The translations under genes were made by a program, and so were the position numbers. From an uncultured Spirochaetia bacterium (GTDB lineage: Bacteria; Spirochaetota; Spirochaetia; JABEVK01), in the NCBI GenBank assembly GCA_937960645.1, contig CALGPJ010000006.1:82868-146867 (forward strand): DNA of 64,000 nucleotides, in the 5' to 3' direction. The notes under the pieces were generated by a model, which saw only the letters and a list, made by a program, of their open reading frames with translations, was not told the origin of the DNA and did no database searches. Shown in pieces: positions 1-64,000 of this stretch. Position 1 is the stretch's first letter; each line of letters begins with the position of its first letter.

Positions 1-887
1 GCAGTTTCATGGTCGATGGTTTGATTCATGGTGACCATCAAACCCATTTGCATGAGTTTTCCGATGAGCTCACTGACCTTGAGATTCATTTTCTTTGCGA
101 GATCGTTGACAGTGATCGCTTCAAGGATTTCGATTTGCTTGGGAATGGGATTGGCTTTCTGTACATTGTGTTTTTTGGTACTTAAAATCCGATCGAATTT
201 TTCGATTTCCCTCTCCCGATCTTTTGAAAACGCCTTTTCTTTATCGTTCGATTTTTTTTGACGAAACTTTTTAACGCTTTCGGGCTTTTGTGGTGGAAAA
301 GAGCCGGTGGGAGCGAACGGCCTTCCCGTGCCACTTTCGAATGGTCGAGACGGGCCGGTTTTTCGTGGAGGGTACCTCGGTGGTCGATTCTCGTTTGTCC
401 TTTGTGGTTCGCTGTTTCTGTTTCTCGGTGGGAACGTTTTATTATACGTTCCCTGACCGGAGTGTTTCGGTGGTGGATTACCCCCTGAAGGTCCCTTACG
501 CCCTGACTCGATGTTTTTTTTGATATCCTCGTAGGTTGGGTATCGTTTTCGCTGATCTTCTTGAGGGGAAGTCGGTTGATTTTTTTCGATATTGTCCGAA
601 GGCGTGATGGGTTTTTCTCTCGGGGACTTTCTCAAATTTTGGTTCTGTGCATAGATGTTTTTGTATTGGGGTTCCTGGATTTTTGCTGTTTCGGCAGGGC
701 GCTCTGCAGGTGCCTTGGAAACATTGGGCTGGGCATCTTGTCCCCCTGTTTTGTCAGCCTGTGCATTTGGTGTTGTAACGATCACGACCTTTTTTTTGGG
801 TTGTGCGGCGGTTCCCTTCTTTTTTACAACGATGATCTTCTTTTTTGCAGCATCGTTCGGTTTGTCTTGGTTGTTTTCATCTGGCAT
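1..887 (-). CDS. infB: Translation initiation factor IF-2, N-terminal part (runs off the window start)
   Basis: Own translation of the minus strand: ATG at 887, MPDENNQDKPNDAAKKKIIVVKKKG..., a low-complexity basic N-terminus ending in an IF2_N-like ITVNDLAKKMNLKVSELIGKLMQMGLMVTMNQTID. Directly follows nusA. Absent from the ORF track because it is open at the window edge. Confidence 0.9.
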   Translation of the reverse strand, partial: MPDENNQDKPNDAAKKKIIVVKKKGTAAQPKKKVVIVTTPNAQADKTGGQDAQPNVSKAPAERPAETAKIQEPQYKNIYAQNQNLRKSPREKPITPSDNIEKNQPTSPQEDQRKRYPTYEDIKKNIESGRKGPSGGNPPPKHSGQGTYNKTFPPRNRNSEPQRTNENRPPRYPPRKTGPSRPFESGTGRPFAPTGSFPPQKPESVKKFRQKKSNDKEKAFSKDREREIEKFDRILSTKKHNVQKANPIPKQIEILEAITVNDLAKKMNLKVSELIGKLMQMGLMVTMNQTIDHET

Positions 888-889
888 GA

Positions 890-2377
890 CTATTCCTCAT
901 CCTCTTCCTCATATTCAAATTTCAACCCGACACCGCAATTAGGACAATTACTCATTCCGATTTTGACCGGAAAACCGCATTCGGGACAGGCATACTCTTC
1001 CGTTTCCTCGGAATCATCTTGTTCTTCGATCTCTTCTTCGACTGTGGATTCGGTTTCTTCCTCGTTGTCACGATCCTCATAAATGACTTCGACATTTTCC
1101 TCGAGGACTCGCAGGATGGTATCGATGTCCTGGGGAGAAAGGCCATTGATTTTTTCGAGGTCTTCCCGCTTGAGATTGATAAGATTCTCGATGTAGATGT
1201 ATCCGTTTTGCTCCAGGATATCCAAAACCCTCTCGGAAATTCCGTCCAATTGTCTGATTTCCGTGATGAGTTCGCTCTCATCCCCACCTTCGAATAACTC
1301 GTTCGCTGCAGCCCGATAATCCTGATAGATATCCATTTCCGCGAATTGCTGTTCAGTTCTGACATCGATGTTCCAGTCGACCAGGCGGTTCGCCAACTTG
1401 ACGTTCGTTCCCATTTTTCCGATGGCAAGGCTGAGGTCGTTTTCGTTGACGATGGCCAGGGCATTTTTCTTGACAGGATCGGTGATGATGACCTGCAAAA
1501 CCTTCGCGGAGGACAGGGCATGGGCGATGTATGTTTGCGGGTCCGGATCATAGCGGAGAATGTCGATCCTTTCTCCCTCGAGTTCTTTCATTACATTTTG
1601 AATGCGCGACCCTTTGAGCCCGACACAGGCTCCCACCGGATCGACGTCCTCTTTGGTGGAGCGAACGGCGATTTTGGTGCGAAAGCCCGCCTCACGAACA
1701 ATCTTGTGAATGATCACGACACCATCATTGATCTCGGGCACTTCCAGTTCAAATAACTTTTTGACGAATGCGGGATCTCTGCGTGTCAAAATAATCTGAA
1801 GGCCGGTTGGCGCTTTTTTTACCTCTTGAACCAGGCATTTGATTTTGTCCCCTGGCCTATATGTTTCCTTGGGACTCTGATTTTTTTTGGGGAGGATGCC
1901 TTCTGCCTTTCCCAAATCGACGTAAATCGTTCCGTTTCTCTCCCTTCGGATATACCCAATGATGATCTCGTTGACCTTATCTTTGAACTCAGAAAACAAC
2001 GTGTCTTTGAGAATGTCCCGCAGAATCTGCTTGGCTTTTTGGCGAGCGTTCATCACATCCATGCGGTCAAATTCGCTGGTATCGATTTTGACTTCGATGA
2101 ATTGCCCCACTTTCGCTTGCGGATCGATTTTTAAGGCATCTTTAAGCTCGATTTCGGCAACAGGGTCGTAGAGGTCATCATCGGCAACCACCTCCTTACG
2201 CGAATAAACATTGATGGTTCCCGAAAGTACATCAAATTCCACGAGGGCGTTCTCATCGGTTCCGAAGTGCTTCTTGTAGGCGGCTTTCATTACTTCCTGG
2301 ATAACCTGCCGAATGAGATCTGCATTGATCCCTTTTTCGTAGGCAATACCCTGAACTGCCTCTAAAATTTCCGTCAT
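890..2377 (-). CDS. nusA: Transcription termination/antitermination factor NusA, with an acidic C-terminal extension carrying a CPEC...CPNC zinc ribbon
   Basis: S1/KH region (GACVGLKGSRIQNVMKELEGERIDIL, DLSLAIGKMGTNVKLANRLVDWNIDV); rimP-nusA-infB context. Confidence 0.95.
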   Translation of the reverse strand: MTEILEAVQGIAYEKGINADLIRQVIQEVMKAAYKKHFGTDENALVEFDVLSGTINVYSRKEVVADDDLYDPVAEIELKDALKIDPQAKVGQFIEVKIDTSEFDRMDVMNARQKAKQILRDILKDTLFSEFKDKVNEIIIGYIRRERNGTIYVDLGKAEGILPKKNQSPKETYRPGDKIKCLVQEVKKAPTGLQIILTRRDPAFVKKLFELEVPEINDGVVIIHKIVREAGFRTKIAVRSTKEDVDPVGACVGLKGSRIQNVMKELEGERIDILRYDPDPQTYIAHALSSAKVLQVIITDPVKKNALAIVNENDLSLAIGKMGTNVKLANRLVDWNIDVRTEQQFAEMDIYQDYRAAANELFEGGDESELITEIRQLDGISERVLDILEQNGYIYIENLINLKREDLEKINGLSPQDIDTILRVLEENVEVIYEDRDNEEETESTVEEEIEEQDDSEETEEYACPECGFPVKIGMSNCPNCGVGLKFEYEEEDEE

Positions 2378-2790
2378 TCTCGATCTACCTCTCCCAATAA
2401 ATCCAATTTTGCTTTCAAAATATCCTGCCTTACTAGGTTAGGCCCCAGAGTGGTACTCTCCCAGTCGCCGCCATTGCGGTAAATCCTGGCGGGAAGTCCA
2501 CTAAAAATCTCAAATTCTCTCCAAGTTTTTAGCTGACGCTCGAGGCCGGGACTCGAAACCTCCAACCAGATTTCACGGCTTTCATAAAATGCTTCCAGGG
2601 TACTGGTGATCGCCCGGGTAACCCTGGCACAATCGTTCAAATCCACACCACCTTTACGAAAAATCACGACATGAACCTGGACACCCTTCGGCTTGACCGA
2701 TGAGTTAGCCTCGACCAGGCGATATCCAAGGTTGCTAACGATCAAATCCAACTGCTCAAACAAAGGCGTGGATTCAAATTCGACGATCAC
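2374..2790 (-). CDS. rimP: Ribosome maturation factor RimP
   Basis: RimP-like sequence (EIWLEVSSPGLERQLKTWREFEIFSG), 5' of nusA; GTG start with AGGAG Shine-Dalgarno. Confidence 0.88.
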   Translation of the reverse strand: MIVEFESTPLFEQLDLIVSNLGYRLVEANSSVKPKGVQVHVVIFRKGGVDLNDCARVTRAITSTLEAFYESREIWLEVSSPGLERQLKTWREFEIFSGLPARIYRNGGDWESTTLGPNLVRQDILKAKLDLLGEVDRE

Positions 2791-2800
2791 GAAATCTCCT

Positions 2801-2828
2801 AAATAAAAAAGAGTCCTGAAGACTCTTT
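2801..2828 (-). terminator. Intrinsic terminator/attenuator hairpin just upstream of rimP
   Basis: Minus strand AAAGAGTC-TTCAG-GACTCTTT followed by TTTATTT; ends 10 nt before the rimP GTG. Confidence 0.75.
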
Positions 2829-2854
2829 GAACAACGTGAAGCTCTCCTAAAATG

Positions 2855-2884
2855 AGTATGAATAATATTTCGAGGCCATGTCAA
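2855..2884 (-). promoter_or_regulatory. Putative sigma70-type promoter for rimP-nusA-infB
   Basis: Minus strand TTGACA (2884-2879), 18-nt spacer, CATACT (2860-2855); the -35 overlaps the comF stop codon. Confidence 0.55.
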
Positions 2885-3519
2885 GGGGCGAGGGTAATCG
2901 CCAGCCCTCTGACCTCCTGAGCCCCTTTTTCAAGCAACAACCGCGCATAGGAGTTCAGGGTGGCCCCGGTTGTAATGGTGTCGTCCAGCAAAATTATTTT
3001 GGTTGGGATTTCCAGGAAAGCTTTGTTTTCCATCGAGGTCATGGTTTTTCTTTTGGCCCTCCCGTAAAGTTTTTGTTCCCCGGCCTCGACAGGTTCGAAT
3101 AATATCCGTCCAGGATTTTTCCCTCCTTTAAGATGGTACCAAAGATGTTTTACGGGGTCCCAACCGCGTTTGGATAAATTCTGTTTTTTGGGTGGTATGG
3201 GAACCAAGGTATAACCTGGTTCGAGGTAGGATTGTAACTCTTGAACAAGGAACTGCGTCAGCCCCCAGCCCCTGCGAAATTTATATTGCTGCATCAGAAT
3301 TTTCGCCAAGCCCGCGTAGTAAAAAGGGGCCTGGATTTTAGTCAGGACCACATCGAGATCGCGGCACGACCAACACAGCCCTTCCAATCCCCAGAGTGGT
3401 CGCGAACAAATCCGACAACCTCCGGCACCGACACGCGGCAACAGGGACAAACAATTCTCGCACAGGCTTCCCTTGCAGGGCTTTCCGCAGCAATAACAAA
3501 ATTTGACATGAACTTTCAT
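2881..3519 (-). CDS. comF: ComF-family phosphoribosyltransferase
   Basis: N-terminal Cys-rich zinc finger (YCCGKPCKGSLCENC...CRICSRP) and PRPP motif ILLDDTITTGAT. Confidence 0.9.
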   Translation of the reverse strand: MKVHVKFCYCCGKPCKGSLCENCLSLLPRVGAGGCRICSRPLWGLEGLCWSCRDLDVVLTKIQAPFYYAGLAKILMQQYKFRRGWGLTQFLVQELQSYLEPGYTLVPIPPKKQNLSKRGWDPVKHLWYHLKGGKNPGRILFEPVEAGEQKLYGRAKRKTMTSMENKAFLEIPTKIILLDDTITTGATLNSYARLLLEKGAQEVRGLAITLAP

Positions 3520-3535
3520 ACCCTATAATCCAAAA

Positions 3536-6064
3536 TTATGGGGCTTTTGTACCTCGATATCGGTCCTGCAATCGATACAAGTAATCGAGGGCCTGCCGGG
3601 GCGATAGTTTGTCCAGGTTGAGGCTCACAACTTCCGAACCGATTAACTCGAGTGGAGAAAAGAGCTCCGCTACATAATAGTCGCGTGTCGTGGAAACATG
3701 TTGTTGCCGGGAATCCTGACGAAGTAAGTGCTCGGCCCGCCGTAAAACCACCTCCGGTATTCCCGCGAGTTTAGCGGCATAAATGCCGTAGCTGGATCCT
3801 GCGGCTCCCTGTTTCGCCCTTCTTAAAAAGACAACCTCGTCTCCTTGCTCCATCACTTCCATGTGCACGTTTTGGAATGCTGGATGGTTCAGTTCCGTCA
3901 ATTCGTGATAATGGGTGGAAAACAGGGTCCGGGCACGCACGACGTCCAGGAGATACTCGCTGATGGCGCGGGCCAGGGCTAGACCGTCCTGAGTGCTGGT
4001 TCCACGGCCCACTTCATCCATGATGACCAGGCTTTTTGAAGTTGCGTTTCGGAGGATGAAGGCTGTTTCTTTCATTTCGACCATGAAGGTGGAGTCACCT
4101 TTTGCCAAACGATCATACGCACCCACCCTGCAAAAAATCTTGTCGGCGAGACCGATGATGGCATGGTCTGCCGGGACGAAACTTCCCATGTGAGCGAGCA
4201 GAACAATCAGGGCATTTTGACGTAAATAGGTGCTTTTTCCTGCCATGTTGGGGCCGGTCACCAAATGAAAAAATTGGGTTTTCGAAATGCTCAAATCGTT
4301 GGGAACGAAGCTTCCCGGCGGATTGAATCGTTCGACAACGGGGTGCCGCCCGTTTACGATTTCCAGAACCGGGTTGGTTTCGATCACCGGACAGGTCCAT
4401 CGATTTCTTCTGGCGACCTCGGCAAGTGCCTGGTGGTAATCGATCGTTTTGAGCCAATCGGCCACGGTCCGCAGTTCGGCAAGGTGTTGCGCCACATGTG
4501 AACGGAGCTCAATAAACAAGAGGCGATCCAATTCCTCGGCCTTGTCTCGGCTTTGAGCGAGCTGCATTTCGGCTTCCAGTAAGGACTCGGTCGTAAATCG
4601 TTCCGCGTTGGAAAGGCTTTGCCGCCGAATGAAATTTGCGGGAATGTTAGCGGCCTGTACCCGGGTTAACTCATAAAAATACCCAAGTACCCTGTTGTAT
4701 TTTAGCTTGAGAGGAAGGCCGGTGCTGGTTGAATCTCGATCCCGTAAGTCTTCAAGTACTTTTTCGCCGTTTTTGGACACTTGCCTCCAATGATCGAGCT
4801 CGGAATTGTAGCCGTCCCGGATTCTTGGCCCCTCGTCGATTATCCTCGGGGCATCTGGGTGAATAGCTTTTTTGATGAGCTGCAATAATTCCGAGAGTGT
4901 GTGGAGATCGGCATCGAGGGCAAGAGACGCGCGAACCTCCTCGTGGCACTGCAGGGTCTTTTCCAGGATGCTGCCAAGATTCAGGACGTCATAGGGGCTG
5001 GCCCTATCCAATGAAAGCCGGGTAAGAACTCTTTCCAAATCTCCAATGCCCCTGAGGTGTTCTCGGGCAGCCTTATGTTCGAGGGGGTGATGGTAAAACC
5101 AAGAAGTTTTATCCAAACTTGCTTTGACCTGTTCCGGGTTGGCGGGAGGCGCCTGGATCTCTTGTCGCAGAAGCCGCGCACCACCCGGGGTCAAAGTTTC
5201 GTCGATCACCGAATAAAAAGTCATGGAAGAGTCACCGTAAGCAGACGTGACAAGTTCGAGGTTTCTCAAAGACGATGAATCGATAAATAGACGATCCGAT
5301 TCCTTCAGGCGATGGCTTTTCCAAAACGGCAGCACGGGGTGACCCAACATTTTCGTCCAGTATCGTCCCAGACATCTCAGCGCAGGAAAAAGGAATTCAT
5401 CATCCTGAAAATCGATCAAGAGGTTTTCCAGATTGTTTTCATCGCGGTCGAGTTCCCTCAGGTACCAGGATCGCGGTAACTCCTCCACCACAGCACTCCC
5501 TAAAAGAGGCTGAAGGTCCCCATAGGAATCCAGGGTGCCCTCGGGTATCAAGATCTCCCTTGGTTGAAAACGTTCAAAGAGCTGCTGTAATCCTGGATAG
5601 TCGCCACTATCTCTGACGCTTCCGGTCCAAAGTTCCCCTGTGGAAACGCCCCAAAACACAACACGCCAATCCTGGTCCTCGGGATAAAGACAAACGATAT
5701 ATGAAGGAGTCCTGGGTTCGAGAAAAGCGTCATCGACAAGGGTACCGGGTGTCAGCACCTCCGTGATTTTTCGTTCGAAAAGCCCTTTGTTGGCCAGGGA
5801 ATTATTGGAAACCTGCTCGCAGATGGCTACTTTTCGACCGTGCTGTAAAAGGTTTTTGAGATAGTTTTCGGACGAGTGATGAGGCACTCCGCACATCGGC
5901 ACCCCACCCCTCTGTGTGAGGGTGAGCCCCAGAAGTTTGCTTACCTCTAGTGCATCCTCTTCGAACATTTCGTAAAAATCGCCCAGTCGAAAAAAAAGGA
6001 TGGTACCGGGGTACTGGGCTTTGATCTCCCGGTATTGGCGCATCATGGGCGTCAGGTCAGACAC
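3536..6064 (-). CDS. mutS: DNA mismatch repair protein MutS (probable GTG start at 6064)
   Basis: MMRQYREIKAQYPGTILFFRLGDFYEMF; Walker A TGPNMAGKSTYLRQ; VIMDEVGRGTSTQDGLALA. The track start at 6118 adds a non-homologous extension that reaches the divergent gene. Confidence 0.95.
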   Translation of the reverse strand: MSDLTPMMRQYREIKAQYPGTILFFRLGDFYEMFEEDALEVSKLLGLTLTQRGGVPMCGVPHHSSENYLKNLLQHGRKVAICEQVSNNSLANKGLFERKITEVLTPGTLVDDAFLEPRTPSYIVCLYPEDQDWRVVFWGVSTGELWTGSVRDSGDYPGLQQLFERFQPREILIPEGTLDSYGDLQPLLGSAVVEELPRSWYLRELDRDENNLENLLIDFQDDEFLFPALRCLGRYWTKMLGHPVLPFWKSHRLKESDRLFIDSSSLRNLELVTSAYGDSSMTFYSVIDETLTPGGARLLRQEIQAPPANPEQVKASLDKTSWFYHHPLEHKAAREHLRGIGDLERVLTRLSLDRASPYDVLNLGSILEKTLQCHEEVRASLALDADLHTLSELLQLIKKAIHPDAPRIIDEGPRIRDGYNSELDHWRQVSKNGEKVLEDLRDRDSTSTGLPLKLKYNRVLGYFYELTRVQAANIPANFIRRQSLSNAERFTTESLLEAEMQLAQSRDKAEELDRLLFIELRSHVAQHLAELRTVADWLKTIDYHQALAEVARRNRWTCPVIETNPVLEIVNGRHPVVERFNPPGSFVPNDLSISKTQFFHLVTGPNMAGKSTYLRQNALIVLLAHMGSFVPADHAIIGLADKIFCRVGAYDRLAKGDSTFMVEMKETAFILRNATSKSLVIMDEVGRGTSTQDGLALARAISEYLLDVVRARTLFSTHYHELTELNHPAFQNVHMEVMEQGDEVVFLRRAKQGAAGSSYGIYAAKLAGIPEVVLRRAEHLLRQDSRQQHVSTTRDYYVAELFSPLELIGSEVVSLNLDKLSPRQALDYLYRLQDRYRGTKAP

Positions 6065-6117
6065 AATCCTCACTATAGAGTATTTACAAAGGCTGGGAAA
6101 GATAGTAGCTTTGAGCA

Positions 6118-6612
6118 ATGAGGGAAGAAAAACTACTCTATGGTTTTGAGAAATCCTCCTTCTATATCAAAGCCATAGGACACATCACCGCGAGTTTTTG
6201 CCCCACCGTCAAGGAAAAGGTGCAGGAGATCGTGAACGACGGTGTGCCCATCGAGGCAGTCTTTATCGATCTCAGCGAGTGCACCTACATGGATTCAACC
6301 TTCATGGGCTTAATCTTGACTTTGCATAAATTACTCAAAGAAAAAGCCGGTAAATCGGTGGTCATCGGTAACCCAACGGAGGAAAGTCTAAAGTTGCTCG
6401 TCAGCCTGGGTATCAACAAGCTTGTGACCATCTCCGAGGATTCCCCACCCTTACCCGATAAACTCGATGAGGTTTCTCCAGAAGTAGCTCCCTCTGCGGA
6501 ATTTCTGTTGAACGCTCATCAAAATCTGATGGAGCTCAATGAAGAAAACCGAGCAAAATTTTCACTTGTGGAAAAGATCCTCAAGGAGGAGATCAAAAAA
6601 AAGGAGGGTTAG
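6118..6612 (+). CDS. STAS-domain protein (anti-anti-sigma factor-like)
   Basis: VFIDLSECTYMDSTFMGLILTLHKLL matches the SpoIIAA/STAS phosphoserine-loop region. Confidence 0.85.
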   Translation: MREEKLLYGFEKSSFYIKAIGHITASFCPTVKEKVQEIVNDGVPIEAVFIDLSECTYMDSTFMGLILTLHKLLKEKAGKSVVIGNPTEESLKLLVSLGINKLVTISEDSPPLPDKLDEVSPEVAPSAEFLLNAHQNLMELNEENRAKFSLVEKILKEEIKKKEG

Positions 6613-6625
6613 TCCCTAACCCCCC
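6603..6625. terminator. GC-rich hairpin at the STAS/OmpH convergent junction
   Basis: GGGTTAG-TCC-CTAACCC, overlapping the STAS stop codon; weak T-tract. Confidence 0.4.
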
Positions 6626-6648
6626 GTTGTCTTCTTGGTAGTACCCGA

Positions 6649-7152
6649 TCATTTTAAGCGTTCGATCACGAAGTTGGTGATATCCGATTCGACATTGTAA
6701 TAAAGCATATTGGGATCGTCGATGCGAAAAACGATTGTAAACCCTCGAGATTCTGCGACAAAACGGATAGCATCCTGAACTTTTGTGAGAAAACTGGGAG
6801 ATCGGGTCAACGCTTCCCTTTCATTATTCAATTGAGCTTGTTTTATCCGTGAATATTCCCGAAGGTATTCCCGTTTCTTTTGAAGATCTTCTTCGAGAAG
6901 GATGGCGGTGCGCTGATCACCGGAAGAGCGAGCGTTGATCATTTGCTGTTCGACCTGCCGAATTTCAGCATTTAGTCTGTTGATTTCGTTCTGAATATTG
7001 GTTTTGAGTTGTTCCAAACGCCGAACATCTTCGGACTCCCTAAAATACGCTTGATAAACCTTGTTCATGTCGACCACAGCAACCCGGGTGACGAATTGCG
7101 ACCAAAGGCTGGCGCTACTAATTAGCGCCAAAAAAACACTGACGATTCTCAT
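6649..7152 (-). CDS. skp: OmpH/Skp-family periplasmic chaperone
   Basis: Signal peptide, VAVVDMNKVYQAYFRESEDVRRLEQLK, coiled-coil; directly 3' of bamA. Confidence 0.85.
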   Translation of the reverse strand: MRIVSVFLALISSASLWSQFVTRVAVVDMNKVYQAYFRESEDVRRLEQLKTNIQNEINRLNAEIRQVEQQMINARSSGDQRTAILLEEDLQKKREYLREYSRIKQAQLNNEREALTRSPSFLTKVQDAIRFVAESRGFTIVFRIDDPNMLYYNVESDITNFVIERLK

Positions 7153-7169
7153 GCGACCTCCGAATGTTA

Positions 7170-9779
7170 TCAGTATAGATCAAAACCAAACGTTACAACC
7201 AATCGCATATCGGCATCCCAGAAAACTCCATCCCCCTTTTCCCAAAGCACCTGCCCGTTGGAATCATACCGAAACGGTTTTGCCAAATAGAAACCCAGAG
7301 GAAGCTGCGGATTGGTAATTCTCAAACCAAGGCCCCACGCGAAGTACCAATCCTGGAGCTGGACGGGAAAGAGTGGGACATTCTGTTGTCGGAAAACAAA
7401 GGTGTCCAGGTAGGTGTCGAACCAAAGGAAGTTCTCGACGACGGGTAATCGAAATTCGAAGTTGACGTACCAGGATGAAAAACCGTTTTGCAAGTTCGTG
7501 GAGGGCCGCCAGCCTCTGCCAGATGTCATTCCATCGACGTAGAGCAGGTGCTTGGGCTGAGCGACTACCTGTCCCGGATAGCCGATGGGGTCCATGATAA
7601 ACGACATGGCGCTTCGTACACGAGCTACGACCCTGAAGGTATACCAATCAACAAGCGGGACTCGGAACAGTCGAAAATTGCCCTCCCCCTTCAACTGAAG
7701 ACGGGTAAAGTGAGCGGCACCTCCCAGAAAACCGCCGGTAACAGTGTAATTATACCCCAGAAGGGTACCCATTTCCGGATTATAAATGAAATCCCGGGTA
7801 TCCCAGAATGTCCGGAATGCCAGGCTAGTTTCGAATTGCCACAGGTTGAGGTTTTTGCGTAAAGCTTCGTTGGCCGGCCGATAGAGATTGTCGTCGTAGG
7901 AAATGTACTGAAGGCTTGTGTTGGCACTTGCACCGAAAATGAACCTTCCCAGATAGCTCGCAAGTGTGTACCCAATCCCTGTACCGAGGCTAAAGGAATA
8001 TTCATCGAGCCCCATGGTATTTTGGCCACTCTTCAAAAGTCCCTTTTCTTTATCGTATTCGTATTGCTTTTTGAGGTTGTATGTAGAAATATCCGTCGAG
8101 GAGGGGACACCGGGAAAAACCTGACCTGCCTGGTAATTGATGCTGTTGTACGTGGTCGAACTTGTGAAAACGTAGGTTTGATCGTCGTAAGGGTCAGGGA
8201 TGTAGGAACTCGAATAAATCGGGTACAAGACGTCCTGTTCGATATTGGAGCGGTAAAAATGTCCAAAGTTGAGCGAACCACTCAGGCTGATCCTCCTGTC
8301 GAAGGCCCAGGGTTCCGTGAAATTCAAGGCCAGGTTTTGCTGCACAGGTGAGACATTTACCTCGAGACCAAAAGTCTGTCCCCGACCAAGGAAGTTTCTG
8401 TCCTGCCATTTTAGATTGCCGCTGATGGGAAAGTCACCTGAACCGCTGAATGAAAGACCGAACATCACCTCCGCCGTATTCGCTTCCTCGACATTGATAA
8501 TAAGGTCCATCAAACCTTCGGCACTTCCGGGGGGAGTCTCCGGATTGACGGCAGAGAAATATTGTAAGTTCATCAGATTTCTCAAGCCTTCGATAATTTT
8601 GGTACGACTGAAAACATCTCCGGTCTCCAGAGGAATTTCACGGAAAATGACATAATCTTGAGTCTTCGTGTTGCCCTTGACGATAATGTTCTCGATTCGG
8701 GCACGTGGACGTTCGATGATTCGGATATGATACGAAATCGTATTTCCGTCTCTTTTCTCGGTTCGTTCGATGGTGTTGAAGATGTAACCGTCTTCGAAAT
8801 ATTTTTCCAAAACACGATTGTAGGCGTTGTCAGCGAGTTCTTTGTTGAGAATCTGTCCAACGGACAGTCTCTGGTAAGAAAGAAATTCCTCAGTGGAATA
8901 AAGATTGTTTCCCTCGAAGGTCGTTCCACCGTAGACAAATTGCCCACCTTCGTCGACCACAAAGGTAATGTTTAAAAAGTTTCGGTTTTGTGATTCCTGA
9001 AACTCGGACTCTCGTCGAATTTCCACGATCCTGGCATCGATAAAGCCCTGACGCTGATAAAATTGGAGGATCCCCTGCCGATCCAAAGCAAGATTGGCTT
9101 CCTGAAAAAGACCCGATTCAAAAAAAGATTGTTCTTTGGTTTTGAGAATACCGCGCAAATTCGATTCCGAAATTTGACTGACTCCCTCGAAACGAATCAA
9201 TCTGACGATTGTTTGAGGGCCCTCTTCGATACGAAAGACGAGGATCACGGCGTTCTGATTCTCTAGACGCTGGATCGAACTGGCAACAGATACTCCAGTA
9301 AAACCCTTCTCGATGTAATAGTTTCTGATTTCCAATTCGTCACGGCGGATTCTGGACTGGCTGACAATCTCGCCCTGCTTGGATTTGATTTTATCCCGGA
9401 TCTCTCCTTCGGACAATCTAGAATTTCCCGTAATACGAATATCCTGGATCGAGGGCTTTTCCTGAACATGAAACAAAATGACGATGGAGTTTCCCCCCGG
9501 GTCCCCTTTTTGTACCTCGGGTCGAATGAATCCTTCGAAGTAGTCCAACCCATACAGGTTTGCCTGGAGTTCTCGGAATGTTTCATCCGTAAAATTTTTA
9601 TTCAAATATGGACGTGTGACCGCATCGAGGTCGGTGCGAGCAACATTTTTCAGTCCAACGAAATTGATCTCACGGATAGGTTTGTTGAGATACCAGCTTT
9701 CCGGCAAATTGCTTTCTTCCTGAGAATACAACGAAACCAGAGTCATCGCTATGATCAAAGGCAGCAAAAAAATCCTCAT
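7170..9779 (-). CDS. bamA: Outer-membrane assembly protein BamA (POTRA plus barrel)
   Basis: POTRA-like repeats, NFLGRGQTFGLEVN, barrel with C-terminal aromatic VTFGFDLY. Start placed at MRIFLLPLI, which has an AGGAG Shine-Dalgarno. Confidence 0.92.
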   Translation of the reverse strand: MRIFLLPLIIAMTLVSLYSQEESNLPESWYLNKPIREINFVGLKNVARTDLDAVTRPYLNKNFTDETFRELQANLYGLDYFEGFIRPEVQKGDPGGNSIVILFHVQEKPSIQDIRITGNSRLSEGEIRDKIKSKQGEIVSQSRIRRDELEIRNYYIEKGFTGVSVASSIQRLENQNAVILVFRIEEGPQTIVRLIRFEGVSQISESNLRGILKTKEQSFFESGLFQEANLALDRQGILQFYQRQGFIDARIVEIRRESEFQESQNRNFLNITFVVDEGGQFVYGGTTFEGNNLYSTEEFLSYQRLSVGQILNKELADNAYNRVLEKYFEDGYIFNTIERTEKRDGNTISYHIRIIERPRARIENIIVKGNTKTQDYVIFREIPLETGDVFSRTKIIEGLRNLMNLQYFSAVNPETPPGSAEGLMDLIINVEEANTAEVMFGLSFSGSGDFPISGNLKWQDRNFLGRGQTFGLEVNVSPVQQNLALNFTEPWAFDRRISLSGSLNFGHFYRSNIEQDVLYPIYSSSYIPDPYDDQTYVFTSSTTYNSINYQAGQVFPGVPSSTDISTYNLKKQYEYDKEKGLLKSGQNTMGLDEYSFSLGTGIGYTLASYLGRFIFGASANTSLQYISYDDNLYRPANEALRKNLNLWQFETSLAFRTFWDTRDFIYNPEMGTLLGYNYTVTGGFLGGAAHFTRLQLKGEGNFRLFRVPLVDWYTFRVVARVRSAMSFIMDPIGYPGQVVAQPKHLLYVDGMTSGRGWRPSTNLQNGFSSWYVNFEFRLPVVENFLWFDTYLDTFVFRQQNVPLFPVQLQDWYFAWGLGLRITNPQLPLGFYLAKPFRYDSNGQVLWEKGDGVFWDADMRLVVTFGFDLY

Positions 9780-9789
9780 GAGTTCTCCT

Positions 9790-9815
9790 TTTAGTAGGTC
9801 CATTTAGTAGGTCCA
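9790..9815. repeat. Perfect 13-bp tandem duplication TTTAGTAGGTCCA x2 at the tamB/bamA junction
   Basis: Direct reading of tttagtaggtccatttagtaggtccat. Confidence 0.95.
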
Positions 9816-12800
9816 TCGCCAATTGAGGTTGATTGTATTGTCAGGTATAAACAACTTGGATGGTGTTTCGGGTACAAAATTCCATCGAATTAAAAGAAAG
9901 GGGGTTTGAAATTCGAGACCCAACTCCAGTCTGGGCCTCAGTTCGGATGACAGGGGATACAACTCACTGGCTTGATTGGTCAATGTGAACATTCCTTCAA
10001 AAAATATATCTTCTTGGATGTACTTTCCCAAAAAGATGCTGGTATTGTCAAGATACTCTTGGAGGGTTGGGGGCTCATTGGATAATTGAGTCAACAAAAA
10101 ACGATTGAGTATTTGGGTCCGGATTGAGAACATATCCAGACCCAGGGTGGTTCGTATGGCATTTTCGAAGGGGCGCAGAACAAATCCGCTTCCCACATCG
10201 CTTACGAGGTTGAGCGCTCCCTGCCACCCCTCCCTGGTATATCGATCGGGTACAAAAATACTTCCTACAATAGTCGAAATCTCTTCCGTGGTTTTTGGGG
10301 GGCTGGAAGAAAAACGCGGGGTGAATTTGCTGAGAAAGTCATCGATCGTCAAAAAAACTGTGACCGGACCCGAGGCATCTTTGGTACGCAGTTCCCCCAA
10401 GAGGTTAACAAAAGGATCGAAATTATTCTGATCCTCTTTGAACGACACTCTGCCCTCCCGAAGATAAAACACCTGACCCAGGTAAAAAATCTCTCCTCCC
10501 CGTATTGCCACATCACCCAGAAGTTTGAAATTATTTTGCAGGGAATCGCTCTGATAACGGAGAAATTGTTTGGGAGAAATATAGGCTCGAATGATGGGGA
10601 AATCCATAAGAGGCCATATCAGAAAGACTCTGTTTCCGCTTCGAATGACCAGATCGATGTTGAGAGGAAACTTGAATTCGGATCCGGAGCCAGCGGTGTC
10701 TATCCCAAGGAGCATCGAGGAATCTTGAAGTTCTATGTCGCCTGTAATTTTTGCGAATGTCAGATTTCCCTCTAAAACCATTTGTCCGGAAACAAATCCA
10801 CTGAGGCGTACTATGGAAAAAGTGTAATCGACGCCGATGGGTGCAATGTCGTCCATGGTCACCACCAAACGGTATCGATCAGGTATCAAGCGGGTCAGGT
10901 AGATATCACCCCCAATTTTTAGTTTTCCCCCCCCGACATTGATCTGGGTTGTAGGAAGGGAAAATTTGTTCCCTTCCAGAGAAATGGAAGTACTGAGAGG
11001 ACCGATCGATCCCTTGAAATTGGGGGCTTGGGCCACGATATCTTTGACGCTGAAATTGCCCTCAAAAGTTGGATCGGTCACGAATCCCTGAATTTTGACA
11101 TCAGCTTCCAGGGTTCCGCGTAGTATTTTGAAGAGAGACGACGGAATGAAAAAATTGATGATATCGGCCTGAGCGAAAAAGTTTTGCACCCTGGCCTCGA
11201 TATTGGCATCCTTCAATTTTCCTTCTATCGATGCGTTAATGGGAAATGGCTTGTTCAGCACCAATCGAAAATCTCCGTCATCTGTAAAGCGGCCGAGTAA
11301 AAAGTTGTTTTCACCGCCCCTCAGGGTCGTCACACTGCGGATTTTACTGAAGTTGAGATCAAAAGCATTTTGCGGTGTGTTGTTGATCCGGATTTTGTCG
11401 ATGCCGATATTTCCGATGATTCTCTCGACACCCAGAAGATTGTTACCGAAAAATATTTCCTGATCTGTTTCGATGTTTGCCGTGATTTGGGCATTCACGG
11501 GAATACCATTAAACGATGTTTTGGCAAATGTTTCGAGTTTGAATCTCCCTCCCGACATATCGAGCGCCATCGTAAAGGGATCGAGGATGAGATTGCCCAA
11601 GGTGAAAGATGCCTCGAAAAATCGGAATTGATTGTTCTTATAATCAAAACTGAAAACTGCCGAAAGGGGATCATTGCCAAATTTTGCTTTCTTGATGGAA
11701 ACATTGCCCCGAGAAATCGAGCCGCTATTCCTGAAAGAAACCAAAAATTGAGTATCGAGCTTTCCCGAGAAGTTATCCAAAAAAAATCTTTTCAGATCAA
11801 AATCTTTGATGATTCCCGACACGGTCAACTCAGTATCAAAATAGCTCAATCCTAAAAGTATCTCCCCTTCCTGAGCAGCCTGCATATCAAAATCGACTTT
11901 AAAATCTTCCAGGCTTCGAAAACTAATGAGTCCCTTTCCTTGATAGGTACCCAGGCTGTCACCGAGAGAAAGCCGTTCAATCAGGAAATCATTTCCGTTT
12001 GTGGAAGAAAGAGCGGCTTCGAGACGTAAACTTCTGAGATTGTACAGTTTGTCGATTCCAACAGACACATATGCCGTAACGTTGTTAATTATACCGTTAC
12101 GACTGTCCCAATTGAGAGTTCCATTGGAGGTCAAAACGATTTTCCAACTTTCCAGCGAAAAAGGTACCTCGGTTAGGTTCCAAACCAGGGATTCGATAGT
12201 TTCCTGACGGTTCCATGACACCAGGGTGACATCTCCACTGATCAATCGCCAGGAATTGTTGATGTAATCTCCTTCAATTTTACCCGAGTAGTTATAACCA
12301 TTGGCATCGAGGGTTATATCAAGATCGAGTTTCTCGGTATTTCCCGCTCCAGTAACTTTTGCGTTGATGTCGAGAAAGTCCAACATCAAACGTTTAATGG
12401 TAAAATCGAGGGACTGATCATTGACTTGACCATTCATTTCGAGAGACCGAATAGGGTTGTTGCGATCCCTGGCTTTAAGGTAGTCGAGGGAGAAAAACCT
12501 CCTTTGTTCCGAAATTAAAAAACCAAACTGAAGATCGGCTACCCAGGATGTCAAATAAGAAATCCCCATTAAACTCCGAGAATTCGTCTGACGAAATAAA
12601 TCCTCGATTAACAATCCTTGGATAACCAGGGACCCGGAGTATACTTTTGTGTACGGAAAGAAAGCTGTTTCAGCCTCGAGGTTAAGAAAACCTTCGGTTT
12701 TGGCTTTAAGAACATAAAAAGAAGACTCCTGGATCAGGGATCCATTGAGGGTGATTTCCGAATTGACACTTTCATCTAGAATTGTCCCTTTGATAAGAGT

Positions 12801-13994
12801 TTCTTCTCCTCTTGTCATGATGTTAAATTTGCCGCTGTAGAGGTAGTCAAATGGGCTCAAGAGCCGAGAAATTTCCAGATCACCGTCTACCTTAAATTTG
12901 TTGGACAAATCGATTTGTCCATTGAATAAAAAATCCAAATTGGCAGATTTGAAAAAAGTATCGGTAAGGGTCAAAGACGAATCAACACCTTTCACGTCAA
13001 ACTGTAACGAAAGACGTCCGAACGGAGACACGTTCATAAAATCGAGGGTGCCCTTGCCTTCATATTTTAGGTTTTCCTCTTGAGAGGCTGCAAACCTTCC
13101 GGTGAATTGAGCATTGAACAACGGAATCCAATCTCTGGGTATTTGTTTGAGAATAAAGATGTTCGAGAGTCTGGCTCGGTCGCTAAGGACTGTCATCGAC
13201 CATGATATCTTCTCGAGATTGAATTGAAACTCCAGGTCATATGGTTGTGCGTTGTTAATCGTTCGAATGTTGTATGTGGACCCAAGTTTCGTCATTTTGA
13301 AGCTTTGACTCTTGAAGCTGAAGAGGTTTGAATCGAATTCTCTCAGGTCGATTTCCATGTTAGCGTCCTGAAACGCGGGATCGAACCGACCCTTCGAAAA
13401 AACAGAGGCATTGAAACTTGTGAGCGGAATTTCGTTTTTCAGGGAGCCAATCATCTCACCATTCAAGGTGAAATTGTAATAATCGATTAAATTATCAAAT
13501 CGAAAACTGAGATTTTTCAGAGAGAGATCAAATTCTTTAAACTCCAGGCTTAAATCGACCTGTTCTCCGATCACTGTAATCGGGGGCAGGCCGCCTTTTT
13601 GAGAGATAAGCTGAATGACCTGGTCGATAATATCCTGGTCCTCGATGGACCTCAACGTGATGGAAGCTTTTTGAAGCAAAATATTATCGATGGGAAAATC
13701 GCCTCGTAGCAGTAGGCCAAACAGGTCATAACTCAAGACCAAACGTTGGACACGGAGAACTTCTCTTCCCGCACTGCTGGTGACCACAAAGTCTTCGATC
13801 TCGATCCCTTGAACGAGGAAGGGTAAGATGCGTCGGAACGAGAAATTTCGTCCCAGGCTCATTTCGACTTCATGGATCAGCCGGTCACGCGCGTTCTGGA
13901 TTACCCTATCCACTGCGGAGGTAACCGGAAAATAAAAGAGAGCGATCGTGAAAAGGCCCAGTCCCCAAATGAGAATCCTGATCTTGCTTGTCAT
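9804..13994 (-). CDS. tamB: TamB (DUF490) family translocation/assembly protein
   Basis: 1396 aa, single N-terminal TM, beta-helix-like repeats, C-terminal GLELGLEFQTPFLLIRWNFVPE..., adjacent to bamA. Confidence 0.85.
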   Translation of the reverse strand: MTSKIRILIWGLGLFTIALFYFPVTSAVDRVIQNARDRLIHEVEMSLGRNFSFRRILPFLVQGIEIEDFVVTSSAGREVLRVQRLVLSYDLFGLLLRGDFPIDNILLQKASITLRSIEDQDIIDQVIQLISQKGGLPPITVIGEQVDLSLEFKEFDLSLKNLSFRFDNLIDYYNFTLNGEMIGSLKNEIPLTSFNASVFSKGRFDPAFQDANMEIDLREFDSNLFSFKSQSFKMTKLGSTYNIRTINNAQPYDLEFQFNLEKISWSMTVLSDRARLSNIFILKQIPRDWIPLFNAQFTGRFAASQEENLKYEGKGTLDFMNVSPFGRLSLQFDVKGVDSSLTLTDTFFKSANLDFLFNGQIDLSNKFKVDGDLEISRLLSPFDYLYSGKFNIMTRGEETLIKGTILDESVNSEITLNGSLIQESSFYVLKAKTEGFLNLEAETAFFPYTKVYSGSLVIQGLLIEDLFRQTNSRSLMGISYLTSWVADLQFGFLISEQRRFFSLDYLKARDRNNPIRSLEMNGQVNDQSLDFTIKRLMLDFLDINAKVTGAGNTEKLDLDITLDANGYNYSGKIEGDYINNSWRLISGDVTLVSWNRQETIESLVWNLTEVPFSLESWKIVLTSNGTLNWDSRNGIINNVTAYVSVGIDKLYNLRSLRLEAALSSTNGNDFLIERLSLGDSLGTYQGKGLISFRSLEDFKVDFDMQAAQEGEILLGLSYFDTELTVSGIIKDFDLKRFFLDNFSGKLDTQFLVSFRNSGSISRGNVSIKKAKFGNDPLSAVFSFDYKNNQFRFFEASFTLGNLILDPFTMALDMSGGRFKLETFAKTSFNGIPVNAQITANIETDQEIFFGNNLLGVERIIGNIGIDKIRINNTPQNAFDLNFSKIRSVTTLRGGENNFLLGRFTDDGDFRLVLNKPFPINASIEGKLKDANIEARVQNFFAQADIINFFIPSSLFKILRGTLEADVKIQGFVTDPTFEGNFSVKDIVAQAPNFKGSIGPLSTSISLEGNKFSLPTTQINVGGGKLKIGGDIYLTRLIPDRYRLVVTMDDIAPIGVDYTFSIVRLSGFVSGQMVLEGNLTFAKITGDIELQDSSMLLGIDTAGSGSEFKFPLNIDLVIRSGNRVFLIWPLMDFPIIRAYISPKQFLRYQSDSLQNNFKLLGDVAIRGGEIFYLGQVFYLREGRVSFKEDQNNFDPFVNLLGELRTKDASGPVTVFLTIDDFLSKFTPRFSSSPPKTTEEISTIVGSIFVPDRYTREGWQGALNLVSDVGSGFVLRPFENAIRTTLGLDMFSIRTQILNRFLLTQLSNEPPTLQEYLDNTSIFLGKYIQEDIFFEGMFTLTNQASELYPLSSELRPRLELGLEFQTPFLLIRWNFVPETPSKLFIPDNTINLNWRWTY

Positions 13995-14686
13995 TGGTAA
14001 ATCGTTCCGGGTATCAACTTGACGACAAATCGAACGGTGTAGGGCCTGTTGGAGGGGCGAAAGATCATTTGCGCCAAAAAGCGATCGACTTGTTGGTCGA
14101 TTTCGGGTTCTCCGGTCAAAGTTTTGATCGTATTCGACACTATCCCAGATTCTTCGACTTCTATACTCACCTCGATGGTCAACTGGCTCTTGAGAAGCAG
14201 CTGGCTGAAGACATTTTTGCTGAAATTTTCCGCTAAGTACTCTTCACCTTCGATCCAAAAAATTTCGGCATTGGTGGGACTGCGAGATAACGACCGCAGG
14301 GGAGATTCCGCAGGAATTTCAAGATTTGGAGTGAAGGTTCTGATGATCATTTCTTCTGTAATTGCCAAATCATCCAAACTGGGAAGATAAGCCTTTCTTG
14401 CATCGAGAGGTACATTTTCCTGATTATGCTTCGGTAGGGGGACATCGGGAACAGGAACGGGTTTGACATCAAAAAAAGACTGGTTCACCCCTTGAAAAGA
14501 CTTGGTGGCATGAAAAATTGGCTCAGAACTTTCGTTTCGACTGTCCGCTTCGGTTTGAGGCAGCATCGGTTGAAGTAGGATCTCGAATTTTTTTACCTGA
14601 GAAAAACGCGGCCAAAAGAAAAATAACAGGGCCGCCAACACGAAGTGGGTAATGGCACTGATCGACAGATACCCTCTTCCTTTCAT
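13991..14686 (-). CDS. TonB/TolA-like energy-transducer protein
   Basis: N-terminal TM, Pro-rich middle, TonB_C-like ...TGEPEIDQQVDRFLAQMIFRPSNRPYTVRFVVKL; follows exbB-exbD. Confidence 0.7.
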   Translation of the reverse strand: MKGRGYLSISAITHFVLAALLFFFWPRFSQVKKFEILLQPMLPQTEADSRNESSEPIFHATKSFQGVNQSFFDVKPVPVPDVPLPKHNQENVPLDARKAYLPSLDDLAITEEMIIRTFTPNLEIPAESPLRSLSRSPTNAEIFWIEGEEYLAENFSKNVFSQLLLKSQLTIEVSIEVEESGIVSNTIKTLTGEPEIDQQVDRFLAQMIFRPSNRPYTVRFVVKLIPGTIYQ

Positions 14687-15111
14687 GTCCCCTCATCCTC
14701 AACAATCAAGGAAATTTTCGTGATACCATGGCGACGCAAAATATCGAACACGTTGATCAAAACACCGTACTCCAATGTTTTACCGCCGGCAAGAGAAACC
14801 TGGATTTCTCGGGCATCGATTCGAGATAGTTCTTCCTCTACTTTTTTTCCCAGAGAAATCAGATCGTACTCTTGACGGTTGAACAAAATTTTCTCGGACG
14901 AATACACGACCAGAGACCAGTTTTTTTCGAGTGAGAGTTCACTGGTGGACGATTCAGGGATATCGATTTCCAGCATTTGCTGAAATATGGCCCCCGATGT
15001 CAATACAAAGAAAATCGTGACCAGGAAAATGATGTCGAGGAGCGGGGTGAGCGGAAGGCTTTCAGGGTTGCTGTCTTCACGTTGATAGAAGCGTCGGAAC
15101 TTGAAACCCAT
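14683..15111 (-). CDS. exbD: ExbD/TolR biopolymer transport protein
   Basis: PLTPLLDIIFLVTIFFVLTSGAIFQQMLEIDIPES. Confidence 0.9.
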   Translation of the reverse strand: MGFKFRRFYQREDSNPESLPLTPLLDIIFLVTIFFVLTSGAIFQQMLEIDIPESSTSELSLEKNWSLVVYSSEKILFNRQEYDLISLGKKVEEELSRIDAREIQVSLAGGKTLEYGVLINVFDILRRHGITKISLIVEDEGT

Positions 15112-15114
15112 CGT

Positions 15115-15729
15115 TCAACCTTGTTTTGCCATTTGAATGGCTGTCATTTCCTCGTAAAGAAATTCGAGCCTGTTGGAGAGCATCCTGGCACGTAATTTCA
15201 GAACGCTCGACGTCGACAATGCGGGAATGGCGATGAAGAGTCCCAGGGCCGTGGTGATCAGTGCCTGAGCAATTCCTCCGGAAAGAACCGCAGGATCGGG
15301 CCGGCCCGCACCGCTCATGGCCTGAAAGCTCCATATCATACCGGTTACCGTGCCGAGAAGGCCGAGCATCGTGGCAACACCGCTCATCGCTCCCAAAAGA
15401 TCGAGTCGTGACTCCCGTGAGATAATCAGTTCCCGAGCAAAGAGTTCCAACTGACCAAGAATGTTATGCGTCCCTGTTTTTCGAAGTTGAAGAAATTCTC
15501 TGACGAATAGGATCTCGATGTGATTCCCGTGTTGAAGTCTTTCGTTGACAGGCTGTAGATCGCGCTTTCTCAAAGCATTGAGCAGGGAACGATAGGTCTC
15601 GGCATCGAGAAGGGGGTTCTTCAAAACGTCGTGAACGCGCTCGGTGATCAACGCGATCGAAGAGACGCTGAGAAACATCAGAGGAATGTAGAAAACGAAG
15701 TTGATGGGATGAAGAAAATCGATTACCAC
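15115..15729 (-). CDS. exbB: MotA/TolQ/ExbB proton-channel protein
   Basis: SRLDLLGAMSGVATMLGLLGTVTGMIWSFQAMSG...LSGGIAQALITTALGLFIAIPAL. Confidence 0.92.
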   Translation of the reverse strand: MVIDFLHPINFVFYIPLMFLSVSSIALITERVHDVLKNPLLDAETYRSLLNALRKRDLQPVNERLQHGNHIEILFVREFLQLRKTGTHNILGQLELFARELIISRESRLDLLGAMSGVATMLGLLGTVTGMIWSFQAMSGAGRPDPAVLSGGIAQALITTALGLFIAIPALSTSSVLKLRARMLSNRLEFLYEEMTAIQMAKQG

Positions 15730-16742
15730 TGTTTGGTGACCTCCAAAATGAACTGCAGAGGGCTATCCTGTTTGTTACTGAAACCAACTCCCAGGCTCCA
15801 GGTTTCCAGGTAATAATTCCAACGGGAAGTGAAGGACCAGGGGGTGATGGGATTGAAATCGAAGCGATGCTGAATGATTCCCACGAGGGAAAAACGTTGG
15901 ATAGAGCCCAGAATCAATTGTTTTTCCCAATGGTAGGCAACCATCAGACCCCAGAGGAAAGTAGGATGGAGGCGATGCTGAATACTGATCACACCCGCAT
16001 CGAAACCGCGATCGCTTCTCAGCCGAAGCTCTGCTGTCATTTCAACATCCCCGAAAGAGACGTTACCCCACCTACCCCGGAGATGGGAAAAAATACCGAC
16101 AAGAGAATCGAATCCAACGGTACCACTGATTCCGTAAAACTCCTCTCGGTACAACAGACCCGTCTCGACTCTTGATGAGTTCGTAGAGCTATAAAGGATG
16201 GAAGCCAGCCAACCCAGTGGTCCAAAATGGAGGATCCCCTCGCTCCATAAAGACCAGTTGACATCGTCGTTGAGCTCGACTTGTGAGTCGAAAATAAAAC
16301 TGAGCCAACTTCCGTAAGCCGGCCAATATACGTTGAGATTCGTCGAGTATTCCGTGTCCTCGATTCGGGTCATGATCGCGATCGGGCCCAGGGAAGTCCC
16401 CAATCCGAGATGCGATGGTGAATCTTTAGTACCGCTGTAAGATACAAAAGTGCTAAAAGGAAAAAAGAGCCCCAAGAACCCCTTGCCGGAGGAAGAAATC
16501 TGCCCATTCGAATCTGTGTCGAAGGGATACTCCCCAGGGCCCATCCCCAGGTCGAGGGGGTTCGCAAATTTCAATTCCGGTATCTGACCGACACTATCCT
16601 TCCAACCCCACTCCCCATCGATTTGAGGCTGGGAAGGAATAGGATAAAATCCTGTTCCCTCGCCCAGAAAAACAAAGGTTCGAAGACTTTGAGCGTAACC
16701 CATGAAAGAAAAAAACAAAAAAATTGAGTTTATTACCTTCAC
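15723..16742 (-). CDS. Secreted or outer-membrane protein of unknown function
   Basis: Signal peptide-like start from GTG, then alternating aromatic beta-strand-like segments; overlaps exbB. Confidence 0.6.
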   Translation of the reverse strand: MKVINSIFLFFSFMGYAQSLRTFVFLGEGTGFYPIPSQPQIDGEWGWKDSVGQIPELKFANPLDLGMGPGEYPFDTDSNGQISSSGKGFLGLFFPFSTFVSYSGTKDSPSHLGLGTSLGPIAIMTRIEDTEYSTNLNVYWPAYGSWLSFIFDSQVELNDDVNWSLWSEGILHFGPLGWLASILYSSTNSSRVETGLLYREEFYGISGTVGFDSLVGIFSHLRGRWGNVSFGDVEMTAELRLRSDRGFDAGVISIQHRLHPTFLWGLMVAYHWEKQLILGSIQRFSLVGIIQHRFDFNPITPWSFTSRWNYYLETWSLGVGFSNKQDSPLQFILEVTKQW

Positions 16743-16765
16743 TTGTTGAATTATACTGGGGCATC
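16743..16765. promoter_or_regulatory. Putative 23-bp bidirectional promoter core with overlapping divergent -10 boxes
   Basis: Minus TATAAT (16755-16750), 7 nt before GTG 16742; plus TATACT (16752-16757), 8 nt before ATG 16766. Confidence 0.5.
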
Positions 16766-17413
16766 ATGAAATTCTCTACACCCCAAAAGAGATACGTGGT
16801 TTTCGAGGGACTGGATGGCGCCGGTACGACGACCCAGTGGAATCTGCTTCAATCCTGGATGCAACAAGAAGGTTACCCCTTTATGCCAGTCCGAGAACCG
16901 AGCCCCGGCCCGATCGGTCAACTTATCCGAAAGTTTCTATCCGGAAGTCCGCCGACAGATCAGGGCGTATTGGCACGATTGTTTGCGGCGGATCGTCGTC
17001 AGCAAATTTACGAACCCGGCGGTGTTTTGGAGAACCTTAAAAAGGATTCCTGGATCTTGTCGGACAGGAGTTTGGTTTCCAGCCTGGCTTATCAATCCCT
17101 GGTTTTGCCTTTCAAGACAATTTTGCGTCTCAACGAGGGAATTCCCTTGCCCGGAATGATTTTTTTTGTCGATGTTTCCGCCGACGTGGGGATGGACAGG
17201 GTGTTGGGCCGTAAAGATCAACTTGAAATTTTCGAAAAACGAGATGTCCAACAGCAGGTAAGGAAGAATTACCGGCGAGCGTTGAAATGGATCGGTCGGC
17301 AGGGAACAAATATCGTCTATCTTTCGGGCGCCGATTCCGTCGAAAGCATCCATGAAATCGTCAAAAAGACTTTCAAAAATTACATCGATGAACATCCCAT
17401 GAAAATCCGATAA
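16766..17413 (+). CDS. tmk: Thymidylate kinase, Walker A Lys replaced by Thr
   Basis: VVFEGLDGAGTTTQWNLLQSWM; REPSPGPIGQLIRKFL; LSDRSLVSSLAYQS. Confidence 0.88.
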   Translation: MKFSTPQKRYVVFEGLDGAGTTTQWNLLQSWMQQEGYPFMPVREPSPGPIGQLIRKFLSGSPPTDQGVLARLFAADRRQQIYEPGGVLENLKKDSWILSDRSLVSSLAYQSLVLPFKTILRLNEGIPLPGMIFFVDVSADVGMDRVLGRKDQLEIFEKRDVQQQVRKNYRRALKWIGRQGTNIVYLSGADSVESIHEIVKKTFKNYIDEHPMKIR

Positions 17414-17420
17414 TGAAAAG

Positions 17421-18014
17421 GTGAAAAGGGCAGGAATACTGGGTTTGCTGTGTCTGGCGAGCCGCCTCTTCTCTTACGATATCCTTTACGCCGAACAATA
17501 CTATCGCATGGCGCATCGCCATTTGTACATGAATCCTGAACGTGCTGCCGAAAACATTTACTATCTGGAAAAAGCTCTCCGCGCCGATTTTGCCAATCCA
17601 CTCAATGCCCTGGCCAGGATACGCAACCCTCAGGAGTGGGAGCGGTACCGTTATTTGTTCCGTATGCACGTGGCACTGCGAATTATCGAAAATTATCTCC
17701 TCATGGCGAACTCCTTCGATAAGCAAGTCGCATATTTTTACAATTTTCCATGGAAACGAGAAAATCTCAGGAGTCTGGAGAGGGCTGAGACCTGGTATCG
17801 TTCCGCTCTCCACTACTGGGACGAAGCCGTACGCTGGTCTGAACGCGCCGAAGAGACGCCTACCTTCCATCTCGAGGAAATTCGTTTTTGGATCGATCAA
17901 TCACAAAGAATCAAGTCGGGTGAACTCGACTACGGACGCATCATTCAGCGGCACCTGGATCGGTTGGAGAGAGTCCGACGCGATTTCGAGGCCATGGACA
18001 GAAACACCTATTGA
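17421..18014 (+). CDS. Secreted hypothetical protein
   Basis: Signal peptide-like GTG-initiated start; 197 aa, helical and Tyr/Arg-rich; directly follows tmk. Confidence 0.6.
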   Translation: MKRAGILGLLCLASRLFSYDILYAEQYYRMAHRHLYMNPERAAENIYYLEKALRADFANPLNALARIRNPQEWERYRYLFRMHVALRIIENYLLMANSFDKQVAYFYNFPWKRENLRSLERAETWYRSALHYWDEAVRWSERAEETPTFHLEEIRFWIDQSQRIKSGELDYGRIIQRHLDRLERVRRDFEAMDRNTY

Positions 18015-19828
18015 CTTGAATCGACCGTCAGAAGCAAACGCTGGTACGCCAAATCGGCGCCTTGAAACCTTAGGATCAATTCGCTTTCGATGGGCGGCGG
18101 GTCGGGCAGATTGACCCTCGTTTCAAAGGCTGTCTCGGCAACTAATACAGTCACACTGTTTTTGTCTCTGTCCACCACGGTGGCCCTTACCCTCAAGTCG
18201 GGATTTTGCAAATGCCAGAGTAGGGTAAAATGGGTCCTGCTCAGCTTTTCGCATTTGCGATTATCTTGCAGCACAGGCTCGACCTCCGCAAGCCTGTGCT
18301 GCAAATCCTCATAAGACAGAGGCTTGTCCCCAAACAAATGCGCGCGGATTTGCTGATGGTTCACGAGGTCAAGGTAGCGGCGCAGGGGACTGGTGCATTG
18401 GCAGTATGATTCCAATCCTAAACCGAAGTGCGGTTTGGGCTGGAGGGAGTAACCCGCCCTTTTCATCACCCGCCTGATGGCCCACGCTCCCGACAAACCT
18501 TGAACTTGGGGCAGCTCTTCGGTAGCTTCCTGGTGGGCGTAAATCAGGGGAACCGCCTGATCTCGGCCCCAGTCAGCCACCAGCTCACCTGCCAGAATCA
18601 TCATCTCGGCGACCAGCGACCGGCTCAAATTGTTTTCCAGGGGAATCATCGCCACTCTTCCGTCCTGGCAACGTATTTTAACCTCGGGCAGTTGGATCCT
18701 CACCGCCCCTTTGGCCAGCCGGCGTCGTTGGTAGCGCAGGAGTTTATCTTTTAGGATATTCAAGTCTCCCTGAAGCCACCGGGGTTCGAACTCTTCGTAG
18801 CTGATTCGTGTGACATCGATGAGGGAATAAAACATGTCCTCCAGAAAAGGTTGACCCTCCTCATCGATATGAACCTGGAGGGTCAGGGCGGGCGAGGGGC
18901 TTTCCAGGCCCAGGCCATACCTCCGAATTACCTCCTCTCCCAGCATAGGGATCGTGGCCCACGGTAGGTACAGGGTTGCTGCCCTGGACCGGGCTGCATT
19001 ATCCGGATCGCTGTCTGGGAGAATCACTTCAGAAGGGTCGGCGATATGCAGAAAGAGTTTTCCTGCATCGAAGGAAAACGCATCGTCAGGGTCCTGGTTC
19101 CCAGAATCGTCCACGGCCCAGCTTGTCAGTCGGACGAGGTCACGCCGGCTTATCAACTTTTTTGGGATGGGTATGGGATACGATTTAGCCGGTTCGATGC
19201 ATAGGCCCAACCGCTCGGGCCAGGGGTCCCGTTGCCCGGACCAGAATCCGAGTTCCAGCAACAATCGATGGGCATCCTCCTGCGTTTCTTTGATGGCAAG
19301 ATCCCGAAGAATCCGGCAATGCTCACTTTTTCCCAAAGCGAACCGCTCGACCTCCGTCAGAAGCGCATGATCAACTTCCTGGAAATGACCCTTCCTGATT
19401 CGCTCCAAACTTTCACGATACTGAGCCACCTTGTGCGCTTTTTCCCTGGCGATGTTCCTGCGCTCCTCCCGCTGTTGCGCACTCAGGGGGACAAGGTGGT
19501 CCAGATCCCCTGTAAAGTAATCACTCAGCGCCTGATAAAGTTGCCACGCCTGGACAGGGTCCGGATTCACGAAACATAGCTCGGAAAGTTCTTTGAAGCT
19601 CACAACTTGTCCATCCAGGAGGGCCAGAGCCTCCTCGAGGTCAAGGGGTTCCGCTGTGGAATTGGTGACATCGTGGAGGTTGGTGAGCGGTCCCTCGTGG
19701 AGAAGGATCAGGTCCTTGGGACGGACTCTGAGCCGTTCCCCATCGACGGTTTCAATGCCGATCTTGTCATCGATGGAAATGACGAGGGATAATTTGGTTT
19801 TGTACAGGACAAGAGAACCTGTTTTCAT
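18008..19828 (-). CDS. RNB-domain exoribonuclease (RNase II/R family)
   Basis: SWAVDDSGNQDPDDAFSFDAGKLFLHIADPSEVI; LGLESYCQCTSPLRRYLDLVNHQQIRA. ATG at 19828; the longer track ORF is an extension. Confidence 0.9.
   Translation of the reverse strand: MKTGSLVLYKTKLSLVISIDDKIGIETVDGERLRVRPKDLILLHEGPLTNLHDVTNSTAEPLDLEEALALLDGQVVSFKELSELCFVNPDPVQAWQLYQALSDYFTGDLDHLVPLSAQQREERRNIAREKAHKVAQYRESLERIRKGHFQEVDHALLTEVERFALGKSEHCRILRDLAIKETQEDAHRLLLELGFWSGQRDPWPERLGLCIEPAKSYPIPIPKKLISRRDLVRLTSWAVDDSGNQDPDDAFSFDAGKLFLHIADPSEVILPDSDPDNAARSRAATLYLPWATIPMLGEEVIRRYGLGLESPSPALTLQVHIDEEGQPFLEDMFYSLIDVTRISYEEFEPRWLQGDLNILKDKLLRYQRRRLAKGAVRIQLPEVKIRCQDGRVAMIPLENNLSRSLVAEMMILAGELVADWGRDQAVPLIYAHQEATEELPQVQGLSGAWAIRRVMKRAGYSLQPKPHFGLGLESYCQCTSPLRRYLDLVNHQQIRAHLFGDKPLSYEDLQHRLAEVEPVLQDNRKCEKLSRTHFTLLWHLQNPDLRVRATVVDRDKNSVTVLVAETAFETRVNLPDPPPIESELILRFQGADLAYQRLLLTVDSSQ
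18266..18304. repeat. Perfect 14-bp inverted repeat, 11-nt loop, inside the RNB gene
   Basis: TTGCAGCACAGGCT - CGACCTCCGCA - AGCCTGTGCTGCAA. Confidence 0.95.
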
Positions 19829-19874
19829 TATAAAATAGTTAGCGACAAACAAATGCTTTGTCCAGGAGGAATCG

Positions 19875-21671
19875 ATGAACAAGGTTTGTTGGATTTTCTT
19901 GCTGATGGCTCTCCTTGCCTGTGGCAGCGAGGACGAAATTGCCCTGGAAGATCTCCGCCAATTCCAGAACAACCCGGCACTTCAAGGAACCGTTTATCGC
20001 CCTGGAGGCCGCCCCTGGGAAATCGGTACCCCCGGAGGTACCTGGATCGCCAGCATCAACAACGACCCCAAGACCTTCAACACCCTCAATGCTCGGGACG
20101 GGGATACGGGTACCATCGTGGGGCTTCTTTACGAGTACCTGGCAGACTACGATCCTTACAAGAAAGAGTTTATTCCCAACCTTGCCGATTTCGAAATCGA
20201 AGCCAACGAGGCCGAGGATAAATTGGCTGTGCGTTTCACGCTCCGTGACGATCTTTACTGGACGTTGCCCGGCCAAACACGGGAACAGGGAGTCAAGATC
20301 ACCAGCGATGACGTGATCTTTTGGTACAACGAGATCGAAGGTGACAAAGACCTTCAGCAACCCGGTTACGCGGGTCGGCTGATCGAGATGCCGGACGGGT
20401 CCCAAAAGCCCATCACCATCGAAAAAATCGACGGGAGGAGTTTCCGATTCGTGTTTCCCAGGGTGATCGCCAATCCCGTGCTGAGTGTGAACATGAACTT
20501 CGGTCCTCGGTATATTTTCGAACCGGTAAAACGCACAAAAGGGAGTGCTGCCCTCCTGGACTTACAGAGCGTCGACACGGACCCGAAGACCCTGCCGTCG
20601 ATCGGGGCCTTTCACATCGTTTCGTACGAACCCGGCCTCCGAGTGGTGGCCCGCCGCAATCCGAACTACTGGCGTAAGGACGCCCAGGGTAACCCTGTCC
20701 CCTATATCGAAGAACTGGTGTTTCGCATCGTTCCCAACAAGGATACCGAATTCCTGATATTCAAGAATGGCGAGAAAGATGGCTACAGTGCCCGACCTGA
20801 GGATCTCAGCGAGCTTCTTTCCAAACAGGGGGCGGATTACACGGTGTACAATGGGGGGCGCTCTTTAGGTTCGGCCTTTGTGGCATTCAACCAACACCCT
20901 AAGGCGATGGATCCCGTGGTCTACAGCTGGATGGCACGCAAGAAGTTTCGTCAGGCGCTTTCCAGCCTTTTGAACAGGGAACGAATCGCTCAGACGGTAT
21001 ACCGGGGTCTGGCAGTTCCCGCCCACCACTTTTTTGCGATCGCCAACCCCATGTTCGATCCCGAAATCAAGCTCGAGTACACTTACAATCCGGAACGAGC
21101 CGTCCAACTCCTGGCCGAAGAGGGGTTCAAAAAGGATCAGAACGGGGTGATGCGTGATCCGGAAAATCGGCCGGTGGTCTTCGATATCATCGTCGGCATC
21201 GAGAACAACATCGGTGTGGACAGCATGAACATCTTTTCGGACGAACTCAAACAGGTCGGTATCGAGGGCAGGGTCAAACCCATCGATTTTCAAAAATTGG
21301 TCGAGATGCTTATCAATACCTACGATTGGCACGTGGCGACCGCTTCCCTGGGATCTAATTATTGGCCGGAGAGCGGCTCCAACGTGTGGCAATCGAGCGG
21401 CAACTTCCACCTCTGGCATCCCCTCCAGGATAAACCCGCGACAGACTGGGAAGCCCGTCTCGACGAACTGTACAACAAGGGTCGTTTTACCCTGGACCCC
21501 ACTCAACGTAAGGCCGTCTATGATGAATTCCAGCGTCTCATTTTGGAACAGGTTCCCCTGACCTACATCGTTCATCCGCTCAGCTTTTTGGCGGTTTACA
21601 ACAAGTGGGGAAACGTGGTTCACGACACCCTTCAAGGGTTGGACCTCAACTTCGTGTACCTGAAAAAATGA
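19875..21671 (+). CDS. Oligopeptide ABC transporter, substrate-binding lipoprotein
   Basis: Lipobox LLMALLACGSE; SBP_bac_5 pattern; SD AGGAGG; followed by two permeases and two ATPases. Confidence 0.9.
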   Translation: MNKVCWIFLLMALLACGSEDEIALEDLRQFQNNPALQGTVYRPGGRPWEIGTPGGTWIASINNDPKTFNTLNARDGDTGTIVGLLYEYLADYDPYKKEFIPNLADFEIEANEAEDKLAVRFTLRDDLYWTLPGQTREQGVKITSDDVIFWYNEIEGDKDLQQPGYAGRLIEMPDGSQKPITIEKIDGRSFRFVFPRVIANPVLSVNMNFGPRYIFEPVKRTKGSAALLDLQSVDTDPKTLPSIGAFHIVSYEPGLRVVARRNPNYWRKDAQGNPVPYIEELVFRIVPNKDTEFLIFKNGEKDGYSARPEDLSELLSKQGADYTVYNGGRSLGSAFVAFNQHPKAMDPVVYSWMARKKFRQALSSLLNRERIAQTVYRGLAVPAHHFFAIANPMFDPEIKLEYTYNPERAVQLLAEEGFKKDQNGVMRDPENRPVVFDIIVGIENNIGVDSMNIFSDELKQVGIEGRVKPIDFQKLVEMLINTYDWHVATASLGSNYWPESGSNVWQSSGNFHLWHPLQDKPATDWEARLDELYNKGRFTLDPTQRKAVYDEFQRLILEQVPLTYIVHPLSFLAVYNKWGNVVHDTLQGLDLNFVYLKK

Positions 21672-22750
21672 CGATGCTGGGATCCTGGGCAAAAAAACTT
21701 ATGGCTACCCTGGACTCCTTCCAGCGACGATACCCCCTGGGGTTCTACGTTGGCCGCAGGTCTGTGGGCATCTTCGCCATGCTGTTTCTCCTGGGCTTTG
21801 CCGTTTTTGGATTGATGAGCCTCGCACCGGGGGACATCGTCGACTCCTACGTCAAGTCCCAGATGTTTCTGGATCCGAATTTTCGTCGGGCCGACAATCA
21901 GTACACCGAGGAAATGGTGAAGACTTTCAAGGCCCGGCTCGGTCTGGACCGTCCCTTTTACGAGCAATATTTTCGCTGGATCGGCAGGGTCTTTCAGGGG
22001 GACCTGGGGCGGTCCTTGATTTCGCGGGCTCCCGTGAGCTTTCTCATCGCGGACAGGATGCGCAACAGCCTCATCCTCAACCTGATCAGTTTGGTTTTGC
22101 TGAGTGTGGCAAGCTTCGCCCTGGCCCTCTGGCTGGCAACCAAGGCAGGGACCGCCCTGGACTATGTTGCGGGCTTTGTCGGCCTTTTTTTCAACGCCTT
22201 CCCTTCCCTCTTGCTATTAATTCTGTTTCAGCTCTTTGCCGCCACAACCCAGATTTTTCCCGTCACTGCCTATCCCACGCATATCACGTTCGACGAGAAT
22301 CCCCTGGCCTTCAGTTTCAGCTACCTCCACCACATTGCCCTTCCACTTCTGGCCGCCTTTGTCGGGGGAGTGGGTGCCACCATGCGGGTGGTGAGGGCAA
22401 CCATGCTGGACCAGCTCGGTCAGCCTTATATCACGGCGCTGCGGTCCCGCGGGATTCCCGAGGGGCGAATCACCTTTGTGCATGCGTTCCGAAACGCGGT
22501 CAATCCGTTCATCACCTCGAGTGCCAACCTCCTCGCCAGCCTCTTTTCGGGTAGCCTGATCCTCGAAATTATTTTCAGTTACCCGGGTTTGGGCCGTCTG
22601 ATGTACGAGGCGGTGATCCAGGAGGATATCAACCTGGTCGTCACCAACATGATGTTCGTGAGTTTTCTGGTGCTCGTGGGCATGTTGATTTCCGATATCA
22701 TGCTGGCCATCGTGGATCCAAGAATCAAGTATTCCGGCAAGGTGGCCTGA
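21668..22750 (+). CDS. Oligopeptide ABC transporter permease (OppB-like)
   Basis: ATG at 21668; EAA-like RSRGIPEGRITFVHAFRNAVNPFIT. Confidence 0.9.
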   Translation: MTMLGSWAKKLMATLDSFQRRYPLGFYVGRRSVGIFAMLFLLGFAVFGLMSLAPGDIVDSYVKSQMFLDPNFRRADNQYTEEMVKTFKARLGLDRPFYEQYFRWIGRVFQGDLGRSLISRAPVSFLIADRMRNSLILNLISLVLLSVASFALALWLATKAGTALDYVAGFVGLFFNAFPSLLLLILFQLFAATTQIFPVTAYPTHITFDENPLAFSFSYLHHIALPLLAAFVGGVGATMRVVRATMLDQLGQPYITALRSRGIPEGRITFVHAFRNAVNPFITSSANLLASLFSGSLILEIIFSYPGLGRLMYEAVIQEDINLVVTNMMFVSFLVLVGMLISDIMLAIVDPRIKYSGKVA

Positions 22751-23811
22751 TGAAACGATTTTGGGACAACCTGCGGAAAAGTCCCCTGGCGATGGGATCC
22801 CTCCTCGTCCTGGTTGTGCTCTACCTCCTCATGCTGTTCGCAGAGTTCCTCGCTCCCTACGATCACAACCGCTTGTTCCGAGAACACGTCTACTCTCCTC
22901 CCAACCTGATCTGGCACAGTTCGAAACTGGGGTTCGGACCCCAGGTCCAGCGCCATGCTCTGGTGGAGCCCTTGACTTTCCGGTATTCGCGAGTTCGTGG
23001 GGAGCAATACCCCATTGTGTGGTTTCCGAAGGTCGAGCCCTACCGGATTTGGGGTCTGATCCCCGTGGACAGGAAACTCTTCGGCTCCGAGGCCGAACCC
23101 GTGTTTTTGATGGGGGCGGATGGTTTGGGACGCGACGTTTTTAGCCGTATTCTCGCGGGAAGCCGGATCAGCCTCTCGGTAGGTTTTTTTGCCAGCTTCA
23201 TCTCCTTATTTTTTGCCCTCAGCCTGGGTGGTTTGGCAGGCTATCACGGGGGATTCATCGATGGTCTGGTAATGCGGATCAGCGAGTTCCTGATCTTGAT
23301 TCCGGGACTCTATCTTCTCCTGTTCCTGCGGTCGTTGATCAGCCGGGACCTCGACCCCGGCCAGAGCTATGTTCTCATTACCCTGGTCCTGAGTCTGCTG
23401 GGCTGGCCCGGGACCGCCCGCATGATCCGCGGTTTGGTTCACAGCATCAAACACGAAGACTTCGTTCTCGATGCTCGACTTTCGGGGATGCCCGTATTTG
23501 TCATTCTTTGGAAACTCATCATCCCGCAGATGAGTTCTCTGCTGATCGTCAGTTTCACCCTGGGGATCCCGGGGTTCATTCTCAGCGAAACCGTCTTGAG
23601 TTACCTGGGGTTGGGGATCGCCGATCCGGCCGTGAGCTGGGGAAGCATGATCAGCCGGGACCTGACATCTCTTCGTGTCCTTCAGCAACACCCCTGGCTG
23701 TTCTGGCCGGGATTGTTCCTGATCGTGACCAGCCTTGCCTTCACCTTCCTCGGCGAGTGGCTGCGGGATTGGCTGGATCCCTGGCATACTCTTTCCCGGA
23801 GCCTGGAATGA
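22750..23811 (+). CDS. Oligopeptide ABC transporter permease (OppC-like)
   Basis: GADGLGRDVFSRILAGSRISLSVG; YLGLGIADPAVSWGSMI. Confidence 0.92.
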   Translation: MKRFWDNLRKSPLAMGSLLVLVVLYLLMLFAEFLAPYDHNRLFREHVYSPPNLIWHSSKLGFGPQVQRHALVEPLTFRYSRVRGEQYPIVWFPKVEPYRIWGLIPVDRKLFGSEAEPVFLMGADGLGRDVFSRILAGSRISLSVGFFASFISLFFALSLGGLAGYHGGFIDGLVMRISEFLILIPGLYLLLFLRSLISRDLDPGQSYVLITLVLSLLGWPGTARMIRGLVHSIKHEDFVLDARLSGMPVFVILWKLIIPQMSSLLIVSFTLGIPGFILSETVLSYLGLGIADPAVSWGSMISRDLTSLRVLQQHPWLFWPGLFLIVTSLAFTFLGEWLRDWLDPWHTLSRSLE

Positions 23812-24773
23812 AACTACTGGAAGTGAAGAACCTTCAGGTCAGTTTCCATACCTCACAAGGTAAATTGCGAGCGGTTCGCGGTGTGGACTTCGATCTCGAA
23901 GCAGGAGAGTGCCTCGGTCTGGTCGGTGAGAGTGGTTGCGGCAAAAGCGTCACGGCCCTGAGTCTCCTGGGTCTGCTGCCTGGCATTGCCGAGGTTCAGG
24001 GGGAAATTCTCTGGCAGGGGCAAAAGGTCACCCAATGGGATCAGAAAAAATGGCGGGATTTTCGAGGAAAAGAAGCGGCGATGATCTTTCAGGAGCCCGG
24101 CCGCAGCTTTGATCCGCTGACGACTGTCGAGGCGAATTTCCGGGAAGCCCTGCTTGCTCACCGACCTGAAATGCCTAAGGCCGAAATTCGGCGGGTGACT
24201 CTTGATCTTTTGTATCAGGTTAAAATCCCCGATCCGGAACGAAGATTGGGCAACTACCCCCATCAGTTCAGCGGCGGGATGCTGCAACGTCTCATGATTG
24301 CCCTTGCCCTGGTTCACCGCCCCAGCCTGCTTTTGGCCGACGAACCGACTACGGCCCTGGATGTCACAATTCAAAATCAGATTATTCAATTATTGAAAGA
24401 ATTACAGCAAAATTATCGCCTCTCCATCATTTTCATCACGCACAATCTCGCCCTTCTCAAAAACTTCGCTCATCGGATCATTGTGCTGTACAACGGTCTG
24501 GTGATGGAAGAAGGGGCCACCGATGAATTGTTGTACCGTCCCAGACATCCCTACTCGCGTTTGCTTCTGGATTCCTTGATCAAACGAGGCGACCGCCATG
24601 AATCCCGTCCCTTACCGTCGGTCCAGGGGCAGCCTCCCGACCCCCTGCTTGTCGTTCCGGGTTGTCCATTCGCCGCACGCTGCCCCCTGCGCGAGGATGC
24701 CTGTGAACAGTCCCTTCCAGAATTGAAAAACAGATTGAGGTGTGCCGTCATCAACAGAGGTGAGCATGCTTGA
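23808..24773 (+). CDS. Oligopeptide ABC transporter ATPase (OppD-like)
   Basis: Walker A GLVGESGCGKSVTALSLLG; FSGGMLQRLMIA; C-terminal Cys-rich Opp motif. ATG at 23808; the track ORF has an off-frame extension. Confidence 0.92.
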   Translation: MKLLEVKNLQVSFHTSQGKLRAVRGVDFDLEAGECLGLVGESGCGKSVTALSLLGLLPGIAEVQGEILWQGQKVTQWDQKKWRDFRGKEAAMIFQEPGRSFDPLTTVEANFREALLAHRPEMPKAEIRRVTLDLLYQVKIPDPERRLGNYPHQFSGGMLQRLMIALALVHRPSLLLADEPTTALDVTIQNQIIQLLKELQQNYRLSIIFITHNLALLKNFAHRIIVLYNGLVMEEGATDELLYRPRHPYSRLLLDSLIKRGDRHESRPLPSVQGQPPDPLLVVPGCPFAARCPLREDACEQSLPELKNRLRCAVINRGEHA

Positions 24774-25563
24774 AGTCAAAGATCTTTCCAAGAGTTACCC
24801 TCTCCATTCGGGTTTCTTCGCGCCCTTGTCGGAGTTCGTTCACGCAGTCAAGAACGTCAGTTTTCGGATCCAACGAGGAGAGATCTATGGTCTGGTGGGA
24901 GAATCCGGCAGCGGCAAAACGACGATCGCCCGGATGTTGGTCCGTCTGGTCGAGCCCACATCCGGCGCGATCCTCTATACCGATCCGAGCTCCAGGGTTT
25001 GGGACATTGGAAATGCCGAGGGCGAGGTTCTCAAAAGGTGGCGCGCACGGGCCCGCTACGTGTTCCAGGATCCCGCCCGAAGTCTCAACCCCTGGCAAAG
25101 CATCCGGGACATCTTGGTTCAGGCAGCCAAATACATTCGAAAAGACCTTTCACCGACCGAGCTCCTGGAACGAGCCAAAGATTTGATGGTCAGGGTGGGG
25201 CTCCGGGTCAGCGACCTCGAGAGGCGGCCCGTGGATTTTTCCGGGGGGCAACGGCAGCGAATCAGCATCGCCCGGGCTCTGATGTCTGAACCGGAGCTTT
25301 TGATCTGCGACGAGGTGGTGAGTGCCCTCGACGTGAGCATTCAGGCCCAAATCCTCCGACTGCTTTTAGAATTGCGGGAAAAACTGCACCTCACCCTCAT
25401 CTTCATCGCCCACGATTTGGCGGTCGTGCATTACCTCTGTGACAGGGTTGCCGTCCTTCGTGAAGGAGAGCTGGTGGAAGAAGGCGATCCTCGACAGATA
25501 TTGCAACACCCAAAACACGAATATACCCAGGCCCTGATTGCCTCTGTTCCATCGATCGACTAA
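24766..25563 (+). CDS. Oligopeptide ABC transporter ATPase (OppF-like)
   Basis: GLVGESGSGKTTIARMLV; FSGGQRQRISIARAL. Confidence 0.92.
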   Translation: MLEVKDLSKSYPLHSGFFAPLSEFVHAVKNVSFRIQRGEIYGLVGESGSGKTTIARMLVRLVEPTSGAILYTDPSSRVWDIGNAEGEVLKRWRARARYVFQDPARSLNPWQSIRDILVQAAKYIRKDLSPTELLERAKDLMVRVGLRVSDLERRPVDFSGGQRQRISIARALMSEPELLICDEVVSALDVSIQAQILRLLLELREKLHLTLIFIAHDLAVVHYLCDRVAVLREGELVEEGDPRQILQHPKHEYTQALIASVPSID

Positions 25564-26591
25564 CGGGGATCGAAGAGCATCGCATCCCCGTAACTGAAAA
25601 ACCGATACTCTTTTTGAATCGCCTCCTGGTACGTATCCAAAACGAGCTTCAGACCGGCCAGAGCGGCCACCAACAAGAGGAGGGTGCTTCCCGGCGTGTG
25701 GAAATTGGTCAGAAGGAAGCGGGTCACCCGAAATGCGTAACCCGGATGGATGAACAAATCCGTGTTACCGCGTTTGGGCTGGAAGCGGCCTTCAGCCTCG
25801 ACGGCAGATTCCAGGGTACGAAGGCTGGTGGTTCCCACCGCGAGGATGGGACGCTCTTCGTCCAGAGCCTTGTTGAGGGCCAGAGCCGTGGAAGGCGGCA
25901 CCTCGTACTCTTCGGTGTGCATACGGTGCTGCGTCACGTCGTGGGTGCGAATCGGAAGAAAGGTGCCCAGGCCCACGTGGAGTGTCACCGCGGCAATTTC
26001 GATTCCCGTTTCTTGCATCTTGGTGAGGATTTCCGGGGTAAAATGGAGGCCAGCGGTGGGGGCTGCCGAGCTCCCCGGAATCTCCGCATAAACCGTTTGA
26101 TACCGTGTTTCATCATCCGGCCGGTCTTCTCGTTTCATGTAGGGAGGCAGGGGAACGTGCCCATACTGTTGAAAAAAAACTTCATCGACAGGGTCGGAAA
26201 ATGATCCGATCCAAAGCTCTCTTTCTCGATACTTCAAGGTGAATACCCGGCCCTCCGGAGCTTGAAACATTTCGCCTGGTTTTTTTCGGGATGCCCTGGG
26301 CAGGAGAACGGCCCAACTCTTCCGTTCGGCATCGTGGGGATGACTGAAAAGGACCGATACTTCTTTTCCACGATCATCGACCAGGACAAGTCGTGATTTG
26401 CGTACCTTGCTGTTGTTGACGATGCACAGAGTTCCCCTGTCCAGGATTTGGGTGATTTCGGAAAAGTGCCGATGGCTTCGTTTGCCCGTTTTGGTGGACA
26501 AAACTAGAAGTCTGTCGTCACCGCGCCGCTCGCTTGGCCTGTCGGCGATCAGATGTGGGGGAAGGTCAAAAGAGATGTCCTTGAGGGTCAT
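25560..26591 (-). CDS. queA: S-adenosylmethionine:tRNA ribosyltransferase-isomerase
   Basis: [59 protein letters not shown] at 26591. Confidence 0.95.
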
Positions 26592-27624
26592 CGGGCGCTC
26601 CTTTGTTTCGATCTTGCCATTGCCCCTCCAGACCAACATGGATGTAGGCCTGCCGGGTTGCCACCCTACCTCGTGGTGTCCGCTGAAGAAGCCCCTGTTG
26701 AATGAGGTAGGGTTCATAGAAGTCCTCCAGACTGTCCGCCCCTTCCCCGACCGTGATGGCAAGGGTTTCCACCCCCACCGGCCCGCCCTGGAACAGTGTG
26801 ATGATGTTTCGGAGGATGGCCCTGTCCTGGGCATCGAGACCCAGCGGATCGATTTCCAATCTACTCAATGCTTTGCGGGCCACATCTTCGTCGATGGATT
26901 TTTTATGGGATATTTGCATGAAGTCCCGAATTCGGCGCAGGAGACGGTTGGCCACCCTCGGCGTCCCTCGGGAACAGGAGGCGATCAGTCTCCTGGCCCC
27001 CTCCTCGAGGCCGATCTGCATCACACTGGCGGATCGTTTCAACACGTTTTCAATTTCCTCTCGGCTGTAATAATTCAGACGCAGCGGTATACCGAATCGA
27101 GTGAACAGAGGGCTGCTGATCTTTCCGGGTTTCGTGGTGGCCCCAACCAGGGTGAAGGGAGGTATGGGAATGCGGATGGTACGGGCGGCAGGTCCCTGAC
27201 CGATGACCCAGTCCAATTCGTAATCCTCCATGGCGATGTAGAGCATTTCTTCGATAGCGGGTTTCAGGCGGTGAATTTCATCGATAAAAAGAACGGCCCG
27301 ATCGGGTAAGGTCGTGAGAATACCCGCCAAATCCTTGGGCTTGTCCAGCGCAGGCGCCGAGGTGACCCGAAACTCTACCCCCAACTCTTGTGCGATGATA
27401 CCGGCGAGGGTGGTCTTTCCCAAACCCGGAGGTCCCGAGATAAAAACATGATCCAGGGCCTGTCCTCTCTCGCGCGCTGCCTGCAGAAAGACGGTCAGGT
27501 TGTTTTTGATGGCCTCCTGGCCCTGAAACTCGTTCAAGAGCCGGGGACGAAGGAGTATCTCCTGAAGTCTGTCCTCATCCTGGGATTCGGAATCCAGGGG
27601 GCGTTTCAATGGGTGCTCAGCCAT
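26566..27624 (-). CDS. ruvB: Holliday junction helicase RuvB
   Basis: [52 protein letters not shown]. Confidence 0.97.
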
Positions 27625-28205
27625 AGAAGGGCCTTTTTGAACAGTAGTTTTTCTTTTTCTTCGAGTGGTTTGTTCACAAGCTCATCCTCATGCGCAACAG
27701 CTCTAATGGCTTCCTCCACCAATTTGCGATCGAAGCCCATATCGACCAGGCTGATGATGACATCGTTCCAACTTCTGTCGGCAGGTTGCGCTGCGGTTTC
27801 ATCGAGTACGAGTTTACCTCGGAGCGTCAACAGGATTTTTTGAGCAGTTTTCAGACCGACACCCGGGGCCTTGCTGAGGGCTTGCGGATCCCCAACCTCG
27901 AGTGCCGCCTGAATTTGCTGGGGGGTCAGGGTGGAAAGGACTTTCAGTGCCACCCGGGGGCCCAGTCCATCGACTTTGATCAGTTCGAGGAAAATTTTTT
28001 TTTCCAACGATGTCGAAAACCCATAGAGTCTCATCTGATCCTCGGTGTGGTGAAGCCAGCAAAATAGACGGATTTCCTGTCCCAGGCTGGGCAGGGACTG
28101 GAGGGTTTGAAGGGAGACGCTCAGTTCCCATTCGATGCCGCCGGTGGACAGGTAAACGGTATCGGAGGTTTTGCCGGAAAGGGTTCCTGTAATACTATGA
28201 AACAT
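27606..28205 (-). CDS. ruvA: Holliday junction protein RuvA
   Basis: [19 protein letters not shown]; HhH regions [14 protein letters not shown] and [20 protein letters not shown]. Confidence 0.95.
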
Positions 28206-28680
28206 GACGGGTTACCCCTTGTTGGCTCGCACAGTATGCGATGGCTAAAGCGTCGGCCGCGTGACTGGGGCGAGGAATTTCCCGCAGGCCGAGGATGATG
28301 CGGATCATTTCCGATACCTGTTCTTTCTGTGCTTTGGCGATTCCGACCACGGTTTTCTTGATTTGATTGGGGGCCAACTCGGCCAGGGGAATCCCGCTCA
28401 TCTGCAGTGTCATCAGGACCACTCCTCTGGCCTGAGCGACGGGCAAGGCACTGGTGATGTTTTTGCTGAAGAAAAGCGTTTCGATTCCGCAGATGTCGGG
28501 TTGGAATCGATCAACCAGATCACGGACCTGTTGGTGAATCGATAAAAGACGCTCTCCGGCAGAGCAGTCAGAATCGGTGGCGATAATTCCGTACTCGACA
28601 AGCGGGATTTGGCGGTCGTGAAAACGGATAACCCCCCAGCCCGTAGACGCCAATCCGGGATCGATCCCCAGGCAGGTCAT
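28195..28680 (-). CDS. ruvC: Crossover junction endodeoxyribonuclease RuvC
   Basis: MTCLGIDPGLASTGWGVI; CGIETLFFSKN; HAADALAIAYC. Confidence 0.96.
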   Translation of the reverse strand: MTCLGIDPGLASTGWGVIRFHDRQIPLVEYGIIATDSDCSAGERLLSIHQQVRDLVDRFQPDICGIETLFFSKNITSALPVAQARGVVLMTLQMSGIPLAELAPNQIKKTVVGIAKAQKEQVSEMIRIILGLREIPRPSHAADALAIAYCASQQGVTRHVS

Positions 28681-29417
28681 TCCTCCTCGGTATCCTCGGG
28701 AATTTCGAGGTTATGATAAACATTCTGAACGTCATCGTTTTCTTCGAGCTTTTCGATGAGGTTCATGGCTTTCTGCAACGCCTCTCCCTCGAGCTTGATC
28801 CAATTTTCGGGCAGTAGGGTGACTTCGGCCGATTCCTGTTCCAGCTTCTTGTCGCTGATGGCATTGAAGACCTTTTCGAAGTCTTCGGGTTCCGTGGTGA
28901 CGGTGATGATCCCGTCCTCGGTTCTCACGTCCTCCGCTCCGGCTTCCAAGGCCACATCCAGGATCTGATCTTCAGAATACTTTTCGGCATCGAATTCGAT
29001 CACTCCCTTTCTTTTGAAGAGGTAACTCACACTCCCCGTCGTTCCGAGGCTGCCTCCGTACTTGTTCAGGATGTAGCGAATGTCCGCTGCCGTTCGATTT
29101 TTGTTATCGGTCAATGTTTCAATGATGACACCGACCCCGTTGGGCCCATAGGCCTCGTAGATAATCTCGAAATACTCGGCGCCTTCCAATTCACCGGCGC
29201 CCTTCTTGATAGCACGCTCGATGTTATCCTTGGGCATGTTGGCCGCTTTTGCCTTGAGGATAGCGGCCTTCAACCGGGGATTTCCCTCAGGATCGCTGCC
29301 GCCCATTTTGGCGGCGATACTGATTTCCTTGATGATTTTGGTGAACACCTGGCCCCGCGCCGCATCCAAAGCGCCCTTTTTTCGTTTTATCGTTGCCCAC
29401 TTACTGTGACCGGACAC
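28677..29417 (-). CDS. yebC: YebC/PmpR-family DUF28 protein
   Basis: MSGHSKWATIKRKKGALDAARGQVFTKIIKEI. Confidence 0.97.
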   Translation of the reverse strand: MSGHSKWATIKRKKGALDAARGQVFTKIIKEISIAAKMGGSDPEGNPRLKAAILKAKAANMPKDNIERAIKKGAGELEGAEYFEIIYEAYGPNGVGVIIETLTDNKNRTAADIRYILNKYGGSLGTTGSVSYLFKRKGVIEFDAEKYSEDQILDVALEAGAEDVRTEDGIITVTTEPEDFEKVFNAISDKKLEQESAEVTLLPENWIKLEGEALQKAMNLIEKLEENDDVQNVYHNLEIPEDTEEE

Positions 29418-29433
29418 GTCAACCTCCTCAGTT

Positions 29434-30177
29434 TCAATGAAATTTCAAACGATCGAATGGCCAAAACGTCAGCCAAACCAACGATTTGAGATTGCTCCTT
29501 TTGACAGGGCCCCAAACCATGCTATCCTCCCCTCCACGTGTATCGGCGAGGACCCAATACTGGTCGTCTCCCAGGGTGATTTCTTCCTTTTCCCCGGAAA
29601 ACGGATCGCTTCCTTCCCAACCCGAAGGGATGGTGTTTCTCATCACATCGTAGAGTTTTTCGGAGATCTCGAACTCCGAAAGGGGGAATTCCTCACCTTG
29701 CTTCTTGATATAAGCTATGCCACCCTTTAACGACAAGGTGTCTCCGGGTAAGGCCACCAGCCGCCGGAGAGTCAGGGAAGGATACTGCCGAGATTCTTCA
29801 AAGGGTACGAAGATCCCGAAAGTCAGAAAGCGTGAAAGATCTTTCAAAAACGTGATCAAGGGGAATTCTTCCTCGATGTAAGGCGGACGAACCAATACGA
29901 TATCTCCCCGATTCGGTGAACGAAACGACGGCAAGGCCCAGGGAATCAACGGAAGCCGCGGCTCGTAGGCCAAAGGAAGAGTGAGAACATGCGACCCTGT
30001 TGGAATATTCGGACCCATGGAATCTGTTTCCACGATGAAGGGTTTGATCACCAGGCCATCGAGAACGAGGTACGATAAATAAACGGTCACGAGAATCGTC
30101 AACGTCTTTCTGAAAAACTCTCGTCTTTTTCGTTGAATGGTATAGGATTGGTAGCTTCCAAATCCAGCCCTGGCCAT
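29434..30177 (-). CDS. Signal peptidase I paralogue, catalytic-Lys position is Arg
   Basis: IVETDSMGPNIPTGSHVL (Ser box kept); TLRRLVALPGDTLSL where KRxxGLPGD is expected. Confidence 0.8.
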   Translation of the reverse strand: MARAGFGSYQSYTIQRKRREFFRKTLTILVTVYLSYLVLDGLVIKPFIVETDSMGPNIPTGSHVLTLPLAYEPRLPLIPWALPSFRSPNRGDIVLVRPPYIEEEFPLITFLKDLSRFLTFGIFVPFEESRQYPSLTLRRLVALPGDTLSLKGGIAYIKKQGEEFPLSEFEISEKLYDVMRNTIPSGWEGSDPFSGEKEEITLGDDQYWVLADTRGGEDSMVWGPVKRSNLKSLVWLTFWPFDRLKFH

Positions 30178-31181
30178 TAGTCGATTCCTCCCATCCTCCC
30201 GGGGGGCCAGAATCGGATCGCTGCCTGACCCAAAATCTTGTCCAGTTTTACAGGGCCGAAATACCGTCCATCGAGGGAATGATCCCTGTTGTCACCCAGG
30301 GGAAGGATCCACCCCTCGGGAATGTACATACCCGTTCGTTGTCGGAAGTACTGCCTGCGAAACTCGACGATCTGGGGCGCTTCCATCATGAGCTGCTCCA
30401 GTTCCCGCTGAAAGAGATCCAGATTGGATTCGCTACCCATCTCCTGGATGTTGGAAGTCACCAGGGTTTCGTTGTGACGTTGCAGCCTCAGTCGCGCCCT
30501 GTTTTTTGCAGCATCCTGGTAAAAAAGCTCGAGATCCTGGGGCACATCGCGGACAGAGGGGTAGTTCAATTGAAAGCTTTTTTTGATTTCGTTTTCTTCC
30601 ACCCAATCACTCCAGCCCCTGGGCCGAATCTGGAGATTTCCCCTCACGAAACGAGCACGATCACCGCCCACCACAGGTCCCCGTTTAATCAAAAAACGGA
30701 TGCGCGGGTTGCCAAAATCATCCCGATCGATATCGACCAAACTGAGTGTCAGCATGAAGATCATTCTTTGGGCCAGATCGAAAAAGGTTCCCTTGAGAGG
30801 GTTAAGGTACTGGGGACTTTCAAAAATGATGATGTCCCCCCGCTGCGGCAGGATGGGGCTGGGGAGTTTGAACATACCCGGAAGCAGCTCGGGGCCATAG
30901 ACCATTTTGTTGACGAAGATTCTATCCTGCTCTTCCAGAGTGGGCCGCATCGAGCCCGAAGGAATGACGTAAGCCTGAAAAAAATATTGATTGATCAAGA
31001 GTACAATCAGAGCTGAACTCACAAAGGTCTCGATCCAGTCGACCAGGAAAAACTTTTTCTTTTTGTCTTCTTTCTGCTTGAGCTTCCTTCGCAAGCGCCA
31101 GGTCAGGAAAGACTCCGTCAATGTCACGAGAGCTTTGGGCAGATCTTGGATCGAGTGTCGGGCCACGGTGCAAATTATCAT
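30177..31181 (-). CDS. lepB: Signal peptidase I (possible alternative GTG start at 31166)
   Basis: QAYVIPSGSMRPTLEEQDRIFVNK; RFLIKRGPVVGGD; LGDNRDHSLDGRYFGPV. Confidence 0.9.
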   Translation of the reverse strand: MIICTVARHSIQDLPKALVTLTESFLTWRLRRKLKQKEDKKKKFFLVDWIETFVSSALIVLLINQYFFQAYVIPSGSMRPTLEEQDRIFVNKMVYGPELLPGMFKLPSPILPQRGDIIIFESPQYLNPLKGTFFDLAQRMIFMLTLSLVDIDRDDFGNPRIRFLIKRGPVVGGDRARFVRGNLQIRPRGWSDWVEENEIKKSFQLNYPSVRDVPQDLELFYQDAAKNRARLRLQRHNETLVTSNIQEMGSESNLDLFQRELEQLMMEAPQIVEFRRQYFRQRTGMYIPEGWILPLGDNRDHSLDGRYFGPVKLDKILGQAAIRFWPPGRMGGID

Positions 31182-31194
31182 GTTTCGAGCTTCG

Positions 31195-31224
31195 TTGACA
31201 AGACCTTTGACCCCTACCTATAAT
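31195..31224 (+). promoter_or_regulatory. Consensus promoter for the PEGA/FGE gene
   Basis: TTGACA (31195-31200), 18 nt, TATAAT (31219-31224); ATG begins 8 nt later at 31233. Confidence 0.85.
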
Positions 31225-31232
31225 GCCCTGTC

Positions 31233-32681
31233 ATGGCAAAAAAAACACCGCAAAAACAGCTCGAGGCCGAACTACCCAGCTGGCAGACCGCCAGGGTGGT
31301 ATTACCAAAACTGGGTGGTATTCCCCCAACCTTTTATATCACCCTTCTTTACGCCATCGCTGGCCTCTTCCTCCTGTTCGCCATCTTTTTTCTACCGGGT
31401 ATCGCCTGGCCTGGCGCCTGGGTCAAAGTCACGAGCACGCCACCCGGTGCCGCCGTGTTTTTTGGCAACAGGGCCTTTGGTTATACGCCCACCGAAGTTT
31501 TCGTGCCTGCGGGTGATACCGAGATGGCGTTGAAAAGGCCGGGCTTCCCACAATACGTCGCTCCGGTGAACATACCGAACCAGCCCTTTTTGTCGTGGAT
31601 ATTTCCGGCAAGAATGCAGATGGAGCTTACGCTGGAAAAAGGTGATGCCGTCTCGATTCTCCGCCTTTTTGAGTCCGAACTCTCGGAAATCGCCCTGTCA
31701 GCTCCTTTTGAAGAAAATCGTCAGCCACCTCCATTATTTTCCGATCTAAAAAACGATTTGCTTGGTTGCGGTTATGACCAGGAAAAAATTAAGCAAACGC
31801 TGGTGAGCTTCGCACCTTACATCGCAGACGCCTATCTGTACCGTGATCTGCGACTCGCCCTATCCACGGAGTTACCCAAAGGTTTCAACGAAGAACTCGC
31901 TTTCTGGGAGGCGTTTTTCCCGGACAAACCTTTTTTACCGCTTTGGATTTGGGCAAACTCTCCCCTGGCCGAGCAGTACACTCTGGCCCAGGCGAGTTTC
32001 TGGGACGAACTCAAGTCCTTTCTCAAGCCCAAAGAAAACTCGAGATCATTTTTAAGATCCCCCCTATCCGGTTTTTGGGAATTACCCCTGGGAGTTTGGG
32101 GAATGGGGCCCAGAGACTTGAAAGAACTTCCCCGAGCCGAACCCTATCTCCTTCCCTACACTCGAAATGCATCTCGAGTGAGCATTCGGCAGGGGCTTGT
32201 CACTCAAAGTGAATATGCCAGTTTCCTCAAGGCCCAGAGCAAATGGTCACGTAACAATAAGGCAGAACTGGTCAGACAGGGCTTGGTCGATGAACGTTAT
32301 CTGGATGATTGGGAAACGGACCAACCTCCAGCTCCCAGGGATCCGGTCGTAAATATCAGTGCCTACGCGGCCGAGGCCTTTTTGGAATATTATTCGGCGA
32401 CAGTGGGAGGCAGGGTCCGGCTGCCCTTCGACGATGAGTGGGAGGTGGTCGCATCATCCAATCCTGGAATCCTCGAATGGATGGGTAATCCCCACAGAGT
32501 TGCCGAGTACCTGCTCTGGAACTCGGAAGGTTTTTATCAAGCCGGACCGGGAGTTGTGCGAAGTGTTCGATCGAATCTCGATGCTGCAAGGGGCTTTCGA
32601 AGCATCTACCAGCGGGGTGCCCTTCCGCCCCAGTTTTGCTCTCCTAATCTTGGTTTTCGGGTGGTCATCGAGACAAGGTGA
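31233..32681 (+). CDS. Membrane protein with PEGA domain and SUMF1/FGE-sulfatase-like domain
   Basis: TM, PEGA-like VTSTPPGAAVFFGNRAFGYTPTEVFVPAGDTEMALKRPGF, C-terminal FGE-like RLPFDDEWEVVASS...GNPHRVAEYLLWN...GFRSIYQ...NLGFRVV. Confidence 0.75.
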   Translation: MAKKTPQKQLEAELPSWQTARVVLPKLGGIPPTFYITLLYAIAGLFLLFAIFFLPGIAWPGAWVKVTSTPPGAAVFFGNRAFGYTPTEVFVPAGDTEMALKRPGFPQYVAPVNIPNQPFLSWIFPARMQMELTLEKGDAVSILRLFESELSEIALSAPFEENRQPPPLFSDLKNDLLGCGYDQEKIKQTLVSFAPYIADAYLYRDLRLALSTELPKGFNEELAFWEAFFPDKPFLPLWIWANSPLAEQYTLAQASFWDELKSFLKPKENSRSFLRSPLSGFWELPLGVWGMGPRDLKELPRAEPYLLPYTRNASRVSIRQGLVTQSEYASFLKAQSKWSRNNKAELVRQGLVDERYLDDWETDQPPAPRDPVVNISAYAAEAFLEYYSATVGGRVRLPFDDEWEVVASSNPGILEWMGNPHRVAEYLLWNSEGFYQAGPGVVRSVRSNLDAARGFRSIYQRGALPPQFCSPNLGFRVVIETR

Positions 32682-33124
32682 ACCTCAAGATACTGGGTGA
32701 AAATCGAAAAGCCTATCATCTCTACTTTGTCCACGACAAAATCGAGTGTGGTATGGTTTTGTTGGGCACGGAGGTCAAGTCGATCCGTGGAGGTCAATTC
32801 GCCTTTAACGAGGCTTATGCCCAGGTCGAAAAGGGTGAACTCTTTCTTTTGAATTTTCATATCAGTCCCTTTTTCAAGGGGACCACCCACAATCACGAGC
32901 CTCTGAGAAAGCGTAAACTTTTGGCTCACAAACAGGAAATCCATAAATTGGAACGTCAGAGCCGTGAAAAGGGCTTTACCCTCATCCCTTTGCAGCTTTA
33001 CCTTAAAAAAGGACGAATCAAGCTGCTCCTGGGACTTTGCAAGGGGAAACAACTCCACGACAAACGAGAGTCGATCAAGGAGAGAGATATGAAACGGGAT
33101 TTGGAAAGGTCGCACAAAGGTTAG
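32678..33124 (+). CDS. smpB: SsrA-binding protein SmpB
   Basis: NRKAYHLYFVHDKIECGMVLLGTEVKSIRGG; YLKKGRIKLLLGLCKGKQLHDKRESIKERD. Confidence 0.96.
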   Translation: MNLKILGENRKAYHLYFVHDKIECGMVLLGTEVKSIRGGQFAFNEAYAQVEKGELFLLNFHISPFFKGTTHNHEPLRKRKLLAHKQEIHKLERQSREKGFTLIPLQLYLKKGRIKLLLGLCKGKQLHDKRESIKERDMKRDLERSHKG

Positions 33125-33128
33125 AATC

Positions 33129-33920
33129 ATGACCCCCTGGGACGTATTGGAAATAAAACCGGGATCCTCCAAGGATGAAATCCGTAAAGCATTTCGCGCA
33201 AAAATCAAGAAGGTGCATCCGGACAAGGCCACGCCGACAGAGCATTCCGCCCAGGAAGCAGCTCGATTGATCGAAGCCTACAAGGTCCTGCTCTCCGACT
33301 CCCTGTATTTCACCTCGGAAAGAACCTACAAGGAGTTCAATTACAGGGAATTCCTTCTTGAACGCAACGACAACCGGTCCAAGGCCAAACTCGTCCTCTA
33401 CGATCTTTTGAAGAATCGGGAAGACGAAGCAATCGCCCTTTACCTGGACACCGAGCTGCTTTGCCCCGGCTTCATTCTCAAATATCTAGACCGAGACGAC
33501 TCATTGGACGCCATCTATCTTCTCGCCAATGCGTTCCGAGAACGTCGGGATTTTTGGCGCTCCCTGGATCTCCTGATCCTCCTGGGTGAAGAAGAAGTGA
33601 GAAAGCCCTTTTTTCGGCTGTTCTACATTGAAATTCAGTACATCATCCGTCTGATCCTGACACAGGACGTTGCAGACATTTGGGATTCCGCCGAGCGAAT
33701 TTTTCAAATTAAACGAGCCCTACCCCTCATCACCGATCCCTATGAAAGGTCCCGGTTAATGGAAACAGTGGTCAAAATCTATCTGGAGGCCGGCCAATAC
33801 CAAACAGTGGAATCGTGGCTCTCCAGGATGATGGAGACCTATCCGGAAGATCGCTTTGTCAAGGCTTTGATCAAACAAGCGCTGAAAAAGAACAAGCGGG
33901 TCGATGCACCAGGGGGATGA
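33129..33920 (+). CDS. J-domain protein with a C-terminal helical region
   Basis: MTPWDVLEIKPGSSKDEIRKAFRAKIKKVHPDKAT (HPD motif). Confidence 0.85.
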   Translation: MTPWDVLEIKPGSSKDEIRKAFRAKIKKVHPDKATPTEHSAQEAARLIEAYKVLLSDSLYFTSERTYKEFNYREFLLERNDNRSKAKLVLYDLLKNREDEAIALYLDTELLCPGFILKYLDRDDSLDAIYLLANAFRERRDFWRSLDLLILLGEEEVRKPFFRLFYIEIQYIIRLILTQDVADIWDSAERIFQIKRALPLITDPYERSRLMETVVKIYLEAGQYQTVESWLSRMMETYPEDRFVKALIKQALKKNKRVDAPGG

Positions 33921-33921
33921 A

Positions 33922-34572
33922 TCACCAGCTTAAAGAAATCCTCCTGTCGCCCTTGATAATCTGCGCAAGGGTAAACGTCCAGGTAGCTGATCTCCCATCG
34001 GCCAATCGGCTGCCGTTCGTGGATCGTAGCGGGCGCGGCGCCTTGATCGTCAGGCTGATGCTCGATTTTCGAACAGAATCGAGCGGATTCCGGGAATACT
34101 CCTGGAGGGCAGCACTCAGCTCTCTCTCGATCTCCGCAACACTCAGCTCAGGACTGATCATTTGCGAAAATGGCTCGACACCGGTAGCAAAAAAAAGATT
34201 GATGGTAACGGGGATATCGAGATTTGTGGCATCGATCACGACACCAGGCTTGTTTTTGAATTCATCCGTCAGGAACTTTGTCCAGTTTCGAAGACGCAAA
34301 AGGGTTGTGTTGGTCAGCCCCCGAGTTCGATTTTCGAGAAGCTGAACATCGCTCTTGAGCCGGATATTTTGTTGAATCGCCTCGGAATCGATAGGGCTTT
34401 CAGGCAAACTGGAATCCAATTCCCTGAGATCTTTCCAGTATTCGAGGAAAAAATCCTCGACGCTCGTTTTCGCGTTAACCAAAGCCTCTCCGTTAGCCAA
34501 CAATTCGATATCCACCTGGGAAGAACACGAAAGAAAAACAATCAAGAACCCCAAAAGACCGATTTTTTGCAC
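33922..34572 (-). CDS. Putative lipoprotein (GTG start)
   Basis: MQKIGLLGFLIVFLSCSSQ lipobox-like signal. Confidence 0.6.
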   Translation of the reverse strand: MQKIGLLGFLIVFLSCSSQVDIELLANGEALVNAKTSVEDFFLEYWKDLRELDSSLPESPIDSEAIQQNIRLKSDVQLLENRTRGLTNTTLLRLRNWTKFLTDEFKNKPGVVIDATNLDIPVTINLFFATGVEPFSQMISPELSVAEIERELSAALQEYSRNPLDSVRKSSISLTIKAPRPLRSTNGSRLADGRSATWTFTLAQIIKGDRRISLSW

Positions 34573-34613
34573 TCCCCTTACCCCCCAAAACCTTAACAAG
34601 TATACTGTCAATT

Positions 34614-35474
34614 ATGAAAGGTATCATCATCGCTGCAGGTTACGGAACCCGGTTCTTACCGGTCACCAAAAGCATCCCCAAAGAAATGCTTCCTCTGGTA
34701 GACCGCCCTGCCCTGGACTTCCTTCTGGACGAGTTCGAAGCCAGCGGTATCCAGGAAGTGTTAGTCGTGACTTCTCGCAGGAAGAAAGCCCTCGAAGATT
34801 ACCTGGATCATGAAATCGAACTTGAAACGGTATTTCGAGGCGAAGGCAACATCAAGAAGCTCGACCTCGTTCGTCCCAGAAACATGAGCATCGCCTTCGT
34901 ACGTCAGCCGACCATGAGGGGAACGGGGCATGCCTTGCTGATGGCTTTGCCCTGGATCGGCAAGGAACCCGTGGTCGTCGCCTACCCCGATGACTTGCAC
35001 CTGGGGGAGCCGCCCCTGAGCCTGCAACTCATTCAGGAGCACCGGCGAACCGGCGCAACCGTTCTGGCAGTAATCGATAAGCCGGCTCACCTGGAACGTT
35101 ACGGTATCGTTGCCTGGGAAAGTGGCACCAACCGTATTCGCGATATCGTGGAAAAACCAAAACCGGGAACCGAACCCAGTACGAGCGCCTCGATCGGGAG
35201 ATACCTTTATACCCCGGACTTTTTCGAGGAGCTGGAAAAAAGCTACCAGGCGCACACCAGCGGCGAGTTTTATCACATCGGCGCCCTCAAAAACCTGATG
35301 GATCACGGCCGTGTTTTTGGAGTGGTCGCAACAGGAGAACGACTCGACACGGGAGAACCCTCGGGCTACATCGAGGCCATCCTTCGGTATTCCCTCGAGC
35401 GACCCGATCTAAAAACCCCTACCCTCGATCTCATCGAGAAGTTTTATCGCCAGTATTGCGTTTCCTCGGCATAA
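34614..35474 (+). CDS. galU: UTP--glucose-1-phosphate uridylyltransferase
   Basis: MKGIIIAAGYGTRFLPVTKSIPKEMLPLVDRPALDFLLDE. Confidence 0.95.
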   Translation: MKGIIIAAGYGTRFLPVTKSIPKEMLPLVDRPALDFLLDEFEASGIQEVLVVTSRRKKALEDYLDHEIELETVFRGEGNIKKLDLVRPRNMSIAFVRQPTMRGTGHALLMALPWIGKEPVVVAYPDDLHLGEPPLSLQLIQEHRRTGATVLAVIDKPAHLERYGIVAWESGTNRIRDIVEKPKPGTEPSTSASIGRYLYTPDFFEELEKSYQAHTSGEFYHIGALKNLMDHGRVFGVVATGERLDTGEPSGYIEAILRYSLERPDLKTPTLDLIEKFYRQYCVSSA

Positions 35475-36577
35475 ACCCTGGGCACTCTCCGCGAGACGGC
35501 ACAGGTGATTTCGTAGGGAATGGTGTCCAAAATTTGGGCGAGATCCCAGGCATCCGGGCCATCCTGAAAGGGACCAAAAAGGATGACTTTTTCCCAACGG
35601 GAAACGTCGCTGGCGTTGCCGATATCGACCATGAATAGATCCATACATACGCGACCGCTGACTTGAAAAAACTTATCGCCGATCCGTACCCGCCCACGGT
35701 TCGAAAGCCCTCGGGAATATCCGTCGGCGTAACCGCAACCAACCACACCGACGACAGCATCGTGTTCGAGTACGTAAGTCTGTCCATAACTCAACGTGGC
35801 GTTCCTGGGGAGGGATTTCAACAAGACGACCCGACTCTCCAGCTGCATGACCGGATAAAAGTTCCTTCTCTCGCGATGTTCGAACGTCGGTGTGTAGCCG
35901 TACAACAGGATGCCCGGTCTGACCATGGTATGGTGGGTTTCGGGATGGTCTAAAATCGCCCCAGAGTTGGCCGCATGAATGAGCTCGAATTCATACCCGG
36001 CCGCTTTGAGATCTGCAATGACCTGAGTGAAGATTTTGTTTTGTTCGGAGGTAGGCTGAACCTCACCATTATCACTCGAGGGAAAGTGGGTCATGACCCC
36101 TTCCCAGTAAAGCTGGGGGTATTTGCCGATGCTTCGCGCGAGAGAAATAGCGCTTTCGGGAACGATCCCCAAACGCCCCATACCGACATCGATTTTGAGA
36201 TGGAGTGGAACCTTCATTCGCTGTCCTCTAGTTGCCTCGCCGATCCAACCAAGGTGCTCGGCATCCGAAACGACAAAGGCCAAATTCAATCCGGCAGCCT
36301 CGGGGATCTCTTCGGGATGGGGTATCCCCAAAAGAAGGATGGGTAAAGTGATTTTTTCACGGCGCAGTTCGCCGGCTTCCTCCAAAGTTGCCACTCCGAG
36401 GTATTCCACCCCTTCCTGTTGAAGCGTCTGAGCGACCTGCGGACTGCCGTGGCCGTACGCATCGGCCTTGACAGCCGCGAGGATTTTTTGCTCCGGGGCA
36501 TGGCGGCGTATCATTTCGACATTATGCCTGAGGTTCCCGAGGAAGATTGTTGCCCTGGTCACGCGCATGAGTGTCAA
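35444..36577 (-). CDS. alr: Alanine racemase
   Basis: AVKADAYGHGSPQVAQTL; KIDVGMGRLGI; GVVGCGYADGYSRGLSNRG. Confidence 0.96.
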   Translation of the reverse strand: MTLMRVTRATIFLGNLRHNVEMIRRHAPEQKILAAVKADAYGHGSPQVAQTLQQEGVEYLGVATLEEAGELRREKITLPILLLGIPHPEEIPEAAGLNLAFVVSDAEHLGWIGEATRGQRMKVPLHLKIDVGMGRLGIVPESAISLARSIGKYPQLYWEGVMTHFPSSDNGEVQPTSEQNKIFTQVIADLKAAGYEFELIHAANSGAILDHPETHHTMVRPGILLYGYTPTFEHRERRNFYPVMQLESRVVLLKSLPRNATLSYGQTYVLEHDAVVGVVGCGYADGYSRGLSNRGRVRIGDKFFQVSGRVCMDLFMVDIGNASDVSRWEKVILFGPFQDGPDAWDLAQILDTIPYEITCAVSRRVPRVYAEETQYWR

Positions 36578-38625
36578 CTGTCCAGGGGAGCCGGCATGGC
36601 AACATCGTAACCTTGCGCGTAGTCGATGCCGATCTTATGCAGGAGCTCTCTGATAGCCGGTGAGGCGACGTATTCGGCGATGGTATGGATTTTCATGGCC
36701 TTTCCGATTTTAAAGACTGCCTCCACCATTGCCTGACTTATCGGATCCTTGTCGAGATTTTTGATGAATGTCCCATCGATTTTGATGTAATCGACCGGAA
36801 GGTTTTTCAGGTAGGCAAAACTCGAGAGCCCGGAGCCGAAATCATCCAAACTGAAAGCACAACCAATCGATTTCAATTCCTTGATAAAATTCAAAGCATC
36901 GGCCAGATTCCCCACTGCTGCCGTTTCGGTAATTTCGAAACAGATATTTTCGGGTGGGATTTGATTCTTTTTGATTTCATGCTTGATGTAGTTGATCAAA
37001 GACTCATCGGAAAAACTTTCACCGCTCAAATTGATGCTAAACAGGCTCTCGCGGCCGTGTTTTTGACGGAATTTGTGAAAATGCGAGAGGGCCGTCCGGA
37101 TGACCCAGCGATCGATTTGCGGCATCAGGTTGTAGCGCTCGGCAGCCGGAATGAAGTCAAAGGGCATGATGAGTTGGCCCGTCGATTCGTCTCGAAGCCG
37201 GATCAAAAGTTCGTCTTTCGTTCTCAACCGGGAGGGATCGTTGAGCGGAACGATGGTCTGGTAATAAAGCACGAACTCGTTGTTTTCGAGAGCCCGAGTC
37301 AGTCGATTGATCCACCGCATTTCGACCCGTCGCCGCTGGAATCGGTCTTCCTGAGTCTCGTAAACCTTGATCCGATTTCCACCCTCTTCTTTGGCGATGT
37401 AACAGGCATCATCGGCCGCAGCCAGGATGGTCTTGACATCGTCGTACTGGTGGAAAAAGGGAATCACCCCAAGGCTGGCGCGTATTTTGAAGGAGCTATC
37501 CTGCCAAATGAACTCGTGAGAATTGAGCGCATGTTTGATCATCCAGGCCTTTTCCAGTGCCTGAGTGCTGTCCGTATCCTCGAACAGGAGAGCGAACTCG
37601 TCCCCCCCCAGCCTGCTGGTCGCCACTACCTTGTTATCGCCGAGTTTTTTGATGACATCGGCCACCTGACGTAGCAATTCGTCACCCGCAAGATGTCCGC
37701 ACGTGTCGTTGATGAGTTTAAACTGATCGAGATCGAGGTAAATCAGGGCATGATGCCGGTTCTTGAACCGCTGATCGAAAAAACGCTCGGTGAGCAGGTA
37801 GGTGAATTCCCGTCTATTGATCAATCCCGTCAAAGAATCATACCGGGATTGGTGCTCGATCTTTTGGGTGAGAACCCTCAATTGGCTGACATCCCGAAAA
37901 ACGAGTACCCAACCAATCGGCGGATCGCTGATTTCAACGCGTGTCAGGGTACCTTCCACATAGTAAAAGGTCCCATCGATGATCTGCAACAAGACACGAT
38001 TAAAATTGAACTGAACGTTATCTTGAATGATTTCGAAAAGCCTCACCGGCATGTAGGTGTCTTCGTCGACGATATGAAAGACATCGGCTAGATACTCTCC
38101 GAGAATTTCTTTCTCGCTTTTACCTAAGAGCTTCAACGCTGTGGGATTGACGTAGTGAATCTTTTTGTTTTTGTCGATCGCAATCACCGCATCGACGATC
38201 CCCTGAAGGGTGGCCGAAAGCCATCGGTCATGGTCACGAAGTTGTCGATCGACCTTGGCCTTGTACAGACCGATTTCGATGGTGGTATAAAGATCACGAT
38301 CTTTGAACGGTTTAACGATATACCCCAGAGGTTGAGCCGATTTGGCACGTTCCAGGGTCTCCTCATCGGCATAGGCGGTAAGGAAGATGGTAGGCACACC
38401 ATACTCTTGCAAAAGTTCTACCGAGATCCCAATTCCGTCTTTTTCCCCTTCAAGGACGATGTCCATGAGAACAAGGTCTGGAATATCCTTCTTGAGCAGA
38501 GTTTTGACCTCGCTGTAATCCCCACACTCCGCCAGTACCTGATAATTCGCTTTTTCCAACCGCATTCGTAAGTCATGCGCAATGATTTTTTCATCCTCGA
38601 CGATGAGTATCTTTTCTTGTGGCAC
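36574..38625 (-). CDS. Response regulator with PAS, GGDEF and EAL domains (c-di-GMP turnover)
   Basis: REC EKILIVEDEKIIAHDLR; SRLGGDEFALLFED; FEITETAAV...FSLDDFGSGLSSFAYLKNLPVDYIKIDG. Confidence 0.95.
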   Translation of the reverse strand: MPQEKILIVEDEKIIAHDLRMRLEKANYQVLAECGDYSEVKTLLKKDIPDLVLMDIVLEGEKDGIGISVELLQEYGVPTIFLTAYADEETLERAKSAQPLGYIVKPFKDRDLYTTIEIGLYKAKVDRQLRDHDRWLSATLQGIVDAVIAIDKNKKIHYVNPTALKLLGKSEKEILGEYLADVFHIVDEDTYMPVRLFEIIQDNVQFNFNRVLLQIIDGTFYYVEGTLTRVEISDPPIGWVLVFRDVSQLRVLTQKIEHQSRYDSLTGLINRREFTYLLTERFFDQRFKNRHHALIYLDLDQFKLINDTCGHLAGDELLRQVADVIKKLGDNKVVATSRLGGDEFALLFEDTDSTQALEKAWMIKHALNSHEFIWQDSSFKIRASLGVIPFFHQYDDVKTILAAADDACYIAKEEGGNRIKVYETQEDRFQRRRVEMRWINRLTRALENNEFVLYYQTIVPLNDPSRLRTKDELLIRLRDESTGQLIMPFDFIPAAERYNLMPQIDRWVIRTALSHFHKFRQKHGRESLFSINLSGESFSDESLINYIKHEIKKNQIPPENICFEITETAAVGNLADALNFIKELKSIGCAFSLDDFGSGLSSFAYLKNLPVDYIKIDGTFIKNLDKDPISQAMVEAVFKIGKAMKIHTIAEYVASPAIRELLHKIGIDYAQGYDVAMPAPLDS

Positions 38626-38702
38626 GGTCTTTTTGATTCCTTCGATTAAGAAAAAGTATAGTATAGAAATCGTAACTTGTCATCGAAGTGAAGGAGTTTT
38701 CA

Positions 38703-39614
38703 TTAAAGACCCCGCGTCGCCTCCTCCAGCGCGGCCAGGACTTCTTCACGCCGAGGGGGAACCCAATACGCGGGTTGGATGCCCCTGAGGAATGTCAGTT
38801 GTTTTTTGGCAAGCTGAATAGTTTTTCGGATGATCTCTTGCTGGGATTCACGAGGATTTCTTCCCTGAATCAGGTCCCGGGTAATTTCGGCGTATCCGAG
38901 GCTTTGAAGCCCGGGACTCGTTGGGGAAAAGCCTTTGTCGAGCAGACCCTCGACCTCCTCTACCCATCCAAGACGAAACATCTCGTCGCAGCGCGAGTGG
39001 ATTCGTCGCTCGAGTACCTCCTTGTCGATATCCAGAATGATGACGGGAAAACGCGGCATCGGGTACTTTTTCGTTGAAAAGCGAGACAAAGGGGTTCCCG
39101 TTTGAAAAAAAACCTCCAACGCTCTTTTGATCCGGTACAAATCGTTGGGATGGATCCGCTGAGCGCTGATGGGATCCTTTGTGAGTAGCAGGTCCCAAAG
39201 TCCCGATGGGCCCAACTCCTGTTCGAGATTGTTGACGTAAGTTCGAATCTCCCAATCGATCGGCGGTGTTGACGGCGCACCAAAAAGATAGTGCTTGAGA
39301 TAATAAATCGTGCCTCCACAGGCAATGAGAACCTTTCCGCGTTCACGGATTTGCTGCTCGGATCTTTCGGCCATTTCCAGAAAAAGCCCCAGGTTGATGG
39401 GCTGATCGATCTCCAGGACATCGATCAAGTGATGGGGAACACGACGGCGCTCTTCCAATGTCGGCTTGGCGGACCCGATGTCCAAACCACGCCAGACTGT
39501 CACCGAGTCGATGGAGATGACCTCCGACTCTGGGAATAGGTCCAGGATGAGTCGGCTTTTACCGCTGGCTGTAGGACCGGTTACAACAAAGGCTTTAGGA
39601 TTTTTCCAATTGAT
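38703..39614 (-). CDS. miaA: tRNA dimethylallyltransferase MiaA (apparent non-canonical ATC start)
   Basis: The track ORF begins at an internal GTG (39503). Frame continues upstream as INWKNPKAFVVTGPTASGKSRLILDLFPESEVISIDSVTVWRGLDIGSAKPT, containing the P-loop; no ATG/GTG/TTG between it and the upstream stop. Confidence 0.88.
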   Translation of the reverse strand: MNWKNPKAFVVTGPTASGKSRLILDLFPESEVISIDSVTVWRGLDIGSAKPTLEERRRVPHHLIDVLEIDQPINLGLFLEMAERSEQQIRERGKVLIACGGTIYYLKHYLFGAPSTPPIDWEIRTYVNNLEQELGPSGLWDLLLTKDPISAQRIHPNDLYRIKRALEVFFQTGTPLSRFSTKKYPMPRFPVIILDIDKEVLERRIHSRCDEMFRLGWVEEVEGLLDKGFSPTSPGLQSLGYAEITRDLIQGRNPRESQQEIIRKTIQLAKKQLTFLRGIQPAYWVPPRREEVLAALEEATRGL

Positions 39615-39792
39615 ACAGGACCCTTCCGCTGAGCACCTGGTCGTTGGCGAGACTTACCAACTTGAAACCATACTCTTCGAGTTCGGGATCACCGATTTGA
39701 GAAATTTGTTTGGCCCTTTTGATAACCGCATTTGTCATTTCGTAACGATTGCCGTTATAGTTGATGATCTTCTCGAGAGAAATTGACTTCAT
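39595..39792 (-). CDS. rpoZ: RNA polymerase omega subunit
   Basis: SLEKIINYNGNRYEMTNAVIKRAKQIS. Confidence 0.85.
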   Translation of the reverse strand: MKSISLEKIINYNGNRYEMTNAVIKRAKQISQIGDPELEEYGFKLVSLANDQVLSGRVLYQLEKS

Positions 39793-39854
39793 GGGAAATA
39801 AGCTATCATTTTAAAAATTTTTTTTCAAGAGCGAACCTCAATTATCGACGCCGG

Positions 39855-40391
39855 TCAACTCCGTTTTTTCTCCTGCTCGTAAATTTGAATGATAATATCG
39901 ACAATCCGATCTGGAGTGAACTGCGTGGTATCGATGATGGCATCGGCCACCGATACATCGTCGTTGTCGATGCCGTAGAGTCGTAAATAGCGGTCGTGAT
40001 CTCGCCGGTCCCTGAGACGTGTTTTTTTTAGGACGTCAGAATAATCTCCCCCTTCCCTATTTTGGATGCGCTGAGCCCGGACTTCGATGGGTGCGTCCAA
40101 AAAAATTCTCAGCCTGGCCTCTTTCCAAATCCAAATAGCGAGTCGGGATCCCAGGACACAGGGCCCTTGATTGGCCAAGGACACTTGTCTTTCATCGACC
40201 AGCCTGTCCCACTTCGGGTCGGATTCGGCCATCTGGCACAGCTCCTCAAAATCCATTCCTAATTCATCCGCAATGCTGTGAAAGGTGTAGTTGATCAATC
40301 GCACACCCAATTTTTGGGAGAGCAACCGAGAAACCGTGCTATTGCCGCAACCACTCTTTCCGCTGATGGCAATACGAACGTCATTCGACAT
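39855..40391 (-). CDS. cmk: Cytidylate kinase-like protein, Walker A Lys replaced by Asn
   Basis: RIAISGKSGCGNSTVSRLLSQKLGVRLINYTFHSIADELG; VLGSRLAIW. Confidence 0.82.
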   Translation of the reverse strand: MSNDVRIAISGKSGCGNSTVSRLLSQKLGVRLINYTFHSIADELGMDFEELCQMAESDPKWDRLVDERQVSLANQGPCVLGSRLAIWIWKEARLRIFLDAPIEVRAQRIQNREGGDYSDVLKKTRLRDRRDHDRYLRLYGIDNDDVSVADAIIDTTQFTPDRIVDIIIQIYEQEKKRS

Positions 40392-41232
40392 TTCTCAGTT
40401 GCTCCCTGATGTTTTCGATGGCATCTTTCATTTCCACGACCTTCAATTGAATATCCGCAGAGTTCACTTTGGAAGCGATGGTATTGACTTCCCTACCGAT
40501 TTCTTGACAAAGAAAGTCGAGCTTCTTTCCGACGGGATCTCGAGAATCGATCCATTCCCAAAAACTTTTCAGGTGGCTTTCCAACCGGGACAATTCCTCG
40601 TGGATGCCATAACGCAGGAGCAAAAGAGCAACCTCGTTGTAAAGCCGGATCGGGTCAAGCTCGATGTTCAGTTCACGAATTTTTGAATTCATCGTAGAAC
40701 GCAGTTCCGATTCGAGGTTGAGGTTTTTATCCTTGATATATTCGAGTCCCTTTTCGATCACCGACAACAATTCTTCAATATCCTGTCGCGTTCGAACACC
40801 TTCCTGTTGACGTACCTTCTCGAACTGATCGAAAGCTTGCTGAAAAGGCCCCTTCAGCGAGGACCAAAGCGATTCTATCTCGACCCTGGGCTGCGCTCGC
40901 AAATCATTCATGAACATGAGGAGATGCTGAAGCTCGATGGGGCCTCCTATTCCAGCGAGAGAACGAATCTGTGCAATGGTTTGAACAGTTTTTGCCACGG
41001 CATCGGGATCGACCTCCAACCCTGCCGGATTAGCATCTCGAAGTCTCAGGAAAATTTCAATCCGCCCCCGGGCCACGCGTTCCTGAAACATTTCCCGAAT
41101 CGCCGGCTCCTTGGACTGGAGGATGGGGGGCATATTGACCGAAAGATCGAAATAACGGTTGTTGTACCCCTTGATATCGATGGAGTAAACCCAGCCATCG
41201 ATCTCGCCTTCCACGAAGGAGTATCCTGTCAT
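40381..41232 (-). CDS. YicC-family protein
   Basis: MTGYSFVEGEIDGWVYSIDIKGYNNRYFDLSVNMP...; C-terminal DFLCQEIGREVNTIASKVNSADI. Confidence 0.9.
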   Translation of the reverse strand: MTGYSFVEGEIDGWVYSIDIKGYNNRYFDLSVNMPPILQSKEPAIREMFQERVARGRIEIFLRLRDANPAGLEVDPDAVAKTVQTIAQIRSLAGIGGPIELQHLLMFMNDLRAQPRVEIESLWSSLKGPFQQAFDQFEKVRQQEGVRTRQDIEELLSVIEKGLEYIKDKNLNLESELRSTMNSKIRELNIELDPIRLYNEVALLLLRYGIHEELSRLESHLKSFWEWIDSRDPVGKKLDFLCQEIGREVNTIASKVNSADIQLKVVEMKDAIENIREQLRNVE

Positions 41233-41237
41233 GCTGA

Positions 41238-42677
41238 TCAATTCGCATCCTCCAAAAACGAAGTCGCAAGCTTCCAATTATCCCCCGCCCCCATGGTCAG
41301 GAAAAGGTCGCCCGGCTCGAGGTGTTTCCTCAGGAAGGGCAAGGCATCCGAAAACTCTTCAAAATAATAGACCTCGCCACGGTACTTTTGGGCGCTATCG
41401 GCCAGCACCTTTCCGCTGATTCCCGATTGGTTGGACTCCCGGGCAGAAGCATAGATTTTGTGAAACAACACGGTATCTGCCGATTCAAACGATCGTGCAA
41501 ATTCTTCCAGAAGGGCCTGAGTCCGGGAATACGTATGACTCATGAAACTCACCACCAACCGTCTGGGCCGATAGAAGGCCTTGATTCCTTCGAGTGTCTT
41601 TTTGATTGCCGTGGGGTGATGGGCGTAATCGTCCATCACAAGAATGCCGTTTTTTTCCCCGAGAACCTGGGAACGACGATAGGTCGATTTAAATGCCGCC
41701 AATCGGTCAGCGGCCGCGCGATACTGTTCCACGGAGGGACCTCGACCGAATTCCTGTCGATACATTTCCGTGGCCATGGCGATGGCGCCGACAGCGTTGA
41801 CCACGTTGTGCCTTCCGGGTATCGAAAGACGGAAGCCGATGGGAAGATCGCCGATGTGAAAGTCGAGAAATCCTTTGGCCTCCTGAATATCGTGTGCCCT
41901 CCAGGCAATATCCTCTGTGTGAACTCCGTAAGGAAGATACCGTATATCCGGGCGATTTTTTTTCAGAGTTGTCACCAGGTCCAAGACATTGGCGTCGTCG
42001 CTACAATAGACCAGACCGCCCCCCTCGGGTAACAGGGAGATATATTCCTTAAAAGCGGTGGTGATGCTTTGAAGATCGGGATAATAGTCCTGATGGTCTT
42101 CCTCGATGGATGTCAGGAGGATGTTCCGAGGCGAGAAATGAAGAAAGTGACGTCGGTACTCACAGGTTTCTGCGACAAACCAATGACCTCCGAGGTGGAG
42201 CACCGCCGAGTTACCAAAATCGGGAACCAGGGAACCCGTCAGTAACCGTAGAGGAAAATCAAAGGCGCGGAGAACGATCCCCAGCATCGCGGTCGTGGTG
42301 GTTTTTCCATGGACGCCCGCTACCCCAACGCTATGAAAGCGCCGCGAATATGCTCCGAGGGCCTCGGTGTAGCCTATCAATGGCAGGTTAAATTTTCGGG
42401 CCTGAAGGAGTTCGGGATGGGAATCCGGGGAGTATGCGGCGCTGTAAATGACGGCATCGGCGTCTTGAGGAACATGATCGGGATTGAAACCATTGTAGTA
42501 AGAGATTCGACACCGATCGAGGGATGCCTGGGTAAAAAAGCGGTCATCCACATCGGAGCCGCAGACCAGGGCGCCATCCAGGGTGAATAGTTCGGCAAGA
42601 GCGGCCATCCCGGTACCCTTGATACCGACAAAATAAAACCTTCGATCACGAACCTCGACGAGTTCGTCAGTTTTCAT
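41238..42677 (-). CDS. murC: UDP-N-acetylmuramate--L-alanine ligase
   Basis: GIKGTGMAALAELF; GVHGKTTTTAMLGIVL; DDYAHHPTAIKKTLEGI. Confidence 0.95.
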   Translation of the reverse strand: MKTDELVEVRDRRFYFVGIKGTGMAALAELFTLDGALVCGSDVDDRFFTQASLDRCRISYYNGFNPDHVPQDADAVIYSAAYSPDSHPELLQARKFNLPLIGYTEALGAYSRRFHSVGVAGVHGKTTTTAMLGIVLRAFDFPLRLLTGSLVPDFGNSAVLHLGGHWFVAETCEYRRHFLHFSPRNILLTSIEEDHQDYYPDLQSITTAFKEYISLLPEGGGLVYCSDDANVLDLVTTLKKNRPDIRYLPYGVHTEDIAWRAHDIQEAKGFLDFHIGDLPIGFRLSIPGRHNVVNAVGAIAMATEMYRQEFGRGPSVEQYRAAADRLAAFKSTYRRSQVLGEKNGILVMDDYAHHPTAIKKTLEGIKAFYRPRRLVVSFMSHTYSRTQALLEEFARSFESADTVLFHKIYASARESNQSGISGKVLADSAQKYRGEVYYFEEFSDALPFLRKHLEPGDLFLTMGAGDNWKLATSFLEDAN

Positions 42678-42691
42678 GAGGGTATTTTATG

Positions 42692-45424
42692 TTAGTCCAG
42701 GCGTCGGGTCCAGTGGGAAGAGGGAAACTTTTCCCTGAGGAAGGATCGGTATTGATTTGCCTCAGCCTCTTTCCCCAGTGTTTTCAGGATGGCGTACGCT
42801 TCGAAAGCCGATTGAGCCGATGAATCCCATGGTCCCTCTCGAGAAGCAGACTGTAAATGTTGGAGGGCCAGATCGGCATTACCCAGATTCTTTTCGGCAA
42901 TTCCAAGACCCAGCAGGATATTGGCACGGTTTTCGGATATGGGACTTTCCCGAAGTAGGTTTTGAAATAGGGTTTTTGCTTCCGTAGTTTTACCTTGAAG
43001 GAGGAGGATCATACCGGAGAGCCATTGTGCCTCGTGCTTCTGGTTCCTCTCTGTTCTTTCCGTAAGAACTCTTTGGATGTAACGTCGCGCCATTTCCGGG
43101 TCCCGTTCGTAAATCAAGCGGGACCGATAGAGCAGGAACTCCGCTCGTATGGCGGGTTGAGTTGGTTCCAAACCAGGCAGTACCGCATCCCAATTTTCCA
43201 CAAAACGCGCGACGATCCGAGCAGTTTCAAACCGATTTACTTGTGATCCCCAACGCGCGATCCAATCGAGAATTTCTTGCTGGAGTTTCACGGCGTCGTT
43301 CATCGACCGAAGAAGCTGAATTCTTCGTAAGGAAACCTGGAGCTGCTCCTCCTCGTTTTGCAATCTTTCGGCGGCATTTTGAAGGAGCTGCAACCTTTGA
43401 GGGTTCGACAGGAATGGAGCATTTTCCATGTCGAGATAGATTCGAGGAAAGGTCGCCAGCAGGCGTGCAGCTCTGCGCAGTGCCGATTCAAAATCGGTGG
43501 CGGCCAGGACGAGTGTTTGCCAGTACTCGAGTCGGGCCCTCGACCGCGGCTCATTACCCCATACGGCGGGCGTGAGATAACCGATCATTGCCGGTACATC
43601 CCCGGAACGATAGGAAAGACTCAGGGCCGCATCGAGACTGTTGAGCCTGAGTTCCTTGTTATCCTGAGACAAACGGTAGGATTCCAAAAAGGACGTGCGT
43701 GCTTTCAGGGGATCCTGGACAGAATCCAGCATCCCGAGTTCGTAAGCTGCCTCGGCAGAATAGGCGGCTCCTAATTGGACAAGGGCCATCAGATGACGGC
43801 GCGCCTCGTTCTCCTGCCCTAACTTGATCAACGATCGGGCACGGAGGAAATTCGCCTGGAATCTGTGGTTGCTTTCGGGATGTTCGCCGATCAGCCGTTC
43901 GAAAACTTGCCGGGCAAGGGGATAATTTTGAGCATTGAACAGGGCTATTCCCCGCGCCAAGAGTGCGAGTTCCCTCAGCTCACCCGTGGCCTGTTGGGAA
44001 GCTAAATGGAAAAATCCTTCGGCGCGCGCGTATTCATCCCTCCTGGCGTAGATATTCCCGATCTCGTAGTTGGCCTGTGCCGGCCAGGTTGTGTTTCGTG
44101 CTTGCTGAACCAGCCGCTGAAGATCTTTGAGTGCCAAATCGTACTCCTCATCGCTTCTCGATTTGGCTCTCAGAAAAAGGTAACGAAACAGATCGGGGGG
44201 CTGTTCGGTTTCGATCAAGGCATTCAAACTTTCGAGCACCAGTTTTGTATCGTTTACCTCCTGACCAAGCAACAGCAGACGGCGGTAGGCCTGAAGGTGC
44301 CTTGACGTGTCCTTGTCATCGGCCACGATTTCACGCAAGACATCCATTTGCTGATTTTTACTTCCCAGGAAACTCATTCGCCACCGAGCATCCCGGGCAA
44401 TATTCACGTCCGGCCCTCTCCTTGCCTGATTGAGAAGATCGTAGGCATCCGAGGGATTGTCGTAACTCAGGGCGAGGTTGAATGAGGCCATTTGCCGATG
44501 TGTCTCTGTCCCGGTATCCAATACCTGACGCCATATGGCCCGAGCGGCTTCGAGGTTTCCCAATTGGCGTTGAACCTCGGCCAGGTTCAACAGAAATACC
44601 GGTTCTCGACGGGTGGAGTTGGAGAGCTTTTCGGAAACCTCCAGGGCTTCCTGCCACCTTTGATTTTTTACTAAAACACTGAACCTCAAAAAGTTGGCCT
44701 GGGAACCGAAGGGCTCCCGAGAGCTTTCCAATCTCTTCAAGGTATCGATTCCCTCCTCGGTGTTTCCCAGTTCGAGAAGGACTCGGGCGTATTCCAACCT
44801 CAACCGATCGTCCGCGGCTTCGGGACGGGATAAAAATTCTCGCAAAACAGAACGTGCACGTTCTCGTTGACCCGCTCTCCGGAGAACTCGAGAACGTCCC
44901 AACATCGCTTCCTGCACAAAGGGGGATTCCTTTCCCAGCTTGACCGCTTGTGCGTAGGATTCTTCGGCATCGCGGAATTTTTGTCGTGCTTCCTGGGCTT
45001 GAGCAAGGTAGAACCAGCTGATGGCCGCAAGAGCGCCGGAAGTTTCCATCCCCAAATGCCTTTTTAGAACCTCCTCCGCTTGCGAATAATTTCCCATTTG
45101 AAGGTAGATACGACCTTCCCAATGTGCCAACGGCGTCTGAAACGACGAATGGGGATAAAGACGCTGAAACCTTCGGATTTCGGTCAGGGCTCCCGATAGA
45201 TCGCCGCCCTCAACCCTGGCGACAATGGTGTAGTAGCTCACCTCGGAGAGCAGGGAAGAGAGGGGGAAGTTTTGGGCAAATCTGTTCGACAACTGGACGA
45301 CACCGGCCCAGTTTTTAGCGGCCATGAGCTCGCGTATTCGCGATATTTCGCCGCCCTCGTCCTGTGCCCCCAGATCGATACAAAGACAGATCCCGAGGAG
45401 GATCTGCCAGTCACGGAACGTCAA
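42692..45424 (-). CDS. Secreted TPR-repeat protein (TTG start proposed)
   Basis: Signal peptide after TTG 45424 ([21 protein letters not shown]), then many TPR-like repeats. The track start at 45514 lies inside clpC. Confidence 0.8.
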   Translation of the reverse strand: MTFRDWQILLGICLCIDLGAQDEGGEISRIRELMAAKNWAGVVQLSNRFAQNFPLSSLLSEVSYYTIVARVEGGDLSGALTEIRRFQRLYPHSSFQTPLAHWEGRIYLQMGNYSQAEEVLKRHLGMETSGALAAISWFYLAQAQEARQKFRDAEESYAQAVKLGKESPFVQEAMLGRSRVLRRAGQRERARSVLREFLSRPEAADDRLRLEYARVLLELGNTEEGIDTLKRLESSREPFGSQANFLRFSVLVKNQRWQEALEVSEKLSNSTRREPVFLLNLAEVQRQLGNLEAARAIWRQVLDTGTETHRQMASFNLALSYDNPSDAYDLLNQARRGPDVNIARDARWRMSFLGSKNQQMDVLREIVADDKDTSRHLQAYRRLLLLGQEVNDTKLVLESLNALIETEQPPDLFRYLFLRAKSRSDEEYDLALKDLQRLVQQARNTTWPAQANYEIGNIYARRDEYARAEGFFHLASQQATGELRELALLARGIALFNAQNYPLARQVFERLIGEHPESNHRFQANFLRARSLIKLGQENEARRHLMALVQLGAAYSAEAAYELGMLDSVQDPLKARTSFLESYRLSQDNKELRLNSLDAALSLSYRSGDVPAMIGYLTPAVWGNEPRSRARLEYWQTLVLAATDFESALRRAARLLATFPRIYLDMENAPFLSNPQRLQLLQNAAERLQNEEEQLQVSLRRIQLLRSMNDAVKLQQEILDWIARWGSQVNRFETARIVARFVENWDAVLPGLEPTQPAIRAEFLLYRSRLIYERDPEMARRYIQRVLTERTERNQKHEAQWLSGMILLLQGKTTEAKTLFQNLLRESPISENRANILLGLGIAEKNLGNADLALQHLQSASREGPWDSSAQSAFEAYAILKTLGKEAEANQYRSFLREKFPSSHWTRRLD

Positions 45425-47900
45425 CAGGAACTTCTTTGTTGGTGAGTGCCTTTGCAACGATTTTGTCTTTTTTGTAATCGACAACGATCGTATCTCCCGA
45501 ACCGACGTTACCACGAAGAATTTCCACTGATAAAATATCTTCCAGCTCTTTTTGGATCAATCGTCGGAGAGGCCGGGCACCGTAATTTGAATCATAACCA
45601 TTGCTCACAAAATATTTCTTTGCCCGCGCGGTGATTTGAAGCCTCATATTCTTGGCCAGCAGGCGCTCGCGAATCTCGGAAATCAAGATGTCGAAAATCT
45701 TCTCCACGTCCTGTTCGCTGAGTGGTTGAAACACCACGATCTCGTCGATTCTGTTCAGAAATTCGGGACGGAAGAGGCGCTTGATTTCGTTCATGGCGCT
45801 CGATTTTACGTCTTGATAATTCAGGGCCCGGTTCCCGACTTGAAATCCCAAACTCGAGCTGCGGTTCATTTCCTTGGCCCCCGCGTTGCTCGTCATGATG
45901 AAAATGGTATTTCGGAAATTGACCGTATGACCCAGATTGTCCTGCAGCTCTCCCTCTTCCAAAATTTGCAAAAGGATGTTGAACACGTCAGGATGGGCTT
46001 TTTCGATTTCATCCAGCAAAATGACGCTGTAGGGCCTTCGTCGGACTTTCTCGGTGAGGAGGCCACCCTCGTCATAGCCAACATAGCCGGGGGGCGCTCC
46101 GACCAATCGGGAGACGTTATGCTTCTCCATGAAATCGCTCATATCGATTCTTATCAGAGATTCACTGTTGCCAAACAGGAATTGAGCCAAGGTTTTTGCA
46201 AGAAGGGTTTTTCCTACACCCGTCGGCCCCAGAAAGATGAAAGAACCCAGCGGTCTTCGCGGTGAATGGAGACCGGTACGGGACCGCCGAATAGCCGCGG
46301 CGATCACCGATATGGCTTCTTTTTGTCCGATCACATGACCGCCGAGGACTTCTTCGACCTTCAACAATTTTGCCGCCTCACCGGCAGCGATGTTGTCCAG
46401 GGGGATACCGGTGATTTCACTGACCACGGTCTGAATGTCCCGTTCCGTGACCTCGGGCGCCGCCTCAAGAGAACTGCGGTTCCGGCTGGACCGAAGGGAG
46501 TCGATTTTTTCCCTGAGGATGCGAATTTGATCCCGAATTTCGGCGGCTTTTTCGTAGTTCTGTAACTTGACGAATTCCGACTTTTGACGGAGCAGGTCTT
46601 CGATCTTTTGCTCCAATTGCACCACCTCGGGGATGTCGTCTCCTGTTTCAATCTTCTTTCGAGAGCCCGCCTCGTCGATGAGATCGATCGCTTTATCCGG
46701 GAGATGCCTGTCGGTTATGTAGCGATGGGAAAGCTGAGCGGCGGCATCCAGGGAGGTTGGCGTGTAGCGAACAAAATGAAACTCCTCGTAGCGCGGAGCC
46801 AAACCCTTGAGAATTTCGATGGATTCCTCGATCGAGGGTTCCTTGACGAAGACACTTTGAAAACGCCGCTCCAGGGCCGCATCTTTTTCGATGTATTTTT
46901 TGTATTCATCCAGCGTTGTCGCGCCGATGCATTGAATTTCTCCACGGCTCAAGGAAGGTTTCAGGATGTTGGAAGCGTCGATGGCCCCCTCCGCGGCCCC
47001 TGCCCCGATCAAGGTATGCAGCTCGTCGATGAATAGAATCACGTTGGAGGTCCCTGTGATTTCCTTCAAGATCCGTTTGAGTCTTTCCTCGAACTCGCCT
47101 CGGTATCGGGTTCCTGCCACCAGGGCAGCAAGGTCCAGGGAAACGACTCGCTTTGCCTGAAGTAAATCCGGAGCCTTGCGCTCGACGATGCGTTGGGCCA
47201 AACCTTCGACGATGGCTGTCTTGCCCACCCCGGGCTCGCCGATGAGGACGGGGTTGTTTTTGGTCCGGCGGGCCAGGATTTGAATCACTCGGCTGATTTC
47301 TGCCTCACGTCCCACGACGGGATCCAGGCCCTTTTTTGCAGCGAGCTGTGTGAGATCACGGGAATATTCGTCCAGGACCGGGGTGGGTTTGCGGATGATT
47401 TTGGAAGATTGACGCCCCCAGTCGGGTTGTTGAACCGCCACGGGTTCTTGTTTAGGAACGGCCCCGCCGGACAATTCGTGGATGAGTTCCCTCAATGCCT
47501 CGAGCGTCAAACGGTGGGCGGTGAAATAATTTTGGGCAACGCTACCCGTTTCAGCTATGGCTGCCAAAAACAAATGCTCGGTGCCGATGTAATCATGGCC
47601 CAGGATCCGGGCTTGGACTGCACTGTCCTCCAGGATCTTTTTCGCCCTTTTGCTGAGGGGGACATCGCCAAGGGTAAAACCAGCCTGTTTTTGCGGTATT
47701 TGCTTTTCGATCTCCCTCGCCATGTCGAGCGGATCGATGTTGAGGGCCCTGAGGGCTTTGTAGCCGATGCCTTCCCCATCCTGGAGAAGGGCCAGGACGA
47801 TGTGTTCGGGGTGTACCTGATCAGAGTGAAAACGCTTGGCGATTTCCTGGGCAACGATGTTGATGATCCGTTGTGCCCGTTGTGTCATACCCTTAAACAT
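45411..47900 (-). CDS. clpC: ATP-dependent Clp protease ATPase subunit ClpC
   Basis: Clp_N repeats, [33 protein letters not shown]-like [26 protein letters not shown]. Confidence 0.95.
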
Positions 47901-48957
47901 CTTCGTCTACCCCTTCCATCAATACCTTTTTCACGAACGCAGCGCGTAACTCTTCTTCGGGTTCCAAAGGTGAGTCGTCGCCCGTCAAATCGAAACTCAA
48001 GTGACCCTTCAGTATCCCATAATACAATCGGTTGATTGTCGCCAAAGTTACACCTTTAATTATACCAAGGTTTACACCCAATCGCAAACTGGAAAGACAC
48101 TCGAAGGCCTCTTCCTCAGGCAAAAGGCAGGCATGGGTCAGGATTCCATAGGAGCGAAGCACCTTGTCCCTGATACGTACCGTTTCGTTGAGCCAGAGAC
48201 TGTGTTGGGCCTTTTCTTCCAACGCAGTCAACATACTCAAAACTTCTTCCAGTTCTTTCAACATCTCGTTCATCGCTTTTCCGGTGGTCGGGCCCGTACC
48301 GATCACGTAGAGGTCCCCCAAACTTCGCTTGTCAAAGGACACAAGACCCCGAAAAGAAAGCCTCGATTCTTCAACGAGGTCGAACACCTGGACGATGTTT
48401 CCTGTTTCTTCCAGTGCCGGCAGGTGGACCGTTACCGTCAACCGAAGCCCATTTCCCCAGAACAGGGGGTCCGGACCAATCCAGCCATAAAGCGGGTGTC
48501 GAGCCCAGGTATAAAATGGTCTGATTTGCCGCCATATTTTTCTGGCGCGAATGAATGCAGAGGTCCAGTTCCAGCCACCTGCCAGTCCGATAAAATCGAA
48601 GTGGTCGTAGAACTCGGTAAAAAAATACGAATTTTCGAGACTGTCCATTCCGAGAAAACCGATTTCTCCGAGGGCTTGTTGACCGCTGAGCATTTTTCGT
48701 TCCAGGGCCAAACGTTTTTGCTGATGGGGGAGTTTTTGCCATAGAGACCAACGAATGTTTTTAAGAGTCGGAAAGTGGTGTGCCACAAAACTTCGGAACT
48801 CCTCTCTTTGTTCCGAAGAAAATCGGTTGGGGAAGGGGTATCCGGAAATGTTTCGGCCAAACAGGACTTTGGTCGACAGGACGATTTTTGAATACTCGCC
48901 CTCCTCCCACATCCACGAGGGAAATGCATGTTGGAAGATGTTATTCGTCAGTATCAT
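47893..48957 (-). CDS. McsB-like ATP:guanido phosphotransferase homologue lacking catalytic motifs
   Basis: Homologous framework (DIVLSSRIRLARN-like KIVLSTKVLFGRN, NGLRLTVTVHLPAL, VLRSYGILTHA, CLSSLRLGVNLGIIKGV) between mcsA and clpC; active-site residues replaced. Confidence 0.85.
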   Translation of the reverse strand: MILTNNIFQHAFPSWMWEEGEYSKIVLSTKVLFGRNISGYPFPNRFSSEQREEFRSFVAHHFPTLKNIRWSLWQKLPHQQKRLALERKMLSGQQALGEIGFLGMDSLENSYFFTEFYDHFDFIGLAGGWNWTSAFIRARKIWRQIRPFYTWARHPLYGWIGPDPLFWGNGLRLTVTVHLPALEETGNIVQVFDLVEESRLSFRGLVSFDKRSLGDLYVIGTGPTTGKAMNEMLKELEEVLSMLTALEEKAQHSLWLNETVRIRDKVLRSYGILTHACLLPEEEAFECLSSLRLGVNLGIIKGVTLATINRLYYGILKGHLSFDLTGDDSPLEPEEELRAAFVKKVLMEGVDEDV

Positions 48958-49207
48958 CCCCCTCGTCCAATAAGTCCTGAAGCGTTAGTGCTCCCTCGAA
49001 ATTTTCCAGATCGACAGCCTGATCGATCAGGGTGTTCAAATCTTTTTTCCGGTCGAAAGCGAAATTGTAGACACCTTTTTTAATCAAGTATCGTCCGACC
49101 TCATCTTCGAAAAACTCGATGCATCGGGTACACCCCAGTTTGTGAGTCTGTTCCCAATCTGTCATGGTCATCCCACAGAACACACAGCGAGTGTCTTTCT
49201 GTTCCAA
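48941..49207 (-). CDS. Short McsA-like zinc-finger/UVR protein
   Basis: CVFCGMTMTDWEQTHKLGCTRCIEFF matches the second half of McsA; UVR-like DLENFEGALTLQDLLDE. Confidence 0.75.
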   Translation of the reverse strand: MEQKDTRCVFCGMTMTDWEQTHKLGCTRCIEFFEDEVGRYLIKKGVYNFAFDRKKDLNTLIDQAVDLENFEGALTLQDLLDEGDDTDE

Positions 49208-49216
49208 TCCTTTCTC

Positions 49217-50065
49217 CTATTGATAAATATAGGCTTTGACAAGGTTCCTGGGAAAGTCTTCCGTCTGAATTTGTTCGGTGATGTCTTTCCAACGGGAAAT
49301 TTCGGGAACCGAAGAATCCCAGTGGAAGGCCGATGCGTGCGTGCTGAAATAGATCGATCCGTTGGGAGCTAACAGGCGTTGACATGACCGCAATAACCAT
49401 GCGTGATCTTTCTGAATATCCCAGTTTTGACGCATCTTTTTTCCGGACGAGTAAGTAGGTGGATCCACGATAATGAGATCGAATCGATCGGAGGGGAGAC
49501 TGCGTAACCATTCCAGAACATCCCGCTTCAACCAGAAGTCCCTGGCCGCTGCAGGTCGATTTGCCTCCCAATTTTTTCGAGCCCAGAGAAGATAGGTCTC
49601 GGAAAGATCGACGCTCTTGACAAGCCGGGCACCCCCGAGAGCGGCGGCGACAGAGAAGCCGCCTGTGTAGCAAAAAAGGTTCAGAACTCGTTTTCCATCG
49701 GACAACGCCTTGATCAGCTGTCTGGCTTTACGTTGATCGGCAAACAGGCCGATGTCATGATACTGGCCTGGGTCCACCCAAAACTTCAAGTCGTATTCCT
49801 TGACCCAAAATCCATAACTCTCCTGCGGTCTTGCCCGATATTGGCAGTGTGCGTCCTGAGGATACCGCTCTTTGAAAAAAAACCTTTCTGGATTCCAGGT
49901 CAAAAGACTTGTCAGGTAATCCAACTCGGGACGCGAACCAACATGATAAACCACCAAACAGGAGCCGACCTTCAGAAGACTCATTCGATCATCGTAGGCT
50001 AGAAGGCAGACATCCACACCCTCTTTTTGCGCCCAGGCAAAGTTTTTTTTGATCTGATCTTTCAT
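49217..50065 (-). CDS. Class I SAM-dependent rRNA methyltransferase (RlmI/RlmK-like catalytic domain)
   Basis: RVLNLFCYTGGFSVAAALGGARLVKSVDLSETYLLWARKN; DLIIVDPPTYSSGKKM. Confidence 0.88.
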   Translation of the reverse strand: MKDQIKKNFAWAQKEGVDVCLLAYDDRMSLLKVGSCLVVYHVGSRPELDYLTSLLTWNPERFFFKERYPQDAHCQYRARPQESYGFWVKEYDLKFWVDPGQYHDIGLFADQRKARQLIKALSDGKRVLNLFCYTGGFSVAAALGGARLVKSVDLSETYLLWARKNWEANRPAAARDFWLKRDVLEWLRSLPSDRFDLIIVDPPTYSSGKKMRQNWDIQKDHAWLLRSCQRLLAPNGSIYFSTHASAFHWDSSVPEISRWKDITEQIQTEDFPRNLVKAYIYQ

Positions 50066-50067
50066 TT

Positions 50068-51357
50068 TTAGATTTTTCGGATGATGCTCAGAGGTTTAGC
50101 CTTCGAGGCCTTGAGCGCGGGAAACCAGGATGAAATCAATCCGAAGAGAAGACTGAGGGAACTGATCAGTAGCAGGGTATCCCAGGAAAGGTTGACCGGT
50201 ATGGTTTCGAGATAAAAGGCCGGATCGAGGATTTTGAACGAAACGGCTTCGTTCGTCAAAAAATTCGTTACGGCCGTGATCGTGCTCTCGAGAAACGAAA
50301 TGATGTTGTTGATGTTGATTGCGGTCAACAGCCCCAGGACAATTCCCATAAAGGTGCCGAGTACAGCAGATATCACACCCAGAAGGCCAAAATATAATTG
50401 AATTTGATAGGGAGATAAACCGAGGCTTTTGAGAATCGCGATTTCTTTACGTCTTTCCAGATAGGTCATCAGCAAGGACGAGGCGATATTCACGGAAGAA
50501 ACGATCAGGATCATGCTCATAATCACCAGGAGGATGGCCCGGGTCGATTGATAATTTTGGTATTGGTTGCGATTGATATCGTACCAGGGCTTGACCCTCC
50601 ATCCGAAGGGAACTGTTTCCTGTATCCTGGGAAGGATCTCGGTTTCCGCAACCTTATCCTCGAGACTGACACCGATGACGGGGATGTAGTCGGTGAGAGG
50701 CAGAATATTTTCGGTTTGCCCAAAGGGCATCAACACCCAGAGCCTGTCCAATTCCTGATAACCGCTGGAGATGATCGCACTGACTTTTAAGGTGACGATG
50801 GGCGGTAAGAGCTGTCTTGCGGCCCCCCGACGGGCCGTGAGTATCTTAATTTCGTCACCGATTTCAACCCCCAATTTCCTTGCGACCTCCTGTCCTAACT
50901 GCACCTCTCGATCGCTGGAGAAGGTGGGGCTCCCCTTCAGGTAGTGTATATAACGCAGCCAGCCCTCACTGGTCAGGAAATCGGGTTCAACCCCACGAAT
51001 GGTGATGCCCGTGCGCCTTTGACCGGAATACGCAAGGCCGAATCCCTGCTTTTCCACCCAAACGCCGCGTACCCCGGAGAGAAGCTTTAGCTTTTCCCTG
51101 ATTGTGTTGAAATCATCGATATCGAATAGGCCAAAGGGCTGGATCTGAATATGGTAGGTTAAAGTCTCCTTGAAACGGTCGACAATTCCCCCGATCATTC
51201 CATCCGAAACGACTAAAACGGTGATCAAGGGTATTAGTCCCAGGCTCATCCCGAAAATGCTGTAACGCAGGGCCTTCCCCTCGTGGCTTTTCCAAAAAAT
51301 CCGAACAAAAAAACGCTTGATCAAGAAAAAAACGACAGGATCGATCAGCGCTCCCAT
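50068..51357 (-). CDS. Lol-type ABC transporter permease (LolC/E family)
   Basis: FtsX-like permease: LLMTYLERRKEIAILKSLGLSPYQIQLYFGLLG. Confidence 0.85.
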   Translation of the reverse strand: MGALIDPVVFFLIKRFFVRIFWKSHEGKALRYSIFGMSLGLIPLITVLVVSDGMIGGIVDRFKETLTYHIQIQPFGLFDIDDFNTIREKLKLLSGVRGVWVEKQGFGLAYSGQRRTGITIRGVEPDFLTSEGWLRYIHYLKGSPTFSSDREVQLGQEVARKLGVEIGDEIKILTARRGAARQLLPPIVTLKVSAIISSGYQELDRLWVLMPFGQTENILPLTDYIPVIGVSLEDKVAETEILPRIQETVPFGWRVKPWYDINRNQYQNYQSTRAILLVIMSMILIVSSVNIASSLLMTYLERRKEIAILKSLGLSPYQIQLYFGLLGVISAVLGTFMGIVLGLLTAININNIISFLESTITAVTNFLTNEAVSFKILDPAFYLETIPVNLSWDTLLLISSLSLLFGLISSWFPALKASKAKPLSIIRKI

Positions 51358-52022
51358 AAGTTCCGGTTCTCCATTTTGTAACGTCGCTGCGCCCTGTCTG
51401 CGAAATGAACATTGTGGGTTACAAGAATCAAGGTTGACTGGTGATCGTGAACCAGGCGGAAGAGCAGGTCTTCCACCACTCTCGAGTTTTCTTCATCGAG
51501 GTTACCGGTCGGCTCATCGGCTAAAATGAGACGAGGATGATTCACGAGGGCCCTTGCCAGGGCCGTGCGCTGTCGTTCCCCCCCGCTCAACTGGTTTGGA
51601 TAGAAGTACAACCTCTCGTTCATACCCGTTTCATCGAGCAGACCCCTGGCCATTCGTTCCGCCTCCTGTCGCGTTTTACCGGACATCCAGGCTGGGAGCA
51701 TCACGTTTTCCAGGACACTGAGTTCAGGCAGAAGAAAGTGAAACTGAAAAACCATCCCGATACGGTTCAAACGGTAATCGGTGAGTTTCTCTTCTTCCAG
51801 CTCTGAAACCGGAATACCACAGGAGATGATCAACCCCTCACTGACATTGTCCAGACCAGCGATCAAATGAAGAAGGGTGCTCTTTCCGCTTCCGCTCTCG
51901 CCGACGATGCTCAAGGTCGTTCCCTCCTCGACAGAGAGATTCACTCCATCGAGAACGAGCAGGCTTTCCCCCTGGGTGTGATATTTTTTACTGACATTCT
52001 GAATCTGCAGGATGGAGCTCAT
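51345..52022 (-). CDS. lolD: Lol-type ABC transporter ATPase
   Basis: ATG at 52022 MSSILQIQNVSKKYHTQ; SIVGESGSGKSTLLHLIAGLD; LSGGERQRTALARAL; ADEPTGNLDEEN. Confidence 0.92.
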   Translation of the reverse strand: MSSILQIQNVSKKYHTQGESLLVLDGVNLSVEEGTTLSIVGESGSGKSTLLHLIAGLDNVSEGLIISCGIPVSELEEEKLTDYRLNRIGMVFQFHFLLPELSVLENVMLPAWMSGKTRQEAERMARGLLDETGMNERLYFYPNQLSGGERQRTALARALVNHPRLILADEPTGNLDEENSRVVEDLLFRLVHDHQSTLILVTHNVHFADRAQRRYKMENRNLWER

Positions 52023-53311
52023 TCGTTTCTCAGGACCTCTCGCGTTTGGATTTGCAGGATCTCTGCGGAGGAGCTCCAGGCACTGAGGGATGAGGACAAA
52101 AACGCTACCAAAAAAATGCCCCAAACCTCGTGCCAGAGAATTCGGTAAGGAACCTCGTTCATGTAAAATACTCCTCCAAATATCAGTTTCGAGGGCATGC
52201 CGCTGGGTAGGCCCTGGAGACGATTCAACATATCCCCAAAATAACTCAAAAGCTGTTCGACACCGATCAAAATCCCGTTGATATTGACGATGATCATTAG
52301 ACCGATCAAGGTTCCCCAGAGAGCTCCCCAGAAACCAATGACGGCTCCCTCGGAAAGAAAAACGATCCTGATGGGACGGTGAGCGGCTCCCAGGGCTTTC
52401 AAAATACCCAGGTCCTCCTTTCTCTCGCGAATCGTCCGTTTGATACTGTGCTGGATATTCATCCAGACCACCGGAAAAATCAGGGCGATGAGCACCATCA
52501 TCACCGTTTTTTCCATTCTCAGGGCACTGAAAAAGGAGCGGTTGTATTCCCGCCAACTCACGACGTGACCGCCCTCGGAAGCGGTCAACGATTGAACTCT
52601 TGGTAAAACGATCTGGTCGGCGTAATGATCGGTGAGTTTGATCGAATAGGTAGTTTCGACACCGTTTTCGAAAAAGTCCCTGGCTCGGGTAATATCGATA
52701 AATCCCCACCCCAAATCGATTTCGTAAAAGTTTGTTCGAAAAATCCCGGTGACCTGAAAACTCACCAACTTGGGACGCAGGAGGCTGAAATCGGGTCCGC
52801 CGAGGGCCATCAAGCTCACCTGGTCCCCGACACGAACCAAAAGGTTTCTCGCAAGCTCACTACCCAAAACGATTTTTTCACCGTTCGACAGGTCCCAACT
52901 TCCCTCGACGATCTGAAGCTGACGTCCCATGGCGGGATCGTCAAAAATGACCGATGGAGAGACTCCTCGGACAAAGGCCCCCCGAGTGTTACCGTAATTG
53001 CTGCTCATCAGTGTTTGAGAATCGGAATAGGGGCTGATGCTGCGAACCCGCGGGTCCTGGGAAATCGCCCATTGGGTCTGGGTACTCAGCTCTCGATCAG
53101 GCGGCATTTGCACCCGAAGATGGGACGAGGACACTTCCAAAAGGGTTTCGATAAACCCCATCTGAAATCCGTTCATCACCCCCAGGACCACGTTCAAGGT
53201 CATCACACCGACCGCGATACCGATGACGGAAAGCAGACTCGATGTTAGGCCCCCTTCTCTGCGCCGCCAGAGATAGCGAGATGCCAAAAAATAAACGACA
53301 GATGGTGTCAA
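52019..53311 (-). CDS. Lol-type ABC transporter permease (second)
   Basis: MacB-PCD-like N-terminus FLASRYLWRRREGGLTSSLLSVIGIAVGVMTLNVVLGVMNGF. Confidence 0.87.
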   Translation of the reverse strand: MTPSVVYFLASRYLWRRREGGLTSSLLSVIGIAVGVMTLNVVLGVMNGFQMGFIETLLEVSSSHLRVQMPPDRELSTQTQWAISQDPRVRSISPYSDSQTLMSSNYGNTRGAFVRGVSPSVIFDDPAMGRQLQIVEGSWDLSNGEKIVLGSELARNLLVRVGDQVSLMALGGPDFSLLRPKLVSFQVTGIFRTNFYEIDLGWGFIDITRARDFFENGVETTYSIKLTDHYADQIVLPRVQSLTASEGGHVVSWREYNRSFFSALRMEKTVMMVLIALIFPVVWMNIQHSIKRTIRERKEDLGILKALGAAHRPIRIVFLSEGAVIGFWGALWGTLIGLMIIVNINGILIGVEQLLSYFGDMLNRLQGLPSGMPSKLIFGGVFYMNEVPYRILWHEVWGIFLVAFLSSSLSAWSSSAEILQIQTREVLRNE

Positions 53312-54399
53312 GGGCCACTCCTCAGGTTTCTGGTACGGCTGTGCCCTTCACTGTCGAAAAATGTTTCCTCTATTTTTTCATTATCTCGCCAGACTGTTTG
53401 AACCACGAGCTTTCCATCCATAAAAAACTCTTCCCGCACCAGCTTTTCCTCTTCGAAAGAAAAAATGGCTTCGGTAACACCGTTACGCCGCAGCTCCTCC
53501 CGGATAAGTTTTCCCTCCGCATCGTAACTGAAGAAACGTGTCTCGACATCGCCTCCAGCCACTCTCTCTTTCTGAATCACCCTGTCCTTGTCGTAGAGAT
53601 AACGCTCTTGTGCAATCAGTCGGCCTTTTTCACGGATTTCCAATAAGGTGATTTGCGATCGTTCGTTAAAAAACTTTCTCTCCTCGTGCGATCTCGGAAC
53701 GATCAGGTCCCGTTGGTTTCGAAGACGATTGTTCAACCATTCAAATTCGGATATTTGAAACAAGGCGTTCGCAATGCTGAGTTCCTGACGCCGGACCTGG
53801 TTCTGGGGACCGTAGGCTGAAAAAAAGGTTTGCTCACCCTCACGACCGATTTCACTCCCCAGGCCATCGGATCCCCATTTCCAGCTATGCCATTCGACCC
53901 TGTTGGGATAGCGGCGCACGATTCTTCGAATCCTTCCCTCAGGTGTGCGAAAAATCTCATCGGTGTAAACCAGTCTACCGTTAGGAGCGACGAATCTCCT
54001 GACTTTCAGGGCTCCCTTGTCCCAGGTATATTCGATTCTGCCGCGAAAGGTGTTTTCCGACCAGAACTCTTCCAGGATGAGATTGCCCTCGCCGTCGAGT
54101 TCGTAAGCATCGCGTGTCCGATTGTTGCGAACGACCCTGACCTTTCGAACTCTGCCTTCCGCATCCATGTCACGAAACCGGGTCTCTACCAATCGATTAT
54201 TTTGAAACAAATCGATCTTGTCGCTGTTGTCTGTCACTGATCGACGCGCTGTCCACTCCCATTCTCCAACCCGAAACCATTCGATCCTCTCGATGAGAGC
54301 CCCCAGGGCATTGGATCGATACCACTCCCCCTGGGGAATGGTGCGCGTTTGGGCAGCCAGAGAACTCAGCAAAACAACAAGAAGCCCGACCCGAGTCAT
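53308..54399 (-). CDS. Secreted protein with repetitive YD/YwqK-like beta repeats
   Basis: Signal peptide; repeated YxxDGxLxxxE-like units. Confidence 0.55.
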   Translation of the reverse strand: MTRVGLLVVLLSSLAAQTRTIPQGEWYRSNALGALIERIEWFRVGEWEWTARRSVTDNSDKIDLFQNNRLVETRFRDMDAEGRVRKVRVVRNNRTRDAYELDGEGNLILEEFWSENTFRGRIEYTWDKGALKVRRFVAPNGRLVYTDEIFRTPEGRIRRIVRRYPNRVEWHSWKWGSDGLGSEIGREGEQTFFSAYGPQNQVRRQELSIANALFQISEFEWLNNRLRNQRDLIVPRSHEERKFFNERSQITLLEIREKGRLIAQERYLYDKDRVIQKERVAGGDVETRFFSYDAEGKLIREELRRNGVTEAIFSFEEEKLVREEFFMDGKLVVQTVWRDNEKIEETFFDSEGHSRTRNLRSGP

Positions 54400-55259
54400 G
54401 TACCGATCACCGCCTGGGCGAACTTGCGGGGATCGAAGGTTTCAAGATCTGTAATTTTTTCTCCGACTCCGACAAAGGCCACCCCGACCCCCAGTTTTTG
54501 TGCAATGGACAAGACCGCACCACCCCGCGCGCTGGCATCCCATTTGGACAACAACACGGCATCCAGGCCAACACTGCGATGGAATACCTCTGCCTGCTCT
54601 ACGGCGTTTTGACCGGTCACTGTATCGATCACGAGAAGTTTGCGATAGGAATCCGGTGAAATTTTACTACGGATGACCTTGTCGACCTTGGCAAGCTCGT
54701 TGACGAGGTTTACTTTATTGTGCAGACGACCGGCGGTATCCGCAAGGACAATATCCTCCCTGCGAGACTGAGCGGAAACAAGAGCGTCATAAATCACCGC
54801 TGCAGGATCGGCACCCGAATTCTGAGATACGACGCGCACGCCCAGTCGTTCACCCCATACGCTCAGCTGCTCGATGGCAGCGGCGCGAAAGGTATCTCCG
54901 GCAGCGAGAACGACACGTTTTCCCTGCTCCTTGTAAAGCCGGGCCAACTTGGCCAGGTTCGTGGTCTTACCGACTCCGTTCACACCGAGAACCAGGAGAA
55001 GGTGGGGAGTTTCTCCAGGAAAATCCAGGCTGACACGCTGAGCCATGTCGGAAATGATTTCCACGAGTTCTTGCCGTACTTGTTCCTGATCCTTCCAGCG
55101 ATTCTCTTTCGATCGCTTGCGGAGCTGCTCGATGATCGTTTTTGCGTTGTTATATCCCAGATCTCCCTCGATCAGTTGGTCTTCCCACTCATTCCAAAGA
55201 TCTTCCGTGAAATGGTCCCCGGTAAAAAGGGATTTTAACCGTTGCCAAAGTCCCATCAT
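54396..55259 (-). CDS. ftsY: Signal recognition particle receptor FtsY
   Basis: LVLGVNGVGKTTNLAKLARLYK; DTAGRLHNKVNLVNELAKV; SKWDASARGGAVLS. Confidence 0.96.
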   Translation of the reverse strand: MMGLWQRLKSLFTGDHFTEDLWNEWEDQLIEGDLGYNNAKTIIEQLRKRSKENRWKDQEQVRQELVEIISDMAQRVSLDFPGETPHLLLVLGVNGVGKTTNLAKLARLYKEQGKRVVLAAGDTFRAAAIEQLSVWGERLGVRVVSQNSGADPAAVIYDALVSAQSRREDIVLADTAGRLHNKVNLVNELAKVDKVIRSKISPDSYRKLLVIDTVTGQNAVEQAEVFHRSVGLDAVLLSKWDASARGGAVLSIAQKLGVGVAFVGVGEKITDLETFDPRKFAQAVIGT

Positions 55260-56674
55260 CTCCCCCTTTCGGCCACATCGATGTACCGGAACAATTCCCA
55301 AACCGTCCACCCGAAAAGGGCAACCGTGACTCCCAGGAGGGCATACCCGCCGTTTTGAAAAGTCTGTTGAAAAGTATAACTCAAATTGACCTTGTCCAAC
55401 TGTTCCTGGGTGCGAAACCCCACCGGAGTGTCCAGGTAGTTTTTGAGATAATCGTTGGAAAGCTGAAGGTACTCGTATTCCAATCCCCGAAAAAGGATGT
55501 ACGTGAAAAAAGTGACGGTGAAGGAGCCCAGTGCCACGTAAAACCAGCTCCTGGCCTCATCTAATTTACGCTCCTCCGTGCTCGGCTCGAGATTGAGGTT
55601 GATCTCATTTTCCTCTGGCCAGATGGTTCGCGCGATAGGGTTGAAACCAGCCAATTCGATTTCGAGGTATTGAGGCTCGTCGGAACCCAAAATTTCCAAA
55701 GGCGTCAAACCGCGATACCTTCCCCCGATCCAGACCCTTGCCTCTGGAGGTTCGGTTATTATACGGCGTTTGAAGTTTTCTCTCGGTTGAAGCCGCCACT
55801 CTTTGACGAGGCTTTGCCCCCGGGCCACCTCGACCACCTCTTGAATGCTTTGATATCCCCCTGCCCTCACGATGACCCGAAAGGATCCGGGCTCCAGGAT
55901 GCCCAGATCGGCCGCTCCCAGACCGCGCAAACGACCATCGATCCAAATTTCGGCATGGGGAGGATCGGTGATCATTTTCAACCGAGACCAGGGACGGTTG
56001 AGCAGGCTGTTGGTAAGCCAGTCCTGCACCAGAGAAATTCGATCGAGTACCTCTTCGGGACTCATCCATTCTTCGTAGCGTCGTTCGGTCTTTCCGTTTT
56101 CATTCCACACTTCGACGACGATCCCCAGATAGTCCCGAACTTTCAGGAGTTTCGGAACGATCAGGAGGTTCAATCGATTTTGATGAAAAAGAGTGCCGGG
56201 ACTGGAACTGCCACTCAACAACTGGTTGGGTCCCGGGACCTGAAGGAGGGGAAGGCGTTCGGGAACCGAGACGATACTCAAATCGGCGTTTTCCAGTTGG
56301 AGACGTTCAGTCCTGACTTTTTGATAGTTTTGTTCGGCCTGAACGTAGGCACTGTTCGATGCATCCGAACGAAGTCTTATCCGATCGAGTTCCAAACGAG
56401 CGCTGGACTCCCGAGCCAAGAGTTGGGTTATTCGATTTTCGCGCGTCGATTTTTCCAAAAACAGCCGTTCACTGTCCTCCAATTGCCGCAATTCGTTGTT
56501 TAAATCCACTCGGCTGATAATTTCAGAAAGATTCTTCCCCAAGTTCTGCCATTCTGAATAACCCACGTCGAAGGGGAGAATGGCCCAACGATAGGCCAAA
56601 GGTCCCTGAATTTCCTGAGCGTAAAGTTTTCCCAGGATCAGAACGGCAAGAAGGAGGGATCGAGGACCTTTCAT
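55256..56674 (-). CDS. PEGA-domain membrane protein
   Basis: Two PEGA-like units (ITDPPHAEIWIDGRLRGLGA; ITEPPEARVWIGGRYRGLTPLEI), TM near C-terminus. Confidence 0.8.
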   Translation of the reverse strand: MKGPRSLLLAVLILGKLYAQEIQGPLAYRWAILPFDVGYSEWQNLGKNLSEIISRVDLNNELRQLEDSERLFLEKSTRENRITQLLARESSARLELDRIRLRSDASNSAYVQAEQNYQKVRTERLQLENADLSIVSVPERLPLLQVPGPNQLLSGSSSPGTLFHQNRLNLLIVPKLLKVRDYLGIVVEVWNENGKTERRYEEWMSPEEVLDRISLVQDWLTNSLLNRPWSRLKMITDPPHAEIWIDGRLRGLGAADLGILEPGSFRVIVRAGGYQSIQEVVEVARGQSLVKEWRLQPRENFKRRIITEPPEARVWIGGRYRGLTPLEILGSDEPQYLEIELAGFNPIARTIWPEENEINLNLEPSTEERKLDEARSWFYVALGSFTVTFFTYILFRGLEYEYLQLSNDYLKNYLDTPVGFRTQEQLDKVNLSYTFQQTFQNGGYALLGVTVALFGWTVWELFRYIDVAERGR

Positions 56675-57787
56675 GGTGTCGGCTGGTTATTTTCCAGCCA
56701 AAGGTGCCGCAGGTGAGCTTCGATAAAACTGTCCAAATCACCGTCCATCACCGCCTGAATGTTCGACGTTTCATGCTTGTTTCGATGGTCTTTGACAAGG
56801 GTGTAAGGTTGAAAGACGTAGCTGCGTATTTGATTCCCCCAGGCATTGTCGGATTTTTCCGGGGTCTTCTGCTCCCGCTGGGCGTCACGAAGAGCCTTGT
56901 AATGATCGTAAAGTTTGGAACGGAGAAGCTTCATCGCCAATTCCCTGTTTTTGATTTGGCTTCTTTCCTGTTGGCACGCCACGACGATACCGGTCGGAAT
57001 GTGGGTCATCCGAACGGCCGAATCCGTCTTGTTGACGTGTTGTCCCCCGGCACCGCTGGAGCGGTAGGTGTCGACTCTGATATCTTTTTCGTTGATTTCG
57101 ACGCTGATGTCGTCTTCGATGAGGGGGGTCACCGAGACGGCAGCAAAACTCGTGTGACGTCGCGCGTTCGCATCGAAGGGACTGATCCGAACTAACCGGT
57201 GCACACCGTTTTCGTTTTTCAAAAGCCCATAGGCATTTTCACCGGAAACTTGAATGGTGCAGCTCTTGATGCCACCCTCTGCTTCCTGGAGATCGAGCGT
57301 TTCCACCTTGAAACCACGGCGCTCACACCAGCGGGTATACATCCGCAAAAGCATCCCGGCCCAATCGCAGGCCTCGGTTCCTCCCGCCCCCGCCTGAATA
57401 CTCAAAAACGCCGGCGCTTTGTCTTCGGGTTCGTTGAGCATCTCCAGGATGTTGAGTCGTTCGTATTCCTTTTGAATTGCTTCGAGTTCCTCTTTGATGA
57501 ACACTTCCTGCGACTCATCACCTTCCGAAAGGGCCATCTCGTGGAGAACCTTGAGGTCAGCGGAACGGGAAATCAGTTTCTCCCAGGGTTCGATCTTGTT
57601 CTTGAGATTTCGGATGTCGGTGAGAACTTTTTCAGCCCGATCACGATTTCCCCAGAAATTGGGATCTTCGGTATGACGTTCGAGATCTTGTATCCGGATT
57701 TTCAGGTTATCCGGGTCAAAGACGCCTCCATGTTTCGTTGATTTGCGAATCGATTTCAGCAATTTTGTTGGTGAAATTTGTCAACAT
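56671..57787 (-). CDS. prfB: Peptide chain release factor 2, read through a programmed +1 frameshift
   Basis: GGQ motif SGAGGQHVNKTDSA and SPF motif. Real ATG at 57787 with AAGGAG SD; TGGAGG CGT CTT TGA C at 57730-57715. The track start (TTG 57762) is out of frame with the true N-terminus. Confidence 0.95.
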
Positions 57788-57814
57788 ATTGGCTCCTTGC
57801 TTTCGATGATTTTC

Positions 57815-58087
57815 TCATACAATGGTGGTGAGACGCTTCCACTTTTTTCCTTCGAGAGAGGTGATGACAAGGGTCTCCTCCATAGGATATTGGTAAAGCC
57901 TCAATCGGTCATAAAAATCCGTGATCTTATCCAGGTCCACTTTCATTCTCGCCAGGTTCTTTTCACTGAGAGTACTGGTCTCGTAAAGCTGGTTTTGGAT
58001 TTTCTTGAATCCGTACTGAATCAGAAGATCGTGGACCTTGATTCGACTGTCCTCGCTTCCAAGGTCGCAAGCACAGGCGACAAACAC
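57815..58087 (-). CDS. Cas2-like small protein (orphan)
   Basis: GTG start; MFVACACDLGSEDSRIKVHDLLIQYGFKKIQNQLYETSTLSEKNLARMKVDLDKI...MEETLVITSLEGKKWKRL resembles the Cas2 ferredoxin-fold pattern. Confidence 0.55.
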   Translation of the reverse strand: MFVACACDLGSEDSRIKVHDLLIQYGFKKIQNQLYETSTLSEKNLARMKVDLDKITDFYDRLRLYQYPMEETLVITSLEGKKWKRLTTIV

Positions 58088-58091
58088 GGTT

Positions 58092-58268
58092 TTACATCAA
58101 CTCACTGGGTTTGCGTGCCTGATTACCCGTTTTTTCACACACGGCATAGTGCCGGATCTTCCCATTCTCGAAGATGGATTTCATGACAATTTTACCGCCC
58201 CATCGCGATAGAAGCTCCTTGGCACCTTCGCGACGTGCGTTTTTAGACACACCGGCCTTTTTTCCCAT
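58092..58268 (-). CDS. Small basic protein of unknown function (58 aa)
   Basis: ATG 58268 with GGGAGG SD; MGKKAGVSKNARREGAKELLSRWGGKIVMKSIFENGKIRHYAVCEKTGNQARKPSELM. Confidence 0.6.
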   Translation of the reverse strand: MGKKAGVSKNARREGAKELLSRWGGKIVMKSIFENGKIRHYAVCEKTGNQARKPSELM

Positions 58269-58335
58269 AATGCCTCCCTGAATATTCGACAATTTTCATG
58301 ATTAGGTATTTTTTTATTTCTTGTCAACGGCAGTG

Positions 58336-59313
58336 TCAGGAGCCTGTTTCGACGTGAACTCGCTCAGGCTGACGTGGCCATTGAAACTGAGGATTGGAAA
58401 GGTCTTCGACCCGAAATGGTATGATGCTCAGAACCTGACCTTGCGAAAGTTGAGGATTTTCGGATTTTGATTCCGTTGGAACGATGCTGGTGATTCTTCC
58501 CCGGCTCATTCGAGCCTCACCAGCCATTCGCAGAAGAGAAGGATCTTCCTCCTTGACGAGATATTCTGCTTCCCGACCATTTTCGGATGGGGCGATCAGC
58601 TTGAGAGCATGACCGACTACTCCCTCGGATCGCAAAAAGTCCTCGCCGCTACCCGAGTAGCTCAAAACAACATAATAGGGCAGGATATCCCTTCGCTCCA
58701 GAACTCGGTCCACGGGTACCTCCAATGCCCCGTGATAGATTAAACTGCCGTTCCTTTCCCATTTGCGCAAAAGGTTGATGGCACTCAGCCAGTTGTGGTT
58801 GGGTTGATTGTTCCAATCGATATACAGAAGATTCAAAGTGTTTTTTTTCGGAGACTGAAAAAGCTTCGTGGGTATTTTCAACGCGTAGGGATAATCTGCC
58901 TGCACGACCACAGGAAGACAGAAGGAAATTCGTTTTTCCCAGTTCGGTTTGATGATACCGAAAAGCTCCCGGATAAGAGGACCTGTATCGACCGCGTTGG
59001 CAAAAAGTGGCCGAAAAGCGATGAGCCCATCCTTGACGAATTCGCCGTAAAAATCAGGGGCAATCCAGGCGTTGACGAGTTCGATCGAGACAGCCTTGAT
59101 TCGGTCGAATACCTCCTGACTGAGCTTTTCTCCACCGTCAAAAGATTCCCGAAGATAGTTAAAGATGTCCACTAACTTTTGAAGCCCGAAGATGGAAGCC
59201 AAAAAATACAGCATTTCGACATCCTCTGGCGCGGGTAGGGACTTCCATTCCTGGAGTTTTTGAACGAAGAAACTTTTCGCCTGTTCGACGAGGTATTGAT
59301 AGGTCAAAGACAT
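58336..59313 (-). CDS. Protein of unknown function
   Basis: Long ORF on the dominant coding strand; upstream TATAAT and AGGCGGA; no family recognised. Confidence 0.6.
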   Translation of the reverse strand: MSLTYQYLVEQAKSFFVQKLQEWKSLPAPEDVEMLYFLASIFGLQKLVDIFNYLRESFDGGEKLSQEVFDRIKAVSIELVNAWIAPDFYGEFVKDGLIAFRPLFANAVDTGPLIRELFGIIKPNWEKRISFCLPVVVQADYPYALKIPTKLFQSPKKNTLNLLYIDWNNQPNHNWLSAINLLRKWERNGSLIYHGALEVPVDRVLERRDILPYYVVLSYSGSGEDFLRSEGVVGHALKLIAPSENGREAEYLVKEEDPSLLRMAGEARMSRGRITSIVPTESKSENPQLSQGQVLSIIPFRVEDLSNPQFQWPRQPERVHVETGS

Positions 59314-59355
59314 CGATTCCGCCTATTATAATTTACGGCAGTATCGCACGAATCT

Positions 59356-60339
59356 TCAGGAATCCTTTCCCGTGAGGTATCTGATATACTGCCGGCGGCT
59401 CAAGAATTCTGCGTTTTCTCCTCTATCCCATCGGAAGGCAGCGTGGAAATCGTCGACGGATTCCCAACACCGTTCCTTCATGATCAAATCGATGTCCCTG
59501 AGCATCGTGGAGATGATTTCGAACTTGTTGAGATAGAGCGCCGAGACGATTTGAACACAGCTCGCCCCGGCAAGCAGGGCTTTGAGAACTTCTTCGGCCG
59601 AGTGGATTCCTCCGGAGGCGGAAACATCGACCCCTCGTCCCGAAAGTTGTCCGATCCAGCGAATTTTAGCGATGAACTCCTGGGCCGTGCTCAGCCTCTT
59701 TCCACCCGTCCAACTCAGCTGGTGAATATCGATATCGGGATGATAGAAACGGTTGAAGAGCGTCACCCCTTCGACACCTATTGCCGCCATTTGCTCGATC
59801 AGCCAGGTTAAGGAGCTGAAATACTGACTCAGTTTGACGATGAGAGGAAGTTTGACATCCTTTCGAACCTGACGGACGATATCGAGGACGAGGTTTTCTG
59901 CCCACCCCGGTGGCTGTGGATCGTTTGACCAGGGAGCGATATTCAGCTCCAGGGCATCCGCTCCGGCATTCTGCAGTAAAATGGCAAATTCCGACCATTG
60001 TGGTCGGTTTTGACAGTTCAAGCTGGCGATGACCGGAATATCGACTCTCGATTTTGATTCCTGGATCAGTCGGATGTAATCCATGGGGCGGATTTGAGTT
60101 CCAAAACTCTTCATGTAATCCCAGTTTTCCGGGTGGAGAGCTTCGATATTTCCGTACAAACCGCTTTCCGACATGAGTTGTTCTTCAAACAGACTTTTCA
60201 AAACCACAGCCGAAGCACCGGCCTTTGCCAGTTTTTCGATACCATCCGGGGTCGAAGTCAACGAACAGGCCCCCACCATGATGGGATGTTTCAATTCCAA
60301 ACCGGCAAATTTTGTTCCCAGACGCATGTCAGTGGACAT
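59356..60339 (-). CDS. Dihydroorotate dehydrogenase-like flavoprotein
   Basis: TKFAGLELKHPIMVGACSLT; PVIASLNCQNRPQWSEFAILLQNAGADALELNIAPW; VSASGGIHSAEEVLKALLAGASCVQIVSAL; AGGAGG SD. Confidence 0.85.
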   Translation of the reverse strand: MSTDMRLGTKFAGLELKHPIMVGACSLTSTPDGIEKLAKAGASAVVLKSLFEEQLMSESGLYGNIEALHPENWDYMKSFGTQIRPMDYIRLIQESKSRVDIPVIASLNCQNRPQWSEFAILLQNAGADALELNIAPWSNDPQPPGWAENLVLDIVRQVRKDVKLPLIVKLSQYFSSLTWLIEQMAAIGVEGVTLFNRFYHPDIDIHQLSWTGGKRLSTAQEFIAKIRWIGQLSGRGVDVSASGGIHSAEEVLKALLAGASCVQIVSALYLNKFEIISTMLRDIDLIMKERCWESVDDFHAAFRWDRGENAEFLSRRQYIRYLTGKDS

Positions 60340-60379
60340 CGGAGCCTCCTGAGCTCCATTCTAAGGCGAATTTTAATGC

Positions 60380-60413
60380 TTGACAACAAGGTTTTATGTG
60401 ATAATATTCACAT
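60380..60413 (+). promoter_or_regulatory. rnf operon promoter with a CRP/FNR- or Rex-like palindromic operator on the -10
   Basis: TTGACA (60380-60385), 16 nt, TAATAT (60402-60407); palindrome ATGTGA-TAATAT-TCACAT (60396-60413). Confidence 0.7.
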
Positions 60414-60803
60414 ATGCCGGTATATAAAGTACAATACACTGATTCGTCGACCATTCACGTCGAGGCACCGGTCATGTCGGCCTGTTCCAGCTGCCAACTT
60501 TGCCCGACCGCCAAGCGTACCCTCGTTTTGCCGAAGGGGCAGTATGAATATGCACTTCACGAGGAAATCGAATTGCGTCTCAGCAAAAAACAAATCGGCG
60601 GCCTGCTTTTTCTCGCCTTCGTGCTGCCAACCGTTTTGGGAGTTTTGGGCTTGTTTTTGGGAAATGCATTCGGCTTCACGGAGCCTGCTTTAACCTTGAC
60701 AGGATTAGCAGGAATGGGCCTGGGATGGATGGTGATGGCCCTGTACTCCAAACTTCGTGGTCATGTTTTTCTACCGCAAATCGTTGAGGGCCCTCATGCC
60801 TGA
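60414..60803 (+). CDS. SoxR-reducing system RseC-like membrane protein
   Basis: CSSCQLCPTAKRTLVLP followed by two TM helices; first gene of the rnf operon. Confidence 0.75.
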   Translation: MPVYKVQYTDSSTIHVEAPVMSACSSCQLCPTAKRTLVLPKGQYEYALHEEIELRLSKKQIGGLLFLAFVLPTVLGVLGLFLGNAFGFTEPALTLTGLAGMGLGWMVMALYSKLRGHVFLPQIVEGPHA

Positions 60804-61656
60804 GTACCTCCCCCTTCTGCTCATATCCCTGGGAATCACGGGCGTGCTGGGCCTGGCTGCCGCCACCCTTCTACATGTGCTGGCAAACAGGTTTTCGGTG
60901 GAAACCGACCCGCGCATCGGTCAGGTTCTGGAAGTGTTGCCGGGGATCAACTGCGGAAATTGCGGTCAACCCGGCTGCTCGAGCTTTGCGGAAACCCTGG
61001 TAAAATCTGCGTCGTCGGGAAGCCTCGGAAGTCTTTATTGTCCCCCCGGCGGCGAATCGGTGATGGCTCAGGTCAGTTCCCTTTTGGGGCTTGCCGTGAC
61101 GAAACGCGAACCTCTGGTAGCGCAATTACGTTGCGGGGGAACCTTGAAAACTGCCCCGGAACGTGTTCACTACGAGGGGCCAAAGCGTTGCGCCCTGGCT
61201 CATAATTTGAGCGCCGGCGGCAGCCTCTGCCCCTTTGGTTGTCTGCGGCTTGGGGATTGTGTCGTCAGTTGCGACTATGGGGCCCTCATCATCGACCCGG
61301 ACACGGGACTGCCCACCGTCATACCCGATAAATGCATCGCCTGTGGAGCCTGTGTGCGTGCCTGTCCGAGAAACCTCTTTCACCTCGTTCCTCGGGGCAG
61401 AAAAGAACGGCGAGTTCACGTGGCCTGCCAAAATCACGAAACGGCAGCAGTGGCCCTCAAACTTTGTAAATCCGCTTGTATCGCTTGCGGGAAATGCGCC
61501 GCTGTCTGCCCCGTCAATGCAATAACCGTAGAGAACAATTTGGCGACGATCGACCCCTTGAAATGCATTGCCTGCGGGAAATGCGTTCCGGTCTGCCCAA
61601 CCTCGGCGATCCAGAGCACCTTCCCGGTACCCAGGTCTTCGGAGAAAGAAGCATGA
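60796..61656 (+). CDS. rnfB: Rnf electron transport complex subunit B
   Basis: LPGINCGNCGQPGCSSFAETL; multiple CxxCxxCxxxCP 4Fe-4S motifs. Confidence 0.93.
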   Translation: MPEYLPLLLISLGITGVLGLAAATLLHVLANRFSVETDPRIGQVLEVLPGINCGNCGQPGCSSFAETLVKSASSGSLGSLYCPPGGESVMAQVSSLLGLAVTKREPLVAQLRCGGTLKTAPERVHYEGPKRCALAHNLSAGGSLCPFGCLRLGDCVVSCDYGALIIDPDTGLPTVIPDKCIACGACVRACPRNLFHLVPRGRKERRVHVACQNHETAAVALKLCKSACIACGKCAAVCPVNAITVENNLATIDPLKCIACGKCVPVCPTSAIQSTFPVPRSSEKEA

Positions 61657-62993
61657 ACACCCTAACCTTTCCCAGAGGGGGCATCCACCCTCCCGAATAC
61701 AAACTCAGCGAGCACGCTCCCATCGAAAATTTTCCCCTTCCAGAAATAGCGGTCATCCCTCTGTCGCAACATGTCGGAGCTCCTGCTCAGTGCCTCGTCA
61801 AAAAAGGCGACAAGGTCAAGGTGGGCACCCTTCTGGGGGAGGCCAACGGCTTCGTGAGCTCCCGTATTCATTCCAGCGTGAGTGGCACAGTGCTCAAAAT
61901 CGAAGATGTTCCGATGGCCAATGCCTACAAGGTCAGTGCCGTATTTGTGAAAGTTGAGGGAGATGTCTGGGAAGAGGGAATTCTACCGGGCAATCAACTG
62001 ATGGCCATCGGCAACATCACCTCGGAACAAATCATTCAAAAAGTCAAGGATGCGGGTATCGTGGGCATGGGAGGGGCGACCTTCCCGGCTCATATCAAGC
62101 TTCAGCTCCCTCCCGGTAAGAAACCCGACACCCTCATCATCGATGGTGCGGAATGTGAGCCCTTTCTGACGGCCGATCACCGGCTCATGTTGGAAAAGCC
62201 CGACGAGATTTTACGGGGTGTTCAACTCATGATGCGCGCTTTGGGGGTCCAACGCGCCATCATCGCCATCGAAGAGAACAAGCAAGACGCCATCGACATT
62301 CTCACGGCCCGAAGTGAAAACCTGCGCAGGGAGATCGCAGTGGTGTCGCTCCGGACCAAATATCCGCAGGGAGGCGAAAAACAGCTCATCAAGGCCGTCC
62401 TTAACCGTGAGGTCCCTTCGGGCAAGCTCCCGATCGACGTCGGCTGCATCGTCAACAACATCGGAACAGCCTTTGCCATTTACGAGGCTGCCCTCCTCAA
62501 CAAGCCCCTTTTCGAACGCATCGTCACGGTGACCGGTCCCAGAGTTCCCCGGCCCGGGAATTATAGGGTGCGCGTGGGAACCCCAGTGTCCCAACTGCTG
62601 ATGGCAGCCGGTGTGGAGCTGGACAAAGTTAGAAAACTGGTAGCCGGCGGTCCGATGATGGGAAAGGCCGGTTCGACTTTGGACTTTCCTGTCACCAAGG
62701 GGACGAGCGGTCTGCTTGTCTTTTACGATGCGGATTGCCAGCCACGTCGGGTTTCCCCCTGTATTCGATGTGCTCGCTGTGTTCAGGCATGCCCGATGGG
62801 ACTGGAGCCTTACCTGTTGGAAAAACTCGGGGAAAAAAACCGCCTCGAGGAAGCGGAAAGGCGTGGGATTATGGACTGCATGGAATGCGGTTCCTGTTCG
62901 TATATCTGCCCGGCCGACCGCCCCATTCTCGACTATATCCGCACCGCCAAGGCCAGAATCCTGAAAATTCGCAGGGAGAAAAAACCGACATGA
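61653..62993 (+). CDS. rnfC: Rnf electron transport complex subunit C
   Basis: ATG 61653 MNTLTFPRGGIHPPEYKL; GMGGATFPAHIKLQLP; CIRCARCVQACPMGLEP. Confidence 0.95.
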   Translation: MNTLTFPRGGIHPPEYKLSEHAPIENFPLPEIAVIPLSQHVGAPAQCLVKKGDKVKVGTLLGEANGFVSSRIHSSVSGTVLKIEDVPMANAYKVSAVFVKVEGDVWEEGILPGNQLMAIGNITSEQIIQKVKDAGIVGMGGATFPAHIKLQLPPGKKPDTLIIDGAECEPFLTADHRLMLEKPDEILRGVQLMMRALGVQRAIIAIEENKQDAIDILTARSENLRREIAVVSLRTKYPQGGEKQLIKAVLNREVPSGKLPIDVGCIVNNIGTAFAIYEAALLNKPLFERIVTVTGPRVPRPGNYRVRVGTPVSQLLMAAGVELDKVRKLVAGGPMMGKAGSTLDFPVTKGTSGLLVFYDADCQPRRVSPCIRCARCVQACPMGLEPYLLEKLGEKNRLEEAERRGIMDCMECGSCSYICPADRPILDYIRTAKARILKIRREKKPT

Positions 62994-63949
62994 GTCTTCT
63001 CACGATTTCCCAGAGTCCCCACCTCAAAGGCCCCATCACCACCCCAAAAATTATGTTGGCAGTCATCCTGGCACTGGTGCCGGGAATGGCCGTTCAATTG
63101 GTTTTTTACGGTCTTGCTTTCCTGCTGGTTCTGGTACAGTTCGTCGTGGCCTGCGTCGTCGTCGAATGGTCGATTCAAAAGTTTTTGCTCAGGGAGATTC
63201 CCTCCGTGACAGACGGCAGTGCCGCCCTGACGGGGGTGTTGCTGGCCCTCAACGTGCCGGCCACCCTGGGCACCTTTCCCATCGTGGCCGGAAGCCTCGT
63301 CGCCATCGGATTCGGCAAAATGGCCTTTGGGGGCATTGGCCGCAACCCCTTCAACCCCGCCCTTGTCGGAAGGGCCTTTCTCACCGCCAGCTTTCCGGTC
63401 GGCATGACCCAATGGCCAAAACCCTTTAGCCTCGGCATGGGCGGAACCGATGTCGTCACCCATGCCACCCCCCTGACCCGACTTCTGGAAGGTACCCAGG
63501 TGATCGGATGGCAGGAAAAAATCGCATCCGGTTTCGACCCCCTGATTTGGAACGCCGAGATCCTCGCCGCCGCCTACCTCGTCGGGGCCCTTTTGTTGAT
63601 ACTTCTTCGGGTGATCCACCTTGCCATTCCCCTGAGTTACCTGATGGGGCTGAGCCTCGTGACCTTGCCGGCATGGCTGGTTGCCCCCTCGCTTCAGGAC
63701 CCTCTTTTCCACATCGTCAACGGTGGGACGATGCTGGGAGCCTTCTACATGGCCACCGACTACAGCACCTCGCCGATGATTCCCAGGGCCATGATTTTAT
63801 ACGGATTATTGGGGGGCATTCTCTGTGCGGTGATTCGGCTCTGGGGAGCCTATCCCGACGGAGTTGCCTATTCCATCCTCATCATGAACGCCGCCGTCCC
63901 CCTGATGAACAGATACATGCAGCCCAGGCGATTCGGGAGCCAACCATGA
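62990..63949 (+). CDS. rnfD: Rnf electron transport complex subunit D
   Basis: ATG 62990; SVTDGSAALTGVLLALNVP; GRNPFNPALVGRAFL; YMATDYSTSPM. Confidence 0.95.
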   Translation: MSLLTISQSPHLKGPITTPKIMLAVILALVPGMAVQLVFYGLAFLLVLVQFVVACVVVEWSIQKFLLREIPSVTDGSAALTGVLLALNVPATLGTFPIVAGSLVAIGFGKMAFGGIGRNPFNPALVGRAFLTASFPVGMTQWPKPFSLGMGGTDVVTHATPLTRLLEGTQVIGWQEKIASGFDPLIWNAEILAAAYLVGALLLILLRVIHLAIPLSYLMGLSLVTLPAWLVAPSLQDPLFHIVNGGTMLGAFYMATDYSTSPMIPRAMILYGLLGGILCAVIRLWGAYPDGVAYSILIMNAAVPLMNRYMQPRRFGSQP

Positions 63950-64000
63950 GCAAAACTTCTCAACATCCCGGCATGTTTCGGTTGATTGTGACACTCACCG
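63946..64000 (+). CDS. rnfG: Rnf complex subunit G, N-terminal fragment (runs off the window)
   Basis: ATG 63946 MSKTSQHPGMFRLIVTLT, immediately after rnfD. Confidence 0.7.
   Translation, partial: MSKTSQHPGMFRLIVTLT

Follow-up and report, generated by a model that had tools for sequence, protein, structure and literature searches.

A conserved inverted repeat over the rnf promoter of an uncultured spirochaete is a candidate Rex operator

The 64-kb window (the whole stretch of DNA analysed, from the 2.23-Mb genome of an uncultured spirochaete) contains an rnf operon in the order rseC-like (PF04246), rnfB, rnfC, rnfD, divergent from a dihydroorotate dehydrogenase-like (DHOD-like) gene (Table 1). 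Directly ahead of the operon the sequence reads as an inverted repeat, ATGTGA-TAATAT-TCACAT (60396-60413), and a consensus scan returned the promoter TTGACA-N16-TAATAT with a TG one base 5′ of the -10 hexamer (60402-60407). The centre of the palindrome is itself the -10 sequence and the repeat directly adjoins the ATG at 60414-60416, as an earlier sequence-only reading of this DNA had claimed. The PF04246 match begins at residue 7 and model position 2, which favours 60414 over a downstream ATG at 60474 as the start of the first gene. From the standard spacing between -10 and +1, transcription is predicted to begin at 60414, on the A of this ATG, and the rnf mRNA is therefore probably leaderless. 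The operator extends from about -18 through the base preceding the predicted +1. The scan also gave a second, weaker promoter at 60407-60435 (TTCACA-N17-TACAAT), in which half of the operator serves as the -35; a protein bound to the operator would block this promoter too.

Table 1. Features of the rnf and DHOD-like region, in window coordinates
Feature	Position	Strand	Basis
DHOD-like gene	59356..60339	-	NF005741 above cut-off, PF01180; divergent from rnf, also in G001
DHOD-like gene promoter TTGTCA-N17-TAGAAT	60358..60386	-	Consensus scan; G001 mirror TTGTCA-N17-TATGCT
-35 hexamer TTGACA, rnf promoter	60380..60385	+	Consensus promoter scan; identical in G001
Candidate Rex-type operator ATGTGA-TAATAT-TCACAT	60396..60413	.	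Sequence; G001 counterpart TTGTGCTATCATTCACAT, same position
Extended -10 TG-A-TAATAT, rnf promoter	60399..60407	+	Within operator; G001 TG-C-TATCAT
rseC/mucC-like, first rnf-operon gene	60414..60803	+	Pfam PF04246, residues 7-117 from model position 2
rnfB	60799..61656	+	TIGR01944 above cut-off
rnfC	61653..62993	+	TIGR01945 above cut-off
rnfD	62990..63949	+	TIGR01946 above cut-off

The arrangement is kept in G001, the sole genome of the same genus that we compared, whose RnfB is 61% identical. Here the region reads TTGACA-N10-TTGTGCTATCATTCACAT-ATAATG, the -35 is identical and at the same distance, and the extended -10 again lies inside the operator. Between the window and G001, 16 of 20 bases of the operator region are identical, as are 5 of 10 in the preceding spacer; the -10 of the alternative promoter is less well kept (TACAAA). 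The rnf leader of G001 would measure about 3 nt. Outside the genus, a scan of RnfB-carrying loci in other spirochaetes and in other phyla gave no comparable site upstream of rnf. Lack of conservation was one of the conditions that the sequence-only reading had named as fatal to its idea, and the site kept in G001 speaks for the idea on this count.

All three exact copies of TGTGA-N6-TCACA in the genome fall in 5′ regions. Apart from the rnf site, one lies upstream of pyruvate:ferredoxin oxidoreductase (PFOR; L002, TIGR02176) and one upstream of the [FeFe]-hydrogenase (H-cluster) maturation operon TM1266-hydG-hydE-hydF (L003, L159; TIGR03959, TIGR03955, TIGR03956 and TIGR03918). The majority of the one-mismatch sites listed for the genome lie inside open reading frames; one precedes, by 94 nt, a NuoE/HydC-type gene (L157; PF01257) whose matches to the HoxE and NuoE models fall short of the cut-offs. 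Its family resemblance, and the site it has in common with the maturation genes, suggest that L157 encodes a hydrogenase subunit. An ATG 4 nt past the hydG-operon site (L003:455) was considered as the start of that operon and rejected, because the match to the TM1266 model sets in at residue 40 and the start used in relatives corresponds to L003:563. This ATG is probably not the true start, and the hydG-operon mRNA is thus probably not leaderless.

Moreover, the same targets recur in relatives. The motif precedes PFOR in G001, G003, G004, G005 and G006, and weakly in G002, the HydC-type gene in G001 and G003-G006, and TM1266 in G003, G005 and G006. In G001 a 2[4Fe-4S] ferredoxin gene (56 aa; L188, G001:C315:12716) carries the site TTGTGAATACTGTTACAA inside a TTGACT promoter; a standalone orthologue of this ferredoxin was not found in the window's genome, where weak matches occur inside larger proteins only. 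A matrix built from 26 sites of the family gives the half-site WTGTGA(A/T)T. The search for further copies that the sequence-only reading had proposed has thus led to redox genes, with exact or near sites ahead of PFOR, hydrogenase maturation, HydC-type and ferredoxin genes.

The regulators that this reading had named are encoded in the genome, as Rex proteins and one CRP-type protein, and the lack of such a regulator, the other condition that would have told against its idea, is thus not the case. Rex1 (contig C65, L005) and Rex2 (contig C40, L004), the latter encoded next to a coaBC-like gene, are intact and both score above the NCBIfam Rex cut-offs; among PDB entries, Rex1 aligns with chains of Rex at an E-value of 7e-29. 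In alignment both keep, within the recognition helix, the positions of Arg48 and Lys49, which read operator bases in Thermotoga maritima Rex (PMC8836258). The Rossmann GxGxxG is present as GMGKIG in Rex1 and GAGRLG in Rex2, and the NAD(H)-contacting Tyr100 position as ALAQY and ALLAY, respectively. A third PF06971 protein (L006, C9:55194) is without GxGxxG and appears as a degenerate Rex-like protein. Its gene lies directly upstream of a serC-like aminotransferase, and a near-palindrome, TGGTGAATATTTTCACAG, is located ~57 nt ahead of its PF06971 domain; in Caldicellulosiruptor bescii, a gene for a class V aminotransferase, adjoining that for a 3-PG dehydrogenase, is among the places bound by Rex (PMC6391272).

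No other evidence points to the regulator as strongly as the rex1 gene, since in six genomes the repressor gene is itself preceded by the motif of the regulon. In each of the six rex1-bearing genomes (G000, which is the window's genome, G001 and G003-G006) a related site precedes the ATG at a distance of 3-4 nt. These sites (L200-L205) are mostly asymmetric, with a strong TTGTGAA half and a weak ACAA half, as is that of the window's genome (TTGTGAAATACGGAACAA), and they adjoin the ATG, with no Shine-Dalgarno sequence visible in any of the six. Autoregulation of rex is frequent, although not universal.

Could the palindrome have arisen by chance in an AT-rich promoter, with no protein using it? 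With a first-order Markov model trained on the window and applied to both window and genome, 0.047 exact copies of TGTGAN6TCACA and 0.003 of ATGTGAN6TCACAT are expected in 64 kb, and the window holds one of the former, the rnf site. However, the three exact copies in the genome stand against 1.6 expected (reversed-pattern control, 0), an enrichment by number that is not significant genome-wide and that would suit chance. Function is therefore argued from the locations of the sites and their conservation rather than from their number. Every exact site precedes functionally linked operons, the rnf site is kept in G001 although half of the spacer positions have changed, and none of 3000 Markov shuffles of the sequence upstream of rnf gave a best score of 13.6 or higher, all of which makes chance scarcely credible. 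A protein of the CRP/FNR family, which would act here as a cyclic-nucleotide-dependent repressor of rnf, is likewise very improbable. TGTGA-N6-TCACA is the CRP core too, the E. coli CRP site AAATGTGA-N6-TCACATTT having 5-bp half-sites and spacing identical to those of the rnf site, and the genome encodes a single clear CRP-type protein (L007) with a cNMP-binding domain above the Pfam cut-off. The E. coli site works with CRP, in which R180, E181 and R185 are the residues that read TGTGA; L007, 27% identical to E. coli CRP (in an alignment that agrees with the PDB matches), has V, T and E instead and is thus unlikely to read TGTGA. CRP control was set aside on account of this recognition helix; moreover, the genes that carry the sites are redox genes and rex, not typical CRP targets. 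The FNR site TTGAT-N4-ATCAA is not matched by the rnf site. Together with the rex1 sites, the recognition helix of L007 bears out the preference for Rex over CRP/FNR in the sequence-only reading.

A closer question is which Rex protein acts at rnf. Rex2, above the Rex cut-offs and with its VRKDLS recognition motif retained, might be the main regulator, alone or with sites common to Rex1. In line with this, G002 (99%-complete; L220, L206) has no rex1 and only a Rex2-type protein, yet it carries a weak PFOR site, TTGCGCTTAATTTCACAT, which may be Rex2-controlled or a relic, so that some share for Rex2 is possible. However, G002 has no site upstream of its HydC-type gene, and the conserved, putatively autoregulatory sites are those at rex1, with none comparable in the stretch inspected ahead of rex2. 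As the main regulator of rnf, Rex2 is therefore improbable.

We propose, with a probability of roughly 0.86, that the palindrome is an operator of Rex1, by which rnf would be sterically repressed until relieved by NADH. Its core, TGTGA-N6-TCACA, is exact, and the site has three mismatches to the 18-mer TTGTGAA-N4-TTCACAA, at both ends and at one inner A. Rex is bound to DNA with NAD+ and released by NADH (PMC8836258), behaviour from which rnf would be expected to be repressed when NADH/NAD+ is low and expressed when it is high. At a low ratio a Rex1 dimer would cover the -10 and start region of rnf and, since the operator lies over the extended -10 and ends one base before the predicted +1, would exclude RNA polymerase. 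At a high ratio Rex1 would leave the site, and rnf would be expressed along with the other carriers of this site, namely PFOR, the NuoE/HydC-type gene and the hydrogenase maturation operon.

The proposed regulon resembles that of C. bescii, in which Rex controls hydG, FeFe hydrogenases, PFOR, a ferredoxin operon and rex itself through the consensus TTGTGAANNNNTTCACAA (PMC6391272). Sites are likewise found here at hydrogenase-related genes, PFOR, ferredoxin and rex. In contrast, rnf is not mentioned in that paper, and C. bescii is no spirochaete but a Gram-positive thermophile; moreover, binding by C. bescii Rex was tested by gel shift (PMC6391272), whereas the spirochaete sites are predicted from sequence. 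For Caproicibacterium lactatifermentans, a Rex site has been predicted ahead of rnfCDGEAB (PMC9600882). That site, too, precedes an rnf operon, but it has the clostridial form TTGTTAA-N4-TTAACAA and lies ~100 nt upstream, and the operon starts with rnfC (PMC9600882), in contrast to rseC-rnfB in the spirochaete. The Staphylococcus aureus Rex operator, TTGTGAAW4TTCACAA, has the core half-site TGTGA in common with the rnf site, whose half-sites are ATGTGAT and ATTCACAT; the target genes in S. aureus are others (PMC2883068).

Given the published Rex control of hydG, PFOR and hydrogenase genes and the earlier prediction at rnf, the rnf site would join a well-known control system, and the mechanism itself is already well known. 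In the literature searched we found no Rex studies in spirochaetes. What is gained is a Rex regulon, read from sequence, for an uncultured family of spirochaetes; in it rnf, PFOR and hydrogenase genes would all answer to the same NADH control. Since Rex normally releases its targets at high NADH, Rnf would be co-induced with a hydrogenase that presumably consumes NADH and ferredoxin, which raises the question of the direction of Rnf; it may run in reverse here, making reduced ferredoxin from NADH.

The promoter that the sequence-only reading had assigned to the divergent DHOD-like gene was returned by the consensus scan as well, with TTGTCA at 60386-60381 and TAGAAT at 60363-60358; the gene has a Shine-Dalgarno sequence, AGGAGG (CCTCCT at 60345-60350 on the forward strand). 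Co-regulation of this gene with rnf is plausible from the layout. The centre of the operator lies ~52 nt upstream of the predicted DHOD-like +1, too far for a bound protein to block the DHOD-like core promoter. Moreover, the -35 hexamers of the two promoters share 5 bp (60381-60385), and because these elements overlap, reciprocal control is no less likely than joint repression of both genes. A shared -35 would admit one polymerase at a time, so that Rex bound at rnf might even be to the advantage of the DHOD-like gene. Taken further, the intergenic region would form a redox switch in which Rex1, bound over the rnf -10, shuts rnf off and simultaneously frees the shared -35 for the gene of the DHOD-like flavoenzyme, the two genes responding reciprocally to NADH/NAD+, an arrangement that we put forward tentatively and consider unlikely.

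Two minor observations lie apart from the redox genes. A fliP-like flagellar gene (L156, G000:C58:41635) is preceded, at 46 nt, by the sequence CGTGACAAACGTCACA, which probably reflects another regulator or chance. Within the window, a prfB-like frame on the reverse strand (56671-58087) begins at TTG and may carry the programmed frameshift of RF2.
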